Positions 1 through 64,000 of a stretch of 64,000 nucleotides of DNA are shown piece after piece. Positions within the stretch are counted from its first letter, which is position 1; every line of letters starts with the position of its first letter. Origin of the DNA: Spirochaetota bacterium (GTDB lineage Bacteria > Spirochaetota > UBA4802 > UBA5368); the NCBI GenBank assembly GCA_035477215.1, contig DATIKU010000014.1, positions 1-64,000 of the forward strand, read 5' to 3'. Position numbers and translations under genes: made by a program. The notes beneath the pieces are model-generated. The model saw only the letters and a program-made list of their open reading frames with translations, searched no databases and had not been told where the DNA came from.

Positions 1-19
1 CCTTATCCCTGCAACTGAC

Positions 20-679
20 TCAGGAGACCTTTCTTACCGCCACGGGAATGCAACGGTCCATCCCTTCCAGGGCCAGCCGGTAGTTTTCCCCGGCCTGCGC
101 CCAGTCCAGCACCTTCCAGAATGCTTCGATGTAGTCGGGACGACGGTTCTGGTATTTCAGGTAATACGCATGCTCCCACACATCCAGGCCCAGTATCGGC
201 ACCAGGCCTTCCATAATAGGACTATCCTGGTTAGGCGTCGAGTGGACCACCAGCCCGCCCAGCGCGTTCAGCGAGAGCCATGCCCAGCCCGAGCCGAAAC
301 GCTTTGTGGCCGCGGCGGCGAACTCGGTCCGAAAGGCGTCCAGCGAGCCGAAACGGGCTACTAACGCGGCGGCCAGGTCTCCCTGGGGAGCGGGTCTTGC
401 GCCTCCCCTGAGGAGTTTCCAGAACAGGCTGTGGTTGAAATGCCCGCCGCCGTTGTTGCGCACCTCATCGCGGATGTCGTCGGGCAGGCTCGGCAGGTTC
501 GCCAGCAGCGTTTCCACCGGCAGTCCCACCAGGGCGGAATGCTTCTCGACCGCGGCGTTGAGTTTCTGTACGTAGGCCGCGTGATGTTTCCCATGGTGTA
601 TTTCCATGGTTTTCGCGTCTATATGAGGCTCGAGCGCCGTGAAGTCGTAGGGCAGGGTGGGTAGTATATGAGTGTTCAT
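20..679 (-). CDS. sodA: Superoxide dismutase (Mn/Fe family)
   Basis: Dismutates superoxide to oxygen and peroxide in the cytoplasm. The 219-residue length fits the family. The metal ligands are recognisable: the His in HHGKHH, the His in [10 protein letters not shown], and the Asp and His of DVWEHAYY. The NNGGGH glycine and the Gln of STPNQD are the residues usual in Mn-type rather than Fe-type enzymes, so Mn or cambialistic use is inferred. The frame stays open upstream to 877, but the ATG at 679 is chosen because the SOD fold starts there (PTLPYDF) and GGAGAA lies five bases before it. The 92 bases separating it from rlmB are AT-rich and suit a promoter. A SOD suggests oxygen exposure despite the anaerobic enzymes nearby. 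Confidence 0.95.
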
Positions 680-771
680 GATTGTTCTCCAATTGTTAGT
701 ATTTAATAAATTATTAAAATATAATAGAAAAAGCGGGAAGCGGCAAGCGGTCGGATAAAAAAAGTGGTGAT

Positions 772-1490
772 TTAACGGTTTTGTTTCAGAAGTTCGTACA
801 GGATGATTCCCGCCGCCACCGATGCGTTGAGCGACGCGATGTTCCCCCGCAGCGGAATGTGCACCACATAATCGCACTTGTGCTCGGTGAGGCGCCGCAT
901 GCCCTCCCCCTCGCTTCCTATTACGAGCACGGCCGGACGTACTTCGGCTACGTCCTCTGGGGACGACTCGCCCTCGCCGGAGGTTCCGATGATCCAGAAG
1001 CCGCGCGCCTTCGCCCTTTCCAGAAACTGCGCGACGTTCGATACGGTGAGTACGGGAAGGTGCGCCGTTGCGCCCGCGGAAGCCTTCACCACGACGGGCG
1101 TAACCTCGGCGGAGTGCGCGCGAGAGAGCGCCACGCCCGATGCGCCGAGCGCCTCGGCGCTTCGGATTATGGAGCCAACATTGTGCGGGTCGGAAAGACG
1201 GTCCAGCGCCACGATGACGCCCGAAGCCGCGGCGACCTCGTCCAGAAAGTCTTCCTCGCGCGGAAGCCTGGTGCGAGCCGCAAGGCGCAGCATAACGCCC
1301 TGGTGGCGTGAGGAGGAATCGACCTTCGCCAGTACGTCCTTATCGCAATAGCTAATTTTGACTCCGCGCTGTTTCGCCTCGCGGACGATAACGTCGATGA
1401 TCTTTCCGTGCGCGCTCTTCGAGATGAAGAGCTCTCCGCCATGGCGTTCCTCGAGCGCCCGCAGGTATTCCAGGACGGGGTTGCGGCCGA

Positions 1491-1509
<19 letters not shown>
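772..1509 (-). CDS. rlmB: 23S rRNA 2'-O-ribose methyltransferase RlmB-like (SpoU/TrmH)
   Basis: A 245-residue SPOUT methyltransferase. The N-terminal substrate-binding part begins [11 protein letters not shown], typical of RlmB/TrmH. The C-terminal SPOUT knot shows [19 protein letters not shown] (motif 1), VIGSEGEGM (motif 2) and [16 protein letters not shown] (motif 3). It is expected to methylate a guanosine ribose in 23S rRNA using S-adenosylmethionine. The start is a GTG lying inside the 3' end of cysS; the 19-base overlap on the same strand implies a cysS-rlmB operon, an arrangement common in bacteria. Whether it is strictly RlmB or another TrmH-family enzyme cannot be settled from sequence alone. 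Confidence 0.92.
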
Positions 1510-2918
<1,409 letters not shown>

Positions 2919-2983
2919 GGTATCCTCCAGATGCTATTGTCGCGAATGTGGTTGCATGAAGCGTCCGACATGGGCGGCGGGGG

Positions 2984-3520
2984 TCAGCGGCTGACGGGTT
3001 CTGCCTCCTCGCCGGAGTCGCCCAGCAGCATCTCCTTGACCGGGGTGTATTCGACCACCGCGACCGGTTCTTCTTCGCGGGGCACCCCGACGGCCGGCTG
3101 CGGCGTATGGACCTGGACGCTGAAATCGATCTTCTCGAAGTCTTCGGGCCGCAGCTTGTAATACGACAGGAGTACATGCAGTTTCTTGATGTACTCAATG
3201 AGTTCTTTGAGCTTGCGGTTCTTTCTGTCAATTACAGTTTTCGATTCGACGATAAGTTTTTTCAGTATTTGGTTGCGCTTTTTCAGCGTCGCCTGGAGCT
3301 CCTTTACGGTTTCGTAGTATTCCTTGTTGACGCGCCGGAAATCGATCCTGGCCAGCACGATCTCCCCGGAGTCCCTGTCCTTTTCGATGGACTCCAGGAC
3401 CTCGTTGAGCTCCTTTACCGAAAACAGGTCTTCCGTGGAGGTCTGAATCCACTTTTTGCCTTCATCGTCGGTGAATTCGGTGAGATCGGGTATGGGTGTC
3501 TTCTTGGACTTGCGGATCAA
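2984..3520 (-). CDS. Hypothetical coiled-coil protein
   Basis: I do not recognise a family. The 178 residues are charged and have no signal peptide or membrane segment. Residues about 35-120 are heptad-rich and lysine/glutamate-dense (VKELNEVLESIEK, YYETVKELQATLKKRNQIL, RKNRKLKELIEYIKKLHVL), predicting a long coiled coil. The C-terminal 50 residues are Pro/Glu/Val-rich and probably disordered. The start appears to be TTG at 3520, preceded by AAGGAAAGA. It sits 65 bases upstream of cysS on the same strand and could be co-transcribed, but nothing in it points to translation. A structural or scaffold role is only a guess. Confidence 0.7.
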   Translation of the reverse strand: MIRKSKKTPIPDLTEFTDDEGKKWIQTSTEDLFSVKELNEVLESIEKDRDSGEIVLARIDFRRVNKEYYETVKELQATLKKRNQILKKLIVESKTVIDRKNRKLKELIEYIKKLHVLLSYYKLRPEDFEKIDFSVQVHTPQPAVGVPREEEPVAVVEYTPVKEMLLGDSGEEAEPVSR

Positions 3521-3693
3521 TCTTTCCTTCCGGGCCCGGCAGGGGCCTTTCTATCATTACGAGATTCTTTCTCCACGCCGTATACTCATTATCGACAGAC
3601 ATTACTATGGCAGTATAGCCATATTTGTAAATAAAAAAGTGCGGGCGCTTTTATCTTTGACAAAACCTCGCCATTTGACGATTGTGTCCCGGT

Positions 3694-4617
3694 ATGAACG
3701 TCACCGTTCCACAGGACGTTGTCCGGCGCCTCCGGGGGCTGGGCGTGGTGAAGACCGACGAATCGCTCTCCAGGCATACCACCTTCAAGACCGGCGGCCC
3801 CGCCGACGTGCTGGTTGTTCCATCCGGCGTCGAATCACTGGGGGAGATCGTACGCATCTGCGCCGAATCCGGACTGCCGCGCACCGTAATCGGGGGCGGG
3901 TCCAATCTTCTGGTGGGAGACCGGGGTGTCCGCGGAGTCACGGTATGTATTTCGCCCGAAGCCCTGGACGCATCGGGGCCGGTCATCGAGGACGATGTGG
4001 TCTATGCTCCCGCTTCGGTCCGCAAGGAGGACTTTGTCTCCATCTGCGCGGACAAAGGCCTTTCGGGGATGGAATTCATGGCCGGAATACCCGGCTGTAT
4101 CGGCGGCGGCATTGTAATGAACGCGGGGACGGTCGACGGCAATTTCGTGGACATCCTGTACCGGGTCGAATACGTTGATACGGCCGGGGAGGTGAGGCTG
4201 CAGGAAATTGTACCCTCCATGGCGCGCTACCGGCACCTGGACGTGCAGGAGGGCGCCATCATCACCGCTGGCTGGTTCAGGTTGCGCCATGCGGACGACG
4301 GAGAGGTCGTGCGTCACAGGATACGCGAGCTGCTCGATGAGCGCGCGAAAAAGCACCCGCTCGAGTATCCATCGGCAGGGTCTGTGTTCAAGAACCCGCA
4401 GGGGTATTCGTCGTGGAAGCTGGTGAACGACGCGGGGCTCAAGGCTCACCGCATCGGCGGGGCGATGGTGTCGGAGCTGCACACCAATTTCATCGTCAAC
4501 GCCGGTGGCGCACGGTCCGCGGACATACGCGGACTTATTGAATTTATCCGGGAAACGGTGTATATTAAATTCGGCGTCATGCTCGAGCCGGAAGTACGGC
4601 TGGTCGGGGAGTTTTAG
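3694..4617 (+). CDS. murB: UDP-N-acetylenolpyruvoylglucosamine reductase
   Basis: FAD- and NADPH-dependent reduction of UDP-GlcNAc-enolpyruvate to UDP-MurNAc, a cytoplasmic step of peptidoglycan precursor synthesis. The FAD-binding part shows HTTFKTGGPAD, GGGSNLLVGD and GMEFMAGIPGCIGGG. The catalytic region has SAGSVFKNP with its proton-donating Ser, NFIVNAGG, and a late Glu in MLEPEVRL. About 307 residues and the missing extra loop make it a type II MurB. ATG 3694 is preferred over an in-frame TTG at 3682. The leader is weak: no Shine-Dalgarno is visible, and a TTGACA sits at 3657-3662, so a very short leader is possible. Confidence 0.95.
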   Translation: MNVTVPQDVVRRLRGLGVVKTDESLSRHTTFKTGGPADVLVVPSGVESLGEIVRICAESGLPRTVIGGGSNLLVGDRGVRGVTVCISPEALDASGPVIEDDVVYAPASVRKEDFVSICADKGLSGMEFMAGIPGCIGGGIVMNAGTVDGNFVDILYRVEYVDTAGEVRLQEIVPSMARYRHLDVQEGAIITAGWFRLRHADDGEVVRHRIRELLDERAKKHPLEYPSAGSVFKNPQGYSSWKLVNDAGLKAHRIGGAMVSELHTNFIVNAGGARSADIRGLIEFIRETVYIKFGVMLEPEVRLVGEF

Positions 4618-4692
4618 GACTTGCCGGCGGAAAACCGCGCCGCTCTCGGCCCGGAGAGAGCAGCGTGACGCCTTGAAAGGAATCCGTTCTTT

Positions 4693-5508
4693 ATGGTCAA
4701 CGAATACACGAGGCTCGGCGACGCGGTTTTTTGCGCGCTGGACTTCGAGACTACCGGCGTGAATCCCGCGCTGGACAGCATCGTGGAAATCGGGATGGTG
4801 CGATTTACGCTCGACGAGACGCTCGCCACATTTTCCACGCTGATCGATCCGGACCAGGAAATACCCGAGCGCGCCATCGAGATTCACGGCATAACAAACG
4901 AAATGGTGCATGGTGCTCCGCGCATCGGCGAGGTGTTGCCCGGGGTGACCGAGTTTATGGGCGACGCGATGCTCGTAATACAGAACCCGCACTTCGACCT
5001 TACCTTTCTCGAAGTGGCCTTCAAACGGAGCGCGATGAGCGTTCCCCGGCTCTACGCCTATGATACGGTGCGCCTCTCGCGGAAAACCTTCGCCAACATG
5101 CCCAATTACCGGCTCGAGACGCTCTGCGCCAACCTCGACATCGAAAGCGCAGTCCATCACCGCGCGCTCGCCGACGCCTGCGCGTGTATGGAGGTTTTTC
5201 GCAAGGTGGTTCGTTTCCACGACGCCCTCGCGGAGTGGACCTTCGGCGATCTCACGCGGCTTCACGGCGACGCGATGCAGCCGCAGCTGACGCGCAAGGA
5301 AAAACGACGGCTTAACCTCAACAACAATATCTACCTCGGCGACGTGGTCAAAATCCGCTACATGGACGAAAGCGGCCGCGTCACAACCCGGCGCATCCTG
5401 CCCAAGGAGGTCGTAATGAACGGGAATAAAACTTATATACACGCCTTCTGTTACATGCGAAAAGAGGACCGGTATTTCAACACCCGGCGGATACTGAAGG
5501 TGTACTGA
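4693..5508 (+). CDS. DEDDh 3'-5' exonuclease fused to a C-terminal WYL-like domain
   Basis: Residues 1-175 form a DnaQ/PolC-epsilon type exonuclease: motif I DFETTG (Asp17, Glu19), motif II NPHFDLTFL (Asp102) and motif III with His156 and Asp161 (HRALAD). These are all the residues needed for two-metal 3'-5' exonuclease chemistry. Residues about 205-271 (GDVVKIRYMDESGR ... RRILPKEV ... HAFCYMRKEDRYF ... RRILKVY) match the SH3-like WYL domain, known as a nucleic-acid or ligand sensor in bacterial regulators. The protein could be a proofreading or repair nuclease steered by the WYL part. It lies 75 bases after murB with GAAAGGAAT upstream of the ATG and may share its transcript. Confidence 0.85.
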   Translation: MVNEYTRLGDAVFCALDFETTGVNPALDSIVEIGMVRFTLDETLATFSTLIDPDQEIPERAIEIHGITNEMVHGAPRIGEVLPGVTEFMGDAMLVIQNPHFDLTFLEVAFKRSAMSVPRLYAYDTVRLSRKTFANMPNYRLETLCANLDIESAVHHRALADACACMEVFRKVVRFHDALAEWTFGDLTRLHGDAMQPQLTRKEKRRLNLNNNIYLGDVVKIRYMDESGRVTTRRILPKEVVMNGNKTYIHAFCYMRKEDRYFNTRRILKVY

Positions 5509-5523
5509 GAAGCGCCCCGGGGG

Positions 5524-5829
5524 CTACCCGGTGCAGTAGAGCCGTTTGAGGGTGCCCAGAAGCTCGGCTATTTTAGGGTCTTTCACCGAGTAAAACATGA
5601 AATTGGCCTCTTTACGGCGATTGACCATGTGTATCTTCCTGAGGACCGTAAGGTGCTGGGAGATGTTCGAGATCGACGAGCCGAATTCCTTTTCGATCTC
5701 GCCCACCGTCTTCTCCCCGTCCATGAGAAAACACAGGATTTTAAGCCTGATGGGATGGGCGATCGATTTGAGTATCTCGCTGGTGTGGTTTACCTGTTCA
5801 TCCGAGAAAAGCACGATGATATCTCCCAT
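5524..5829 (-). CDS. ArsR-family transcriptional repressor, candidate persulfide sensor
   Basis: A 101-residue winged-helix protein. The ArsR core is clear: AHPIRLKILCFLMDGEKTVGEIEKEF, then the recognition helix SSISNISQHLTVLRK and the wing VNRRKEANFMFYSV. It has exactly two cysteines, Cys33 in the helix after HPIRLKIL and Cys99 three residues from the end. A 66-residue spacing is the one described for SqrR and BigR, which form a tetrasulfide bridge when exposed to persulfides. No metal-site motif (CxC) is seen. It converges on the exonuclease gene with 15 bases between stops. A TTGACA on the minus strand at 5884-5879 could be its -35 element. Targets are unknown; sulfur-transfer genes occur elsewhere in the window. 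Confidence 0.88.
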   Translation of the reverse strand: MGDIIVLFSDEQVNHTSEILKSIAHPIRLKILCFLMDGEKTVGEIEKEFGSSISNISQHLTVLRKIHMVNRRKEANFMFYSVKDPKIAELLGTLKRLYCTG

Positions 5830-6228
5830 TCCTTCCGTCGTTTAAGTATTCCATTACACAATAAAAAAGTAAACTACCTGTCAATTGTTTTTTTGTCACG
5901 CATGGACCGTTTCAACTCACCCCGGCCCCTTTTTCTGAGAAGAGAGGGAAGTTCGGGCATTTGGCTCTTTTACTGGATTGCACTTCTCTTTTTTAAAATA
6001 GAGGGGTAGGGGCTGAGTTGTGAAGACTTCTAATGATTCGGCATTTCCTAATTAATTTTAAGAATAATAGAGGGGAATTTGATACACTTGTGTCCAGTAT
6101 GCGTAAAGGCAGCTTAAATGATTAAAAGTACTTGCAAAATAGGATTAATATTCATGTGATGGGAAGGGGCCGTGCCGCAGGAGGGCCGGCGCCTTTTTCC
6201 CTAACTCTATGGCAGGCGTCCGGACACC
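5830..6228. other. 399-bp AT-rich intergenic region
   Basis: No convincing gene. It holds the presumed divergent promoters of the ArsR gene and panP, the inverted-repeat element at 5914-6019, and an ACAC-TT-GTGT palindrome near 6085-6094 that could be an operator. The base composition is clearly more AT-rich than the coding flanks. Confidence 0.6.
5914..6019. repeat. Imperfect inverted-repeat element (about 106 bp)
   Basis: The ends are AACTCA and TGAGTT. Reading inward, the left arm (AACTCACCCCGGCCCC, then a T-run and CTGAGAAGAG) mirrors the right arm read on the other strand (AACTCAGCCCCTACCCC, then TCTATTTTAAAAAAGAGAAG). It looks like a degraded palindromic intergenic element. Only one copy is in this window, so family status is not proven. 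Confidence 0.4.
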
Positions 6229-7944
6229 ATGAAGCTCTTCAATGTGGTTGAGGAAAAACGAACGACAGAGGTTCGGGCCGATCTCGAGCATCTGCGAAAG
6301 CTGTTTATAATGCCGGATAGCCCCGACAAGTTCCTCGAGTTCGGCCACGAACTCCTCGATCTCATCCATAACTTTTTCAAGTCCAAGGGCGGCATCCACA
6401 GCGAGATATCCCTTCCGGAACTGGCGAAGATATTTTCCGTGATGGAAATTCCGCGCCACCCGAGCTTGCTTAAAGACATTCTCGGCGAAATAAAAACCAA
6501 GGTGATCGCCCACTCGGTCAAGGTGGGCAATCCCTATTACATAGGCCACATGACCAGCGCCATTCCCTATTTCATGATCCTCCTCGAAATGATCATAGCG
6601 GCGCTCAACCAGAACCAGGTGAAGATAGAGACCGCCAAGGCCTCGACCTTTCTGGAGCGCGAACTCATCGCCTGGATCCACCGGCTCATCTTCGACCGCT
6701 CGCAGAACTTCTACCGCACGCACGTGCAGAACCACCGTATAGCGCTCGGCAACGTGACGCTCGACGGCACAATGGCGAACCTCACCGCGCTCATGGTCGC
6801 GCGCAACAAGGCGTTCCCCGCGAGCGGGCGCTTTCCCGGCATCCGCAAGGCGGGCATCTACGATGCCTACCGCTACTACAACTGCAGGCGGGCGGTTGTG
6901 CTTGTTTCGGCCCGCGGGCATTATTCCATCGAGAAGATCGCGCGCATACTCGGCATCGGAAACCACAATGTCATCAAGATACCCGTGGATACCGAAAACA
7001 GGATCGACATCGCGCGGTTGCGCCAGGTGTGCGCGCAGATCAGGGAGCAGAACGAGCGCTCCGGCGAGAAGACGAGGATCGTCGCGATCATTGGGATCGC
7101 CGGCACGACCGAAACGGGCAATATCGACGACCTTGTCGAGCTGCGCCGCATCGCGGACGAAAACGAAACCTTCTTCCACGTGGACGCGGCCTGGGGTGGG
7201 GCTCTGCTCATCGTCGACAAATACCGCCATCTCTTCAAGGGGATCGACCAGGCCGACTCCGTGACCTTCGACGCCCATAAGCTCATGTATTCCCCCCTCT
7301 CGATGGGAATGATACTTTTCAGGACCGAGACGGCGCTCAACTACATCAAGCACACCTCCAACTACATCATTCGACCGGACTCGGTCGACCAGGGGCGTTT
7401 CACTGTCGAGGGTTCGCGCCCGTTCTCCAGCCTGAAGCCCTGGGTCACCTTCAAGATATTCGGCAAGGAGGGCTTCCGCGTACTTTTCGATCACGCCTTC
7501 GCCATAACCGGGACGCTCAGGGACATCGTTACGCGGCATTCCGATTTCGAGCCGATGAATGTCCCGGATATCTTCATTTTCAACTACCGTTATGTCCCCC
7601 GCAGGGTCCAGGCCCGGCTGAACGCCCTGATGATTGAGATCGACGAGGAGGCCGATCCCTACCGGCTTATAAAGCTGTTGAAAAGACTCCGTCGCATCAA
7701 CGACACGCTGAACGAGCTCAATATCGAGCTTCACCGCGCGATACGCAAGGAGGACAACAGCTTCGTTTCGCGGACCATGGTCGAGTCCACTCGCTATCAC
7801 CCGCAGAAAATCGTGGTGCTGCGGGCCGTCACCATTAACCCGCTCACCACGCCCGAGGTATTAAAAGAGATCATCGACGAACAGAGCGGTCTGGGTGCCA
7901 GGATATTCAAATCGGAGTTCATGGACACCCTTGAGAAGCTCTAA
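6229..7944 (+). CDS. panP: PLP-dependent aspartate 1-decarboxylase, PanP-like
   Basis: Predicted to decarboxylate aspartate to beta-alanine for pantothenate synthesis in the cytoplasm. It is a group II PLP decarboxylase of 571 residues. Landmarks are YYIGHMTSAIPYF, the NQNQVKIETAKA stretch, ARGHYSIEK (His stacking on PLP), GTTETGNIDDL, VDAAWGGA and the Schiff-base lysine Lys351 in FDAHKLMY. The pattern NQN-VKIE and the GHMTSA-PYF motif are those I recall for the PanP family, which replaces the pyruvoyl enzyme PanD in vibrios and relatives; glutamate decarboxylase is the main alternative. panB in the same window supports the pantothenate role. The ATG has only a weak ribosome-binding site. Confidence 0.75.
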   Translation: MKLFNVVEEKRTTEVRADLEHLRKLFIMPDSPDKFLEFGHELLDLIHNFFKSKGGIHSEISLPELAKIFSVMEIPRHPSLLKDILGEIKTKVIAHSVKVGNPYYIGHMTSAIPYFMILLEMIIAALNQNQVKIETAKASTFLERELIAWIHRLIFDRSQNFYRTHVQNHRIALGNVTLDGTMANLTALMVARNKAFPASGRFPGIRKAGIYDAYRYYNCRRAVVLVSARGHYSIEKIARILGIGNHNVIKIPVDTENRIDIARLRQVCAQIREQNERSGEKTRIVAIIGIAGTTETGNIDDLVELRRIADENETFFHVDAAWGGALLIVDKYRHLFKGIDQADSVTFDAHKLMYSPLSMGMILFRTETALNYIKHTSNYIIRPDSVDQGRFTVEGSRPFSSLKPWVTFKIFGKEGFRVLFDHAFAITGTLRDIVTRHSDFEPMNVPDIFIFNYRYVPRRVQARLNALMIEIDEEADPYRLIKLLKRLRRINDTLNELNIELHRAIRKEDNSFVSRTMVESTRYHPQKIVVLRAVTINPLTTPEVLKEIIDEQSGLGARIFKSEFMDTLEKL

Positions 7945-8983
7945 GCGCGGACGTTCGATCACATCATTCGTCCTCCCGCTTGTCCTTGCCGTATTGGCAT
8001 GGCACGGTGCTGTGCGCGCGTCGACGAGCGGATTCGTGCCCGTGGCGCCCGCGCCGCAGGTACTGCTGCTCGACGGCCGGCTGCACATCGCGGACCCGGA
8101 AGGCCTGCGGGCATTACCTGTTAAATCGGGCGTCGGGCGGTTTCTCGTGGAGGACGGCGCGGTGTACTATGTGCGCGCCGAACCCGGCGAGGCCTTTGCC
8201 GGGCGGTGGATGCAGGGCGATGACGGCGCGTCCGAGCTCTCCCTGGGGCGGTTCGATTCGACGCCGCGGCGTCTTTGCGGGTCGGGGAAGACGCTCTATG
8301 CCCTGTACGGCGACGGCGAAAATGAGGAAGGCACGCTCTATTCGGCCGATTTCAACGGGGGAAAGGTGCTGGAGCGAAAGGGGGTGGTCGATTTCACCCT
8401 GTATGGCGACCGACCGGTGATCCTGGAGCGTATCGGCGGGGAGCTGCGCTGTGTGGTCGACGATGTACGGATCGCGATTATGCTGCCGGGGAGGGCGCGT
8501 TTTCTCGACGGCCCCGATCGGCGCATGATCTTCGTATCGGACGGGAGCCGCACCGAGGTGATCGACGCGGCAACCGCCAGGACCGTGTACCGCTATGCCG
8601 ACGGTGTCAGGTATCGTTCGCCGGGCGCCCACAATCTCGAGGTCGAGGCTATCGACGATACGCCCGGTTCGCCGTCGGGAGGGATGCTTTTCTATAAGGT
8701 CTTCATCAACGGCGTTGAAGCGGGCCGGACGGATACCGGCCCCGCACAGACCCGTCGCGTCTTCAGGCACGCCGTCGCGGCGGGGGAATACCTCGTGATC
8801 GCCTTCGAGCGATGGGAGCTCAACCTGAGACGCGAACGCTACGAGCGGGCCAACAACATCATGCAGCCCGAGCCGATGCGTCTCCATGTCCCCGAGGGAG
8901 TCGTACTCAAAATCCTCCTTTATTGTGACGGGCGTTCGTATCGGGTGGTGACCGGCCTGGCCGTGGAGCCCGCCACTGAGTGA
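7931..8983 (+). CDS. Exported protein of unknown function
   Basis: I do not recognise a family. A TTG start at 7931 gives a good Sec signal peptide (RSSKRGRSITSFVLPLVLAV, cleavage near VRA-ST) and overlaps the panP stop by 14 bases; a GTG at 7895 in the same frame would add twelve residues. The roughly 330-residue mature part is beta-rich. Short repeating units (LLLDGRLHIADPEG, LYALYGDGENEEGTLYSADF, DRPVILERIGGELRCVVDD, RMIFVSDGSRTEVID) resemble propeller blades, but I cannot assign a fold. It probably rides on the panP transcript and is followed by a strong terminator. Confidence 0.6.
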   Translation: MRSSKRGRSITSFVLPLVLAVLAWHGAVRASTSGFVPVAPAPQVLLLDGRLHIADPEGLRALPVKSGVGRFLVEDGAVYYVRAEPGEAFAGRWMQGDDGASELSLGRFDSTPRRLCGSGKTLYALYGDGENEEGTLYSADFNGGKVLERKGVVDFTLYGDRPVILERIGGELRCVVDDVRIAIMLPGRARFLDGPDRRMIFVSDGSRTEVIDAATARTVYRYADGVRYRSPGAHNLEVEAIDDTPGSPSGGMLFYKVFINGVEAGRTDTGPAQTRRVFRHAVAAGEYLVIAFERWELNLRRERYERANNIMQPEPMRLHVPEGVVLKILLYCDGRSYRVVTGLAVEPATE

Positions 8984-9013
8984 ACGGGCGGCGCATCCAC
9001 GACGCGTATCAAT

Positions 9014-9047
9014 AAAAAAGGCGGTGATTCGAATCATCGCCTTTTTT
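9014..9047. terminator. Bidirectional intrinsic terminator
   Basis: An A-run, a near-perfect stem GGCGGTGATTC / GAATCATCGCC (one G-T wobble), and a T-run. It works on either strand and lies exactly between the converging exported-protein gene and the FcpA-like gene. Confidence 0.9.
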
Positions 9048-9070
9048 GCTTAACGATAACGCAGGTGTTG

Positions 9071-9931
9071 CTATTTAAAGTCGTTCAATCGCTCGGTCTT
9101 CTTCTCGTTGATTTCCACTATTTCCTGGATGTGCTTGTACTCCGGCGAATCGATGCCGTACTGGATCTCGGTCGCCTTGAGCATGTTGCGGTTTTTAAGC
9201 TGCTTGTACCTCAGTACTTCTTCCTCGGAACCCAGGCGGAACTTTCCCACCATGTTCTCCATGAAACCATAGCAGCTGCTGAGATAGCGGTACGCCCAGA
9301 CGTCCTTGCTGTTGGCGTCGGAGAGGGCGATGTACCTCTCGAGGATCGGGATGCAGGGCTTAAGGTTCTGCACGTCGTACTGGCACGATACGTAGACCTG
9401 GTAAAGCCGCGACTGGAAGTTGACGAATTTCGGGTCCTTGCGCACCTCGGTGAAACGCACCTCGTCGAGCTTGTTAATGGCCCGGGTGAAGAAGGTGACG
9501 GCCTTCATCTTGGCGTCGTAGCGGAGCTTCGCGATCTGCCGGGCCTCCTGGTTTTTGCGGTCGATCTCCTGCCAGTACCATCGTTCGTTGAGGTTTTTCC
9601 TGTCTTTATTGGCGACGGCGATCTTGGCCACCTCATTCTCCATGTCCTCGAGAATGTCGAGGCCCGTCGAATACTCGTCTATCGCCACCTTTAACAGGTT
9701 TTCCGCGTATTCGCGGCTGAGTTTCTGGAGGTCGCGCATCGCCTGAATATACGGCTTGAAGTCCTTCACTCGCCATCCGCCGATGTCTTCGATCGGCTGT
9801 GCGCTTTCTTTTTTATCTTCGGCGGGGGCCTCCTTGGGCGCCTCCTGGGCGTACAGGGGCATAAGCACGGCCATAAAGGCGAAGAGTGCCGTGCCGGCGA
9901 TCAGCCCTATGGATATGATTGCTCGTCTCAT
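9071..9931 (-). CDS. Exported helical repeat protein resembling flagellar-coiling protein FcpA
   Basis: 286 residues with a signal peptide (RRAIISIGLIAGTALFAFM, cleavage near LYA-QE), then an all-helical TPR-like body. Distinctive stretches are GGWRVKDFKPYIQAM, LNERWYWQEIDRKNQEA, AKMKAVTFFTRAINKLDE, PILERYIAL and SPEYKHIQEIVEI. These agree with my memory of FcpA of Leptospira, a sheath protein needed for coiled periplasmic flagella, but this was not checked against a database. The start has GAGG about seven bases upstream. It lies 84 bases after the SpoIID fusion gene on the same strand, and the bidirectional terminator follows it. The alternative is a generic periplasmic TPR protein. Confidence 0.6.
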   Translation of the reverse strand: MRRAIISIGLIAGTALFAFMAVLMPLYAQEAPKEAPAEDKKESAQPIEDIGGWRVKDFKPYIQAMRDLQKLSREYAENLLKVAIDEYSTGLDILEDMENEVAKIAVANKDRKNLNERWYWQEIDRKNQEARQIAKLRYDAKMKAVTFFTRAINKLDEVRFTEVRKDPKFVNFQSRLYQVYVSCQYDVQNLKPCIPILERYIALSDANSKDVWAYRYLSSCYGFMENMVGKFRLGSEEEVLRYKQLKNRNMLKATEIQYGIDSPEYKHIQEIVEINEKKTERLNDFK

Positions 9932-10015
9932 AAAGAACCTCTTTATCTCGTTGAATGTTATATGCGTGCGAATGTTCGTGTATACAGAATATATCGACCC
10001 CGGGGGGGAGAAAAT

Positions 10016-12079
10016 TCATTTTTTTTCAACCGCGCCCGAAGCGGGGCCGTGAAGGAGACTGACCGCCCACCGGCCGGCCTGCGCGCCGGTTCCATCCTTC
10101 AGTATTATGAGAATGCCGTTTTCACCGTATCCTCCCAGGAAAAGCCCGTATCCCGTCAACCGGTTGGTGCCGGAAAGAATGGTCGCGGTCTTGCCCCACG
10201 AACGGTCGGGGTCCGATCGCCCGGTTCCGAGCACGCCGGCGGCGGTCCCTGTATCCATGGTGTCGAACAGCGCCCGTGAGATGATTGCCCGCCGCCCGGG
10301 CGCGATCTGAATTTCGAATGACGCGTTTTCCCCCGGCGAAACGAGCCGCGCGAGCGCGACCAGGCCGCGAACCGACAGGCCGAACCGGTAATCGAGCCCG
10401 GCGAGCAGGTGAGCGGATTCCCGTGGGCCGTGAACGGGAGGCATTTCGATTCGAATTCCCGCTGTGGAGAGCGATTCACAAAAGCGGCGAAAAGAGCTTA
10501 CATTGATCGAACCATTCAGGGAGGCGAAATAAAGGTTGCACGAATGCGAGAGCGCCTCACTCATGCCGACGTCGCCATGGCCCACGGGTGTCCAGCACCG
10601 TTCGGGCAGCGGCGTTCCGGCGCGACCCGTGCAGTGATACCGGTGCGCGTCGAAGAGGTCCGGCCGCTCGGCCGCGCAGTACAGCGCCACGACCAGCTTG
10701 AAGATGGAGCCGGGCGGAAGAACGCGGTTTTCGATACCCCGGTGGCTGGAGCGGGTGATCTCGCCGCTCTGGAGATCGAAGAGGGCGTGTGAAAGCCCGG
10801 GTGGGGGCGCCTCGACCTGGTGTTTATACAGCATGAAGCGGACCGCCGGATAATAGTGAGCAAGTATCTCATGGCGGGAGTATCCCCGTTGTGCGAGTCC
10901 GAGCGCGCCCTTCTGGCAGAGTCCGGCGCCGTGCCCGTTCCCGGTGCCGTTGAAGATGAATACCGTTTCGCCGCGCTCCAGTATCGTCTCAATCCGGTAC
11001 TCGTTGCTTTTCAAAAAACTCCATCCCCTGCGACGGTTGATACGCAACCTGAAGTCTTCGGCGGGGTAGCCGTGGTGCATGTCGCCGGCGCGCAGGGTTA
11101 CAGTGAGCGTCTTTGTGTCGATCGAGAGGGAAACCGGTGACAAATAAGGAGCGTCGCTCCCCGTGAGAATGGAGGCGAGGTCCTTCGCCGGAAGGCGGGC
11201 CTGCCATGCAGAGCGGGCGCCCCCGCACAGTTTCGTTCCCGTTTCCGACAGGCGGTCCCGCTCCCCATGGCAGGTTTTTCCGGCGGGGCCGAAAACGCGC
11301 GCTCCGAGCGTGCGCCCGCCGCACTCCGCGTGGAAATGCGCACCGCACGCGAGCGAACGCGGGTCGATGCGCCACGGAGTTTCCGGCGCGGGGGGGGCGC
11401 CGGCGAGGCCGCGGTAAACGACGCAGTGGGCGAGGTCGCACGCGTCGTAGTCTTTATGGGCGCGGGAGCGGCCGCCGGGTTCATGCCGGGCCTCGATGAG
11501 GAGGGTCAGGGCCTCGAACGCCTCTTCCGTGCCCGGCGGCATGGGGCCGTATTCAACGCGGGCACAATCGCGCGCGTATCGGGGAAGCCGCTCGGTGATG
11601 ATGAATTCCATGCCCCCTTTGTGGTTCCTGATCTCGAGGGGGAGAGGGTAGCGCCGCCGCTCGTTCCCGGTCCTCAGCTCGAACGTGTGGTCCGGGCCGG
11701 GCGTATCCATCATCCCCCCGAACGTGCCGCTCAGATCGCCCGCGTCGGTTACGAGCGTCCATCCGCCGACGGCGGGACGCGCTTCGGCGCGCCGTATGGA
11801 CACGCTCCCGGCACCGGATGCATCGTCGAACCGCGTGTCTTCGGGAAATAAGAAAATCGGCATGGCGGCGGCGTCGCCCTCCTGGCAGAGACGCATCGGC
11901 TTTGAAAGTATGCGAATACGAACGGTCTGTTCGTCGGTGATATCGGGGCCGTAGGTCGCCGGTGAAACGGCTCCGGGGCGCCAGGCGATCAGGAAAAAAA
12001 CGCAGAGCGGCAATAATTTAATTTTTTTTATTGACACCCGGAGGTCCTGTATGTATATTATGAGCGAGCACTCACTCAT
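10016..12079 (-). CDS. SpoIID/LytB-domain and penicillin-binding (SxxK) fusion protein
   Basis: 687 residues with an N-terminal membrane segment (residues about 21-40). Residues about 50-410 follow the SpoIID/LytB pattern, ending in GNGHGAGLCQKGALGLAQRGYS and ILAHYYP; a His-Cys-His-Cys cluster (HKDYDACDLAHC) resembles the SpoIID zinc site. Where SpoIID lytic transglycosylases have E-M-P with the catalytic Glu, this protein reads GPMP, so the domain may be inactive. Residues about 420-687 are a serine transpeptidase or class D-like fold: PPGSIFK (SxxK), SHSCN (SxN) and GKTA in the KTG position. It probably binds and cross-links peptidoglycan at the periplasmic face. The gene starts within a small ORF downstream of the alpha-2-macroglobulin gene. 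Confidence 0.8.
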   Translation of the reverse strand: MSECSLIIYIQDLRVSIKKIKLLPLCVFFLIAWRPGAVSPATYGPDITDEQTVRIRILSKPMRLCQEGDAAAMPIFLFPEDTRFDDASGAGSVSIRRAEARPAVGGWTLVTDAGDLSGTFGGMMDTPGPDHTFELRTGNERRRYPLPLEIRNHKGGMEFIITERLPRYARDCARVEYGPMPPGTEEAFEALTLLIEARHEPGGRSRAHKDYDACDLAHCVVYRGLAGAPPAPETPWRIDPRSLACGAHFHAECGGRTLGARVFGPAGKTCHGERDRLSETGTKLCGGARSAWQARLPAKDLASILTGSDAPYLSPVSLSIDTKTLTVTLRAGDMHHGYPAEDFRLRINRRRGWSFLKSNEYRIETILERGETVFIFNGTGNGHGAGLCQKGALGLAQRGYSRHEILAHYYPAVRFMLYKHQVEAPPPGLSHALFDLQSGEITRSSHRGIENRVLPPGSIFKLVVALYCAAERPDLFDAHRYHCTGRAGTPLPERCWTPVGHGDVGMSEALSHSCNLYFASLNGSINVSSFRRFCESLSTAGIRIEMPPVHGPRESAHLLAGLDYRFGLSVRGLVALARLVSPGENASFEIQIAPGRRAIISRALFDTMDTGTAAGVLGTGRSDPDRSWGKTATILSGTNRLTGYGLFLGGYGENGILIILKDGTGAQAGRWAVSLLHGPASGAVEKK

Positions 12080-12188
12080 TAAGCCCGCTCCACACCAGCC
12101 GGAAGAGCGGGCGGGAGATGGGATGCGGGAGGTTCGCCATGTTGACCAGAATCGCTTTCGGTATGTTTTCGGTGTTGTATAAAATCAT
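12072..12188 (-). CDS. Possible 38-residue small protein
   Basis: Three consecutive ATG codons (12194, 12191, 12188) follow AGGGA; the third has the best spacing. The frame reads MILYNTENIPKAILVNMANL and ends TGA eight bases inside the start of the SpoIID fusion gene (ATGAGTGA), a classic coupling arrangement. It has no recognisable domain. It may be a real small protein or only a coupling device that lets ribosomes reach the next gene. Confidence 0.35.
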   Translation of the reverse strand: MILYNTENIPKAILVNMANLPHPISRPLFRLVWSGLNE

Positions 12189-12231
12189 CATCATTCCCTA
12201 TTACAAAGCCAGGGGTGGAAGAAATGCCGGA

Positions 12232-12255
12232 GAGTGCCGCGCGTAAGCGGCACTC
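12232..12255 (-). promoter_or_regulatory. Perfect hairpin directly after the alpha-2-macroglobulin stop
   Basis: GAGTGCCGC and GCGGCACTC form a nine-base stem with a six-base loop. No T-run follows on the minus strand, so it is more likely an mRNA-stabilising or processing hairpin inside the operon than a terminator. Confidence 0.55.
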
Positions 12256-15200
12256 CTATTTCTTCTCGACCGAGAATCGCGCCGGGACCGCCCATCCCTG
12301 AATGGACGGCTCGTACATGCATTCCATCCGGGCGGGCTTTACCATGAACCGCCCCGGGAGCTCGGCCCGCATGATATAGGCGATCTCGTATATTTCCCCC
12401 TTCCTGATCCTGGTAAAGAAAAACACCATGCGGTTGTCGCGCCGCTCGCTGTGCGAGTACGGCTGGTACTCGTCATAGGCGTTTTTCATCACGACCTCGA
12501 ACCCCGATGGGAGGTAGTCCTCGAGAACCAGGTACTCGAAATCGTCCTGTGCGCGGAAGCGCACCTTCACCATGATCTCATCGCCGACCCGGATTGGCGC
12601 GGTCGACGAAATGGCCTGGGGCACCATGTACTCGTTGTTGTTGATGTCGCGCACGCGCGTAACCGCGTGGAAGCTGCGCGAAAGGCCGATGCCGTTCTCG
12701 AGAGAACGCATGCTACGCACCTCGGACTTGAACAGCGACATGAATTCCGAGCTTTTAAAGTACAGGTTCCCCCGAAGCGTCACGTCGAAGCTCACCTCGC
12801 CGCCCGCGCTGCCGTCGGCAATGATGGTGTGGAGCGCGCCGGCGGCCGTTGCGGGAACGGCGACGCGGCGCGTGAGGGCCGCAAGGTCCTTCATCGAGCC
12901 CGTGTCATAGGATATCGACGCGACCGGCTTTCCGTCGAGCGAGAAGGCGACCGTTCCGCTTTCGGCGCTCCCCGGGCCCGCGGCCTCCAGGTATCGGCAG
13001 GCGGCGAGGATCACCGTGGCGGTCTCCTTGGTCGAGTTCCAGCGGTCGTCCGTGCCGCGGCGCGAGATCGAGCTTACTATCTGCGCGGGTAGCGGCGAGC
13101 GGTCACCGGCGAAGACGAGCGATTCCAGCACGTGCGCGGTCAGCTCGACGCTGCCGCCCTGCCAGCTCCACGCGTGCGAGGGAAGGGCCTCCCAGTACAC
13201 GCCGCGCGCGTCGCGCTTCTGCATGTTTCTGAGCGTGTCGATGAAGCGGGGCAGGGCCGCCTCGATTCGCTCGCGGTCCAGGGGTTGAAGATTTCGTATA
13301 TTTTGACCGAGCGCGAGCGCGCGCACCAGGAACGTAAGCGTATATGCAGTCGGTTTTTTATCGCCTGCTATTTCGCGGAAAGCCGTATCGTTCCATCGTC
13401 CGTGAAGTGCGTAAACGTACAACAGATACGCCGCGGCGTCGCGGTCGTTAGCGGCGTCGGCGAGCATGCGTTCCACCGCCTGGAGGGCGTTCCCGACCCG
13501 TTCCCGGTCTACCGTATAACCGAGCATTTGGGCCGTATGGAGCGCATAGAGCGCGTGGCCCGTGAGGAACTCGTTGCCGCGGTCTCCGCTCCACCATCCC
13601 CACGAGCCGTCGTCGTTCTGGGCGCGTTGCACGCGTTCGAGCCCGGCCGCGGCCGTTTCCTCAATTCTGAGAGCTGATACGAGCCCTTCCATACCCCTCT
13701 TCGCGAGCATGGATTTAAGAGCCAGCGCGGGCAGAAAGCGATTGATGTTCTGCTCGACACAGCCGAACGGATATTCCGCAAGGTAGCGCGCGGCCTTCGC
13801 CATACGGGCGATGGGGCCCGGGTTAAGCGAGATGACGATTTCCGAGGGAACGAAGTCGAAGTCGTCCGCAGCCGGCGGCGGCCTCACAGACACGGTCCGG
13901 TTGTCGGCCATGTCGCCGGCGCCGTAGAGCGCATAGGGCACGCCCCGGCTGTGCACCGGAATGCTGAGCGCGAGCGCGTCGCGCGCCGCTGCGTCGGCCG
14001 TCGCGGAGAAGAGGAGCTTCATGGAATCGCGGCCCTCGGGGACCTTTACGGTGTAGTAGGCGCGCGACGAACCGAAGGCGGGCAGGCTCATGCGCACGGA
14101 CTCGTCGGGCTGAACGGGCGCCCCGTCGGCCTTGAGCTCGGTCTTTACGTCGGGAAGCCCGCGCGTGGTGTTGCTGTTGACGATGCCGACCAGTCCCACG
14201 GTATCGCCCTCGATCATGAACCGCGGCCTGCCGACGCGCGCGATGAGGTCCTGCGTTACGAGTATTTCAGATTTGCGCTCGCCCACGCGGCCGGCCAGGT
14301 CGTGGCCGCGCGCGGTCAGACGCCATGTGGTGAGGTTGTCGGGCAGGTCGAAGCTCACCTCGGCGCGTCCGTCGTCGCCCGTGCGTATGTCCGCCTTCCA
14401 GAAGGCGGTGTCCTCGAACTTCTCGCGCACCTTCACCTTTCCCTCCTTGGCGGCGCCGGCGAGCACCGTTATCGGGTACGAATAGTTCGTGAGCACCCAG
14501 TTGGAGATCCTCGCGTAGAAAAAATCGAGCATCTTCGGCGTATGGTCGTGGCGAATCGAGTAGATCGCCTCGTCGACCACGCCGAGCGATAGGTCGGCCC
14601 TGAGGGGCCTGCCGTTCTCGTCGTCCACTTTGAAACGCACGGTGGCCTTCTCGCCGGGCAGGTATTTCTCCTTCGCCGGAGCGATGCTGATCATAATTTG
14701 CGTGTCGGCGTCGGGAAGCGTTACGCCGGCCGAGCTCGTAAAGAGCGCGCGGCTTCGCTGCATCGTCGCGGTTATATAGCAGTTCGGAGCGTATTCTTCT
14801 TTTATGAGCATCTTCACCGGCATGACGTTGCCGGTCATCCGAACGACCTTCTTTTCGTAGACGTCCCGGCCCTCCACCGTGAGGCACACCCACGCGTCGG
14901 GGAAGCGGCTTTTTAACAGGCAGGTGATCTCTCCGGGTTTGTCGAGGGCCGGCCGGTCAACGGACATTTCGAGGTTTTTAAAGCGCGAATCCACGCGCGC
15001 GCCGCGCGAGCTGTACACCCACACCACGCGCGAGGCGGTGATCTCGTTTTCCCGGCGGTCGCGGGCCGCGGCGAGAATGTCGAACTCGCCGTACAGGTCG
15101 AACTTTTTCGGGAGCTCGAGCCGGTAGGCGCCCTTCTCGTCGGTCTGGAACTTACGCTCGAAAACGGGGGTCTTGTCGTGCACGTAGACGCGCTGCCATG

Positions 15201-17631
15201 GTTTCCAGAGATACCGGAATACCTTGATCTCGACCGGCGCGCTGACGGGGGTGCCGTCGTGGGCGGTCGTCTTCACTTCGACGATCTTCTTTTCGTCGTC
15301 GGCGAAAAAGCTCCGGGCCGGGTTGATCTTGATATAGAAGTCCCCGCGCCCGACCTTTACGCTGGCGCGCGAGGTGATGCTGACGTTCGACCGGTCCACG
15401 ATCGTCGCTTCGAGCGTTATCTCGCGGTCGTATGGAAAACTTCCGCAGGCCAGGCGCAGCGCGGCCACGCCGTTATCGTCGAGGTAGCGGTCGCCTTCCA
15501 GCCTGATGCGGTTATACGCCTCGCTGTGGCCGTAGTCCTCCTCCCACCAGTAGGTGGTGTCGGTGTCGCGAAGGCGGCTTTCGTAAAAGCGGTATTTTAC
15601 CAGGGCGCCCTTCAGCGGCGCGCCGAAAAAGTACTTGGCGTCAACGCGGAACTCGGCGGTGTCGCCGTTTATGAAATATGGCCGGGAGGGGGCGATATCG
15701 ATTTTAAATTCGGGCTTGCGGTACTGCTCCACGTAAAAGCGTCCGCCGTCGTACAGTGTCTCGGCGGTCTTGCCTACCCGGATGCGGTGTTCGCCCAGGC
15801 GCGCCTCGCCGTCGAGTTTGATCGAGCCGCTGTACGTCCCCCACTGGTCGAGCGTCATGGAGCCGCTCCGGAGCGTCTCGTCGAAATCGGCATTCCGGAT
15901 CTCGTAATGCAGCGCGCTCGACGAGAGCGGGGCAAAGCGCCGTTCCCGCTTCTTCCCGATTATCTTGTAGAAAACCGTGTCGCCCGCGCGGTAGACGGGC
16001 CGGTCTGTATAGACGAAATACTTGCTCTCCTCCTGCGCGAAGGAGTAGGGCGAGCCGGTGCTCGCGAACGCGTAGCTTCCATCGGGCGCGACGGCGAGCA
16101 CCGAGAGGTGCATGCCGCTTTTAAGCGGATTGTGGAATATGCCGCCCGCGTCGGTCATTCCACGGCGTACGATTTTAATCGGAAGGTCCTCGATGCGCTC
16201 GGGCGGTTTCGCAGCGGTGCGCCGCGCCGTGGCAGATTGTTTCACCGGCGTATTGTCGAATACCACCACCGAGGCGTTAGGCACCGGTTCGTTCGTTACA
16301 AGGCTCGTTACGTAGGCGAAGACCGATTCGCGCGAGCGCTTGACCACAAGCCCCGTCGAGGTGACGGTGAAGAATTTCCGATCGACGGCGCGCCCGGCAC
16401 CCGCGACCTCGACGCAGTAGGCGCCCGCGGGAAGCGGTTCGTTGAGGTCCATGGACTGGTAACGCCATTCATAGGGCTGGAAGTCCTGAACGGGAAGCTC
16501 CCATTCGCGCACGGTTTCGAGCTTCGCTTCGCGCACGTCGAGCTTGTTCGGGTCGACCCGGCCGCCCAGGATGAGGCCCAGCGGTACGCGGTAGATCCTG
16601 GCGTTGACCTTTTCGAGGCGGATCGTTTTGAGATTGAACTCAACCTTCATGCCCGGCGCAAAGGTGTAGCGGTACGAGTACACCTGTATCTGAGGTTCCT
16701 TCGGTCTGACGGTGAAGTTGAAGCCTTTAATCTCCGCGCCCTCCTCGATCGCGAGCGGCGGTGCGTCGAGGGCGTAGAAGCCCTCGTGGGAGAGGGACAC
16801 GGCGTACGTGCCCGGCTTGATGTCATCGATCCGGTAGCTTCCGTCGTGGTAGGATACGGCGGCATGAGTTACGCGCCCCTTCAGCGTTATGTTCATATTG
16901 ACGGCGCGGCCATCCACGCCCTGTATGGCGATCGAACCGGAGATCGACGCGGGACGGAAGAGCCTCATCGGAAGCGCGAATCGCTCGCCGCTTTTCAGTC
17001 GCTGTATGACGGCCGTCTCCGCGATATAGCCGGGTTTCGCGAACGCGACGACATACGAGCCCTCGGCCAGGCGCGAAAAAGAGTATTTGCCGGCCGCGTC
17101 ACTCGCGGCGATGAGGGGGCGGTCCATCGGCGGATCGTCGTGTTCGCCCTGGTCTCCCGACGAGAGTTTGACCTCGACCCCCGCTATGGGTACGCCGGCC
17201 GAATCCCGTACCACGCCCTCAAGGATGCCCTCGCGCCGCAGCTCGATCGCGTACCTGCCCGCGGATATCGACTCGGTGGTAATATATGGTACATAACCGT
17301 CCGCGCTGATCTCTATGCGGTAACGGACATGTTTAATGAATTCGTCGATGCGGAACGCTCCGCTCGAATCGGTTTCGAGGCGGTAGTAGCCCATGCCCAT
17401 GTTCGCGTTCTTGATCTCGACCGTCGCGCCGCGGATCCCCTTGCGCGTCGCCGCGTCGATCACCGTTCCCTCGATGACCTCGGAGCGGGCGAGGTCGGCC
17501 GGGCCGGCCTTTTTATAAACGGTCCTGCCGTCGGGGAGCACCTCGCGCCCGGTGGTCGCGCATGAGAGCGTGGCGGCGACCATGATTAAAAGCGAGGCGG
17601 TATGTGCGGCCTTTAGCAATCGTGAGCGCAT
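12256..17631 (-). CDS. Bacterial alpha-2-macroglobulin lipoprotein (thioester type)
   Basis: About 1791 residues. A lipobox (VAATLSC) ends the signal peptide, so the protein is lipid-anchored. The N-terminal third holds three or four carboxypeptidase-regulatory-like beta sandwiches (EGTVIDAATRKGIRGATVEI, EGVVRDSAGVPIAGVEV, SGSIAIQGVDG). MG domains follow, with the A2M segment VVDEAIYSIRHDH. The thioester motif GCVEQN is intact with Cys1291, then the helical TED domain (SWGWWSGDRGNEFLTGHALYAL). It should trap proteases covalently in the periplasm and protect the envelope. ATG 17631 has GGAGA at good spacing; 17637 is possible. Other bacteria pair this gene with pbpC; here the partner is a SpoIID/PBP fusion. 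Confidence 0.93.
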   Translation of the reverse strand: MRSRLLKAAHTASLLIMVAATLSCATTGREVLPDGRTVYKKAGPADLARSEVIEGTVIDAATRKGIRGATVEIKNANMGMGYYRLETDSSGAFRIDEFIKHVRYRIEISADGYVPYITTESISAGRYAIELRREGILEGVVRDSAGVPIAGVEVKLSSGDQGEHDDPPMDRPLIAASDAAGKYSFSRLAEGSYVVAFAKPGYIAETAVIQRLKSGERFALPMRLFRPASISGSIAIQGVDGRAVNMNITLKGRVTHAAVSYHDGSYRIDDIKPGTYAVSLSHEGFYALDAPPLAIEEGAEIKGFNFTVRPKEPQIQVYSYRYTFAPGMKVEFNLKTIRLEKVNARIYRVPLGLILGGRVDPNKLDVREAKLETVREWELPVQDFQPYEWRYQSMDLNEPLPAGAYCVEVAGAGRAVDRKFFTVTSTGLVVKRSRESVFAYVTSLVTNEPVPNASVVVFDNTPVKQSATARRTAAKPPERIEDLPIKIVRRGMTDAGGIFHNPLKSGMHLSVLAVAPDGSYAFASTGSPYSFAQEESKYFVYTDRPVYRAGDTVFYKIIGKKRERRFAPLSSSALHYEIRNADFDETLRSGSMTLDQWGTYSGSIKLDGEARLGEHRIRVGKTAETLYDGGRFYVEQYRKPEFKIDIAPSRPYFINGDTAEFRVDAKYFFGAPLKGALVKYRFYESRLRDTDTTYWWEEDYGHSEAYNRIRLEGDRYLDDNGVAALRLACGSFPYDREITLEATIVDRSNVSITSRASVKVGRGDFYIKINPARSFFADDEKKIVEVKTTAHDGTPVSAPVEIKVFRYLWKPWQRVYVHDKTPVFERKFQTDEKGAYRLELPKKFDLYGEFDILAAARDRRENEITASRVVWVYSSRGARVDSRFKNLEMSVDRPALDKPGEITCLLKSRFPDAWVCLTVEGRDVYEKKVVRMTGNVMPVKMLIKEEYAPNCYITATMQRSRALFTSSAGVTLPDADTQIMISIAPAKEKYLPGEKATVRFKVDDENGRPLRADLSLGVVDEAIYSIRHDHTPKMLDFFYARISNWVLTNYSYPITVLAGAAKEGKVKVREKFEDTAFWKADIRTGDDGRAEVSFDLPDNLTTWRLTARGHDLAGRVGERKSEILVTQDLIARVGRPRFMIEGDTVGLVGIVNSNTTRGLPDVKTELKADGAPVQPDESVRMSLPAFGSSRAYYTVKVPEGRDSMKLLFSATADAAARDALALSIPVHSRGVPYALYGAGDMADNRTVSVRPPPAADDFDFVPSEIVISLNPGPIARMAKAARYLAEYPFGCVEQNINRFLPALALKSMLAKRGMEGLVSALRIEETAAAGLERVQRAQNDDGSWGWWSGDRGNEFLTGHALYALHTAQMLGYTVDRERVGNALQAVERMLADAANDRDAAAYLLYVYALHGRWNDTAFREIAGDKKPTAYTLTFLVRALALGQNIRNLQPLDRERIEAALPRFIDTLRNMQKRDARGVYWEALPSHAWSWQGGSVELTAHVLESLVFAGDRSPLPAQIVSSISRRGTDDRWNSTKETATVILAACRYLEAAGPGSAESGTVAFSLDGKPVASISYDTGSMKDLAALTRRVAVPATAAGALHTIIADGSAGGEVSFDVTLRGNLYFKSSEFMSLFKSEVRSMRSLENGIGLSRSFHAVTRVRDINNNEYMVPQAISSTAPIRVGDEIMVKVRFRAQDDFEYLVLEDYLPSGFEVVMKNAYDEYQPYSHSERRDNRMVFFFTRIRKGEIYEIAYIMRAELPGRFMVKPARMECMYEPSIQGWAVPARFSVEKK

Positions 17632-17678
17632 TGTCATATTCTCCGGGAGATGGGATCGCGCCGGGTGGAGGCGCGGTT

Positions 17679-18266
17679 TCAGCGTATCGTCACGGCGCGG
17701 AAAACCGCGCACTGTACGACCGTTCCAGACCCGATCATCCTGTCGAGACGGTCCCGGCTCCTGATCTCGGAGGGGACCAGTACGATCTTTTCGCCGGTCT
17801 CGAAACTTATCATAAGGCCGAAACGGGAAAAATCAACCTGATTAATGTCGTCAACGGGCACGAGCTCCCCCGCCACCGTGAGTATGATCCTCGTTTCGCC
17901 GAGATCCCGGAGGTCCAAGGGAGGATACCGCGGGTCAAGGAACAGCGCTCCGTTTATGTATTCGCGCAGGGTGAGCTCGGCGTCCTCCGTTTTATGGTGA
18001 AAGGCCCCGAAGCAACCCCGTACCTTCGATCCCTTTACAAGGGTGATAAAAAAGCCGAGCCTCCCGAAATAGGGCGGAACACCGACCGAAAGGGGCCGGG
18101 AGCATTCCCTGGCCGCCAGTCGCTCGCGGGCAATGCAGCGCATCCAGTCGGAGAGCATGGCCGATTCCGGGCTTTTCGCGAAGCCGGCCCATTCCCGAAG
18201 CGGATCGTCGGGAGAGGCCTGTGATGGCGCGAAAAGAGCGAGCGCGATGAGCAGGGCGCGCATCAT
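17679..18266 (-). CDS. Exported AMMECR1-domain protein
   Basis: 195 residues. A signal peptide (MMRALLIALALFAPSQAS) precedes an AMMECR1 domain: GFFITLVKGSKVRGCFGAF, LREYINGALFLDPRYPPL and a late beta region. AMMECR1 proteins are usually cytoplasmic and of unclear chemistry, with the RGC(I/F)G motif the likely active centre; here the Cys is kept but the protein is exported. The start overlaps the vanW-like stop (ATGATGA), indicating translational coupling, and 47 bases separate it from the alpha-2-macroglobulin start. Context points to a periplasmic or envelope role; the reaction is unknown. Confidence 0.82.
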   Translation of the reverse strand: MMRALLIALALFAPSQASPDDPLREWAGFAKSPESAMLSDWMRCIARERLAARECSRPLSVGVPPYFGRLGFFITLVKGSKVRGCFGAFHHKTEDAELTLREYINGALFLDPRYPPLDLRDLGETRIILTVAGELVPVDDINQVDFSRFGLMISFETGEKIVLVPSEIRSRDRLDRMIGSGTVVQCAVFRAVTIR

Positions 18267-18973
18267 TTGAGGTACACCGCCGGGTAATGATCCTTATAGA
18301 GGAGAAATGACTCGATGAGCCGGTCGCCGGAAAGTTTCTTCCGGTAGACGTTTACGCTTATGCCTCCGCGGGGACGCCTTCCGTCGTTCTGGATCGGAAG
18401 CTCCGCCTCTTCCTCCTCGGTGAATATCTCGTAGCGAAATGGAGGATGGCCGTCAGCCCGAATCCGCACCAGCAGGCTTTTGCCGCTTACGGACAACTCG
18501 ATATACAGTTTCTGATCGTAGGGGTTACGCATACGGAGGTCCTTCTTTCCGTATTTTATCGTCGCGTCCAGTCCCGGCGGCACATAGGTGACGGGCTGAA
18601 AGTGACGGTGTCGCTCCGCTATTTCGCAGCCCGCGGCAAGAAGCGCGTTAAAGAGAGTGGACGACACCTGGCAGAGACCGCCGCCGGGTTCGTAGCGGAC
18701 CTCGTCGCGGTAGAGCACCGCGCCGTTTCTGAATCCGTTCCGGGCGGAGCCTTCGCCGACCGTGTCATTGAACGAAAATATGGATTTCGGCATGATGACG
18801 TATCCGCCAAGCTTCCCGCAGGCGAGGCGGATGTTGTGGCGCACCGCATCGTCCTGATCTTCCACCGAGGTGGAGAACGAGGCGATGATCTCCGGCCTTC
18901 GATCCGCGGCAAAAGCGTCGAGGGACTGGAGCGCGACGATCATTGTTAAAAGAAGTATCTTCAGTGGTTTCAT
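18263..18973 (-). CDS. Exported VanW-family protein
   Basis: 236 residues with a signal peptide (KILLLTMIVALQSLDAFAA). The VanW domain is clear: IFSFNDTVGEGSARNGF, EPGGGLCQVSSTLFNALL, ERHRHFQPVTYVPPGLDAT and DLRMRNPYDQ. VanW occurs as an accessory gene in some glycopeptide-resistance clusters and in many cell-wall proteins, but its activity is unestablished. It is the first gene of the minus-strand envelope operon leading to AMMECR1, alpha-2-macroglobulin and the SpoIID/PBP fusion, with a promoter candidate about 75 bases upstream. Confidence 0.88.
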   Translation of the reverse strand: MKPLKILLLTMIVALQSLDAFAADRRPEIIASFSTSVEDQDDAVRHNIRLACGKLGGYVIMPKSIFSFNDTVGEGSARNGFRNGAVLYRDEVRYEPGGGLCQVSSTLFNALLAAGCEIAERHRHFQPVTYVPPGLDATIKYGKKDLRMRNPYDQKLYIELSVSGKSLLVRIRADGHPPFRYEIFTEEEEAELPIQNDGRRPRGGISVNVYRKKLSGDRLIESFLLYKDHYPAVYLK

Positions 18974-19044
18974 GTCAGCCTTGCCGCGGACGGCGGGGTG
19001 CGGGATGCGGGGCTGAGGGTATGGCGCCGTCCTTTATGTGTAAT

Positions 19045-19073
19045 ACCATACCGGCTAACCGCTCCGCGGTCAA
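19045..19073 (-). promoter_or_regulatory. Candidate sigma-70-like promoter of the envelope operon
   Basis: On the minus strand TTGACC (19073-19068) is followed after 17 bases by TATGGT (19050-19045), about 75 bases before the vanW-like start. The match is partial. Confidence 0.4.
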
Positions 19074-19232
19074 TGATAAAGTTTATTGACTGGAGGAATA
19101 ATCGCGTTTTTCCGCCCCGCCGGCGTGAAAACGCACGAAACGAATAAATAATGGTTGCCTTTCGCGTGCAGAAAGCATATGGTCCCATCGATGGTCGGCA
19201 GCGGCGCCAGGCGGAATATAAACACGGCATAC

Positions 19233-20558
19233 ATGTTCAGCAACGATAATAAAATATTCGTCCTCGATACCAACGTTGTACTCTACGATTATCGCTGTAT
19301 TTATTCCTTCGAAGAGCACGCCGTCGTAATCCCCATCACTCTCCTCGAGGAGATCGACCGTTTCAAGCGCGGAAACGAGATTATCAATTTCAACGCGCGC
19401 GAGTTTTCGCGCGAACTCGACGCGCTCATCGGCGACCGCCTGCTCAACGAAGGCGTGGCGCTCGATTCGGGCGGCACGATCGTCGTGATTACGAACATCG
19501 GTAAAGACGAGCACCTCCGCGAGATTTTCTGGGAGGACACGCCCGACCACCGCATTCTCTCACTGGCGTACAACCTCGCCAGGGAATTCGGGTTCGGACG
19601 GGTGTTCCTCGTCAGCAAGGACATCAACCTCAGGATGAAGGCCAAGAGCATCGGCCTTAAAGCCGAGGACTACGAGACCGGCAAGGTCAAGGACATCGAC
19701 GAGCTCTATACCGGCAAGAACCTCGTCGAGAACGTCTCATCCGGACTGATCGACACCATGTATCGGGGCGGGTTGATCAGTTTTGAGGAATCGGGCTTCA
19801 GTGCGCCGCCCCATCCCAATGAATTCTTCATCATGCGTAACGGCGCCAAGAGCGTGCTCGCCATGTATGTGAAAGACGAGAACGTCCTGCAGCTTGTCGA
19901 GAAAAAGAAAGCCTACGGCATCATTCCGCGCAACGCCGAACAGACATTCGCCCTGAATGCGCTCCTGAACCCGGCCATAAGCCTGGTTACCCTTTCGGGA
20001 AAAGCCGGCACCGGCAAGACGCTCATGGCGCTCGCGGCTTCGCTCGAGTGCAGGCGGGAATACAAGCAGATCCTGCTGGCAAAACCCATCATTCCACTTT
20101 CCAACCGGGACATAGGCTACCTGCCGGGCGACATCCAGAGCAAACTCGACCCCTATATGCAGTCGCTCTTCGACAACCTGTCGGTGATCAAGAACCAGTT
20201 CGACGAGGAGTCCGAGGACTTCAGACGCATCTCGCAGATGGTGACGAACGAGAAGCTCCTTATAATGGCGCTGGCCTATATACGGGGCCGGAGCCTTTCC
20301 AAGGTCTTCTTCATCGTCGACGAGGCGCAGAACCTCACGCCGCACGAGGTCAAGACCATCATCACCCGGGCCGGCGAAGGCACCAAAATCGTCTTCACCG
20401 GCGACCCCTACCAGATCGACACGCCCTATCTCGACTCCCGAAGCTGCGGCATCACCTATCTCATCGACAAGATGAAGGGACAGCGGCTGTACGCTCATGT
20501 CACCCTCGAAAAAGGCGAGCGGTCGCAGCTTGCCGAGCTCGCCTCGAACCTCCTCTGA
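19233..20558 (+). CDS. PIN-domain PhoH-family ATPase (YlaK/PhoH2 type)
   Basis: 441 residues. The N-terminal PIN ribonuclease fold carries its acidic residues (FVLDTNVVLYD, LLEEIDRFKRG, DTPDHRILSLAYNLA). The C-terminal PhoH ATPase has Walker A GKAGTGKTL, Walker B FFIVDEAQN and sensor-like VFTGDPYQIDTP. The combination is the PhoH2/YlaK architecture, proposed to unwind and cleave RNA with ATP hydrolysis. In-frame ATGs exist upstream (19182, 19194), but the family normally begins just before the PIN strand, so 19233 is used; no start has a strong ribosome-binding site. Confidence 0.88.
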   Translation: MFSNDNKIFVLDTNVVLYDYRCIYSFEEHAVVIPITLLEEIDRFKRGNEIINFNAREFSRELDALIGDRLLNEGVALDSGGTIVVITNIGKDEHLREIFWEDTPDHRILSLAYNLAREFGFGRVFLVSKDINLRMKAKSIGLKAEDYETGKVKDIDELYTGKNLVENVSSGLIDTMYRGGLISFEESGFSAPPHPNEFFIMRNGAKSVLAMYVKDENVLQLVEKKKAYGIIPRNAEQTFALNALLNPAISLVTLSGKAGTGKTLMALAASLECRREYKQILLAKPIIPLSNRDIGYLPGDIQSKLDPYMQSLFDNLSVIKNQFDEESEDFRRISQMVTNEKLLIMALAYIRGRSLSKVFFIVDEAQNLTPHEVKTIITRAGEGTKIVFTGDPYQIDTPYLDSRSCGITYLIDKMKGQRLYAHVTLEKGERSQLAELASNLL

Positions 20559-20751
20559 CGAAATCCCGGTAAAATTCGGCGCCCCTGATAAAAGGCCGCT
20601 CTGCCGCCGGCGCAGGCAAAGGGATAGCGCCCGTGCGCGCTGAAAACCGGTATATTGGCGGTATATTTGATTGACAGGATTCCCTCCGGCAGCCAGCATC
20701 GAGGGTGCGGCCGCATGCGGGGGGCGCAATTATCATCCCGGGAGCACACCA

Positions 20752-21573
20752 ATGGCGATAGACAGCAGGCAGCGGCAAAAACCGGCGGCAAGCCCTTTCT
20801 GCGCGTACTGCGAGTATACCGGTATCGTGCACGAGGTGGGTTTCGAGGTGATGGGAGAGGTGCCCCTTTCGCCGTGCCCGAAATGCGTGCTTCCGGCGTG
20901 CAAGTGCGGCGGCGAGTCCCCGTATTTCCATTACGACGCCGGCGATATCCGCGACTGCGCCTGCCGCTCGATCAGGATGCGGATAGACCGCATCAACGCC
21001 ATTTACGCGCGCTCCGGCATAGATAAAAAATACCGCTGGCGCTTCTTCGACTCGTTCGATTCCATTCACAAACTGGCCGCCGACGCCAAGAACACCGCCT
21101 ACGACCTTGTAAAGAAATTTCCGAATGTCGGCAAGGGGCTCTTTCTCTGGGGAAACCCCGGGACCGGGAAAACCCTGCTCTCTTCCATAATCCTCACCGA
21201 GCTCATCATACGCCACGCCGTCGAGGGGCGCTTCATCAAGATCTCGCGCACCTTTTTTAACCGCCTCCGCGCCACCTTCAACGAGGACTCCGATACCTAC
21301 GGCGAGGCGAACAAGATCGAACAGGAACTGGGCGAGGTGGACGTACTCGTGGTCGATGACTTCGGCGTACAGCGCGATTCGGCATGGGAGGCCGAGACAC
21401 TCTACAACCTCGTGGATGCGCGCTACGAGGCGGAAAAATTCACCATCTTCACATCGAATAACAATCCGTTCAAAACGTTGAAAGAGCTTTCCGGGGGAAG
21501 GATACTCTCGCGCATCAAGGAGATGTGCGTCATAATCGAGGTGTCGGGGCCCGACTACCGCGACAGGCTGTAG
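20752..21573 (+). CDS. DnaC/DnaI-like AAA+ ATPase (possible helicase loader)
   Basis: 273 residues. An N-terminal zinc-finger-like part (CAYCEYTG, CPKC, CKCGG, CAC) is followed by an AAA+ core: Walker A LWGNPGTGKTLL, Walker B VDVLVVDDFGVQ, sensor FTSNNNP and an arginine finger region (GGRILSRIKEM). This is the DnaC/IstB family, which loads replicative helicase or acts with transposases. No transposase is adjacent and a Cys-rich N-terminus is seen in loaders, so a replication or repair loader is favoured. ATG 20752 has GGGAG eight bases before it. A tandem CGGTATATT repeat lies upstream at 20648-20667. Confidence 0.82.
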   Translation: MAIDSRQRQKPAASPFCAYCEYTGIVHEVGFEVMGEVPLSPCPKCVLPACKCGGESPYFHYDAGDIRDCACRSIRMRIDRINAIYARSGIDKKYRWRFFDSFDSIHKLAADAKNTAYDLVKKFPNVGKGLFLWGNPGTGKTLLSSIILTELIIRHAVEGRFIKISRTFFNRLRATFNEDSDTYGEANKIEQELGEVDVLVVDDFGVQRDSAWEAETLYNLVDARYEAEKFTIFTSNNNPFKTLKELSGGRILSRIKEMCVIIEVSGPDYRDRL

Positions 21574-21575
21574 TC

Positions 21576-22037
21576 GTGGCGATTGCGTATATCGGAATCG
21601 GGACGAACCTCGGCGATCGCCGGGCGAACATCGGGCGGGCGGGGCGGTTGCTCGTCGAGCGGAACGCTCTCTGCATTACCGGCGAAAGCTCCATAGAGGA
21701 GACCTGCCCGGTGGACTACGTGGACCAGCCGCGTTTCCTCAACCGGGTGGTGCGTGGGTCGACCGACTGCCCTCCGGCGGAGCTCTTCGCCCGCCTGGCG
21801 CGGATCGAGGCCGATATGGGGCGCGTTCGCGTAATCCGGGGGGGCGCGCGCATAATCGACCTCGACATTCTTCTATACGACGATGTTGTGATGAAGACGG
21901 CGGATCTCGTAATACCGCATCCGCGCATCAAGGAGCGGATGTTCGTGTTGAAACACCTGATCGAGATCGATCCGGAACTCGCGGACCCGGAAACGAACGA
22001 ACCATACAGGGAGGTACTGTTGCGATGGCGAGGATAA
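21576..22037 (+). CDS. folK: 6-hydroxymethyl-7,8-dihydropterin pyrophosphokinase
   Basis: Transfers pyrophosphate from ATP to hydroxymethyl-dihydropterin in folate synthesis. The 153 residues start YIGIGTNLGDRRANI, continue with FLNRVV and EADMGRVR, and keep the metal-binding IIDLDILLYDD and HPRIKERMFVL motifs. The usual RWGPR is IRGGAR here, a moderate deviation. A GTG two bases after the stop of the DnaC-like gene is the likely start, and the end overlaps panB by 13 bases, so the three genes form one transcript. Confidence 0.92.
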   Translation: MAIAYIGIGTNLGDRRANIGRAGRLLVERNALCITGESSIEETCPVDYVDQPRFLNRVVRGSTDCPPAELFARLARIEADMGRVRVIRGGARIIDLDILLYDDVVMKTADLVIPHPRIKERMFVLKHLIEIDPELADPETNEPYREVLLRWRG

Positions 22038-22828
22038 AAACGATCAACGACTTTAAAAAGGCCAGGGACGAGAAGGACCCCATAGCCATGATTACCTGTT
22101 ACGATTACGCCTGCGCGCGCCTCATCGAGGATAGCGACATCGACGTGATCCTGGTGGGCGATTCGGTGGGGATGGCGTTTGCGGGCAATTCGACCACGCT
22201 TCCGGTGACGGTGGAGCAGATGATCTACCACGCCTCGATCGTTCGGCGCGGGGCCCCCAATATCTTTATGGTGGTGGACCTTCCCTTCATGAGTTACCAT
22301 GTTTCGGTGGAAGATACCCTCCGCAACTGCGGCCGCATCATGAAAGAAACCGGTGCCAACGCCGTAAAGCTCGAGGGGGGGCGCGATTTTGAGCGCATCT
22401 TCGAGGCGCTTACGAAGGCGTCGATTCCGGTGATGGGGCACCTCGGCCTTACGCCGCAGTCCGTCCACAAGCTGGGAGGATACACCGTCCAGGGCCGTGA
22501 GGAAGACAAACGGCGCGTAATGATCGAGGACGCCAAAATCCTCGAAAAGAGCGGTGCGTTCTCGCTCGTGCTCGAGATGGTGCCCGCGGCGCTTGCCGGC
22601 GAGATCACCGAAAGCCTCTCGATACCGACCATCGGCATCGGCGCGGGAAGCCTCTGCGGCGGACAGGTGCTGGTGATCAACGACATGCTGGGCTTAGACG
22701 AGCGGTTTAACCCGAAATTTTTAAAGAAGTACGCAAACCTCTCGGAGACCGTCAGGAAGGCGCTTTCGGACTATTCCCGCGAGGTGAAGTCCGGAACCTT
22801 TCCCGCGGCCGGGCATTCGTTCAAGTAG
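22025..22828 (+). CDS. panB: 3-methyl-2-oxobutanoate hydroxymethyltransferase
   Basis: Converts 2-oxoisovalerate to ketopantoate with methylene-tetrahydrofolate, the first committed step of pantothenate synthesis. The 267 residues show the full family pattern: MITCYDYACARLIED, LVGDSVGM, VVDLPFMSYH, KLEGG, GHLGLTPQS, LVLEMVP and IGIGAG with GQVLV. GGGAGGT lies nine bases before the ATG. Sitting next to folK is logical because the reaction consumes a folate cofactor. Confidence 0.97.
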   Translation: MARIKTINDFKKARDEKDPIAMITCYDYACARLIEDSDIDVILVGDSVGMAFAGNSTTLPVTVEQMIYHASIVRRGAPNIFMVVDLPFMSYHVSVEDTLRNCGRIMKETGANAVKLEGGRDFERIFEALTKASIPVMGHLGLTPQSVHKLGGYTVQGREEDKRRVMIEDAKILEKSGAFSLVLEMVPAALAGEITESLSIPTIGIGAGSLCGGQVLVINDMLGLDERFNPKFLKKYANLSETVRKALSDYSREVKSGTFPAAGHSFK

Positions 22829-22861
22829 AAAAGCGGCCGTGTTTTACGCGCTCCAGACGGT

Positions 22862-23365
22862 TTACAGCTCGCGGAGCCGGGTGCGCTCGGCGATCGCCTC
22901 GATCGAGACGACGTGCCTGCGGGCGCGAAACAGCACGATCGTGACGGCGAAGAGGGCGATGTTGCGCGCGATAAGGGGAAGGCCGATGGTCTCGTCGATG
23001 CCGAAGCGCGCAAGGCCGAAGCATCCGCAATCGAAGCGCTCGCCGCGCGCGAAGCTATAGGCGGTTACCGCGATGAAGACCAGAAGCAGGGACGCAGCGA
23101 TGAGCGCCGCCGGCTTTATCCGGTACCCGGCGGCGAGGAGGGCGCCGGCAACCAGCTCGATAGCCGGGATGGTGACGGCCGCGTAGGGCGCAAGCGGTTC
23201 TGGCAGAATACCGTACATTCCCACGATCTTGCCAAACCCTGCGGGATCGATCAGTTTTATGCCGCCGGACCATACAAACACCATGCCGACCGCGATGCGC
23301 AGAAACGCGGTCAGCCCGTTGCCGTAGATCGTTTCGCGCAGAATGTTCCGTAGGAAAAAAATCAT
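22862..23365 (-). CDS. MauE/DoxX-family integral membrane protein
   Basis: 167 residues with four hydrophobic segments (VGMVFVWSGGIKLID, IELVAGALLAAGY, LIAASLLLVFIAVTAY, NIALFAVTIVLF). The pair of cysteines in FDCGCFG, facing the outer side, is the hallmark of MauE-like proteins involved in thiol-disulfide or sulfur-linked chemistry. It starts immediately after the rhodanese stop codon, so the two are probably co-translated and may form a membrane sulfur-transfer pair. Confidence 0.8.
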   Translation of the reverse strand: MIFFLRNILRETIYGNGLTAFLRIAVGMVFVWSGGIKLIDPAGFGKIVGMYGILPEPLAPYAAVTIPAIELVAGALLAAGYRIKPAALIAASLLLVFIAVTAYSFARGERFDCGCFGLARFGIDETIGLPLIARNIALFAVTIVLFRARRHVVSIEAIAERTRLREL

Positions 23366-23869
23366 TTAATCCGATTTGTCCTCTTCGTTTTTGCGCACCG
23401 GATATCCAAGCGCCTCCCATTCCGGCAGGCCGCCTGGCATAACATAAACGCTGCGCGGGTAGCCCAGCGAGATCAGCATCCGCGCCAGCGCTTCCGATCC
23501 GTCACATGCCGTGCCCGAACAATAGATGACCGGTTCGACGGGACCTTCGAGAACGGCGCCGTTCGCCTTTATTGCCGCGAGGGCGGATGATTCGGGGATG
23601 CCCGGGATGTTTACGGCGCCGGGGATGCCCGAAACCATGAATTCTGACGGGGAGCGCGTATCGATGAAGACGGCGACCCCCAGGTCAAACTTGATCTTCG
23701 CCTCCGCTGCGCCGATGCGGACTATTTTCCAAAGCGCCGGGTCCTCCCTGGGGCGAAACGTGTACCCCTCCGGATGAAAGAGGTTCACCGCGAAACCGAG
23801 CACGCAGGCGAGCGCGATGATGACGGCGGCCTCGCGGACGGGCTTTTTGAAATCCGAAAACTCTATCAT
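23366..23869 (-). CDS. Membrane-anchored rhodanese-like protein
   Basis: 167 residues: an N-terminal membrane anchor (residues about 13-30, AAVIIALACVLGFAVNLF) and one rhodanese domain (VAVFIDTRSPSEFMVSGIPGA). The active loop is YCSGTACDGSEALA, with the catalytic Cys first in a CSGTAC loop. It likely carries sulfane sulfur as a persulfide outside the cytoplasmic membrane. It overlaps the metallophosphoesterase stop by four bases (ATGA) and abuts the MauE-like gene. Confidence 0.88.
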   Translation of the reverse strand: MIEFSDFKKPVREAAVIIALACVLGFAVNLFHPEGYTFRPREDPALWKIVRIGAAEAKIKFDLGVAVFIDTRSPSEFMVSGIPGAVNIPGIPESSALAAIKANGAVLEGPVEPVIYCSGTACDGSEALARMLISLGYPRSVYVMPGGLPEWEALGYPVRKNEEDKSD

Positions 23870-24798
23870 TTCGGGCGCGTCTTCCCCATTTCGCGTTTTA
23901 CCTCCGCGTTGTAGCGGTCGATGATGCGGCGGATGCGCGGATCGTCCGCCGGTTGATGCTCGTCGGGAAGGCGAAAGGAGTTATTCACGACGCGGGCCCT
24001 TCCGCCCGAAAGGGCGAGCTCGAGTATTCCGATACGAGCGCCGTTGGCGCCCGCCTGCACAACGACCGCATTACCGCTCTGCCGCGGCCAGGGAGTGAGG
24101 GTCTGTGAATGCCCGCCGACGATGACGTCGACGCCCTCGAGCTTTTCCCCGAGTTCAAGATCCGCCTCCAATCCGGAATGCGACATGAGTATGACGAGCG
24201 CGGCGCCGCGTTTCCTGAGCGCGACGGCCTCGGCGGCGGCCGCGGAAGCCGGATCGAGCACGCGCAGGCGCCCGGTCACTTTTTTAGGATAATACCTGAA
24301 CGCGGCGGGCGAGATAACGCCGGTGATGCCGATTGTCGTTCCGCCGCGTTCAATCACGAGGCTTCGCGCGAAGGCCTGCTTCCAGTCGCTCCCGCTCTTA
24401 ACCTGCAGATTGGCGCAGACAAAGGGCATCCCTTTGACGAGCGCAAGGAAAAAGTCAGCGCCGCCCGAGAACTCCTGGTCGCCGGCGAGCAGGGCGTCGT
24501 AGCCGATAACGCGATAGGCCTCGACGATGTGCCGGGAAAGGAGCGGGTCGTCGTCTATCGTGATGAAGTCGCCCGTGTCGATAAGGAGCGCGCCCGGGAA
24601 TTCCTTTCTTATGGACTCGATTTCGGTGGCCCGTTTGACCAGACCTCCCCTGGGATCGGACGGGCAGCGGCAGTAGTCGAGATTGCCGTTAAGTGAATTG
24701 GAATATACGATGGTGACGCGCGCTTCGTTTGTTCGTGCGCCGGTCACCGACGAGAGAAGGGCGATGATCGCGATGAGCGCAAGTCGGTTGAAACGCAT
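23866..24798 (-). CDS. Exported metallophosphoesterase, 5'-nucleotidase-like
   Basis: 310 residues with a signal peptide (RLALIAIIALLSSVTGA). It corresponds to the catalytic half of UshA/SoxB-type enzymes, without the C-terminal substrate domain. Metal motifs seen are LLIDTGDFI, LAGDQEF, ILMSHSG and GGHSQT. The usual first DxH motif is replaced by NSLNGN, followed by an unusual CRCPSDPRGGL, so metal binding may be altered. It starts after a GGAGTGAT site within the end of the HD-GYP gene and is coupled to the rhodanese. Substrate unknown. Confidence 0.8.
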   Translation of the reverse strand: MRFNRLALIAIIALLSSVTGARTNEARVTIVYSNSLNGNLDYCRCPSDPRGGLVKRATEIESIRKEFPGALLIDTGDFITIDDDPLLSRHIVEAYRVIGYDALLAGDQEFSGGADFFLALVKGMPFVCANLQVKSGSDWKQAFARSLVIERGGTTIGITGVISPAAFRYYPKKVTGRLRVLDPASAAAAEAVALRKRGAALVILMSHSGLEADLELGEKLEGVDVIVGGHSQTLTPWPRQSGNAVVVQAGANGARIGILELALSGGRARVVNNSFRLPDEHQPADDPRIRRIIDRYNAEVKREMGKTRPK

Positions 24799-24799
24799 T

Positions 24800-26842
24800 T
24801 TACATCACTCCGGTTTTAAAGGAGTCCCTGTCCACCCTCTCGTATATCCGGTGACGGATAAAAAGCCTGACGAGCTCCGCATCGAGCTTGTTGTTTCGAG
24901 CCTCCTCTTCGAGGATCGAGAGCGTCTTTTCCAGAGGTACGGACTTTTTATAGGGACGGTCGGTCGCCGCGAGCGCGTCGTACACATCGGCTATTGCCAT
25001 CATCCTGGCCTGCATGGGGATGTCCGCGTCGCCCGAAATACCGTCGGGGTATCCGGTTCCGTCGGGTTTTTCATGATGCTTCAGGGCGATCTCGGGAATA
25101 TTGCGGTATTCGGGCGGCCAGGGGATTCTGCTTACGAAGTTATAGGTATGCACCACATGGCTCTCGATCTCCTTTCGCTCGAGCGGATTGAGGCTGCCGC
25201 GACGTATCTCGAGGTTCATTTTTTCGCTGTCGGTGATGACCGGGACGGGATTGCCGTCGGGATCGTAACAGTCGAGTGAATCGAGCTCTTCGTGGATCTT
25301 TCGGATGACATCCTCGGGGTCGTTGTTCATTACCGTCGGTTCGTTCAGTGTCGCCAGGGTCGCCTTGACCTCGCGTATGCGCGCAAGCCTCGAGATCCGA
25401 TCGGCGTTTATTTTGTCGAAATCGGCGGAAACGTCGATGCCGCCGCGGGCCTTCTGTAAAAGCCGGTTCTCTTCCATGAGCAAGCGCAGTTCGACGTAGC
25501 GGTACAGGTAGTCGAACCTGAGCATGAGGTTTTCGAACTCTTTGGGAAAGAGCTTTTTCGATTTCTGGAATATCGCAAGGTCTATGTAGACCTTGCCGAA
25601 ATCGTGCAGCAGCGCCGCGTATTCGAGCTCCTTGATCGCCATGTCCGAAAAGCGCACGTCTTTAAAGAAGCCATCCTCCTCGGTATTGACGGCCAGCGCC
25701 ATCTGCCTGCAGATCTCGGCCACGCGGAAGGAGTGGCCCGATGTCGCCGCGTCGCGCGATTCAATCGCGGTAACCGAGGCTTTTACAAACTCCTCGAACT
25801 GCATCTGGATCTGCTTGATCATGCGGTTGTTTTCGATGGCGATGGCCGCCTGACCGGCCACGGCCTCCATGAGCGACTCGTAGCGCGAGGCGAATGGTAC
25901 GACCTTCCTCTCGAAGTCCTCCGGCTTCGAGAGCATTATTTCGAAGGCTTCGTTGCCGGTCATTTTACTGTTGCCGGTATCGTCCTCCTTGCTGTTGATG
26001 AGTTGGATGACGCCGATTATCTCGTCGAGATGGTTGCGCATGGGTATCACGAGCATTGACTTCGAGCGGTAGTTGTGCTCGCGGTCGAAGGAGGAGTTGA
26101 AGGCCACCGGGTCGGACTTGGCGAGCCCGTAGACGTCGGGAATGTTAAGGATCGTACCGGTGACGGCGACGTATCCGGCGATCGAGTTTCTGTTGAGCGG
26201 CATCACGAATTCCTCGTAGGGCAGCTCCTTCGAGAAGGTGTGCGAATATTTGAATCTCAGATGTTTTCCTTCCTCCCGACGCTCTTCGACGATGTAAATG
26301 CTTCCGGCGTCGGCGCCGGTTATCTTCTTGCTGAGCATAAGGATGAGCCGAAAGAGGTGGTCAGGATCCTTTTCGATGGAGAGCGATCGGCCTATGTTTA
26401 TAAGGTCTTCCTGGTCGAGCTTCATGTCGAGCAGGGTGCTCTGGTAATTGTTCAGCTCGACGGCAAGCTTAGCTTCGCGCTCCATCGAGATGAAGGCCCT
26501 TTTTAAATGAAACGACAGCTCGGCCGCCGAAAGGGGCGACGATGTGGCGTGCGCTATATTCTCCAACAGCGGCGATTCGGAAAGCGATTCGTTTATTCCG
26601 GCGCCGGTTATGATGACCCTGAAATACACGGAATCGGAGGGCCGATGCTTCTCGACCGCCTCCAATCGGCTTAACTCGTCCACCGTCAGGATCAGCACCG
26701 CCAGTTTAGCTCTGTGTCCCGACTCCCGCAGGCCGTTCATGCTGTCAACAATGTCGGTGCTCGCGGTCGCGTCGAACGGAAAATTGAAGCGTGCCGGAAG
26801 GCCGGCTTTTGATTTTTCGGAGAATAGTATGCGCTTTTCCAT
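24800..26842 (-). CDS. GAF and HD-GYP domain signalling protein
   Basis: About 680 residues, cytoplasmic. Residues 1-130 look like a degenerate receiver-like domain, residues about 155-340 a GAF sensor (DPDHLFRLILMLSKKITGADAG, SMLVIPMRN, IGVIQLINSKED), then an HD-GYP phosphodiesterase with LLHDFGK and HHEKPDGTGYPDG. It should hydrolyse cyclic di-GMP. The region between HD and GYP motifs is about 110 residues longer than usual and charged. ATG 26842 is chosen; a GTG at 26860 is in frame. It leads an operon with the metallophosphoesterase, rhodanese and MauE-like genes. Confidence 0.87.
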   Translation of the reverse strand: MEKRILFSEKSKAGLPARFNFPFDATASTDIVDSMNGLRESGHRAKLAVLILTVDELSRLEAVEKHRPSDSVYFRVIITGAGINESLSESPLLENIAHATSSPLSAAELSFHLKRAFISMEREAKLAVELNNYQSTLLDMKLDQEDLINIGRSLSIEKDPDHLFRLILMLSKKITGADAGSIYIVEERREEGKHLRFKYSHTFSKELPYEEFVMPLNRNSIAGYVAVTGTILNIPDVYGLAKSDPVAFNSSFDREHNYRSKSMLVIPMRNHLDEIIGVIQLINSKEDDTGNSKMTGNEAFEIMLSKPEDFERKVVPFASRYESLMEAVAGQAAIAIENNRMIKQIQMQFEEFVKASVTAIESRDAATSGHSFRVAEICRQMALAVNTEEDGFFKDVRFSDMAIKELEYAALLHDFGKVYIDLAIFQKSKKLFPKEFENLMLRFDYLYRYVELRLLMEENRLLQKARGGIDVSADFDKINADRISRLARIREVKATLATLNEPTVMNNDPEDVIRKIHEELDSLDCYDPDGNPVPVITDSEKMNLEIRRGSLNPLERKEIESHVVHTYNFVSRIPWPPEYRNIPEIALKHHEKPDGTGYPDGISGDADIPMQARMMAIADVYDALAATDRPYKKSVPLEKTLSILEEEARNNKLDAELVRLFIRHRIYERVDRDSFKTGVM

Positions 26843-26955
26843 GGCCACCCGATAGTGCACGGGGGTGGTTCTTCGGCCCGTGCAAACATCCCCTCCGCCA
26901 AGGGTGTCACTATTGAACGGGCGCGTAAAGTAAAAATCATTACCGGGACGGAATT

Positions 26956-28242
26956 TTACCGCATGGGGTTGAAGTCATCGGGTTCGGGGCGCTTCTCGTC
27001 CCAGCGTTCGATCAGGTAGCCCTTCATCGATTCGAACACCTCGGCCTGCCGTTCGACGACTTCCTCCGCCTCGATCGAGTTCATATCCCATGTGGCGTTG
27101 ACGAAACCGGCCACCCTGCCATAGTAGAGGGGGACCATAAGGTTGATGAGTCGCACACGATTTACCTTCCAATTGTGGTAGGTCGCCGCCAGTTGGTAGA
27201 GCGCCTTGACCCATGTTTCGATGGGGAAGCCGAACTCCCCGACCTCCGCGTTGCAGGCATCTCTGAGCGAGAGAAAGACCTCGCGCGAGAAAATCTCTTC
27301 GTACAGCCGGGCGAACTGGTTGAATCCCAGTTTGTATTCCTGCACCAGGCGGTCGAGGCTGATATCCACCGCCTCGGGCTCATTCGGCGTTCCGTCCCCG
27401 AAGAGCGGCACCGGGCGACTCCCCTCGATGTTTCTCCAGTAGGGCGCGTAGTGTTCCATGAGATTAAAGAGCGTCCCGATAACCTGCACGAACATCGGAC
27501 CGAGCGAGTCCGCCGGGTCCTTCGCGTCGTGCACCTTCACGCCCAGGTGAGCCTGGCAGATGTTGACGTTGCGGGCGATGGCGTTTATCGTCATCCAGAT
27601 GTCGATGCCGAACTTGGCAATATCCGTCGACCAGACGGGCTTTTCCAGGTAGAATCTGGCAAGCTTGTTCGAGAAGGTGAAGTCCCCGCCGATGGGCTGG
27701 CGAATGCGTTTGCCGTAGATGGCGCGGGTGAGGCTGTACACGATGTTGTTGGTGATGGTGCCGTCGTATTTATGCCGGGTGTACACCGGCGCCACAAACT
27801 CGTATTCCCCATTGAGTACCGGATCGATTAAAAGCCGCACCCATTCGGGCGAGATGCTGCGGAGATCGGAATCTACCACCATACATGATTTAACGTCGAG
27901 CATCACCGCCGCTTCAAATATGGCGCGAAAGGCGCTCCCCTTTCCCGAAATTCCACGGTATATCTGCACTACGCGCTCCTGCCAGGGTTTCAGTTCCACG
28001 CCTTTCGATATCGCTCGCGTGTCGTCCGTCGAGCCGCCGTCGGAGATGAAAATAACGGAATGCGCGTCGCGGTAGTACCGGTTGAGTCCGTCGGTGACCA
28101 TCTCGATCACGTGCTGTATCGTTCTTTCGTTGTTGTAGCAGGGAATCCCGACCAGAATGTCCGCCCTGCCGATGTCTTCCAGCTTTTTTGTGGTCTGCGG
28201 CCTCAAGGCAGTTGAATAGTTCATCATTCCCTTCCTTGCCAT
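26956..28242 (-). CDS. GT-A family glycosyltransferase (GT2/GT81-like)
   Basis: 428 residues, no membrane segment. The N-terminal GT-A fold shows ILVGIPCYNNERTI, FISDGGSTDDT, GKGSAFRAIFEAA and the metal-binding DSD in VVDSDLRS. The middle conserves PIGGDFTFSNKLA and TDIAKFGIDIWMT; the C-terminal 150 residues are helical. The layout resembles glucosyl-3-phosphoglycerate synthase and mannosylglycerate-type enzymes, so a compatible solute or polar lipid head group is a possible product; I cannot fix donor or acceptor. GGGAA precedes the ATG. A structured leader with an intrinsic terminator lies upstream and may control it. Confidence 0.78.
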   Translation of the reverse strand: MARKGMMNYSTALRPQTTKKLEDIGRADILVGIPCYNNERTIQHVIEMVTDGLNRYYRDAHSVIFISDGGSTDDTRAISKGVELKPWQERVVQIYRGISGKGSAFRAIFEAAVMLDVKSCMVVDSDLRSISPEWVRLLIDPVLNGEYEFVAPVYTRHKYDGTITNNIVYSLTRAIYGKRIRQPIGGDFTFSNKLARFYLEKPVWSTDIAKFGIDIWMTINAIARNVNICQAHLGVKVHDAKDPADSLGPMFVQVIGTLFNLMEHYAPYWRNIEGSRPVPLFGDGTPNEPEAVDISLDRLVQEYKLGFNQFARLYEEIFSREVFLSLRDACNAEVGEFGFPIETWVKALYQLAATYHNWKVNRVRLINLMVPLYYGRVAGFVNATWDMNSIEAEEVVERQAEVFESMKGYLIERWDEKRPEPDDFNPMR

Positions 28243-28486
28243 TATATTCCCTTTAAATTAACAAGCAAGCGGTATCGCCGCCACAATTTTTTTGACAGGG
28301 GTGAACAGGAAGTGAATTGCGTATCGGGCGAGTTTCGGGTGTAGATTCGCGGGAGTGGGAATGTCCCGCGAAAACCGTTCGGCTCACCGAGTTTCGCAGA
28401 ACGAGTGGTTGCAATCCCCCGTTCTGAAGCCTGGATGCGGGTGTATGCGTGGAAATTGCGATGAATCTGAAAACCGGACGCCCGCT

Positions 28487-28515
28487 AAAAAAACATCCCT
28501 GCAAAGGCAGGGATG
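28487..28515 (-). terminator. Intrinsic terminator, minus strand
   Basis: A perfect nine-base stem (CATCCCTGC / GCAGGGATG, four-base loop) is followed on the minus strand by seven T residues. No minus-strand protein gene lies upstream of it, so it must end a leader or small RNA. Confidence 0.8.
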
Positions 28516-28657
28516 AGCATCCAAGAGGTCTCCTATTTTGGGGACGTAAATCCGGGATCCAAAATGGAGGATTGGCAATTGTGGAAGTATAGCACCTCGT
28601 ACTGACATCGTTTCGGGAGCCATCCGGGCTCCCTTCAGTTTTTCATCGTTATTGACT
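28487..28657 (-). ncRNA. Candidate structured leader or small RNA ending in an intrinsic terminator
   Basis: Read on the minus strand: promoter-like TTGTCA (28692-28687), 17 bases, TAAATT (28669-28664); then hairpin GGGAGCC/GGCTCCC (28633-28615); then a long stem CTCCATTTTGG (28569-28559) with CCAAAATAGGAG (28541-28530) having one bulge; then the terminator. Three stems in 170 bases argue for a real RNA. It may be a stand-alone small RNA or a riboswitch-like attenuator of the glycosyltransferase gene 245 bases downstream. No known riboswitch class was recognised; a dispersed palindromic repeat is the main alternative. Confidence 0.45.
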
Positions 28658-28763
28658 ATTTAAAATTTATCGTCAATATTCAATGTTGACAACAAAATTA
28701 ATAAATAGGTACAAATTTTTATCTGATACCAGCCGGCCGGTTTTTTTAAAATTAAGGCACTTA

Positions 28764-28794
28764 TTGATGTGTAAATTATATTATTTTGTATAAT
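28764..28794 (+). promoter_or_regulatory. Candidate promoter of the hook operon
   Basis: TTGATG at 28764-28769 and a consensus TATAAT at 28789-28794 with a long 19-base spacer, about 160 bases before fliK. A second, weaker pair (TTGACA 28686-28691, TACAAA 28710-28715) lies further upstream. Confidence 0.45.
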
Positions 28795-28954
28795 GCCATC
28801 TCCGGCCGGCGGGGATGGGGCCGATATTCGCCCATCCATCCGCCGTTTTATATTAATTTTCCATTCAGTTTATATACCCCTCTCACGATATTAATACAGT
28901 ACTGTGGGACCGGGCGGACCCGTGTGGTTTTAACCGCCCATCGGGGAAGGAACG

Positions 28955-30451
28955 ATGCAGCAATCGATACATCTGGGAATTTCGGATATGCTCGTGCCGC
29001 GCGAGGCGGTCGGCCTCCCGCGCCTTCACACCGCGGAGGAGCCGTCCGTCCGCTTTGATGATATTCTCAACCGGCATCTGTCGGCGGAGCGCGAGAACCG
29101 TCCCGGGAATCCGCCGGAGCGTCCTGAAACGCGGTACGAGGAGCCGGCGGCGCGTCAGGACGACCGCATGCGGGTGGACAGAGAAGGGCCCGCCGGGCGC
29201 GAAGAGCGTGATGGCCATGATATGAGGGTGGATGCCCGACGCGCAAGTGAGAATGACAGGCCGTCGGATATGAAGGATAAGGAATCGGATGCCCGACGCG
29301 CAAGTGAGAATGACAGGCCGTCGGATATGAAGGATAAGGAATCGGACGCCCGACGCGCGTCCGTTGATGCGGGCCGAAAGGAGGTCGGTGCCGATTTTAC
29401 CGGCCGGAAGAAGGCCGATGACGTCGGCGATAAGGAAGCACTGCTTCCAGGAACCCGGAAGTCCTCGGAAACGCTCCGTGAAAACCAGGCCATGCGCAAA
29501 AAGACCGGCATGCGTGACGATGAAGGATGGTCGCAGCTTTTACAGCGTCTTGAGGTAGTGCAGTCAAGGGCGGCCATTTACGCGGAAGGGAGCAGGGAGC
29601 TTCGGGACGTAAAGGCGGCGCTTGCCGAGACCAGGGACGTTTTACAGAGCCGGGGCGGCCGCACCGACAGGGCATTGTTGGATGCGCTCGGCGAGCGCCT
29701 GCGCGAACTTGCAAAGAGGATTGAGGCCGGTCAGATGGGCGGCAGGGAGGCGCGTCAGGCGCCGTTGGGCGATGAGATACAGCGCATTGCCGATATGGTA
29801 ACCCGCCTTGCCAGAAGGACCGACAGGGCCGTGGCACAGGGACTGCGGGAAGAGCCTGATCAGCAACAGCCGCGCTCGGCGCTCCTTGAAAGAACGATTG
29901 TTTCGCATGGTCTTAATGGTAGGGATCAGGTCGAGAATTCATCGCCGAAGGATGGGAATTCGTCGGCGTTCGGCTTTCAGTTCGCAAAGAACGCGCAGGG
30001 GGCGGATAAAAATGCGCACGCGGCACCGCTGCCGCGGCAGAATCCACTTTTCGAGGAACAGCTCCAGTCGCTGGTCAGAAACGCGCGGGTCGTGGTGCAG
30101 GACGCGAAAAACGGCAGTTTTCAGATGCGCCTGTACCCGGAATCGCTGGGAAGGGTGAATGTTAGCCTGGGATTGGAACAGGGGACGATTACCGGAAGGT
30201 TTCTGGTCGAGACGGTGGAGGCCAGGCAGGCACTCGTCGGGCAGCTCGAGGACATTCGCCAACGACTGGCCGAGTCGGGTATCAGCGTTGGGGAGTTCCA
30301 GGTGAATGTGCGCGGCGACGAACGGTACGCCCGGCAGAGCTCGCGCGATTACCTTCCTCCGCCGCTATCGGGAACTCCCGTGGAAGCGAACGGCAGGTAC
30401 GAACTTCAGTCCGTGCGGCATCATGATGGATTCATAGACGTGACGATTTAG
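28955..30451 (+). CDS. fliK: Flagellar hook-length control protein FliK
   Basis: 498 residues. It measures hook length and triggers the export switch of the flagellar secretion system. Only the C-terminal domain is conserved: FQMRLYPESLGRVNVSLGLE, ITGRFLVETVEARQALV, LEDIRQRLAESGISVGEFQV. The N-terminal 350 residues are charged, low-complexity and probably disordered, as expected of a molecular ruler, and contain two exact 19-residue repeats starting DARRASENDRPSD. AAGGA precedes the ATG. It heads fliK-flgD-flgE. Confidence 0.92.
   Translation: MQQSIHLGISDMLVPREAVGLPRLHTAEEPSVRFDDILNRHLSAERENRPGNPPERPETRYEEPAARQDDRMRVDREGPAGREERDGHDMRVDARRASENDRPSDMKDKESDARRASENDRPSDMKDKESDARRASVDAGRKEVGADFTGRKKADDVGDKEALLPGTRKSSETLRENQAMRKKTGMRDDEGWSQLLQRLEVVQSRAAIYAEGSRELRDVKAALAETRDVLQSRGGRTDRALLDALGERLRELAKRIEAGQMGGREARQAPLGDEIQRIADMVTRLARRTDRAVAQGLREEPDQQQPRSALLERTIVSHGLNGRDQVENSSPKDGNSSAFGFQFAKNAQGADKNAHAAPLPRQNPLFEEQLQSLVRNARVVVQDAKNGSFQMRLYPESLGRVNVSLGLEQGTITGRFLVETVEARQALVGQLEDIRQRLAESGISVGEFQVNVRGDERYARQSSRDYLPPPLSGTPVEANGRYELQSVRHHDGFIDVTI
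29231..29358 (+). repeat. 57-bp exact tandem repeat inside fliK (2.2 copies)
   Basis: Two identical 57-base units (29231-29287 and 29288-29344) and a partial third starting GACGCCCGACGCGC encode 19-residue units. Being a multiple of three, copy-number change would keep the frame and alter FliK length. Confidence 0.95.
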
Positions 30452-30463
30452 GAGAAGGACAAC

Positions 30464-31105
30464 ATGGATATTACCAACACCATGTCGCGTGAGGAGCTTG
30501 CCAGGACGAAGCAGCAGGCCGACGCCGTCAACGCAAAACTCAAGCGCAGGGACGGAAGCCAGAAGGGCGAGATGGGCAAGGACGCATTCCTGAAGCTCCT
30601 TGTTACGCAGCTGCGGCACCAGGATCCGACGCAGCCCATGCAGGACCGCGAATTCATCTCGCAGATGGCGCAGTTCTCGGCGCTCGAGCAGATGACGAAC
30701 GTGAGCAACTCGATGAACTCGCTCAACAGGAGCGCCCGCTCGAACGAGGCGTACTCGCTGCTGGGCAAGCGGGTCGAGGCGTTCAATCCAGCTAACGGCA
30801 GGGCCGTGGAGGGCGAGGTCTCCAGGATATTTTACAGGGAAAACGATATACGGCTTCTGGTAAACGGCACTGAACTCGGTCTCTCCGATATTCACTCGGT
30901 GCTTCCGCCCGAGCAGAAAGCCGTTCCCGTTCCGGTCGCCGACAGTTATAATGACCGGCCGCGATCGGCCGCTTTGACAATGCATGCACTGGAGCCGCGT
31001 CCGGAGGCCGTTGACCATATTGTGGACCGGCAGGGCATGGGTGAGCGCGGAGCATCGGAATCGAACAATGGATTCGCCGTAAAGGCGTATGGGGATAATC
31101 AGTAA
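30464..31105 (+). CDS. flgD: Flagellar hook capping protein FlgD
   Basis: 213 residues. It caps the growing hook so that FlgE subunits can polymerise. The conserved N-terminal part is plain: KDAFLKLLVTQLRHQDPTQPMQ, EFISQMAQFSALEQMTN, then SLLGKRVEA. The C-terminal Fn3/tudor-like part is short (VEGEVSRIFYRENDIRLLVNG), and the tail of about 60 residues is not conserved. AGGAGAAGG precedes the ATG, 12 bases after fliK. Confidence 0.95.
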   Translation: MDITNTMSREELARTKQQADAVNAKLKRRDGSQKGEMGKDAFLKLLVTQLRHQDPTQPMQDREFISQMAQFSALEQMTNVSNSMNSLNRSARSNEAYSLLGKRVEAFNPANGRAVEGEVSRIFYRENDIRLLVNGTELGLSDIHSVLPPEQKAVPVPVADSYNDRPRSAALTMHALEPRPEAVDHIVDRQGMGERGASESNNGFAVKAYGDNQ

Positions 31106-31154
31106 GCGGCAGGGCCGGCGGTAATAAATTTTATTCAGGAGTTTATGCGTTATG

Positions 31155-32525
31155 ATGCGATCACTGTTTTCCGGGGTATCCGGTTTAAAGAACCATCAGA
31201 CCAGGATGGACGTAATCGGCCATAACATTTCGAACGTCAATACCTACGGGTACAAGACGAGCCGTGTCACCTTCCAGGACATGCTGTCGCAGACGCTGTC
31301 CGGGGCGGCGAAGCCCGAGGAGAACAAGGGGGGCGTCAATCCCAGACAGGTCGGACTGGGTATGACCATCGCCTCGATCGACAGGATATTCACACAGGGA
31401 AGCCTGCAGACCACCGGCAATCAGACCGACCTTGCCATTTCGGGTGACGGTTTCTTCGTGGTGGCCGAGGGCGATAAAAACTATTACACCCGTGCCGGCA
31501 ACTTCGCGCTCGACCGCGACGGCATGCTCGTCAATCCCGCCAACGGCCTGAGGGTGCAGGGCTGGATGGCCACCACGAACGAAAAGGGCGAAAAGGTCCC
31601 GAATTCTTCGGGCACTCCCGAGGACCTCATCATCCCCATCTATGGGAAGGTCGACGCGAGGGAAACCAGTTATGTGAAATACAAGTGCAATCTCGATTCG
31701 AAGATGCCGGTCGTTCCGCCCGACGCCACCGGAAGGATGCGCGCCTCGGCGGGAGTGACCACTAATATAGACGTATACGATAAACTGGGCAACAACCACC
31801 GCATGACCATGACCTTCTGGCGCACCGGGACCAATCAGTGGACCGCCTCCGCGGCGATCACCGACGGCCTCGGCCAGATGACCCTCGACGTGCCGGCGGG
31901 CGCCAACCAGGCCAACCAGGCGAACCCCTCGAGCAGGATAAACCTGCGCTTTACGCCGGAGGGGAGACTCGTTTCCGTAGCCGACGACTCCAGTCCTGAC
32001 GAGCTCAACCAGGGCGACCTGGTCATCAACGCCTCGTATCGCATGGCGGGCGATCCGACGGTGCGTACCATCAACGTCGACCTCGGCAAGGCAGGGCTGC
32101 TTGAGGGCGTAACGCAGTTCTCGTCGCAGTCGACGACCAAGGCGGTGGAGCAGGATGGCTACACCATGGGTTACATGGAGTCGTTCAACATCGACGATTC
32201 GGGCGTCATAACCGGTATTTACTCCAATGGCACCAAGCAGAGCGTGGGCCAGGTGGCCATGGCGGTGTTCAATAATCCAATGGGACTCACCGCCGCGGGG
32301 GAGAACCTCTTCGAGCTCTCCAATAACTCTGGACTGGCGAACGTGGGGGCCGCTTCCGAGGGCGGGCGCGGGAAGATCGTGGCGGGAACGCTCGAAATGT
32401 CGAACGTCGACCTTTCGGACCAGTTCACCGACATGATCATCACCCAGCGTGGTTTCCAGGCCAACTCGCGCACCATTACGACCTCGGACCAGATGCTCCA
32501 GGAGCTTATCAACCTGAAACGCTAA
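31155..32525 (+). CDS. flgE: Flagellar hook protein FlgE with spirochaetal Lys/Cys cross-link residues
   Basis: 456 residues. The N-terminal rod/hook motif (SLFSGVSGLKNHQTRMD, IGHNISNVNTYGYKT) and C-terminal motif (LSDQFTDMIITQRGFQANSR, LQELINLKR) are complete. From the second of two adjacent ATGs, Lys165 and Cys178 (in KYKCNLDS) have the same spacing and numbering as the pair forming lysinoalanine in Treponema denticola FlgE. This cross-linking stiffens the hook of periplasmic flagella, so the residues point to a spirochaete. The ATG at 31152 is an alternative start. The operon ends here; the next genes converge. Confidence 0.96.
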   Translation: MRSLFSGVSGLKNHQTRMDVIGHNISNVNTYGYKTSRVTFQDMLSQTLSGAAKPEENKGGVNPRQVGLGMTIASIDRIFTQGSLQTTGNQTDLAISGDGFFVVAEGDKNYYTRAGNFALDRDGMLVNPANGLRVQGWMATTNEKGEKVPNSSGTPEDLIIPIYGKVDARETSYVKYKCNLDSKMPVVPPDATGRMRASAGVTTNIDVYDKLGNNHRMTMTFWRTGTNQWTASAAITDGLGQMTLDVPAGANQANQANPSSRINLRFTPEGRLVSVADDSSPDELNQGDLVINASYRMAGDPTVRTINVDLGKAGLLEGVTQFSSQSTTKAVEQDGYTMGYMESFNIDDSGVITGIYSNGTKQSVGQVAMAVFNNPMGLTAAGENLFELSNNSGLANVGAASEGGRGKIVAGTLEMSNVDLSDQFTDMIITQRGFQANSRTITTSDQMLQELINLKR

Positions 32526-32577
32526 GTGTCCGGCATGTAGCGGGCATTTAACCGGGTAGCAATACCAGGACGAAACG

Positions 32578-32600
32578 GGCCTCCGCCGGCGGCGGGGGCC
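32578..32600 (+). terminator. GC-rich hairpin after flgE
   Basis: GGCCTCCGCC pairs with GGCGGGGGCC (one wobble) around a three-base loop, 53 bases past the flgE stop. Only a short TT follows, so it is a weak terminator candidate between converging operons. Confidence 0.45.
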
Positions 32601-32652
32601 TTGCGGTGTCCGTGGTGAAAAAAGCCCTCTTCTCGTCCGGGCCGTTACGAGT

Positions 32653-33900
32653 TCAGACGGCGAGGCGCTCGGCCACCAGCTCCGAAAGCGACCTGACCTC
32701 GACGTCGAGACCGTACCCGTCCTTTATGGTGTTGAGCTGGAGGATGCAGTTCTCGCACGCCGACACAACGATCTTCGCGCCGGTCGCGTCGATCTGGTCC
32801 TTTTTCGCCTTGCCCGATTTTATCCTGAACTCCTCGTTGTCGAGCGCCACGAGCCCGCCCCCGCCTCCGCAGCACCAGTTGTATTCGCGCGTCGGGGACA
32901 TCTCGCGGTAATCGGATGCGAGGCGAGCGAGTATCTCGCGCGGCTCGTCGAACACGCCCGCGTTGCGCCCGAGCTGACAGGGATCGTGATAGGTCAGCGG
33001 CTCGGCAATGGCCCCGTCCTTCATGCGGATGCGGTTCTCGGCGAGGTACTGGTGGATCTTCTCGACAATGCTCGTCACCTTGAACGGCAGCGGTCCGAGC
33101 AGGAATTTCGGTATGCGATAGGCCGTACCGCATTCCACGATGACGACCTCCTTGACTCCCAGGGCCTTCGCCTCGTTGACGACGCGGTCGGCGATGAACT
33201 GCATTTTCTCGGGGTCGCCCGCGAACATTCCGAAGTTGACGGCCTCGAAGAAGCTCAAGGTCCAGTTTTCCTTCGCGGCGTTGAATATGACGGCCGGGTG
33301 GATGATGGAGTGCGCGCCCGAAAGCCCGACGAAGAGCACGTCAGCGTTCTTCTTCTCCATGGGGATAAGGCCGTCGGCCGAGGGAAGGCCGAGGCGCTTC
33401 TGTACCTCGAGCTCCATGTCGCCGATGACCGAGAGGAAGCCTTCCTTGAATTCGTCGATGCTTTTTCCCTTCTCGACCGCGGCATCGGCGAGCATTACCA
33501 GTTCCTCCGGCGCGTTTCCATAGCCGATGAGGAGGACCTTGGCTATTCCCAGGATGTACGGCATGTCTATGCCGAAGGGACAGTACATCATGCAGCGCCG
33601 GCAACCGGTGCACGAGAAGGCCGCCTCTTTCATCTCGTCCATCACCCGTTCGTCGAGCGCCGTGGCGTCGCCCCAGTAGGGGAAGAGCCTTCCCGAGGGC
33701 CTGAAATGCTTTTTAACCGCCCGGCGCACCACCTCGGCGCGGCCCACCGGTGAATATTCCTTTTTGGGAATGCCGTAATAGGCGTGGCAGGTGTCGTAGC
33801 AGAGCCCGCAGCGTGTGCACGTGTCCAGGTAGTAGCGCATCGGCCTGGTCAGGCGCGAAGCGATCAGTGATTTGAGTTCCCGTATTTTTTCCTTTTCCAT
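32653..33900 (-). CDS. HdrD/DsrK-like iron-sulfur protein with two CCG domains
   Basis: 415 residues, cytoplasmic face. Two ferredoxin-type clusters are present at the N-terminus (CTRCGLCYDTCH; CTGCRRCMMYCPF). Two cysteine-rich CCG regions follow, the first rather poor (VIVECGTAYR, YHDPCQLGR), the second complete (WCCGGGGG and SACENCILQL). The latter typically holds the noncubane cluster used for disulfide or persulfide redox. The protein resembles HdrD of heterodisulfide reductase and DsrK. With the cytochrome b gene three bases upstream it likely forms a quinone-linked thiol/disulfide reductase. Confidence 0.85.
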   Translation of the reverse strand: MEKEKIRELKSLIASRLTRPMRYYLDTCTRCGLCYDTCHAYYGIPKKEYSPVGRAEVVRRAVKKHFRPSGRLFPYWGDATALDERVMDEMKEAAFSCTGCRRCMMYCPFGIDMPYILGIAKVLLIGYGNAPEELVMLADAAVEKGKSIDEFKEGFLSVIGDMELEVQKRLGLPSADGLIPMEKKNADVLFVGLSGAHSIIHPAVIFNAAKENWTLSFFEAVNFGMFAGDPEKMQFIADRVVNEAKALGVKEVVIVECGTAYRIPKFLLGPLPFKVTSIVEKIHQYLAENRIRMKDGAIAEPLTYHDPCQLGRNAGVFDEPREILARLASDYREMSPTREYNWCCGGGGGLVALDNEEFRIKSGKAKKDQIDATGAKIVVSACENCILQLNTIKDGYGLDVEVRSLSELVAERLAV

Positions 33901-33903
33901 GGC

Positions 33904-34614
33904 CTATTTCCTCTTGAGGTTGAGTGTGCAAAACGCGAAGACCGAGTGGACCATCTTGCCGAAGGGGAAAAGCATCAGGAAGAGGTTCGCGAACAGCACG
34001 TGCAGCGCGAGCATGATGTTATGGTACGACGAGACGATGTCCTCGGGGAGGACGGGCCTGAGCGCGATGAGGCTCTGCAGATAATCGCGCATCTTCGAAA
34101 CGTCGAACATGAAATCAAGATGGCGCGAGGCCAGGTTCATGTGACTGCCGAAAAACAGGGCGAAAAAAAGAAGGATGAGGATCAGGTAGTCCTCAGGGAC
34201 CGAGATGGCGTTATACGGGTATCTGAATCTCCGGAAGAGGAAATACAGGGTCGAGACCATCAGCACGATCCCCACCCATCCCGCGCCGAGGAACACCTGG
34301 TGGGGGATGACCTGCAGCGCCGCGAACTCGTCGATGAGCTCGAGGTGGCCGATAACGAGCAGTGCGAACGATAAATGGTAGGCCACTATGAAGAACCAGA
34401 AGACTTTGCTTTTCCTGAAGGCCACCGGCACCGCGAAGGCTTCTTTCACGACGCCGAGCGGCCGCGGAAGCCTCCGCGGATAAGCGCCGAGCTTCCCTTT
34501 AATGCCAGGCGAAAACGCCACGACCGCGAACTTGAACAGAATGCCCAGCGCGAACGTGGCGAACGCGATGTATACCATGGGGACCATGATGAAATAATAG
34601 ATGTCATTCCACAT
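33904..34614 (-). CDS. DsrM/NarI-like membrane cytochrome b subunit
   Basis: 236 residues with five or six membrane helices (YYFIMVPMVYIAFATFAL, VFWFFIVAYHLSFALLVIGH, GIVLMVSTLYFLFR, LILILLFFALFFGSH, IMLALHVLFANLFLMLF). Paired histidines in AYHLSF, IGHLE, GSHMN and ALHVLF fit heme b ligation as in NarI/DsrM. It would pass electrons between the quinone pool and the Fe-S partner. ATG 34614 with GAGAGGAT upstream is chosen over a longer frame to 34719. Confidence 0.85.
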   Translation of the reverse strand: MWNDIYYFIMVPMVYIAFATFALGILFKFAVVAFSPGIKGKLGAYPRRLPRPLGVVKEAFAVPVAFRKSKVFWFFIVAYHLSFALLVIGHLELIDEFAALQVIPHQVFLGAGWVGIVLMVSTLYFLFRRFRYPYNAISVPEDYLILILLFFALFFGSHMNLASRHLDFMFDVSKMRDYLQSLIALRPVLPEDIVSSYHNIMLALHVLFANLFLMLFPFGKMVHSVFAFCTLNLKRK

Positions 34615-34721
34615 GCCGAATCCTCTCTGATGGAGTTCGGGGAGAAGATCTCCCGTGTTATCCGGCGGGGCAATCCCCGCCGGTGCGCGCACACCCGTCC
34701 GGACGTGCGCGCGGATCATGA

Positions 34722-34964
34722 TTATTTAAGCTTCTTGATGTAGAACTTTGCGGATTTTTCTTCCTTTACGGTCTTTAAGATTTCGTTACCGCTGGATTTC
34801 GCCCACGCCGGAAAGTCCGCGTGCGCGCCGGGGTCGGTCGTTTCGGCCTCGAGCACCTCGCCAACCTTCATCTTCTTCACCTGCTGGCTTACCTTCACAA
34901 CGGGCAGCGGACACGCGAGTCCCTTGAGATCCATCTTTACATCGACATTGATTTCATCACCCAT
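34722..34964 (-). CDS. TusA/SirA-family sulfur carrier
   Basis: 80 residues. The sulfur-accepting Cys18 sits in the hallmark CPLP motif (LKGLACPLPVVK), and the rest of the two-layer fold is present (VGEVLEAETTDPG, DFPAWAKSSGNEIL). It probably relays a persulfide from the DsrE2-like protein next to it to acceptors such as the HdrD-like subunit. AGGAGGA gives a strong start. Confidence 0.92.
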   Translation of the reverse strand: MGDEINVDVKMDLKGLACPLPVVKVSQQVKKMKVGEVLEAETTDPGAHADFPAWAKSSGNEILKTVKEEKSAKFYIKKLK

Positions 34965-35034
34965 AACATTCCTCCTGAAATATGTTTATGATTTCGCACC
35001 CGATACCGCGCCGGCCCGGGCGCTTTTCGTCTTT

Positions 35035-35574
35035 TTACAGAAACAGCTGAATCTTGCTGTCGCCCGCCTCTTCAAGGAATTTGGCGACCCCGACGAATTC
35101 CACATCCGGGTAGTCGATCATCTCCTCGGGCTTGAATCCCATGAGGCCCATCGACATGTCGCAGATGTAGATCTTTACCTCGAGCTCGGCGGCAAGCCCT
35201 ATCATCTCCTCGAGCGACGCGATGTTCTTCTTTTTCATGAGGTGCTTCATCATCGCCGTCCCCATGCCGCCCATGTTCATCTTCGAGAGCTTTACCTTCC
35301 CGGCGCCCTTCGGCAGCATGAAACCGAACATCTTTCCGAAGAGGTCCTTGCCGCCGGCCTTTTTCTTTTTGTCGCGCAGCGCCGGTGTACCCCAGAAGGT
35401 GAAAAACATCACCACATGCAGGCCCATTGCCACGGCCCCCGTCGCGATGATGAACGCCGCCAGTAGTTTATCCATGTCGCCGCTGAAGACGATCATCGAC
35501 AGTTTGTTCTTTGTTCCCGTCTTTAAAGCCTCAAGCTCTTCGCCGATTCTCTGCAGTTCCTTTTTCGGATCCAT
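35035..35574 (-). CDS. DsrE2-like (DsrE/F/DrsH family) sulfurtransferase
   Basis: 179 residues of the DsrE/F/DrsH-like family. A soluble N-terminus with a short coiled coil is followed by strand SMIVFSG and a hydrophobic helix (AAFIIATGAVAMGLHVVMFFTFW). The conserved cysteine is Cys138 in KIYICDMSMGLMG. In DsrE2-TusA-rhodanese clusters such proteins shuttle sulfane sulfur. It is the first gene of a minus-strand operon with TusA, cytochrome b and the HdrD-like protein, with an AT-rich promoter upstream. Confidence 0.85.
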   Translation of the reverse strand: MDPKKELQRIGEELEALKTGTKNKLSMIVFSGDMDKLLAAFIIATGAVAMGLHVVMFFTFWGTPALRDKKKKAGGKDLFGKMFGFMLPKGAGKVKLSKMNMGGMGTAMMKHLMKKKNIASLEEMIGLAAELEVKIYICDMSMGLMGFKPEEMIDYPDVEFVGVAKFLEEAGDSKIQLFL

Positions 35575-35966
35575 GATATAACCCCAGTTTTTAGTATTTT
35601 AATATTTTATATAATAATATATCTCATTTGCTTTTGTAAACAAAAAAATATTTAGCGGTGAAAATTTTTAAGGGAGCATCACTCCGGGGTGCTTTCCCTC
35701 CCTGCGGCGGCCTGGTGGGATATGGTCCAATAATGGCCAGCATCCAGGCCTGAACAGGTGTATCCATCCATTCATCTTTTTGAATTACACGAATGCAGCA
35801 TCTGCGATCATCTGTGGGTGAGCGTCTCGATGGAGCCGAAAGTATGGGCTATACGCGGTTTAAAGTCAATTTTATAAGGAGGGGGATAAAACGAAAACGC
35901 CCCCGGGCGCGTTTTACCGGAGGCGTTGCGGACCGACGCCCGATTAATGCGCTGAGTGCGCGCCGG
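35575..35966. other. 392-bp intergenic region
   Basis: Holds the AT-rich promoter region of the DsrE2-TusA operon near 35611-35640. A diffuse GC-rich stretch follows with no gene that I can support. Confidence 0.55.
35611..35640 (-). promoter_or_regulatory. Candidate promoter of the sulfur-trafficking operon
   Basis: On the minus strand TTTACA (35640-35635) and TATTAT (35616-35611), 18-base spacer, within a very AT-rich stretch about 35 bases from the DsrE2-like start. Confidence 0.45.
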
Positions 35967-36215
35967 TCAGTGGTCGTGGCCGTGCGGCGCGGCGCTTTCG
36001 GCGGTGGCTTCGCGGGCTTCGGCGCAGGTGTCGACTTTGAGAAGCGTGTACACCCAGCAGTTGCCGGTAAAGACCGAGACCAGAAACCCGGCGCCAAGTA
36101 TGAAAAGAATCAATCCGCCGAAGAAGCCCGGCTCGAGGATGATGATGTTCAGCAGAAAGGAGAGGCCGACGAGAAACCTGATGTACCTGTCGGCCGGTCC
36201 AACGTTCTGTACCAT
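35967..36215 (-). CDS. DUF2892 small membrane protein (YgaP C-terminal-like)
   Basis: 82 residues: NVGPADRYIRFLVGLSFLL, a second helix FFGGLILFILGAGFLVSVF, then GNCWVYTLLKVDTC. The paired cysteines and layout match DUF2892, the membrane part fused to rhodanese in E. coli YgaP and often found beside sulfur-transfer genes. The tail is His/Ala-rich (APHGHDH). AAGGAG lies nine bases before the ATG. It is on the same strand as the DsrE2 operon but almost 400 bases upstream. Confidence 0.85.
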   Translation of the reverse strand: MVQNVGPADRYIRFLVGLSFLLNIIILEPGFFGGLILFILGAGFLVSVFTGNCWVYTLLKVDTCAEAREATAESAAPHGHDH

Positions 36216-36279
36216 AGGGAGCGCTCCTTAATCAAAATTTTACTATAAGTAGTATGAATAGAGTTGTCGCTTTACCGGG

Positions 36280-36399
36280 TGTCATTGCGAGCCCCTGCCG
36301 TATCGGGGCGCGGCAATCTCATAAAGCATTTGGTTTTCCAGTGAAAACGCGCCGCCTTTTGAGATCGCCACGTCGGCCTGCGGCCTCCTCGCGATGACA
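36280..36399. repeat. MITE-like palindromic element (about 120 bp)
   Basis: Termini TGTCATTGCGAG and CTCGCGATGACA are inverted repeats with one mismatch, and an inner pair GGCAATCTCA / TGAGATCGCC is also inverted. The terminal sequence is the one I recall from dispersed noncoding palindromic elements in many bacterial genomes. No coding capacity. Confidence 0.7.
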
Positions 36400-36490
36400 T
36401 TTTTGTCAGTTGTGCAACAATTCTAATGAAAAAACGATTCACACGCGGTTTCAGAATGCAGAAATCCAGCCCTTTTTGGCAAGAACATTT

Positions 36491-37396
36491 TTATCTCCAT
36501 TTGTCAAGCCGCGAGAGTCCCGCCCTTCGCGCCCATTCAACCGCTTCGTCAAACTCGGCGATCGTCGCACGGCGGCGCAGGTCCGCGCACTCCCGCGCCC
36601 GGTACTCGGGGCGGTACTGGTCCATCAGATTGAGATAGGTGTTTTCAGACAGTGACGCGAGAAAGGCGATGACCCGGTCGGTTGCTGAAAGATTGTTCGG
36701 CAGCACCAGATGGCGCACCAGAAGCCCACGGTGCGCGATGCCGCGGCCGTCGATTTCGAGGTCGCCGACCTGCCGATGCATCTCGCGAAGCGCCTCCATG
36801 GCCCGAAGCGGATAATCGTCCGCGCCGCTGAGGCGTTTGGCCGTGTCGGCGTCCATGTACTTGAAGTCGGGCATGTAGATGTCGAACACGCCTTCGATCC
36901 GGCGGAGCGTGTCCGCCGAATCGTAGCCGCCCGAGTTGTAGACCAGCGGAACGCACAGTCCCTTCGGCACGGCGATGAGGAGGGCGCGGATGACCGCGTA
37001 AACCATGTGGGTGGGCGTGACGATGTTGATATTGTGGCACTCCCGCGATTGCAGTACGAGCATCATGCCGGCGAATTCATCGTATGTAGTCTCGTCGCCA
37101 TGACCAAGGTGCGAGATGTCGTAGTTCTGGCAGAAGATGCAAAAGAGGTTACAGTGCGTCATGAAGATGGCGCCCGAGCCGCGCTTCCCCACCAGGCACG
37201 ACTCCTCGCCGAAGTGCGCGTGGGAAGAGGATACGACGGGGAGCATGCCGCTTCTGCATTTCCCGGTTTTTCCGGCGGTGCGGTCGGCCAGGCAACGGTG
37301 CGGGCAGAGGTCGCATCGGGCCATGCGTTCGCGCAGCGCGGCCTCGATTTCCGCAAGTCGGCCGGTTTCGTACAGGTGAATATACGATGCTTCCAT
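36491..37396 (-). CDS. Radical SAM protein, PflX-like (PflA homologue)
   Basis: 301 residues. A Cys-rich N-terminal motif (CDLCPHRC, GKTGKCRSG) precedes HFGEESCLVGKRGSGAIF and the radical-SAM cluster motif CNLFCIFCQ. NIVTPTHMV, VYNSGGYDS and YMPDFKYMD follow, as in the PflA/PflX branch. It should cleave S-adenosylmethionine reductively; the target is unknown, since no glycyl-radical enzyme is adjacent. Its ribosome-binding site is weak. It lies 14 bases after the MnmD gene on the same strand. Confidence 0.87.
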   Translation of the reverse strand: MEASYIHLYETGRLAEIEAALRERMARCDLCPHRCLADRTAGKTGKCRSGMLPVVSSSHAHFGEESCLVGKRGSGAIFMTHCNLFCIFCQNYDISHLGHGDETTYDEFAGMMLVLQSRECHNINIVTPTHMVYAVIRALLIAVPKGLCVPLVYNSGGYDSADTLRRIEGVFDIYMPDFKYMDADTAKRLSGADDYPLRAMEALREMHRQVGDLEIDGRGIAHRGLLVRHLVLPNNLSATDRVIAFLASLSENTYLNLMDQYRPEYRARECADLRRRATIAEFDEAVEWARRAGLSRLDKWR

Positions 37397-37410
37397 GCCT
37401 TTGGTCGTGG

Positions 37411-38223
37411 TTATGATTTTCTCCGCGCCGCCATTTCGTCTTTTCTGCGATTAAGTATTTCCTCGCGCCCGGCGGCGAGGGTTTTGTCGCGGTAGGGGGT
37501 CGCCTTTACGGAGCTCTGAAGCTCCCCGCGGGCCATCTCGTCGAGCGGCTCGAGGCGAGCTCCCTTCGTCGCCAGCGTTCCCTCTCGCTTGTGCCCCATC
37601 GCCGGCCCCCTCCCGATGACGAATCCGGCCTCCATAAGCGCCGCGCGTACCTGGAGCGCGCCGGAATAAGTGGTGAGCGTGCATCCATCATCCGCCACGC
37701 GGTAAAGCTCCCGGAAGAATTCGACCGTCCAGAGCTCCGGGTTTTTGGCCGGGGAGTACGGGTCGTGAAAGATGGCGTGGTAGCGCGATGCGATGAGATC
37801 ACGGACCGTTTTCCTCGCGTCGCCGGTTAGCATCCGTACGGTGAAATTATCTTCGCGCACCTCGCTGTGTCCATTCAGTTTTTTCAGCATCCCGTAGAGC
37901 GCTCCCATCTCTCCCTGGAACGAAATACTTTCCATTATTTCAACGGGCGGAAGGTCCTTTTCAAGCGTAACGATTTCGAGTCTTTGGCCCCGTCCGTCCC
38001 GTCTGAATTCCGAAAGCAGAGCAAGTGTATTATAGCCGATCCCGAAGCCCACGTCAAGAACGCGCAGTGCGCCCTCATCGCGCGCGAGGATTCCCGAAGG
38101 GCGCACGTGCTTGACGAGCGCCTCGGTGTAGGCGCCGGAGTGCGTGTGCATCGCCTGGCCGTACTCGTCGGAATAGAGGGACGGGGTGCCGTCTTCGGTT
38201 GGGATGAGGTGGAGTGATTTCAT
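37411..38223 (-). CDS. MnmD-type tRNA wobble-uridine methyltransferase
   Basis: 270 residues. The SAM-binding fold shows LRVLDVGFGIGYNTLAL and an acidic EIVTLEKD. The diagnostic MnmC2/MnmD stretch follows: IFHDPYSPAKNPELWTVEFF, TTYSGALQVRAALMEAGFVIG and KREGTLATK. It should methylate 5-aminomethyl-2-thiouridine in tRNA anticodons. The FAD-dependent MnmC1 half is absent, so it is the stand-alone form. The start TTTCATG lies 31 bases from the next gene. Confidence 0.85.
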   Translation of the reverse strand: MKSLHLIPTEDGTPSLYSDEYGQAMHTHSGAYTEALVKHVRPSGILARDEGALRVLDVGFGIGYNTLALLSEFRRDGRGQRLEIVTLEKDLPPVEIMESISFQGEMGALYGMLKKLNGHSEVREDNFTVRMLTGDARKTVRDLIASRYHAIFHDPYSPAKNPELWTVEFFRELYRVADDGCTLTTYSGALQVRAALMEAGFVIGRGPAMGHKREGTLATKGARLEPLDEMARGELQSSVKATPYRDKTLAAGREEILNRRKDEMAARRKS

Positions 38224-38254
38224 GGTATATGCGGTGTTGGCCGAATTCTAATGA

Positions 38255-38779
38255 TTATAGCCGGTCCATGCGTTCGAAAGATTCCCGGTATTTTTCGGCG
38301 AGGTCCACGTATGCCAGCTGGCCGAATGAGAGATAATCGTAATGCCGCTGCTGCAGATCGGCCACCTCGGCCGCCGGTATGCCGCGATATATCTTTTTTC
38401 CGGGCAGTGTCATGTTTTTCAGGACCATTGATTTTTCCGCGACTATCGCCCATTCGCCGATAACGCAATTGTCGCAGATCATCGCCTGCATGCCGATAAG
38501 CGCACAGTCCCGGATCGTCGCGTTGTGAATCATGGCCATATGGCCCGCTATGACGCGGTTGCCGATGAGGGTCTGTGTCGGGCCATGGATCACGACCCCC
38601 TCCTCGATCGCGCACTCGTCACCTATTTCAATCCTCCCGAAATCGCCCCTGATAACGGCGCCGAAGCCGATATAGCACCTGTCGCCGATGCGCACATCGC
38701 CTATCACATAAGCATTCGGGGCGATCCATGTCCCCTTGCCGATTACCGGCTTTTTTCCATCAAACGCGTATACCGGCAT
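38255..38779 (-). CDS. Gamma-carbonic-anhydrase-like hexapeptide protein
   Basis: 174 residues of left-handed beta-helix repeats (IGKGTWIAPNAYVIGDVRIGD, GAVIRGDFGRIEIGD). Three histidines in the positions that bind the shared metal in trimers are present: VVIHGP, AGHMAMIH. YrdA/PaaY-like members of this group bind Zn or Fe, and some have carbonic anhydrase or thioesterase activity. The fold and metal site are clear, the substrate is not. Confidence 0.88.
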   Translation of the reverse strand: MPVYAFDGKKPVIGKGTWIAPNAYVIGDVRIGDRCYIGFGAVIRGDFGRIEIGDECAIEEGVVIHGPTQTLIGNRVIAGHMAMIHNATIRDCALIGMQAMICDNCVIGEWAIVAEKSMVLKNMTLPGKKIYRGIPAAEVADLQQRHYDYLSFGQLAYVDLAEKYRESFERMDRL

Positions 38780-38897
38780 ATACAGTACCTCTGAAAAAAT
38801 ATTTCGCTACCAAAAGGAAAACCGTTTATGCAACCACGCCATTATTTGAAAATGCGGCCGATGATGGCATCCAGACGGCGTACGACATGAGCACGAC

Positions 38898-39077
38898 ATG
38901 AGCACGACAGGGCAAGAGGCAATAAATGCCATTTCCTCCCCGCCGGACGACGTCACCCTCGAGGATATCATGTACCGGCTCAACGTCATCAACAAAATAA
39001 ATCGCCGGCGAGAAGTCCTCAAAAACAGCGGAATCCCTGCCATCCACGAGCTCAAGCGGGAAGTCCAGTCGTGGTAA
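38898..39077 (+). CDS. Small antitoxin-like protein (59 aa), orphan
   Basis: The frame reads MSTTGQEAINAISSPPDDVT, then LEDIMYRLNVINKINRRREV and IPAIHELKREVQSW. The pattern (acidic start, VTLEDIMYRL helix, final ELK-EV--W) resembles small antitoxins of RelE/ParE-type modules. No toxin follows: the next gene is convergent. The start region carries an exact 11-base duplication (ATGAGCACGAC twice, 38887-38908). The first ATG opens a four-codon frame MSTT whose TGA overlaps the real ATG. No strong ribosome-binding site. Confidence 0.5.
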   Translation: MSTTGQEAINAISSPPDDVTLEDIMYRLNVINKINRRREVLKNSGIPAIHELKREVQSW

Positions 39078-39099
39078 TCCGGACCGAGCCCGCCGGGGA

Positions 39100-40182
39100 C
39101 TACCGCTGCATGATCTTGATGAATTTATCGAACCGCCCTTTCTCCTGTGCGATCCTGACGCCCATCTCCGTGATGGTGGCCGGGATGGCGGGAATTGATT
39201 TCCGCTCGGCCAGATATATCGCTTCGGTCGGACAGCCGGTGACGCAGAGACCGCAGCCGATGCATTCCACGGCGTTGGCGACGGCGATGCCCTCCTTCAT
39301 CTCGATTGCCTTTACCGGGCAGCGCTCGTCCGCGCAGACGCCGCAGCCGGTGCAGTCGGCACCGCTGACCCGGGCCTCGAAGCGGCTCGGCTCGAAGGCG
39401 TGGGGGTGCTTGATCTGTGTCTTGCCGCGCAGGACCGTGCAGCAGCAGGGGCAGCAGTTGCATATCAGGTTGGCCTTTTCCGCGCTGTTGTTGCTGGTGT
39501 GGACAAGGCCGGCCTCTTCCGAACGGTCCAGCACCCGCATCCCCTCTTCCCTGGTGATGTGCCGGGCGAATCCGCGCTCAACAAGGAACTCGCCCGCACC
39601 CTCGAAGATGAGGCAGACGTCTTTCGGCTTGTCGCATTTTCCCACGCTCGTGCGGCAGGCGCAGTCGGCAAGGGCAATGAAGTTTGCGCTGTTGATGAAG
39701 TGTTTCACTTCTTCATAGGGGTGGACGCGGTTTTCCGCCTTTAAAGATTTTTCCACGGCGACGACCCTCATGAGGGGCGTCGGGTTGCCGGCGAACGACG
39801 CGCCCAGCGCCTCGTGATGATATTCCTCCCAGAGCCGGCCCAGCCGCTGGTACATCGGCGAGCCGTCGCTTTTCATGAAGGGGAACTCGAACACGCCGGG
39901 GATGAGCGGCACCAGACCGTAGATTTTTTTCCCGTCTTTGCTTTTTGAAAAGAGTATCCCCTTGTTCGCCATCGCCTCGAGCCTCTTTTCGGTTTCCGGT
40001 TCCGGCAGTGATGCCGCCGCCGCTATTTTACCGATGCTGCCGGCCTTGAAGCTCATGGCTAACGCCACGGCAGCCTCATCGGGGGTGAAGAGAATCTTAA
40101 GGATTTCGATGATTGCCTTTGACTTCGGCGCGGTAGTGGGATGCGAATCGAGCACGTCCCTGAGTTGTTCGTACATATCCAT
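39100..40182 (-). CDS. Polyferredoxin-like iron-sulfur protein with winged-helix-like part
   Basis: 360 residues. The N-terminal half is helical (EILKILFTPDEAAVALAMSF, IAAAASLPEPETEKRLEAMA) and reads like a winged-helix fold. The middle has clustered cysteines (DCACRTSVGKCD; CNCCPCCC). The C-terminus has two 4Fe-4S motifs: CTGCGVCADERCP and CIGCGLCVTGCP. It likely serves as electron carrier for the oxidoreductases of this cluster. ATG 40182 is preferred because GGAGGG lies five bases upstream; the frame stays open to 40401, inside the QueG-like gene. Confidence 0.82.
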   Translation of the reverse strand: MDMYEQLRDVLDSHPTTAPKSKAIIEILKILFTPDEAAVALAMSFKAGSIGKIAAAASLPEPETEKRLEAMANKGILFSKSKDGKKIYGLVPLIPGVFEFPFMKSDGSPMYQRLGRLWEEYHHEALGASFAGNPTPLMRVVAVEKSLKAENRVHPYEEVKHFINSANFIALADCACRTSVGKCDKPKDVCLIFEGAGEFLVERGFARHITREEGMRVLDRSEEAGLVHTSNNSAEKANLICNCCPCCCTVLRGKTQIKHPHAFEPSRFEARVSGADCTGCGVCADERCPVKAIEMKEGIAVANAVECIGCGLCVTGCPTEAIYLAERKSIPAIPATITEMGVRIAQEKGRFDKFIKIMQR

Positions 40183-40208
40183 GTGAGCCCTCCGATTGTA
40201 AATTGTTG

Positions 40209-40970
40209 TCACCTTCTCGCCGGGCAGGAGGCGTAGCACTTGAAACAGAAATATTGAAAGCCAATAAAACCGGCCTGATACATCATGAAAAAGTCTTTGG
40301 ACAGGAGCATTTTTTTCTGCTCCTCCGGGGGCTTGTCGGCCCATTTCATCCAGAATCCGATTGTCTTCGCCAGGCCATAGGGCTGCGATGTCATAAGGCA
40401 TTTTATAAAATCAGTCTGACCTTCCACGTCCAGGGCGGATGCCGGGCAGCTTTCCGCGCAGATGTTGCACCGGGAGCATATGTCCTCCGTCACCGGCGGG
40501 TCAGCGGGGAGCGCCAGGTCGGTCAGTATCGCCATGAAAAGCACGCGCGGCCCCAGGCGCGGATGGATCACAAGGTTGTGGCGGCCGAACGTGCCCAATC
40601 CTGCAGCGACCGCAGCATGCCGCAGGGACACATCGGCCACGCTTCTCTGGTTTTGCGGGCTCAGCTCCAGGGGGTACGAGAGGGGCACGGTCATGGCGCG
40701 GGCGCCGCATTTTGTTTCGAGAAACCTGGCCATCTTGTAGCTGGTTGCCCGGGCGAATTCCATGATGTCCAGACGGCCGTTCATGGCGACCTGGGGATTG
40801 GGGCTGTCTACATGGGACATTTCCTTGACGCATAAGACCACGATGGATTTCGCTTCAGGAAAAAGCGTCTCGATTTTCGGGCCCTGGGGGCTGTTGTAGT
40901 CGGATACTGCGGCAAATCCCGCGTCATCCACTCCGCAACTCATGGCGTATTTTCGTATTTCTTCTTTCAT
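40209..40970 (-). CDS. QueG-like 4Fe-4S oxidoreductase of unknown substrate
   Basis: 253 residues. A substrate-domain pattern typical of the QueG/COG1600 family (AKSIVVLCVKEM, SLRHAAVAAGLGTFGRHNLVIHP, RVLFMAILTDL) is followed by one ferredoxin cluster (CSRCNICAESCP) and further cysteines near the end (FCFKCYASCP). It is shorter than true epoxyqueuosine reductase and lies in a metabolic cluster, so a role in electron transfer or a dedicated reduction is more likely than tRNA modification. Same strand as, and 26 bases before, the polyferredoxin gene. Confidence 0.78.
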   Translation of the reverse strand: MKEEIRKYAMSCGVDDAGFAAVSDYNSPQGPKIETLFPEAKSIVVLCVKEMSHVDSPNPQVAMNGRLDIMEFARATSYKMARFLETKCGARAMTVPLSYPLELSPQNQRSVADVSLRHAAVAAGLGTFGRHNLVIHPRLGPRVLFMAILTDLALPADPPVTEDICSRCNICAESCPASALDVEGQTDFIKCLMTSQPYGLAKTIGFWMKWADKPPEEQKKMLLSKDFFMMYQAGFIGFQYFCFKCYASCPARR

Positions 40971-41025
40971 AGCCGCTCACCCTGATTGATGGTTTTGGTG
41001 TGTCCGGAGATTTTAATGCCCATTA

Positions 41026-41607
41026 TCATTTAATAACACAACCGAACAGCATATCCTTGAAAACAACCAGGGGCGCAACGCTCCTCGACAGCTTCATGTC
41101 GATGAGGGCGCCTTCCCAGCCGTTCAGGATGAACATGGCAAGATTGCCGGCGCTCATGCTCCGGTCGATCTGGCCTTGTTCCTGCGCTTCCATAATGCAC
41201 GCGCGGAGAGATGAGCGCATTTTGGAATATGCCTCGTTTAATTTCTCCCTGAGAGGTTCGCTCAAACCGCTCATCTCCTGCGCCAGGTTGCCGATGGGAC
41301 AGCCGCTGAAGAATCGGGTGCCCCTATAAAATTGACAGCTGTCTTCGAAAAAGCGTTTGAGCCTGTCCAGGGGGAGGCTGCCTGTGTCACTCAGATATTT
41401 GTCGAACATGGCGGAAATGTATTTACTGTAATGGTCCACCAGGGCCCGGCCGAAATCCTCTTTGCTTTTAAAGTAAAAATAGAATGAGCCCTTTGGCACG
41501 GACGAGGCGTCAAGGATTTCCTGGATTCCCGTGCTTGCGAATCCTTTGGAATGGACAAGTTTTGCTCCATTAGTGAGGATGAGTTGTCTGGTGTCTTCTC
41601 TGGCCAT
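41026..41607 (-). CDS. TetR-family repressor
   Basis: 193 residues. The N-terminal HTH is clear: GAKLVHSKGFASTGIQEILDASSVPKGSFYFYFKSKEDF. The C-terminal part contains RFFSGCPIGNLAQEM, a motif of the YxaF/LmrA/AcuR-like group that senses small hydrophobic or electrophilic compounds; the Cys may be a sensor. A palindromic operator lies within its own promoter at 41632-41646, implying autoregulation. The neighbouring Fe-S genes downstream on the same strand and iorAB on the other side are the likely targets. Confidence 0.92.
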   Translation of the reverse strand: MAREDTRQLILTNGAKLVHSKGFASTGIQEILDASSVPKGSFYFYFKSKEDFGRALVDHYSKYISAMFDKYLSDTGSLPLDRLKRFFEDSCQFYRGTRFFSGCPIGNLAQEMSGLSEPLREKLNEAYSKMRSSLRACIMEAQEQGQIDRSMSAGNLAMFILNGWEGALIDMKLSRSVAPLVVFKDMLFGCVIK

Positions 41608-41627
41608 GCAGGATCTCCACGATGAGA

Positions 41628-41657
41628 GTAGTAGACCGGTCGTCTATAAATTGTCAA
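41628..41657 (-). promoter_or_regulatory. tetR promoter with TetR-type operator
   Basis: Minus-strand -35 TTGACA (41657-41652), 18-base spacer, -10-like TACTAC (41633-41628). The palindrome TAGACCGGTCGTCTA at 41632-41646 lies in the spacer and over the -10, and its TAGACC half-sites resemble those of NemR/YxaF-type repressors. Binding here would block polymerase. Confidence 0.75.
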
Positions 41658-42134
41658 GCATATTTATAATATTTTGGGAAAGTTCCCACTCCCCGGGACG
41701 CGTTTTCTCCCGACCCGAGTCCCACTGCCGGAAGTGCTCCCCCAGGCAATAAATGCGGAAATTTTTTCGATGATCCGTACCATTTTCTCCAGTCAAGGGC
41801 GTTTGGCATAATGACTCCCGTAAATACGCATACGATACCATAAGGCCGGGCATCGTGCCATCATCTCGTCTATGATTTTACGGCTTGACTTCTCGACTTG
41901 CTTCTGGCGTACTCCCTTCGAATTCTTGATGGTTACTCCTTGGTTTTATGGGAACCTCTATAATCAGTTTTTCGAAGTTCCCCCGTGGGTGCAACCGCTG
42001 GTGATATCAGGACTTACGATTATTTTAATAATGAATGTCCTGATTTTTCGAGGTACCCTTGGTATAATCCCAACCATGAATCACGGGTAATCGCCATGAA
42101 TATCCACAAAACAGGGACGAGCCCATGAACATGT

Positions 42135-42160
42135 CACCGGGGAAAATTATTTTCCCGGTG
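42135..42160 (+). promoter_or_regulatory. Palindrome/hairpin in the iorA leader
   Basis: CACCGGG, AAAA and TTTT, CCCGGTG form a near-perfect palindrome 22 bases before the iorA start. It could be a protein-binding site or an mRNA hairpin; no T-run follows. Confidence 0.4.
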
Positions 42161-42182
42161 AAATAACGGAGATGGAGAAAAC

Positions 42183-43994
42183 ATGAAAAAACAGATCATG
42201 CAGGGGAATGCAGCGATTGCAAGGGCCGCTTCGGACGCGGGAGTGAAGGTGGCGGCAGCCTACCCGGGAACGCCGAGTTCCGAAATTTTGAGAGATATAG
42301 CAAATACATACCCCGAGATATTTTCCGAATGGGCGCCCAACGAGAAGGTTGCCCTTGAAGTGGCAAGTGGCGCCTCATTCGCGGGCGCAAGGGCTCTCGC
42401 CTGCATGAAGCACGTGGGACTGAACGTTGCCGCGGATCCACTCATGACGCTCGCGTATACCGGTGTCAAAGGCGGGTTGGTGATACTTGTGGCTGACGAC
42501 CCATACAGTCACAGCTCCCAAAACGAACAGGACAGCCGGCATTGGACCCGTTTCGGCAAGGTTCCCATGTTGGAGCCGGGAGACTCGCAGGAGTGCTACG
42601 ATTTTGTGAAAATCGCCTTTGATCTCAGCGAGCAGTTTGACTCGCTTGTTCTGGTAAGGTCGGAAACCAGGGTATCTCACTCGGATACGGTGGTTGAGTT
42701 CGGGGAACGGGTGGAGCCGGCCGAACCGGCTGGGCTGGACAGGAAAGAGTGGCAGAAATACGTCATGGTGCCCATGAATGTCCGTGCGGCGCGAATAAAA
42801 GTCGAGGAGAGAATACGGAAACTTGAGGCCTTCGCTGATGAGTTCAAACACAACAAAATGGAGTTGAAAGATACGAAGATCGGCTTCATCTCAAGCGGCG
42901 TAACTTACAACTACACCAAAGAAATCTTCCCCGAATGGTCCAGCCTCAAACTCGGCATGGTATGGCCGTTGCCGAAAAAGATGATCGCGGAGTTCTTCGA
43001 AAAGGTGGAAAAGGTTGTCATAGTCGAAGAACTTGACCCTTTCTTCGAGACCGAGATCAGGGCAATGGGCTACAAGCCTTTCCGCGGGAAAGATGTCATA
43101 CCCGTCATGTACGAACTGTCGCCGGACATTATCGAAAAAGCCCTGAAAGGGAATGAGTACAGGGAGCCGGAGACTCGCGTGAAACCGGAAGATCTTCCAA
43201 GAAGGCCGCCGAACCTCTGCGCGGGTTGCTCCCATAGGCCGCTTTTTTACGCGCTCAACAGGCTTGGAGCCTTCGTATTCGGCGACATCGGGTGTTATAC
43301 CCTCGCCGCCGCCCCCCCCCTCAGCGCCATCCACACGACTGTATGTATGGGCGCCGGCGTCGCGCAGGCCCATGGGGCGATGAAGGCCCTCGGGAAAGAA
43401 GCCCTCGGCAAGGTTTGTTCAGTGCTGGGCGATTCCACATTCCTCCATAATGGTCTGACTCCCCTTATGGACATTGTTTATAACAAGGGGAACGCCACTA
43501 CGATCGTCGTGGACAACAGAATTACCGCCATGACGGGGCAACAGGAGCATCCCGGCACCGGCTTTACCATAAAGGGGGAACCGACGTATATGGTGGATTA
43601 TGAACAGATCGGAAGGGCTCTCGGCGTGAAGAGCATCCGGAATGTCGATCCTTATAATATTGCCGAAACCATGGAAGTGTTAAAGGAAGAGATGGATAAA
43701 GACGAACCGTCACTCGTGCTCTGCGTTGACGCCCCTTGCGTGCTTCTCAGAAGGGAGAAGAAACAGTTCGAGTACACGTTATATGCGATAGATGAGGACA
43801 AATGCAGGGGGTGTAAAATATGTCTCAATATCAACTGTCCCGCCATTAGCTGGCATGAAGGCGCCGGGGAGTCAACAGATGGCCATAAGAGGAAAGGGAC
43901 TGTCCGTATCAATCCAGACCAGTGCGTAGGCTGCCGGGTCTGTCAACAGCTCTGTAAGTTTGAATCTATAAAACCCGTTAAAAAATCGCAATAG
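42183..43994 (+). CDS. iorA: Indolepyruvate ferredoxin oxidoreductase, alpha subunit
   Basis: Oxidises arylpyruvates such as indolepyruvate to aryl-acetyl-CoA with ferredoxin reduction. The 603 residues comprise the pyrimidine domain (AAAYPGTPSSEI, EWAPNEKVALEVASGASFAGAR), the thiamine-diphosphate domain (NLCAGCSHRPLFYAL, VLGDSTFLHNGLTPLMDIVYN) and two C-terminal ferredoxin clusters (CRGCKICLNINCP; CVGCRVCQQLCK). The first cluster has the altered spacing common in IorA. GGAGATGGAG precedes the ATG, and iorB follows after 11 bases. Confidence 0.96.
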   Translation: MKKQIMQGNAAIARAASDAGVKVAAAYPGTPSSEILRDIANTYPEIFSEWAPNEKVALEVASGASFAGARALACMKHVGLNVAADPLMTLAYTGVKGGLVILVADDPYSHSSQNEQDSRHWTRFGKVPMLEPGDSQECYDFVKIAFDLSEQFDSLVLVRSETRVSHSDTVVEFGERVEPAEPAGLDRKEWQKYVMVPMNVRAARIKVEERIRKLEAFADEFKHNKMELKDTKIGFISSGVTYNYTKEIFPEWSSLKLGMVWPLPKKMIAEFFEKVEKVVIVEELDPFFETEIRAMGYKPFRGKDVIPVMYELSPDIIEKALKGNEYREPETRVKPEDLPRRPPNLCAGCSHRPLFYALNRLGAFVFGDIGCYTLAAAPPLSAIHTTVCMGAGVAQAHGAMKALGKEALGKVCSVLGDSTFLHNGLTPLMDIVYNKGNATTIVVDNRITAMTGQQEHPGTGFTIKGEPTYMVDYEQIGRALGVKSIRNVDPYNIAETMEVLKEEMDKDEPSLVLCVDAPCVLLRREKKQFEYTLYAIDEDKCRGCKICLNINCPAISWHEGAGESTDGHKRKGTVRINPDQCVGCRVCQQLCKFESIKPVKKSQ

Positions 43995-44005
43995 GGAGAA
44001 ACAAC

Positions 44006-44611
44006 ATGAATGAAAATGAAAAAGTGACAAATATATTTCTCTCCGGCGTTGGCGGTCAGGGCGCGATCCTTGCGAGCAATATCCTCGCCGAAGTGTTCCT
44101 GAATTCCGGTTATGATGTAAAAAAAGCGGAAGTACATGGAATGGCACAACGCGGCGGAGAGGTCACAACCCATTTCAGGTTCGGGAAGAAGGTCTATTCC
44201 CCGCTGATCAAGCATGGTGATGTTGATTTCCTCGTTTCTTTCGAACTCCTCGAGGCGATTCGCTATATTAACTGGGTGAAGCCTGAAGGCAGGGTAATCA
44301 TAAATAACCAGATGGTATTCCCTCCTGCGGTAAACCTCGGCCTGAGGGAATACCCGAAGGATGTGGGTGAGACTTTCAAAAAATATTTCAAAGGCAACGC
44401 ATATATAATCAACGGGCAGGATATTGCGAAGAACCTGGGAAGCCTTCAGTCCGCCAATGTGGTGCTAGTGGGCGCCTTATCAAGTTTTTTCCCGGGGCTC
44501 AAGGAAGAGCTGTTTCTTGAGGCCGTCAAGGGGCTTCTTGCCTCAAAGCTCCACGACCTCAACATTAAAGCCTTTTACGAGGGGAAAAAGGCTATGGAAC
44601 GGAAAGACTGA
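44006..44611 (+). CDS. iorB: Indolepyruvate ferredoxin oxidoreductase, beta subunit
   Basis: 201 residues of the gamma/POR-like domain: IFLSGVGGQGAILASNILAE, KKAEVHGMAQRGGEVTTHFRFG and SFELLEAIRYINWVKPEG. It completes the heterodimer with IorA and binds the CoA-side domain. AGGGAGAAA lies upstream of the ATG. The operon seems to end here at a hairpin before converging genes. Confidence 0.96.
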   Translation: MNENEKVTNIFLSGVGGQGAILASNILAEVFLNSGYDVKKAEVHGMAQRGGEVTTHFRFGKKVYSPLIKHGDVDFLVSFELLEAIRYINWVKPEGRVIINNQMVFPPAVNLGLREYPKDVGETFKKYFKGNAYIINGQDIAKNLGSLQSANVVLVGALSSFFPGLKEELFLEAVKGLLASKLHDLNIKAFYEGKKAMERKD

Positions 44612-44726
44612 TTAACCGCACAGGGGAAAGCGTTCCAGTTTTCTCAACCCATCAATAGGTTCATACGTCGCCGAATGAAAAAGGCGCCGGCTCTTTTTCT
44701 CGACATTTCTGCCTCCAAATTTAAAG

Positions 44727-44744
44727 GGCCCCGTTGCCGGGGCC
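44727..44744. terminator. Hairpin between converging iorB and SCP2 genes
   Basis: GGCCCCG pairs with CGGGGCC around TTGC, extended by AA/TT pairs. The T-tract is short on both strands, so termination efficiency is uncertain. Confidence 0.5.
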
Positions 44745-44781
44745 TTGAAAATTACCGCCTGATGGTTACACAAGGCCGGAT

Positions 44782-45276
44782 TTACATGACGGACATGATG
44801 ACAGTTAAGCGTGTAAGCAGAATGGGATGGGAAAACATGCCCCGCACCTTGAGACGGCCTGTCAGGATGTGCGAAATGACCTTTAATCCCGCCTTATCGA
44901 AATAATACGGCAAGCCCCATTTGATTTTCAGGACATTCAGGTCCATTACCTGCGCAGATTCGGTCTTGATGACAAGCGCCGGTTTTCCAACGATTCCGGC
45001 ATCGATGGTCATTTTCCCCCCGTCGAAACGAAGAGTCACCACCGCCTCGATATCATGCAAGTTCAAGGCTACGGCCCCTTTCATTTTCTTGAGGACCTCC
45101 ATCTTGTCCGGGTGTTTTTCAATATTCTGGGTCATGAGATCCTCAAGAACATTTGAGAAAGGGACCTCATCCGCGGCCCTGTTTTCGATGAACTGGTTCA
45201 TCATCCCCCCTGCTGTTGCCTTAAATTCCGGTTGTCCATCCTTCCGGGAGGCGGTCTTTCGACTGTCTCCCGGCAT
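44782..45276 (-). CDS. SCP2-like sterol/lipid-binding protein (first copy)
   Basis: About 164 residues. The SCP2 core is recognisable: MKGAVALNLHDIEAVVTLRFDGGKMTID, ALVIKTESAQVMDLNVLKI and a closing LTGRLKVRGMF. SCP2 domains bind hydrophobic or acyl-CoA-like ligands in a tunnel. The start is uncertain: ATG 45276 is nine bases after the alcohol dehydrogenase stop and would be coupled; ATGs at 45204/45201 have a G-run immediately before them. A second SCP2-like gene lies on the far side of the dehydrogenase. Confidence 0.75.
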   Translation of the reverse strand: MPGDSRKTASRKDGQPEFKATAGGMMNQFIENRAADEVPFSNVLEDLMTQNIEKHPDKMEVLKKMKGAVALNLHDIEAVVTLRFDGGKMTIDAGIVGKPALVIKTESAQVMDLNVLKIKWGLPYYFDKAGLKVISHILTGRLKVRGMFSHPILLTRLTVIMSVM

Positions 45277-45285
45277 TATCCGCAA

Positions 45286-46449
45286 TCAAAATGCTTTCTT
45301 GTAAATCTCCAGGACCTGCGATGAATCGATAACCATCTTCGGGTTATTCAGAATTGAGCCGTCCGACATGCACAGCTCCGACGCCCTTGGAAGATCCGCT
45401 TCTTTGACACCCACCTCGGAGAGTTTTTGTGGATGTTTGATGCGCTTTGTGAATGCCTTCATCGCCTTGACAGATTCCTTGGCGGCCGTCAGGTCGTCCA
45501 TGCCGCGTTCCCGGACTCCGAAACCCTCTGCAACCATGCCATAAGCTTCCACTGCATCTTCAAGGTTGAAATTCATGCAGTGCGGCAGCAGTATACCGTT
45601 GGCGGTCCCGTGGGGCACCCTGGCGATGGCGCCAATGGAGTGCGCCATGGCATGGACAATGCCAACCAGAGCATTGCCGAAAGACCAGCCGGCCAACAGG
45701 GCGGCGATCTGAACCTGTCCCCTTGCCACCAGGTCGGAACCGTTGTCAACACATGCAGGCAGGTTCCGGCTCAGCAGGCGAATTGCATGAATGGCAAGGC
45801 CGTCTGCAATCGGTTCATGCTGTAATGAGTGAAGGGCCTCCACGGCATGGCACATGGCATCCATGCCTGTCCCGGCAGTCAGCAGAGGGGGGAGCTTTTC
45901 CGTCATTTTCGGATCGAGAATGGCAACGCGGGGTGCGTTGAACATCTCATTGGTCAAGACCTTCTGCCCTTTCGTTTCATCAAAAAGGACGGTCGCGAAA
46001 GTCACCTCGCTGCCCGTTCCCGCCGTCGTGGGGATGACGATGTGGGGTGTCACCGGTCCGCTCAGCATTCCTAATCCCTGCCAGTCCTCGCAGCGGCCGC
46101 CTTCCTTCAGGATGATGCAGACATTTTTTGCCGTATCGATAACACTGCCGCCGCCCAGGCTGATAATGATGTCCGCACCACATTCCTTGGCATAGTCGGC
46201 GGCGCGATTGACAGTCCCGACCCCGGTATCCTGCGGGATATCGCTGAATACGCCGACGCATTTTTTCCCCAGGGTATCTTTAACGACGTCAAGAAGTCCT
46301 GCTTTTATGATGCCCGGATCCGTCATCACGACGGCCCGGCCGCACCCCAGGGAACTCATCTCGACTTCGACCTCGCGGGATGAACCTACGCCGAAAACGA
46401 CCCTGGTCGGTCCGTAATAAATGAATTCTAAATCCTGATCGTAAGCCAT
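45286..46449 (-). CDS. Iron-containing alcohol dehydrogenase
   Basis: 387 residues of the group III Fe-ADH family. The NAD site is in ISLGGGSVIDTAK; PTTAGTGSEVT is diagnostic. Metal ligands are the Asp and His of GMDAMCHAVEAL and the two His of HAMAHSIGAIARVPHG. It should reduce an aldehyde to alcohol or the reverse. It stands between two SCP2-like genes and downstream of the aldehyde:ferredoxin oxidoreductase, so the aldehyde produced there is the likely substrate. AAAGGAGAAA precedes the ATG. Confidence 0.95.
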   Translation of the reverse strand: MAYDQDLEFIYYGPTRVVFGVGSSREVEVEMSSLGCGRAVVMTDPGIIKAGLLDVVKDTLGKKCVGVFSDIPQDTGVGTVNRAADYAKECGADIIISLGGGSVIDTAKNVCIILKEGGRCEDWQGLGMLSGPVTPHIVIPTTAGTGSEVTFATVLFDETKGQKVLTNEMFNAPRVAILDPKMTEKLPPLLTAGTGMDAMCHAVEALHSLQHEPIADGLAIHAIRLLSRNLPACVDNGSDLVARGQVQIAALLAGWSFGNALVGIVHAMAHSIGAIARVPHGTANGILLPHCMNFNLEDAVEAYGMVAEGFGVRERGMDDLTAAKESVKAMKAFTKRIKHPQKLSEVGVKEADLPRASELCMSDGSILNNPKMVIDSSQVLEIYKKAF

Positions 46450-46476
46450 AGGTTTCTCCTTTAGATATGATAGATT

Positions 46477-46896
46477 TTAATCATCAGGGAAAACGGTGTC
46501 AAGGGCCGCCAGCAGGTCAACCACCTTGTTGACGGTTTTCACGTGTTTAACGACATAGGTCAGGTCGCCCTTTAATTTCAGCTTGCCCTGCATCAGGGCT
46601 TTCGTGGAATCCAGCTCCTTCTTGGCGACCTGCTTCCAGCGGATATAGTCGCCGCTCATCACGAAATTGGCGCTTTCCGCCTTGGCTTTGTCACAATAAT
46701 GGAAGTCCTTCGCTTCGCCATGCCAGTAGTCCGTCCACATATAAACCGGGTCCGGTATGCCCTTGGATGGGTCGGGGTTTACGATGATGGACACGCTGCC
46801 TTCCCATTCTTTGGCAATCTCTTTGTATTCCTGTGAAGTCTGAATTGATTTCAGCCATGCATCCATCCATTCTTGTGAAAACGCTTTTAATGCCAT
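46477..46896 (-). CDS. SCP2-like lipid-binding protein (second copy)
   Basis: 139 residues, intact length for a single SCP2-type domain: FSQEWMDAWLKSIQTSQEYKE, GSVSIIVNPDPSKG, ANFVMSGDYIRWKQVAKKEL and MQGKLKLKGDLTYVVKHV. It is divergent from the copy at 44782 in sequence but equal in layout. AGGAGGT lies upstream. It may deliver or sequester the hydrophobic substrate of the neighbouring oxidoreductases. Confidence 0.8.
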   Translation of the reverse strand: MALKAFSQEWMDAWLKSIQTSQEYKEIAKEWEGSVSIIVNPDPSKGIPDPVYMWTDYWHGEAKDFHYCDKAKAESANFVMSGDYIRWKQVAKKELDSTKALMQGKLKLKGDLTYVVKHVKTVNKVVDLLAALDTVFPDD

Positions 46897-46918
46897 ACCA
46901 ATTACCTCCTCCTTGATT

Positions 46919-48778
46919 TTATTTGTAAAGCTTTGATCGCAGCTCCTCCAGGCCCAGTTCTACAAGCTTTTCTTCCCTGGGGAATCCCCGTTCGTCAAGA
47001 CCCCTGAGCGCATAATATTCGGACAGCAGGCGCTTCATGTCCGGAACCGATCCGGCTGCGGCCCCGTCCGTCAGGGGGGTTAAGACACGCCTGGGCAGGA
47101 CATCGTCCTTCGAGGTTACCCCCATGAGGTTATTAATCCCCCGTTTTAGCGTCCAGTCCCTCATGCCGGCCTCGAGCAAATCTTTAAAGCCAAGGTTGAA
47201 ACCGGTGATCGCGTTGAAAGCATCCCGGATGGTCTCCGGTTGCAGGACATAGACAAGGTAGTGACAGATCGATAGAGAATTACCGAGGATGCCGTAGTTT
47301 TCAGAATTGTAGATGAGGACGGCCTTTTCATCGCTTATCTGACCGTTGTAGTCATCCTTCATATCAAACAACTGCGGCCAGGAGGCCATCCCCTGTTCCG
47401 TCGCGAGCGCGGCATGTTGAAGATGGCAGGCTCCCCGGTTTGACATCATGTAGGCGAGCCCCATGCCATGGAATCCCCGCGGATCGTGCATGGGGAGATC
47501 CAGGCCTTTGACATGAATGACGGAATCGACCGCGTCCTTGCCGATTTTCCTTGCCGCATTGAGCGAGCCTTCCGCAAGCGTATCACCGAATCCTTCCCGG
47601 TAGGCGATCTTTTTCAGAAGCGGCATAACGGCCTCCATGTTTCCCCAGGCGAGGTCCAGGCCGTCCACATCGCCTTTGGAAAGGGTTCCCTTCTCATAGA
47701 GCTCCATGGACAGGGCGATTGCCGAGCCGCAACTGATCGTATCCATTCCGTAACGGTTGCATAATTCATTGGCCTTGATTACGGCGGTAAGATCCCCATT
47801 CATGAGCATGGTCCCGAAACTGCCGCAGGTCTCGTATTCGGGCCCCGGACCTTCCTCGGTTTGATAGGGCCCTTCCTTGACGACGACGACGCGCTTGCAG
47901 GCCAGGGAACAATGCGAACAGGCATGGGCCCTGGTCAGGTATTTCTCACTCAACGTGGGGCCGCCGAGGCTTATCGAGAGATCGAAATCTTCGCCCACGC
48001 TCCAGTTCTTAATGGGGACATCGCCACTGAACATTCCCGTGACCATGGCGGCATCCGATCCCATCGCGTGCAGGGAGCCTGCCAGTGTCGAGTCCTTGAT
48101 CTCCTGGACGGCGGCCCTGGCAAGCTCCTTGTACCGGGCGTCATCGGCTTTTTCAAGGCGCTTGGATCCTTTGGCGATAATGGCTTTTAATTTCTTCGAT
48201 CCCATTACAGCGCCGAGTCCCGTCCGTCCGATAAAATGGCCCTTGTCATTCCCGATGGCGGCGAATTTCACGAGATTCTCACCCGCGGGGCCGATTGCCA
48301 GGACTTTGATGGATTTATCGGGGGCCTTCAGGATGTCGGTTGTTTCGTAGATATCCTTCCCCCAGAGATCGGATGCGTCGATAAGCTTCGCCGTACCATC
48401 AGTCAATGATAGATAGACCGGCTTCGGTGACGCGCCGGTGATAACGATGCCGTCGTAGCCGGCCCGTTTCATTTCGGGGCTGAATGTACCGCCGCAGGCC
48501 GCTTCACCCCAGATCCCCGTCAGGGGGGATTTCGCGCATACGGCAAACCGGGAGGTCCCCGAGAAACCGCTTCCCACCATGGGCCCGGTCATAACCATCA
48601 GCGGACTCTCCGGGGCCAGAGGATCGGCGTGCAGGTTGTAAGAGTCTATGTAGAGTTTTGCACCCAGGGAAGATCCACCGATGAATTTCCGCAATACCGC
48701 ATCATCGATGATGAAGTTTTCGCAAACTCCCGAACTTAAATCAACGCGCAAAAATTGACCTGCATATCCCTTAGCCAT
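46919..48778 (-). CDS. Aldehyde:ferredoxin oxidoreductase (tungsten family)
   Basis: 619 residues, full length. The N-terminal pterin-binding part reads GQFLRVDLSSG, FIGGSSLGAKL, SRFAVCAKSPLTGIWGEAACGG and HFIGRTGLGAVMGSKKLKA. The 4Fe-4S ligands begin CSHCSLACKR, and a later Cys lies in LSICHYLVYV. It interconverts carboxylates and aldehydes with ferredoxin, using a tungsten or molybdenum bis-pterin cofactor. AAGGAGGT precedes the ATG. The gene heads a minus-strand unit with SCP2, alcohol dehydrogenase and SCP2, facing iorAB. Confidence 0.95.
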   Translation of the reverse strand: MAKGYAGQFLRVDLSSGVCENFIIDDAVLRKFIGGSSLGAKLYIDSYNLHADPLAPESPLMVMTGPMVGSGFSGTSRFAVCAKSPLTGIWGEAACGGTFSPEMKRAGYDGIVITGASPKPVYLSLTDGTAKLIDASDLWGKDIYETTDILKAPDKSIKVLAIGPAGENLVKFAAIGNDKGHFIGRTGLGAVMGSKKLKAIIAKGSKRLEKADDARYKELARAAVQEIKDSTLAGSLHAMGSDAAMVTGMFSGDVPIKNWSVGEDFDLSISLGGPTLSEKYLTRAHACSHCSLACKRVVVVKEGPYQTEEGPGPEYETCGSFGTMLMNGDLTAVIKANELCNRYGMDTISCGSAIALSMELYEKGTLSKGDVDGLDLAWGNMEAVMPLLKKIAYREGFGDTLAEGSLNAARKIGKDAVDSVIHVKGLDLPMHDPRGFHGMGLAYMMSNRGACHLQHAALATEQGMASWPQLFDMKDDYNGQISDEKAVLIYNSENYGILGNSLSICHYLVYVLQPETIRDAFNAITGFNLGFKDLLEAGMRDWTLKRGINNLMGVTSKDDVLPRRVLTPLTDGAAAGSVPDMKRLLSEYYALRGLDERGFPREEKLVELGLEELRSKLYK

Positions 48779-48817
48779 ATGGAAACCTCCTTATTTGAAT
48801 TTCTGATCGCCGTATTA

Positions 48818-48895
48818 ACGCCAAAGTATAAGATGGACAATATTTCAAAAATCGAGCTAAGGAATTAATACCGCTAAGAATTACACCTTTGGCGT
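48818..48895. promoter_or_regulatory. Inverted repeat flanking the AOR promoter region
   Basis: ACGCCAAAG at 48818-48826 is repeated in inverse orientation as CTTTGGCGT at 48887-48895, with further partial identity inward (TATAA / TTACAC). The arms bracket the region where the AOR promoter should lie, suggesting paired operator sites. Confidence 0.4.
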
Positions 48896-48980
48896 GAAAA
48901 ATCAAGAGTTTAATGAGGGCAGTAAAAAAATTGGTACTATAAAGCGTCCCGCAGGCACGGATAATCCCCGGGTGGTTTGC

Positions 48981-49940
48981 TCATTTTACAAAATTCCTCT
49001 GCACCCCCAGATCGACCACGCCGTCCGCGCTCCGTATGCGCGCCTCGATGCGGTCGCCGCGCATCAGATATTTCGGATTGTGCCGTCGCTCGCCCTTGAG
49101 GAAGCGCGCGATGCGCTCGCCCTGGGGTATGCCCAGTATCTCGGCGATGCGTGCGCGGAAGTGCGAGGGCCGGCCCAGTGCCACCCCGCACGGCGTGCCG
49201 GTGGCGATGACGTCGCCGGGCAGGAGGTCGAATTTTTCCTGGAGGCAGCGGATGAGCTCGTGGGGTTTGAAGATCATGTCAGCGGTCGTGCCGCGCTGGC
49301 GCTTGTAGTCGTAGGGGGCGCCGAGTGCGTTGTACACCGAAAGCTCGAGCTCGAGCGCGTAGAGGCGCGAAAGGACCAAAGCGTCGAGGGTCTGGATGAC
49401 CGGTCCCAGGGGCGCGAAGGTGCGGAAGCTCTTGCCGAGGAACCACTGTCCCGCACTCAACTGGACGTCGCGCGCCGAGACATCGTTCATGATGGTGATG
49501 CCAAGGATGCAGGCCGGAAGGTTGTCCGCCGTCACTACGTCGTTTCGGCCGATGCGCGCGCCGATGACGAGCGCGAGCTCCACCTCGTAGTCGAGGAGCG
49601 TCACGCTTTCGGGGTAGATGATGTCGTCGTGCGCTCCCGCGAGCGCGCCCCCCGACTTGGTGAAGAAGACAGGGCTCGCCGGGATGGGCATGCGCACCTC
49701 CGCGGCGTGGTCGCGGTAGTTAAGCCCCGCGCAGTAGACGTGCGCGCGCTCGTCGGCCGGGGGAAGGAGCGTGCACTTTTCAATGGGCACACCGCGTCCC
49801 GTCGGCGCTTTTCCGGCCCGGGCGAAACGGAAGGCGGTTGCCGCAGTGGTGCAGCCCGCGACGGGGTATGCCTTTCCATCGCGCTCAATTCCCCAGCAGG
49901 GTTGTTTTAATCCGCTCCAGGTGAATTTGATCAGCCGCAT
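48981..49940 (-). CDS. Fumarylacetoacetate-hydrolase-family protein
   Basis: 319 residues. The FAH fold is clear: VYCAGLNYRDHAAEV, SPVFFTKSGGAL, the acidic metal ligands in DYEVELALVIG, IMNDVSARDVQ, GKSFRTFAPLGPVI and LLPGDVIATGTPCGV. Members hydrolyse or decarboxylate beta-diketo acids, often at the end of aromatic catabolism. The location beside the IOR/AOR island hints at a link, but the strand gap and higher GC make it possibly independent. GGAAGGA lies upstream of the ATG. Confidence 0.92.
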   Translation of the reverse strand: MRLIKFTWSGLKQPCWGIERDGKAYPVAGCTTAATAFRFARAGKAPTGRGVPIEKCTLLPPADERAHVYCAGLNYRDHAAEVRMPIPASPVFFTKSGGALAGAHDDIIYPESVTLLDYEVELALVIGARIGRNDVVTADNLPACILGITIMNDVSARDVQLSAGQWFLGKSFRTFAPLGPVIQTLDALVLSRLYALELELSVYNALGAPYDYKRQRGTTADMIFKPHELIRCLQEKFDLLPGDVIATGTPCGVALGRPSHFRARIAEILGIPQGERIARFLKGERRHNPKYLMRGDRIEARIRSADGVVDLGVQRNFVK

Positions 49941-50029
49941 GTCGTCCTTCCGTGAATATGGTCCAAGAATTTATCAGATGTATGTTCGACGGTACGCGTC
50001 AATCACTTATCGATGCCGCGGCCGCCATC

Positions 50030-51034
50030 TCATCCCGCCGCCGCGTCGTCGCGGGCCTTCCCGGGGCGTATGACGAGCGTTGCCTCGTCGGGGTGCGCGT
50101 CGTAGTAGTCCATTACGTGCCTGGCCATCCCGTCGATGTCCGTTTCTTTTCGTATGCGGGTGAATAGTTCGTGGGAGAAATAGGCGTTCTTCGAAAAATA
50201 GAACGCGAAGCGGTGGCCGCGGCTCTTGTGCAGATGTGCGGGAAGAGAGTCGCGCAGTTTGTGGAGCACCGTTATGAAGATTTCGCGTACGTCGATGGCG
50301 TGCACGCGCTCGACGCCCGCAAGGAGTTCCGTGCAGAGCATGAATATCCACGGGGATTTCACGGCCTCGCGCCCGATCATGACCGCGTCGCATCCGGTCT
50401 CGCCCAGGCGCGCGACGGCGCCGACGGGCGAGATGATGTCGCCGTTACCGATCACCGGGATGCGGAGCGATTCTTTAAGGAGCAGAACGAGCTTCCAGTC
50501 CGCTTTGCGGCGAAAGCCCAGCCTGCCGTGGCGCGGATGAAGCGTGATGTGGTCCACTCCCTCGGACTCAAGCATGCGCGCGAACTCGACCAGGCGCACG
50601 GGGTCGCTCGAGTCGTAACCCGCGCGCATCTTGACTGAAAGTTTTATGGAAACGGCCCTGCGGCAGGCGCGCACGATCTCCCGCGCGCGGTCCGGGTTCC
50701 CGAGCAGCCGCGCGCCGGCGCCGGTCTTGGCGATGTCGGGGGCCGAACAGCCCATGTTGATGTCCACCGCCCAGCATCCGCGCTCCTGGAGCATGCGCGC
50801 GGCATTGGCCATCACCTTCGGCTCGGTGCCGACGATCTGGTAGCCGAAGGGCTCCTCGAATTCGCGTTTAAGAACAAGGGGCTCGTTATGCTTCGACCTG
50901 GCGACGATGGCGGCGGCCGAAAGCATCTCCGAGCACAGCACGACCCCGCCTCCGAAGCCTTTTATGGTTTCGCGAAGCGCCGGTGTGGTGAGCTCGGCCA
51001 TGGGGGCGCAGAAGAAACGGGCGGGCAGGGTCAT
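50030..51034 (-). CDS. tRNA-dihydrouridine synthase
   Basis: 334 residues. The FMN-binding TIM barrel shows FFCAPMAELTTPALR, YQIVGTEPKVM, VDINMGCSAPDIAKTGAGARLL with the catalytic Cys, SVKMRAGYD, ITLHPRHGRLGF, VIGNGDI and DAVMIGREAVKSPW. The CSAP variant of the usual GCP is slightly atypical. It reduces uridines in the tRNA D-loop. ATG 51034 shares one base with the TGA of the upstream zinc-ribbon gene, so translation is coupled. Confidence 0.93.
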   Translation of the reverse strand: MTLPARFFCAPMAELTTPALRETIKGFGGGVVLCSEMLSAAAIVARSKHNEPLVLKREFEEPFGYQIVGTEPKVMANAARMLQERGCWAVDINMGCSAPDIAKTGAGARLLGNPDRAREIVRACRRAVSIKLSVKMRAGYDSSDPVRLVEFARMLESEGVDHITLHPRHGRLGFRRKADWKLVLLLKESLRIPVIGNGDIISPVGAVARLGETGCDAVMIGREAVKSPWIFMLCTELLAGVERVHAIDVREIFITVLHKLRDSLPAHLHKSRGHRFAFYFSKNAYFSHELFTRIRKETDIDGMARHVMDYYDAHPDEATLVIRPGKARDDAAAG

Positions 51035-51213
51035 CACTCGTAGGCCGGTTTTCCGTAGACCTCTTCGTAGGCCCGGCAATAGGGGCAGATGCGGCGTTCG
51101 AGTTTCACGAGGCGGTAAAGGAAGCCGCGGCCCTTTTTACGGGCGCGGGTGCAGACAGGGCATTCGTTCTTGCAGACGCCGGCCCTTTTTTTAAGCCTTT
51201 CGTCGCTGCTCAT
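51034..51213 (-). CDS. 59-residue zinc-ribbon protein coupled to the Dus gene
   Basis: The frame starts MSSDERLKKRAGVC, has KNECPVCTRARKKGRG and VKLERRICPYCRAYEEVYG, and ends KPAYE. Cysteines at 14, 18, 21, 43 and 46 supply two CxxC-type knuckles for one zinc, with many basic residues between, as in small RNA-binding ribbons. GGAAGG lies about ten bases before the ATG, and the stop overlaps the Dus ATG (TGATG). Position and charge suggest a tRNA-related helper, which is inference. Confidence 0.65.
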   Translation of the reverse strand: MSSDERLKKRAGVCKNECPVCTRARKKGRGFLYRLVKLERRICPYCRAYEEVYGKPAYE

Positions 51214-51439
51214 GGGTATACATCCTTCCGGTTCGTTAATTCAATGCCCGATATTTCGGGGGTGTGGCCGCGTGCGGTCAATTCATTTTTATGAGCTCAA
51301 GTGGCGCGGTTTGGGGCTGATTTTTATTTTTTCTTGACGAAACATTCACGGCGTTCCAGATACAATAGTGTTGCCGGAGGATTCGGGAGCGATTTTCGAT
51401 ACCGGCGATGAAGCGGATCCGTTTACTGGAGAAAGCCTG

Positions 51440-51928
51440 ATGAAACGATCGATCGCACTGGTCTCACTGTTTCTCGTCGCGGGATGCGCCCGCGCACCGG
51501 AGAAGCTTGAATCGCCCCGACTGGTGATTCAAACGACGATCAAAGACAACAGCGTGTATTTTACATTGAACCTGGCGGGGGGCCTCCGGAACGAGAACAG
51601 CGACAGGGTCTTTTTCGATTATTCGGCCGACGTGGTGTTCAGCGAGAAGGGGAAGGCGCTTCCGGAGTCGCCGTTCAATCCCGTGCGCGTCTCGGTGCCG
51701 GCGATATTCCCGTTCGAAACGGTCCCGGTCTCGGTGATCGCCAGCGGTACCGAGAAGGACGTACGGCCGCTCCTGGACATGCTCGAGATCAGCTACGACG
51801 AGGTGGTTAAAAGCGGGGCGACCGAAGAGATATACGTGCCGGACGAGGATATAGAGCTTAAGCGCGTGACGTTTCGCCGGGAAAACATACATTCCGTACT
51901 GAAAGGGAAGGCTCATGAAAAAAATTGA
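51440..51928 (+). CDS. Lipoprotein of unknown function
   Basis: 162 residues. The signal peptide RSIALVSLFLVAGC ends in a lipobox (VAGC), so the mature protein is lipid-anchored. The remainder is beta-rich (VIQTTIKDNSVYFTLNLAGG, RVFFDYSADVVFSEKGKAL, VRVSVPAIFPFETVPVSV) and looks like a single immunoglobulin-like sandwich; no family is recognised. GGAGAA precedes ATG 51440. The stop overlaps the next gene by 14 bases. Confidence 0.75.
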   Translation: MKRSIALVSLFLVAGCARAPEKLESPRLVIQTTIKDNSVYFTLNLAGGLRNENSDRVFFDYSADVVFSEKGKALPESPFNPVRVSVPAIFPFETVPVSVIASGTEKDVRPLLDMLEISYDEVVKSGATEEIYVPDEDIELKRVTFRRENIHSVLKGKAHEKN

Positions 51929-52352
51929 CGACTCGGGGCTTTATCTCTGGTTTGCCCTTATAACCCTCGGCATAGCCCTTGTGTGCGGTGGGATCGCCGG
52001 TTATTCCATGCTTCGTGTCGAGCCGAAGATAAGCGCCCTTCTTGCGGCCGAGAACGATGTGGCCGCGGCGTATAAAGAGGCCTACCTTATGCTTCGCGAT
52101 CCGCAGATCTTCGCGCGCTACGAGAATTTCGACGTCGCCGCGCAGCCGGTGAAGTTTATTTTGCGCGATTTTGACCGGCGGGTGTCCGGCGGCGAGGAGC
52201 TTGCAAAAGACGACGGGTTGTATCTGGGTATATTGCTCGAGCGCCGCCAGCTTGGCTCGGCGCTTACCCGCAACACCGCGGTGTTCTTCGCGCTCCTCTC
52301 GGCGCTCGGCCTGGGCCTGTTTCTTTACGAGCGTCGTTCTCTGAAAAAGTGA
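51915..52352 (+). CDS. Bitopic-pair membrane protein of unknown function
   Basis: 145 residues with one membrane helix at each end (LWFALITLGIALVCGGIAGY and AVFFALLSALGLGLFLYER) and a helical 80-residue periplasmic middle (AAENDVAAAYKEAYLMLRD). It overlaps the lipoprotein gene and likely works with it at the membrane. No family is recognised. Confidence 0.7.
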   Translation: MKKIDDSGLYLWFALITLGIALVCGGIAGYSMLRVEPKISALLAAENDVAAAYKEAYLMLRDPQIFARYENFDVAAQPVKFILRDFDRRVSGGEELAKDDGLYLGILLERRQLGSALTRNTAVFFALLSALGLGLFLYERRSLKK

Positions 52353-52448
52353 CAGGCGTACATTCGCCGATGAATGGCGTCGCCGTGAGATCGCGGCGGC
52401 GCCGGAAACGTTCGAATCTTTTTTCCCGCGACGTCGGACTGGAATCCT

Positions 52449-53261
52449 TTAACCCAGCGCAACATCGAGAATCATCATTATCGTAAATCCCACCATTACC
52501 CCCATGGTGGCCAGGTCGCCGTTGCCGCCCGACTGCGACTCGGGTATCACCTCCTCGACCACCACGTAGATCATGGCGCCGGCTGCGAAGGCGAGCGCGT
52601 AGGGCAGGATGGACCGGGCTGCCAGCACGATTGACGCCCCCAGCACCCCGGCCATCGGCTCGACCATGCCCGACATCTGCCCGTAGAAAAAGCTTTTACC
52701 GCGCGCCATTCCCTCGCGTCGAAGCGGGAGCGACACCGCCATGCCCTCCGGGAAATTCTGAATGCCGATACCGACGGCGAGAGCGATCGCCGACGCGAGG
52801 GTGGCCGAGGGCAGTCCGGCCGCTACGGCGCCGAAAGCGACGCCCACGGCAAGCCCCTCGGGTATGTTATGCAGGGTTATGGCGAGGACCAGGAGCGTGC
52901 TCCGCTGCCACGAGGTCTTGACGCCCTCGGCCTCGTTTACGGGCAGGAAGCGATGCAGGTGCGGGAGCACCCGGTCCATCAGGCGGAGGAATATCCCCCC
53001 CGCCATAAAGCCCGTGGCCGGAGGTACCCAGACCGGCAGCGGGCCTGCCTCGGACATCTCTATGGCCGGGGCGAGGAGCGACCAGTAGCTGGCCGCGATC
53101 ATGACGCCGCCGGCGAAGGCGAGGGCGAAATCGAGTACTTTACGGTTCGCCTCCCTGCCCAGAAACACCAGCGATGCGCCGAGGGCCGTTAGGCCCCAGG
53201 TAAAGCAGGTCGCCATGAGCGCCTGCATAATGGGTCCCTGCGATGTGAAGAATTCGATCAT
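52449..53261 (-). CDS. ZIP-family divalent metal transporter (ZupT/GufA-like)
   Basis: 270 residues with about eight membrane helices. The metal-transport motifs are exact: [15 protein letters not shown] in TM4, [15 protein letters not shown] in TM5 and [18 protein letters not shown] in TM6. It imports Zn or a related metal down a gradient. GGAGAA lies eight bases before the ATG. A ZnuA-like binding protein gene is 2 kb away, so metal homeostasis is a theme here. Confidence 0.93.
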
Positions 53262-53600
53262 GGATCGGCTTCTCCGGTGTTTTCAATATGAGCGAATGCC
53301 CCGTAAATCTTCTTCCGGTTTTAATTTATGCCCGGTAGAAATTGGTCTTCCCTGTGATCTCGTTTCTCCGTGGAGAGAGCACTTTTTTTATGGTAAAGAT
53401 GGAACGGCTTTTTAAATCCGTGACAGGGATGGCGCCGGTTCGCCCGCCCGACAACACTGCCGATTTTAAGCAACGGGGCCCGGCTGTTCAACCAAAATTT
53501 AACGCCGATATGTACGGTTGCAAAATATGGTTGCAAAATTCGTTCCGAGTGCCGAGTCTTTGCCGGTCGCCGGTCATACAATCGTTGAAGGAGCGGATCG
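53262..53600. other. 339-bp divergent intergenic region with direct repeats
   Basis: No gene is supported. GGTTGCAAAAT occurs twice in direct orientation (53516-53526 and 53529-53539), 13 bases apart, about 60 bases upstream of trxB. Such tandem sites suggest a regulator bound on one face of the helix. Confidence 0.5.
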
Positions 53601-54527
53601 ATGAAGGATCTTGTAATAGTCGGCGCGGGCCCCGCCGGGCTTTCCGCGGCGATCTACGGGATGCGCGCGGGCATCGACCTGGTGGTGCTTGAAAAGCTTG
53701 CGCCGGGCGGGCAGGTGATGACCACCTACGAGGTCGAAAACTATCCCGGTTTCGTCGACCCCGTCCCGGGCTGGGAGCTTATGAGCTCCATGGAAAACCA
53801 GGCGCGGCGTCTCGGAGCCGGGATAGTGAGCGGTGAGCTGTCCACGCTTCGCCGCAACGAGGCTGAAAACTGCTTCGAGATTTCTATCGTTGGCGGGGAA
53901 CCGATCCGCGCGCGCGCGGTCATCTGCGCCACGGGCGCGTCGCTTCTCAAGCTCGGCGTTCCCGGCGAGGCCGAGTTTACCGGCCGGGGGGTGTCGTACT
54001 GCGCCACCTGCGATGCCGCGTTCTTTAAAGGCAGGGTCACCGCGGTTGTGGGAGGAGGCGACACGGCGCTCGAGGAGGCGCTGCATCTGACGCGCTTCGC
54101 CTCGAAGGTATACCTGGTGCACCGGCGCGACGCCTTCCGGGGCGCAAAGCTTCTACAAAAGCGCGTGCTTGAAAACGGAGCCATCGAACCGGTGTACGAT
54201 TCGGTGGTGCGCTCCATCAATGGCAGCGGCAAGGTCGAATCGATCAGCCTGGAAAATAAACAGACCGGCGCCAAGAGCGATCTGCCGGTCGACGGCGTGT
54301 TCATCTTCGTGGGCTACCGGTCGAACACCGAGTACATTCCGGGCGAGATCCTCAACGACTACGGAGAGGTGATGGTCGACATGCGCATGCGCACCTCCAT
54401 TCCGGGCCTCTTCGCCGCGGGCGACCTTCGAAGCGAATCGATCAGGCAGATCGTGGCGGCCGCGTCCGACGGCGCAACGGCCGCGCTCTCAGCGTACGAC
54501 TTCCTGGAGGGGCTTGCGCGGGCCTAA
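53601..54527 (+). CDS. trxB: Thioredoxin reductase (TrxB family)
   Basis: 308 residues. The FAD site is IVGAGPAGLSAAIYGMRAG; the redox-active disulfide is Cys134-Cys137 in YCATCDAAFF; the NADPH site is VVGGGDTALEEALHL; and the C-terminal FAD motif is PGLFAAGDLRSE. It reduces thioredoxin with NADPH in the cytoplasm. GAAGGAGCGG precedes the ATG. The stop overlaps the convergent neighbour by four bases. Confidence 0.96.
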   Translation: MKDLVIVGAGPAGLSAAIYGMRAGIDLVVLEKLAPGGQVMTTYEVENYPGFVDPVPGWELMSSMENQARRLGAGIVSGELSTLRRNEAENCFEISIVGGEPIRARAVICATGASLLKLGVPGEAEFTGRGVSYCATCDAAFFKGRVTAVVGGGDTALEEALHLTRFASKVYLVHRRDAFRGAKLLQKRVLENGAIEPVYDSVVRSINGSGKVESISLENKQTGAKSDLPVDGVFIFVGYRSNTEYIPGEILNDYGEVMVDMRMRTSIPGLFAAGDLRSESIRQIVAAASDGATAALSAYDFLEGLARA

Positions 54528-55145
54528 AACCTGATGCCCAGCACCTGATGATAGGCCTCGCCGTTCATCTCCACGCGCTTGTACACGAACTTGAGTACCG
54601 AGAGCTTTTTGAATCCCGTTTCGGTTTCCGATTCCGACTCCCATATAAGACCCCACAGGCTCCCCGTCGAGCTGTAGCCGCGCTCGGGTTTCACGAGGTG
54701 ATAGTAGGGGATGCCCAGGAGCAGCATCTGTCGATCGTAGCTCTCGGCGGGTTTCAGGTTCCGATACCACAGCGCGCCGAGTCCCCACAACTGGAATTTG
54801 TCTCCATCGCTCTCGGCGCTCACGTAGGTGAGCAGCGGCGGAATGCAGAGCACCCATTCGTTCGGATCGCTTCTGTAATACCAGAACGGAAGGAAGTTGT
54901 GCCGGAAGTAGTCGCCGTCGCGCTTCAGGTTGTAGATGAACCGGAGCACGCTTAGGTCGTACCCGCTTCCCGTGCTCGACCATTCGTGGTTCAGCAGCAG
55001 CCCGTAGGCGAGCCGGTATGCGCGGATCTCCGGCGATACCTCGTAGCTTAATAAATTCAGTGCAAGGCCGTAACGCTCGTGTCCCGTGCCGCCCTCCGGC
55101 CATTTGTACGAGCATCAGGGGAAGGGCCGGGAGCGATAATATCAA
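54524..55145 (-). pseudogene. Exported beta-rich protein, probably frameshifted
   Basis: A continuous frame from about 55114 to 54524 encodes a protein with no start codon at its 5' end: EGGTGHERYGLALNLLS, SSTGSGYDLSVLRFIYNLKR, YFRHNFLPFWYYRSDPNEW and a repeat-like ETETGFKKLSVLKFVYKR near the end. A good signal-peptide sequence (FFLILSLPALPLMLVQMA) precedes it in another frame, beginning just after the znuA stop. One base more or less near 55100 would join them. Either the gene is broken or this is an assembly error; a short product from GTG 54949 is also possible. No family is recognised. Confidence 0.5.
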
Positions 55146-55160
55146 GAAAAAAAGACGCCG

Positions 55161-56051
55161 CTATTCGGCCAGTCTCCTGGCGATCTCGTCGAACAGGGAA
55201 AAGATGTCGGCGGCCTCGGGGAGCGAACCGACATCGTGCGGGAGCACGATCATTTTTATCCCGGTGCGCGACGCCAGATGGCTCGCCGCGGTGGCCGTGT
55301 TGAAGACGTCGCGGATGATGAACGTAATCCGGTCGGGCGGCGTTTCCGATAAAATACGGTTGGCGTGCTGGACGGTCGGCGAAACCCCCGGGGCGGGTTC
55401 GAGGGAGCCCGCGCAGACGATGTCGTAGCGCCTGAGATAATAATCGAAGAGCGCGTGACGCTGAATGACTATTGCGCCCTTCCTGTCGAGGAGTACGGAG
55501 TCCCAGTGCTTCATTTTTCGCTTCCATCGCTCATTGAATGCGCGGGCGTTGTCCTGGTATGCTGCGGCGTTCGCGTTGTCAAGCTTGCGCAGACGCGCGG
55601 CGATCGCGTCGGCGAAAACGGGGATATTGGCGGGATCCAGATGGTGATGAGGGTTCACTCCGTGGTGCGTTAATTGTGAGGTGCGCTGTATGGGTATGTC
55701 ATCCTCCCGGATAAGGGTAACATGCTCCGAAAGGTCGAGGTATCCGTCCGAGTCCGCCTGGATGGACGCCCGGGCGGTGCTTTTCAAGAGTCCCTCTATC
55801 CAGGCCTCCTCGAGTCCCGCGCCGTTGATGATCAGCAGGTCGGCCTTTTTAAGGGCATGCAATGCGGCGGCGTTCGTGTTGACGTAGTGGGGATGGCTGG
55901 TGCCCGAGGCGATCGATATCACCTCCACATTATCGCCTCCGATGGTACGGGCGATATCGGCCATATAGGGATAGGTGGTGACGATTTGAACGCGCGCGAA
56001 AAGCGCAGCAGGAACGAGCAAAACAAACATCAGCGACAGTAAGAATCTCAT
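55161..56051 (-). CDS. ZnuA-like metal ABC transporter binding protein
   Basis: 296 residues with a signal peptide (RFLLSLMFVLLVPAALFARV). The cluster A-1 fold carries the metal ligands: SGTSHPHYVN, GVNPHHHLDPANIPVFA, IVIQRHALFDYYLR and LPHDVGS. It should bind Zn or Mn in the periplasm for an ABC importer. Permease and ATPase genes are not in the window. GAGGCG lies before the ATG. Confidence 0.9.
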   Translation of the reverse strand: MRFLLSLMFVLLVPAALFARVQIVTTYPYMADIARTIGGDNVEVISIASGTSHPHYVNTNAAALHALKKADLLIINGAGLEEAWIEGLLKSTARASIQADSDGYLDLSEHVTLIREDDIPIQRTSQLTHHGVNPHHHLDPANIPVFADAIAARLRKLDNANAAAYQDNARAFNERWKRKMKHWDSVLLDRKGAIVIQRHALFDYYLRRYDIVCAGSLEPAPGVSPTVQHANRILSETPPDRITFIIRDVFNTATAASHLASRTGIKMIVLPHDVGSLPEAADIFSLFDEIARRLAE

Positions 56052-56374
56052 CAGCGCCTCGCTGCGGTAATCTGTACGTAAAGTGAAAGTCGAAGGATAT
56101 TCCGCCCGACTGCGTCAAGCCGCGAACCGGATACGCTAAGGAAATCCGGAGCCGGTGCCGCTTTCCGGGTAAATCATGTAAATGTACCACAAAACCAGGG
56201 CAGTGGCAACTGTACAGTCGTTTTTTTCTGGATTATGCGCAATATATACCGCTCTGGATGAGACCAAACATGCGGTACTCGCCATCAGGGGAGACCGGAT
56301 GGACGGTTTATTGCCGGGGCCGTGTTCCGCCGGCCGGTGGCGCCGGGCGTTTGAGGACGCGGAAAGCGGAAGGG
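56052..56374. other. 323-bp intergenic region
   Basis: No gene is supported; a 101-codon plus frame (56182-56487) runs into the next gene antisense. The 10-base palindrome ACTGTACAGT near 56208 could be a regulatory site, perhaps for znuA, but it matches no zinc-box consensus I know. Confidence 0.5.
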
Positions 56375-57178
56375 TCAGAAATGCCTGCGGTAAAAACGCT
56401 CTATACCCTCCCATATTTTACGACGAAGATCGAGCATCCGCACGCTGTTTACGGAGAGGTCGTCGTGGCGGAAATAGCGGTCGTTGATGAAGAGGCCCCG
56501 CGAAACCGAGAGCCGCAGAAGCGGCGTTTTGCCCCGGCCATGGCGCAGCATGATATGGCTTGCGAACGGGGGATTGTTGAGCGCGAAGGGCTCGCCGACG
56601 GTCCATTCCTCTCCTCCGAGCGATTTTCTCATGGATTCAAGGAGCGCGCGCGCCGTCTCGTCGGGGCAGGTCTTGATCGGCGTTCCTTCATGGGTCACGA
56701 TGTTGTTCACGGTTACGAGGGGTCGTGGCCTTCCAGGGTCCGCAGCGTGTCTGGGGCCCACCGCCATCATCGTATGGCAGTCGAGGATGAGCCGGACCTT
56801 GCCGGTCTCGAGGATCTTTTCTATCGCGCGGTGAAAGCCGTGGTAGTAGCGCATGAGCAGGTTGCCGATCGCGATCTCGTCGGGGAAAATCCCCCGGGGG
56901 TATATGGCGTGTCCCGAGGGGGTCAGTTTCTTCACGACACCGTCGTCGGTGCGCGGGGCGACCATGAGATGGTGCCGGTCGAGGTCGACAAACACCCTGG
57001 AGACGGGCGAATCGATGCGGGCGATGGTCTTCTCGTCGAAATTGAAAAGGACGTCCGCGCAGGCGTCGGATTCGAAAAACAGGTCGAAGTCGCCAAGGAT
57101 CTCGTATCCGGCGAGTTCCTCGGGGACGGTCCGTCCGGCGTGCGGAATGAGGATCAGTATGGGGAGGCCCGATTTCAT
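56375..57178 (-). CDS. N-formylglutamate amidohydrolase-like protein
   Basis: 267 residues. Motifs of the family are LILIPHAGRTVPEEL near the start, RVFVDLDRHH, ILDCHTMMAVGPRHAADPGRP and HEGTPIKT, with histidines suited to a single zinc. It may hydrolyse N-formyl or N-acylated glutamate-like compounds; no histidine-degradation genes are adjacent, so the physiological substrate is open. Confidence 0.85.
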   Translation of the reverse strand: MKSGLPILILIPHAGRTVPEELAGYEILGDFDLFFESDACADVLFNFDEKTIARIDSPVSRVFVDLDRHHLMVAPRTDDGVVKKLTPSGHAIYPRGIFPDEIAIGNLLMRYYHGFHRAIEKILETGKVRLILDCHTMMAVGPRHAADPGRPRPLVTVNNIVTHEGTPIKTCPDETARALLESMRKSLGGEEWTVGEPFALNNPPFASHIMLRHGRGKTPLLRLSVSRGLFINDRYFRHDDLSVNSVRMLDLRRKIWEGIERFYRRHF

Positions 57179-57205
57179 TTTATCTTTTCAGCATTGCCGA
57201 TATTT

Positions 57206-58003
57206 TCATGACGCCGCATACACGCTGCGCCCGGCGCCGCAGTGGGCGCCGTAGATGTGTTGGAACAGGGTTGTCGTTTTTTGCTCGAACAGCTCCGGCG
57301 TGCAAACCGCCGGCAAACCCTGGTACAGCAGTTTCTCGATGGTCGCCCGCACCCCGGCGCGGGCCTGCTGGCGTTTGCGCCAATCCAGCACCAGTTTCCC
57401 CGCCTTGAGCGCGGCCGGTAACTCCCGGGCCGCGGCCTTCACCTTGTCCCGGTCCGTATCGCTCATTGCAATCTGTGGCTTGGTTAAAAGATCGAAAAGG
57501 GCCAGATCTTCCTCGTTCAGTTGCTCCCCGACGCCCCGTTGTTCTTCTTCATTGGGGACGGAGTTCATGGTCTTGAGCAGTTCCTTGAGCAGGGAGTTGT
57601 CGAAGCGGTTGTAGGTTTTAGGAAGCACGTCTTTCAGGTCAGGATTATCCGCCTCGATGGCGCGCATGGCGTCGTTGACGGCCGCGCCGATGTTGGCCCC
57701 TTCGGGCATTTGAATCAATGCGGAGAAACGGGCGGCTTCGGGCAGGTAGAGCACTCCCTTTGCCTGGCAATCGGCCGGGCCGATCTTTTTTCTGCCGCCG
57801 CCCGATCCGGTGAGCTCCTTTGCGGCCGCCTGGAACTTGTGATCGGCATAGCGCAGGAAAACAAGCCCAGGTACCGGAACGGAGTATTCCGAGGATTTCA
57901 GCTTGGAATTGGCCCGCAGTTCGTCGGCGGCTTCCCATAGGCGGGATTCGATGTGGTTGCCGTTGTGATTCATGCGTTCACCATGGAGCAGGTCTTTTGC
58001 CAT
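57206..58003 (-). pseudogene. HsdM-HsdR chimera, remnant of a type I restriction-modification system
   Basis: 265 residues in one frame. Residues about 18-150 are the N-terminal domain of the HsdM methylase (LWEAADELRANSKL, VFLRYADHKF, ILYLPEAARF-like GVLYLPEAARFSAL, TYNRFDNSLLKELLKT). Residues about 151-265 are the C-terminus of HsdR (LNEEDLALFDLLTKP, DRDKVKAAARELPAALKAGK, VLDWRKRQQARAGVRATIE, YTPELFEQK-like CTPELFEQKT, HIYGAHCGAGRSVY). The methylase catalytic domain, HsdS and the restriction motor are all missing. An internal deletion fused the two ends in frame. The product cannot be an active methylase or nuclease. ATG 57973 is an alternative start. Confidence 0.85.
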
Positions 58004-58203
58004 CTAACGGACTGTAACCAAACTACGCGCAAACATTCCAGCGCGTTGTAACTATTTTCCGGAGTTAGGCAACTTTAAAGAAGAAAGAAAAAGGGCGGAA
58101 AAGAGCATTGATTTTTCCACACAATTGTCGATTATATCGTAAAAACGACTGTGAGAAACCCGATTTTGCGGCTTAATTTTACCTTAAATCAAGCAAAATA
58201 CTA

Positions 58204-58232
58204 TTGACGCGCGGAAGAGTAAAGCGTTAATT
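58204..58232 (+). promoter_or_regulatory. Candidate promoter of the lrp-like gene
   Basis: TTGACG (58204-58209), 17-base spacer, TTAATT (58227-58232), in a 315-base region after the HsdM-HsdR remnant that holds no gene. The -10 match is weak. Confidence 0.35.
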
Positions 58233-58318
58233 CATAGGTTCCCGCGTACCGCCCGTTGGGGGAGGGGCCGCGCGGGGGCGCCGATTCCCGGCGCAACAGA
58301 TGGTATCAGGAGAGAACA

Positions 58319-58825
58319 ATGCGCGCATACAAGACCGATGAGACCGGAGAGGCCATCCTCGAAATACTCGCCGCTAACGCCAAGACGACCGCCGAGGAGA
58401 TCGCACGGCAGCTCGACGTGGCCGAGAACAGTGTGGCGAAATACATCAAGCAGTTCGAGAAGGACAAGATAATTCTAAGATACAAGACGCACGTCAACTG
58501 GATGAGGGTCCGCAACAACGAGGTGCGCGCGCTTATCGAGGTGAAGGTGACCCCGGAGCGCGGTGTGGGCTTCGACGCGGTGGCGGAATCCATCTACCGC
58601 TATCCGGAGGTGTCGTCGGTGTTCCTGCTTTCGGGCAGCTATGATCTGCTGGTGCAGGTGGAGGGGCCGACCCTTCAACAAGTATCGCTCTTCGTCTCGG
58701 AAAAGCTGGCGACAATAAAGAACGTGCAGTCGACCGTCACGCATTTCCTTCTTAAAAAATACAAGGAGGATGGCGATGTCCTTGTCGACCATCCCGAATC
58801 CAAACGCCTGCCCGTGAGTCTTTAG
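58319..58825 (+). CDS. Lrp/AsnC-family transcriptional regulator
   Basis: 168 residues. The N-terminal winged helix shows ILEILAANAKTTAEEIARQLDVAENSVAKYIKQFEKDKIILRYK. The C-terminal RAM-like domain (VRALIEVKVTPE, YPEVSSVFLLSGSYDLLVQVEG) should bind an amino acid or other small ligand. AGGAGA precedes ATG 58319. The endonuclease gene starts three bases after its stop, so the pair is co-transcribed. Confidence 0.92.
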   Translation: MRAYKTDETGEAILEILAANAKTTAEEIARQLDVAENSVAKYIKQFEKDKIILRYKTHVNWMRVRNNEVRALIEVKVTPERGVGFDAVAESIYRYPEVSSVFLLSGSYDLLVQVEGPTLQQVSLFVSEKLATIKNVQSTVTHFLLKKYKEDGDVLVDHPESKRLPVSL

Positions 58826-58828
58826 GCG

Positions 58829-59473
58829 GTGGCGTCGCTCGCGGCGATATACCGCGCACTGCTCGCCCGGTACGGCCCACAGCACTGGTGGCCGGGTGAA
58901 ACCGATTTCGAAATCGCGATCGGCGCGATCCTCGCACAGAACGTATCCTGGACCAACGTGGAAAAAGCGATAGGGCGATTGAAAGAGGAAAAGCTCCTCG
59001 CTCCGCGCGCGCTGCACCGCATCCCCGGCGAAACACTGGCCCTCCTCATACGCCCGACCGGTTATTATAATCAAAAGGCCAAAAAGCTCCGCAATTTCCT
59101 GGACTGGTTCGCCCGCTACGGCTATTCGTTCGCGCGCCTTCGCGCGCTCGATACCGGCCGCCTCCGGAGCGAGCTCCTGACGGTGAACGGAATCGGTCCG
59201 GAAACGGCCGACTCCATTTTGTTGTACGCGCTCGAAAAAAAGGTTTTCGTGGTCGACGCTTATACTTTCAGAATATTCGGCAGAATCGGCATGCTTCGGG
59301 GAGGGGAGGGGTATGACGAGGTCCAGCGGCTTTTCCACCGCCGGTTCAGGGCCGGTACCCGCGAGTACAACGAGTACCACGCCCTTATCGTGAATCACGG
59401 TAAATACTTCTGTAAAAAAACGCCGCTATGCGGGGAGTGCTGCCTTGCGCGCCTTTGCGGGTGCGCGGCCTGA
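58829..59473 (+). CDS. Endonuclease III-family DNA glycosylase (MagIII-like)
   Basis: 214 residues, GTG start. The HhH-GPD motif is LLTVNGIGPETADSILLYAL followed by the catalytic Asp in VVDAYTFRIFGR. A C-terminal iron-sulfur loop is present (CKKTPLCGECCLARLC). The Lys of true endonuclease III (GVGRKTA) is replaced by ETAD, as in MagIII-type enzymes, which remove alkylated bases without lyase action. It likely acts in base-excision repair. Coupled to the Lrp-like gene. Confidence 0.88.
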   Translation: MASLAAIYRALLARYGPQHWWPGETDFEIAIGAILAQNVSWTNVEKAIGRLKEEKLLAPRALHRIPGETLALLIRPTGYYNQKAKKLRNFLDWFARYGYSFARLRALDTGRLRSELLTVNGIGPETADSILLYALEKKVFVVDAYTFRIFGRIGMLRGGEGYDEVQRLFHRRFRAGTREYNEYHALIVNHGKYFCKKTPLCGECCLARLCGCAA

Positions 59474-59490
59474 CGGCCGCCGGACCGCGC

Positions 59491-60222
59491 CTATTCGACC
59501 CTGATCAGCGAGCAAATCTGGCCGGTATCGCTCGACGCGGATTCCCGGTTGTAGATGTCGACCGTCCACTCGCCGTCGATGACGTAACAGTAGCGGAAAC
59601 TCCCCCTGTGCAGCTTCTTGCGCAGCCTCCAGGTTCCGTCACGCCCGCGTGCGAGGAGGTCGTTCTCCGGGTTCCAGTTGTTGAAATCGCCGACCAGGGA
59701 GATCATTCGCGCCTTCGGACGGTGCAGCCGGAATTCGACCGTTTTGTCGCCGAGCGCGCGATAGGTGATCTGTGCCCCGTCAGAGGCATCGAAGGGCGGC
59801 AGGATGGATACATACGAGCCCATGCCGTCGTCGTCGTTAACGGCATTTCTGGGGTCATGCACCCAGACGCCGTCCACGAGGAACTTGTAGCGCGCCCGGC
59901 CTTCGGCGAACGCACCGGACATGAAATAATACCAGACGCCGTTATTGCCCCGCTCCATCGCGAGCGGCTTCCAGTCGGAAAAGTCGCCCGCGAGCAGCAC
60001 GCGTCGCGCGGTACGGCTTTTGTACGAAAGAAGAACCCCCCGCTCGACCACCTGCTTTTGCCGGGCGGTATCGTATCGGACCAGTTTCATTTCGACGGGT
60101 GTCCGCGAGTCCCGCAGGAAGCGCAGATTGTAGTGGTTCCGCTCTTCGGGCGGCGGACCCTCCATGGGGCCGAAGGCGGTGAGAAGAACCGGCAGAAACG
60201 CGAAGATAATACGGAATCCCAT
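59491..60222 (-). CDS. Exported protein with two glycogen-binding (CBM48/AMPK-like) domains
   Basis: 243 residues with a signal peptide (FRIIFAFLPVLLTAFGP). Two beta-sandwich domains follow in tandem: RRVLLAGDFSDWKPLAMER...GVWYYF...YKFLVDGVWVHDP and ARMISLVGDFNNWNPENDLLARGRDGTWRL...RYCYVIDGEW. Both carry the GDF-(S/N)-x-W motif and aromatic residues used to bind alpha-glucan. No catalytic domain is attached. It probably binds a polysaccharide or a protein at the envelope. ATG 60222 has GAGG nine bases upstream. Confidence 0.82.
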   Translation of the reverse strand: MGFRIIFAFLPVLLTAFGPMEGPPPEERNHYNLRFLRDSRTPVEMKLVRYDTARQKQVVERGVLLSYKSRTARRVLLAGDFSDWKPLAMERGNNGVWYYFMSGAFAEGRARYKFLVDGVWVHDPRNAVNDDDGMGSYVSILPPFDASDGAQITYRALGDKTVEFRLHRPKARMISLVGDFNNWNPENDLLARGRDGTWRLRKKLHRGSFRYCYVIDGEWTVDIYNRESASSDTGQICSLIRVE

Positions 60223-60490
60223 GGGCGAGGACCTCTGTGCCAAAATGAGTTTCAGCGATATATTACTTATGTCGATAACTATAGTGAAAATATTTATGTA
60301 AAAATGAACGGAATCCGGAAATAGAAAAACCCGGAAATACGCCGGGCCGGGTTCTACCGTATAATACGCGCGGCAGGGTGAAAAGTAATTGCTTTTTCTA
60401 AAACGATGGCTTTTTCTGAATTATGTCGCTTTCTGACCGCATACGGCGGCAGTGAACGGCGTACAATCCGCCTCGGGGCTGTTAACGGTA

Positions 60491-63400
60491 ATGGGCGATA
60501 GCGAAGAAAGAACAGCATACACTCCGGAAGAGCAGAACGAGATAGACCGGATACTCGGTCTTCTCCCCGGCGATTCTACGGGCAAAGGCCCGGAGGAGGA
60601 GGCGGTCGCCAAGCCTCCCCGCCTGCGCATGGATCTCGAGGAAGAGCCGGCCCTCGATACGGGCGACGACCTCGTCGATATCGACGCTGTCCCGTCTCGT
60701 GAATCCGAGGAAATTGAAGACATCACAGATATCATCGAGATGGTCGAGGAACCGCCCGCCCGGGGTGAGCCGGACGCCGGGGAGATGCCGCTGGAGGAGC
60801 TTCCATCTTTCGAGGAAGAGCCGGCCCCGCCGCCCCCCCGCGCTGCGGGAAAAGCGCTTACATCGCTCGACCAGCTCGAAGAGCTGACCTCTCTCGAACC
60901 CGAATCGGTTGATTTGCAGGAGATTTCCGAAGACCGTTTTGTGGATGAGGCGGAGCCGCCGCGCGCGCCTGCCATGGATGAGCAGGCCGAACCCGCGGCG
61001 GATTTCGACGCCATTGATATCGACCTTGGAGATCTCGACGAGGTCCCGGCCGGGCCCGCGGCCATGCGCATAGAGAAGGAAACCGACTTCGATATCGGTT
61101 CGCTCTCGGATATATCGGCCGAAGAGATACAGGACATGCCGGAAGCCGGGGCCGCCGATATTCCTGAGATAGACCTTGGCGATATCGCCCCCGAAAGCAA
61201 ACCGTCCACACCCCCATCCCCGCGGCGTGAAGCTCCGGCCGAGGATTTCGTGGCGGACTTTCGCGACGATGGAATCCCCGAGCCGCTCGGTATGGATGTC
61301 GGGCCATCGGCGCCGGCCAAAGCGGCGCCGATGGCCGATTTCGATCTGGGAATAGAGCCGGAGGAGATGATCCCCGGCATCCGACGCATCGAAGAGGCGG
61401 TCGGCGCCGAGGAGATCCCCGACGTCGAGGATGAGCCGACGCCCGAACCTCCAAGGAGAAAGAAGGAGCGTCCGGAGGCCCGCGCGGACGAGGGGGATGA
61501 TCTCTCGGAGAGGGACATACGGAGGCTCAAAAAGGCGCTGTTGCTCTTCCATCCCGCCCTGCGTAAGGCCGTAAAAGACGCCATTCTGAACGATCTGCTG
61601 CCGCCGGCGGACACGCGGCAGCTTATCGACATGATACTCTCGGGCAAGTCCGAGGACAACGTACATCACTTCCTCGAGAAAAAGCTCAACCGGCGCATCG
61701 ACATCACCGAGGGGCCGGCGGCGCCGGGACGGCGCGTGCTCACCTCGCGCCCGGAGTACACCCGCGAGGGCATGGTGCGCCAGAAGCGCCTGCTGAAGGC
61801 CACGCGGATTGGCGGCATCGCGGCGCTCGCGGCGTTCACCATGACCGTCCTCGGCTACCAGTTCATCTACAAGCCGCTTATGGCAAAGCGCCTCATTGAG
61901 GAGGGGGTTGCCTTCATCCGCGAACCCGGCGATCCGGTCACGAAGAAGATGAAGGATTACGCGGAGGCCGAGGAACTCTTTAAAAGGGTGGATACCGATT
62001 ACGCGAAGGACTATCTGCCCGGGTACAACGCCTACGCGCGCGCCTATTTCGACAAGCGCGAGTACGACCTCGCGCTCGGCAAGCTCGAGCGCGCCAATAA
62101 AATCGACCCGGTCGATATCGATACGCTCAATAACCTGGGCTATTTCTATTCCCGGGTTCCCGAAAGTGTTTTCAATAGAATCAAGCGCGCCGACGAGAAG
62201 GACTCGAAGCTCGACAAGGCCATCAAGTATTACCGCTATGTGCTCAACCGCAAGCCCGACAACGTCGCCGCGCTCTACGGCATAGGAAACGCCTACATGT
62301 ACCAGGGGCAGTACCTCATGGCTCGCCAGTACTACGAAGACATCCTGAAGGTCGACCGCAAGTCGGTGGTGGGCTATTCGGGCCTCCTGAATCTTTATAT
62401 CGAACGCGATGTCATGCCGCGGGTGATGGAGATTCACTCGGACCTGGTCGATAAAAAAATGTTGACGGACATTCCGTCGCCGCTGCTGGGCAAGCTCGCG
62501 GCATATTATCTCGGCAAGAAGCGTACGGACTCCACGAACGTGCGCGTGGATTTCGGCATTCAGTCGCCGCGCTTCAAGGACGCGGCCGACAATCCCTTCC
62601 CCGCGGTGAGGGCGGTCCTGGACGCGCTCCATCAGCGCGATCCGCATTACCCGCAGCAGTACGTGTTGTACGCGAAGCTAAGCAAGGAACAGAAGAATCC
62701 GAAGCTGATGGAACAACACCTGATCACGGCCCTCGAGAAAGAGCCGAACTATTTCGCCGCGCTCCACCTGCTGGGTGAGTACCACTACGCGGTCAAGGAG
62801 CCGGGCAAGGCCTACGCGGCATTCAACAAGGCCATAAAGGCGTATCCGTCACAGCCGGAGTTCACCCGCGAGGATTTTTACCATGAGACCGAAAACGTCG
62901 GGTCGACGTATTTTTATATGGGCAATATATTCTATTATTTCTTTGACAAGGTCAAATATCGATTTGGCGACGACCTCGAAGAGCAGGCGCTGGATGCCGA
63001 GATCGAACAGCAGGGGAACTACGATATCGCGGGCCAAAAGTATGAAGAGGCTTTGAAGGAGGGCTTCAGGTCGCCGGAACTCTTCTATAACCTCGGGCGC
63101 ATCCATTACATGAAAGACCAGTACGAGCGGGCGCTCGAGCGATGGCTCGAGCTGTACGAGGAGTCCGTGGACAGCCCGGAAGTCATGATGGCGATGGGGA
63201 ACGCCTTCTATCACCTCGACAATCTTGAAGCGAGCAGGGGGGAATACCTCAAGCTGATCTCCATTTTCGAGCGTCAGGCCGAATCGATAACGAAGATATT
63301 CCCCGACAGGGCGGACCACGTCAAGGTCTTTCAGACGCTCGCCTCGGCCTACAATAACCTCGGGGCCGTGTACCAGAGGAAGAACGACGAGACGAAGAGC

Positions 63401-63571
63401 AATATAAGCTACTGGAAGGCGATCGATTACGCCAAACGGATAGACCGCGAGAACGAGTTCGCGAGGGTCAACATGGGACGCGCCTTCAAGGAACGCACCG
63501 AGCCGATACGGCCGATCCTCGACGAGAACATACCCTTCAGCCTCGGCATCTTCAGCCTGGAGATGCGCTGA
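60491..63571 (+). CDS. Membrane-anchored TPR protein resembling flagellar collar protein FlcA
   Basis: 1026 residues. Residues about 1-340 are very acidic and Pro/Glu-rich, hence disordered and cytoplasmic. Residues about 345-415 are a small helical module (LSERDIRRLKKALLLF, DMILSGKSEDNVHHFLEKKL). One membrane helix (RIGGIAALAAFTMTVLGYQF) is followed by about ten periplasmic TPR units (ALGKLERANKIDPVDIDTLNN, ALYGIGNAYMYQGQYLMARQ, LFYNLGRIHYMKDQYERALE). This layout is what I recall for FlcA/BB0236-type collar proteins of spirochaete periplasmic flagella; unverified. GTG 60452 is an alternative start. Confidence 0.7.
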   Translation: MGDSEERTAYTPEEQNEIDRILGLLPGDSTGKGPEEEAVAKPPRLRMDLEEEPALDTGDDLVDIDAVPSRESEEIEDITDIIEMVEEPPARGEPDAGEMPLEELPSFEEEPAPPPPRAAGKALTSLDQLEELTSLEPESVDLQEISEDRFVDEAEPPRAPAMDEQAEPAADFDAIDIDLGDLDEVPAGPAAMRIEKETDFDIGSLSDISAEEIQDMPEAGAADIPEIDLGDIAPESKPSTPPSPRREAPAEDFVADFRDDGIPEPLGMDVGPSAPAKAAPMADFDLGIEPEEMIPGIRRIEEAVGAEEIPDVEDEPTPEPPRRKKERPEARADEGDDLSERDIRRLKKALLLFHPALRKAVKDAILNDLLPPADTRQLIDMILSGKSEDNVHHFLEKKLNRRIDITEGPAAPGRRVLTSRPEYTREGMVRQKRLLKATRIGGIAALAAFTMTVLGYQFIYKPLMAKRLIEEGVAFIREPGDPVTKKMKDYAEAEELFKRVDTDYAKDYLPGYNAYARAYFDKREYDLALGKLERANKIDPVDIDTLNNLGYFYSRVPESVFNRIKRADEKDSKLDKAIKYYRYVLNRKPDNVAALYGIGNAYMYQGQYLMARQYYEDILKVDRKSVVGYSGLLNLYIERDVMPRVMEIHSDLVDKKMLTDIPSPLLGKLAAYYLGKKRTDSTNVRVDFGIQSPRFKDAADNPFPAVRAVLDALHQRDPHYPQQYVLYAKLSKEQKNPKLMEQHLITALEKEPNYFAALHLLGEYHYAVKEPGKAYAAFNKAIKAYPSQPEFTREDFYHETENVGSTYFYMGNIFYYFFDKVKYRFGDDLEEQALDAEIEQQGNYDIAGQKYEEALKEGFRSPELFYNLGRIHYMKDQYERALERWLELYEESVDSPEVMMAMGNAFYHLDNLEASRGEYLKLISIFERQAESITKIFPDRADHVKVFQTLASAYNNLGAVYQRKNDETKSNISYWKAIDYAKRIDRENEFARVNMGRAFKERTEPIRPILDENIPFSLGIFSLEMR

Positions 63572-63923
63572 CGCAGCGTTCCGTCCGGCCTTTCGCCCGG
63601 AACATATCAGGCGGCGCGCACGAGGCGGCACGGGTCCATCCCGGAAGGCGCCCGGAGCGCCTGTGTTCGCGCGATTCCGCTGCCATTGACCTGCCGCGCA
63701 TCCCCGGGGAATCCGGCCGTCCTCCGGATGGGCCGGACCGTCTTCAAGCTCGTGCCATAATCCCGGGTTAAAAAAAACTTGTAAATATCGCGCCTGTCCT
63801 TATTATGTCACATCTGATCAGTGAGAACCCCCCGGTCATTGTTCCTGAAACTTATAAAGTGCGCGGCTTTGGCAGAGGGGCTTTTTTACGGCCGCGTCTT
63901 GAGTGCCGGATAGTGGTGAATGG
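63572..63923. other. 352-bp intergenic region with promoter
   Basis: No gene. It contains an ATCCGG/CCGGAT hairpin near 63710-63730 without a T-run, and a promoter candidate at 63779-63806. Confidence 0.55.
63779..63806 (+). promoter_or_regulatory. Candidate promoter
   Basis: TTGTAA (63779-63784), 16-base spacer, TATTAT (63801-63806), 118 bases before the partial gene at the window end. Confidence 0.45.
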
Positions 63924-64000
63924 ATGAAAGCGGAGACCGTACCCGTAGCCGAGGACCTTTTCTCACTCGCTTCCGTGGAGCCTGCCGGAACAGGTATCGA
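63924..64000 (+). CDS. Partial gene, possibly a DUF35/OB-fold zinc protein
   Basis: Only 25 codons before the window ends: MKAETVPVAEDLFSLASVEP then AGTGI. The pattern VPVAEDLF--A-VEP matches the start of DUF35 OB-fold proteins that accompany thiolases, whose zinc ribbon would follow beyond the window. The reading is tentative. Confidence 0.35.
   Translation, partial: MKAETVPVAEDLFSLASVEPAGTGI

Follow-up and report, generated by a model that had tools for sequence, protein, structure and literature searches.

A DEDDh exonuclease-WYL fusion protein encoded next to murB in a spirochaete genome

Organization of the exonuclease-WYL locus

The DNA analyzed here, referred to as the window, is a stretch of 64,000 nucleotides of contig DATIKU010000014.1 from a Spirochaetota bacterium (assembly GCA_035477215.1). 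It contains a gene that codes for a protein with an N-terminal exonuclease domain of the DEDDh type and a C-terminal WYL domain, and the bounds, the start codon and the length given for its open reading frame were found to be exact. The features of the locus are collected in Table 1.

Table 1. Genes and protein features of the exonuclease-WYL locus (positions are those of the window).
Feature	Position	Strand	Basis and remarks
murB, upstream operon partner	3682..4617	+	Conserved across the order; 75-nt gap to the exonuclease-WYL gene
Exonuclease-WYL gene	4693..5508	+	ATG start, 271 aa; ORF, Pfam and alignment
RNase_T / DEDDh 3'-5' exonuclease domain, residues 15-169	4735..5199	+	Pfam, 46-sequence alignment, structure matches
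Helix (184-191) after the exonuclease and low-confidence linker, approximately residues 184-213	5242..5331	+	AlphaFold2
WYL domain, residues 217-270, five-stranded barrel	5341..5502	+	R233, Y248, C253, R256, R260, R266
ArsR/SmtB-family regulator, convergent	5524..5829	-	Syntenic mainly within the family

The full-length protein was modelled with AlphaFold2 on the basis of 46 aligned sequences, with a pLDDT of 88; residues 199-213, which link the two domains, have a pLDDT below 50. The initial annotation had correctly placed a WYL domain at the C-terminus, although its boundary at residue 200 was slightly early, within this low-confidence linker. The combination of the two domains is genuine and goes beyond chance. 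RNase_T was matched in all 46 members of the alignment and WYL in 41 of them.

The exonuclease domain

The RNase_T domain (PF00929) was detected with an E-value of 1.2e-35 and 124 bits, the curated Pfam cut-off being 24. The D-x-E, D and H-x4-D set is formed by D17, E19, D102, H156 and D161, all of which are invariant in the 46 sequences, so that the complete catalytic set reported in the initial annotation was borne out. On the basis of these residues, the domain is predicted to be a metal-dependent 3'-5' exonuclease. The closest solved structures found with Foldseek are DNA exonucleases, namely the PolC exonuclease, DinG, epsilon, ExoX and E. coli ExoI; a similarity to the Rv2179c-like exoribonuclease domain was also given by Pfam. 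By sequence, the domain is closest to the stand-alone PolC-type and DnaQ-like exonucleases of the 2p1j, PRK06807 and PRK07883 families, whose matched part is devoid of a WYL domain. The protein scores above the cut-off of the dnaQ family TIGR00573 and does not reach the DnaQ equivalog models (89.6 versus a cut-off of 222.7 for TIGR01406, and 95.2 versus 196 for PRK05711); its C-terminus is occupied by the WYL domain in place of the alpha-binding segment of epsilon.

The exonuclease-WYL protein is the only RNase_T protein of its genome, and no ExoI or ExoX homologue of the RNase_T type was found in the assembly, which is 95% complete. The other nucleases of the genome are RecJ, an NrnA-like protein and ExoVII. 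In the PHP domain of the DnaE encoded by the same genome, the motifs for metal binding are HLHNH, LDG, TDHG, GQEF, YHLLLLA, SSACLAGE and ATNDCHY. Judging from these motifs, the metal site of this domain is apparently complete, and the polymerase can probably proofread itself.

The C-terminal WYL domain

The WYL model PF13280 matched residues 217-270 with 29.5 bits in the whole protein and 32.6 bits with the domain alone, the curated cut-off being 21.8. A scan of the whole genome with the same model gave four matches including the window protein (31.8 bits, E=4.6e-7). The other three are encoded by two neighbouring genes at C36:11065-12931 and one gene at C48:81780-81968 (loci L001-L003); two of the three contain a WCX domain and are regulator-like.

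In the AlphaFold2 model, residues 219-270 form a barrel of five strands. When the domain was modelled alone (pLDDT 86), the 19 best Foldseek matches in the PDB were all WYL proteins, including ssDNA-bound CapW and PafBC, with rmsd values mostly of 1.0-1.9 A over about 55 residues. A sequence profile of the C-terminal domain retrieved PafBC (1.8e-17), ssDNA-bound DriD (1.2e-10) and the WYL-bearing Pif1 helicases (2e-8), as well as BrxR and CapW. The two outcomes that the initial annotation had named as contrary to a WYL assignment were the lack of a WYL score and a different SH3-like fold; Pfam, AlphaFold2 and Foldseek instead gave a score above the cut-off and a WYL fold. An artefact or a different SH3-like fold is thus ruled out by the PF13280 scan, the sequence profile and the Foldseek matches. 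A helix motif L..AI ahead of the barrel is clear in the non-spirochaete relatives, and is degenerate and of low confidence in the window protein.

In PafB, ssDNA binding is lost by variants in which one or several of the residues R181, Y196, R204, R208, R211 and R214 are altered (PMC11804915). The ungapped counterparts of these six residues in the window protein are R233, Y248, R256, R260, N263 and R266; five of the six are therefore kept with identical spacing, N263 replacing R211. Among 28 spirochaete relatives, R233, R256, R260 and C253 are present in all and R266 in 26. In the relatives from Bdellovibrionota, the position of R256 is mostly occupied by D or E, and that of R260 usually by K. 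The invariant R233, R256, R260 and C253 agree with the basic residues and the cysteine that Makarova et al. 2014 (PMC4012209) described as typical of WYL domains. The conserved basic residues support nucleic-acid binding by the WYL domain; because the conserved arginines are a general WYL signature, they are also compatible with RNA or nucleotides as the ligand.

Gene neighbourhood

We examined 30 loci of the window's order (L084-L113), two of which are cut at a contig edge. In all 28 informative loci, murB lies directly upstream of the exonuclease gene on the same strand. In the window's genus and in locus L090 the two genes are separated by about 75-81 nt; most other families have a spacing of -8 to +5 nt. 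The convergent ArsR/SmtB-family regulator is probably unrelated to the exonuclease-WYL gene. A gene for a 178-aa protein, for which no Pfam or NCBIfam match was found, lies at 2984-3520 (-) in the window and is a conserved neighbour of murB in many genomes of the order.

The neighbours in spirochaetes are murB, cysS, rlmB and similar genes, and those in Bdellovibrionota, identified by eye, are lspA-like, dacB-like and motAB-like genes. The stable link to murB and the equally ordinary surroundings in Bdellovibrionota indicate that this is a housekeeping gene. Among 50,697 phage records there was no match over 80% of the exonuclease-WYL protein, and 72,556 plasmids gave a single weak one. The sensing of invading DNA, which the initial annotation had also considered, finds no echo in these housekeeping surroundings, with the murB operon kept across the order.

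Distribution and selection

Full-length relatives with 61-93% identity were found in spirochaete metagenome genomes, and distant relatives with about 26-37% identity in Bdellovibrionota, Zixibacteria, Methylomirabilota, Obscuribacterales and others. Within the window's order, full-length fusions occur in families f1, f3, f6 and f7 (numbering of this analysis), where the fusion gene is usually the sole RNase_T protein gene of its genome. No RNase_T protein was found in the four genomes of family f4 and in some single genomes elsewhere in the order, and locus L113, one of the 28 informative loci, has kept murB and the exonuclease without the WYL domain; neither the gene nor its WYL domain is therefore essential everywhere. 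In the rest of the phylum, many genomes have exonuclease-only forms of about 190-250 aa, and some longer forms extend into the WYL region. In the exonuclease tree, which has long branches and a midpoint root, the WYL label is clustered and well-supported branches force at least four label changes, so that the tree does not establish a single fusion event.

A different fusion was observed in genome G013 of the same order. The 732-aa protein encoded at L125:2317-4515 (-) consists of a membrane/PAS sensor-kinase-like region and a C-terminal DEDDh exonuclease, without a WYL domain, and its gene adjoins a sodium:solute symporter-like gene.

Pairwise comparisons of the window gene with four close relatives gave dN/dS values of 0.03-0.05 for the WYL domain versus 0.11-0.13 for the exonuclease domain, as calculated by a simple counting method and with a high dS in some pairs. 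The WYL domain is under tighter constraint than the exonuclease domain, and the combination of the two is under strong selection.

Comparison with known systems

In E. coli ExoI (SbcB), a ssDNA-specific 3'-5' exonuclease, an SH3-like domain comes after the DEDDh domain. This order of a DEDDh domain and a barrel resembles that of the window protein, as reflected in the Foldseek match, and is to be read as an analogy rather than as homology of the barrels; moreover, ExoI differs in having a further helical domain and an SH3-like domain which is not known as WYL. PafBC, DriD, CapW and BrxR have in common with the window protein the WYL fold and basic residues of the ssDNA-binding type but, unlike it, they regulate transcription and possess domains for DNA binding and dimerization. 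The helicase-WYL proteins of the Pif1 type (Thermotoga elfii and Deferribacter; PDB 8bns and 8bnv) carry, like the window protein, a C-terminal WYL domain on a DNA-processing enzyme, which in their case is a helicase instead of an exonuclease. In the passage of PMC9964779 that cites Andis 2018, the WYL domain of Pif1 is described as a tested accessory ssDNA-binding module.

The real DEDDh-WYL fusion and its conserved ssDNA-binding residues are in line with the initial interpretation of the protein, whereas the architecture is not new: a WYL domain fused to a 3'-5' exonuclease (exoRNase) was already listed by Makarova et al. 2014 (PMC4012209), with both types of domain in one protein, as here. 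In the main text of that paper the fusion is a list item without the lineage, operon or residue analysis presented here, to which the present analysis adds the operon with murB, the strength of the constraint on the WYL domain and the status as the sole RNase_T protein. Among the titles listed in literature searches, there was no functional study of an exonuclease-WYL protein.

Proposed function and alternatives

We favor, with a probability of about 0.55, the interpretation that the protein is a chromosomal housekeeping 3'-5' ssDNA exonuclease, in which the WYL domain serves as an accessory module for ssDNA binding and holds the strand, as the SH3-like domain does in ExoI. The DEDDh domain would remove nucleotides from 3' ends with the help of two metal ions, while the Sm-like barrel of the WYL domain would hold the upstream part of the strand under digestion. 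Such a grip on ssDNA could raise affinity or processivity, and could direct the enzyme to ssDNA arising from repair, recombination or mismatch correction, where the protein might fill the niche of ExoI or ExoX. We infer ssDNA as both substrate and ligand, as well as the tether and repair roles; the association with murB is uninformative on repair, and the term exoRNase used by Makarova et al. counts against a DNA substrate. Compared with a nuclease steered by its WYL domain, a plain accessory function in ssDNA binding, of the kind known from Pif1-WYL, is the more economical account of the facts.

It is conceivable, though considerably less probable, that the exonuclease is under allosteric control by its WYL domain, which would turn it on or off in response to ssDNA or a nucleotide signal, making the protein a direct damage-sensing nuclease. 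In DriD and PafBC the WYL domain is a switch triggered by ssDNA, the structure of CapW was solved with ssDNA, and in the window protein the WYL ligand residues are conserved and the domain is more constrained than the catalytic one. However, the known switches work together with HTH and WCX domains, both of which are absent here, the flexible low-confidence linker at 199-213 favors a tether over a rigid relay, and an exonuclease acting on ssDNA needs no separate ssDNA signal. The more specific proposal, that binding of ssDNA or a nucleotide would license the DEDDh site in a one-protein, transcription-independent damage-sensing nuclease of spirochaetes and Bdellovibrionota, is a shade more doubtful still. 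We consider rather improbable a role in RNA processing, with the DEDDh domain trimming RNA 3' ends and the Sm/Hfq-like barrel binding RNA: the WYL fold is Hfq/Sm-like, many DEDDh enzymes act on RNA, and both the Pfam similarity to the Rv2179c-like domain and the wording of Makarova et al. agree with it, but the nearest neighbours by structure and sequence are DNA enzymes, the solved nucleic-acid-bound WYL domains among the matches hold ssDNA, and an NrnA-like protein is available for short RNAs.

The lack of any other DEDDh protein of the RNase_T family in the genome and the TIGR00573 match would suit a proofreading subunit of DNA polymerase III, in which the WYL domain takes the place of the alpha-binding tail of epsilon. 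This is nevertheless unlikely, and is disfavored by the patchy loss of the gene, which several genomes of the order lack despite their good assembly, and by the apparently intact metal motifs of the DnaE PHP domain, with which the polymerase can probably proofread itself. Least probable by far is an anti-phage or CRISPR-associated effector. Defence islands often contain WYL proteins, and generic DEDDh and WYL models of PADLOC match the protein, but only at the level of single domains; the gene has ordinary neighbours in spirochaetes and Bdellovibrionota, is inherited in synteny across the order, and is poorly represented in mobile elements, as described above. An association with defence islands or CRISPR is ruled out by these neighbours and by the lack of the full architecture in phages.

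The protein is a clean, compact enzyme in which a WYL domain can be tested as the immediate partner of a nuclease and not, as usual, of an HTH regulator. If the domain only tethers ssDNA, WYL would come to be seen more broadly as a general module for binding ssDNA; if it gates the nuclease, it would represent a new mode of damage sensing.

Other genes in the window

A gene at 6229-7944 (+) codes for a PLP-dependent decarboxylase close to the aspartate 1-decarboxylase PanP (526.8 bits, with a cut-off of 606.1). The 687-aa protein encoded at 10016-12079 (-) has a first half which is SpoIID/LytB-like by eye, and its second half gave a weak match, below the cut-off, to the penicillin-binding transpeptidase domain PF00905; it is possibly an unusual cell-wall fusion.
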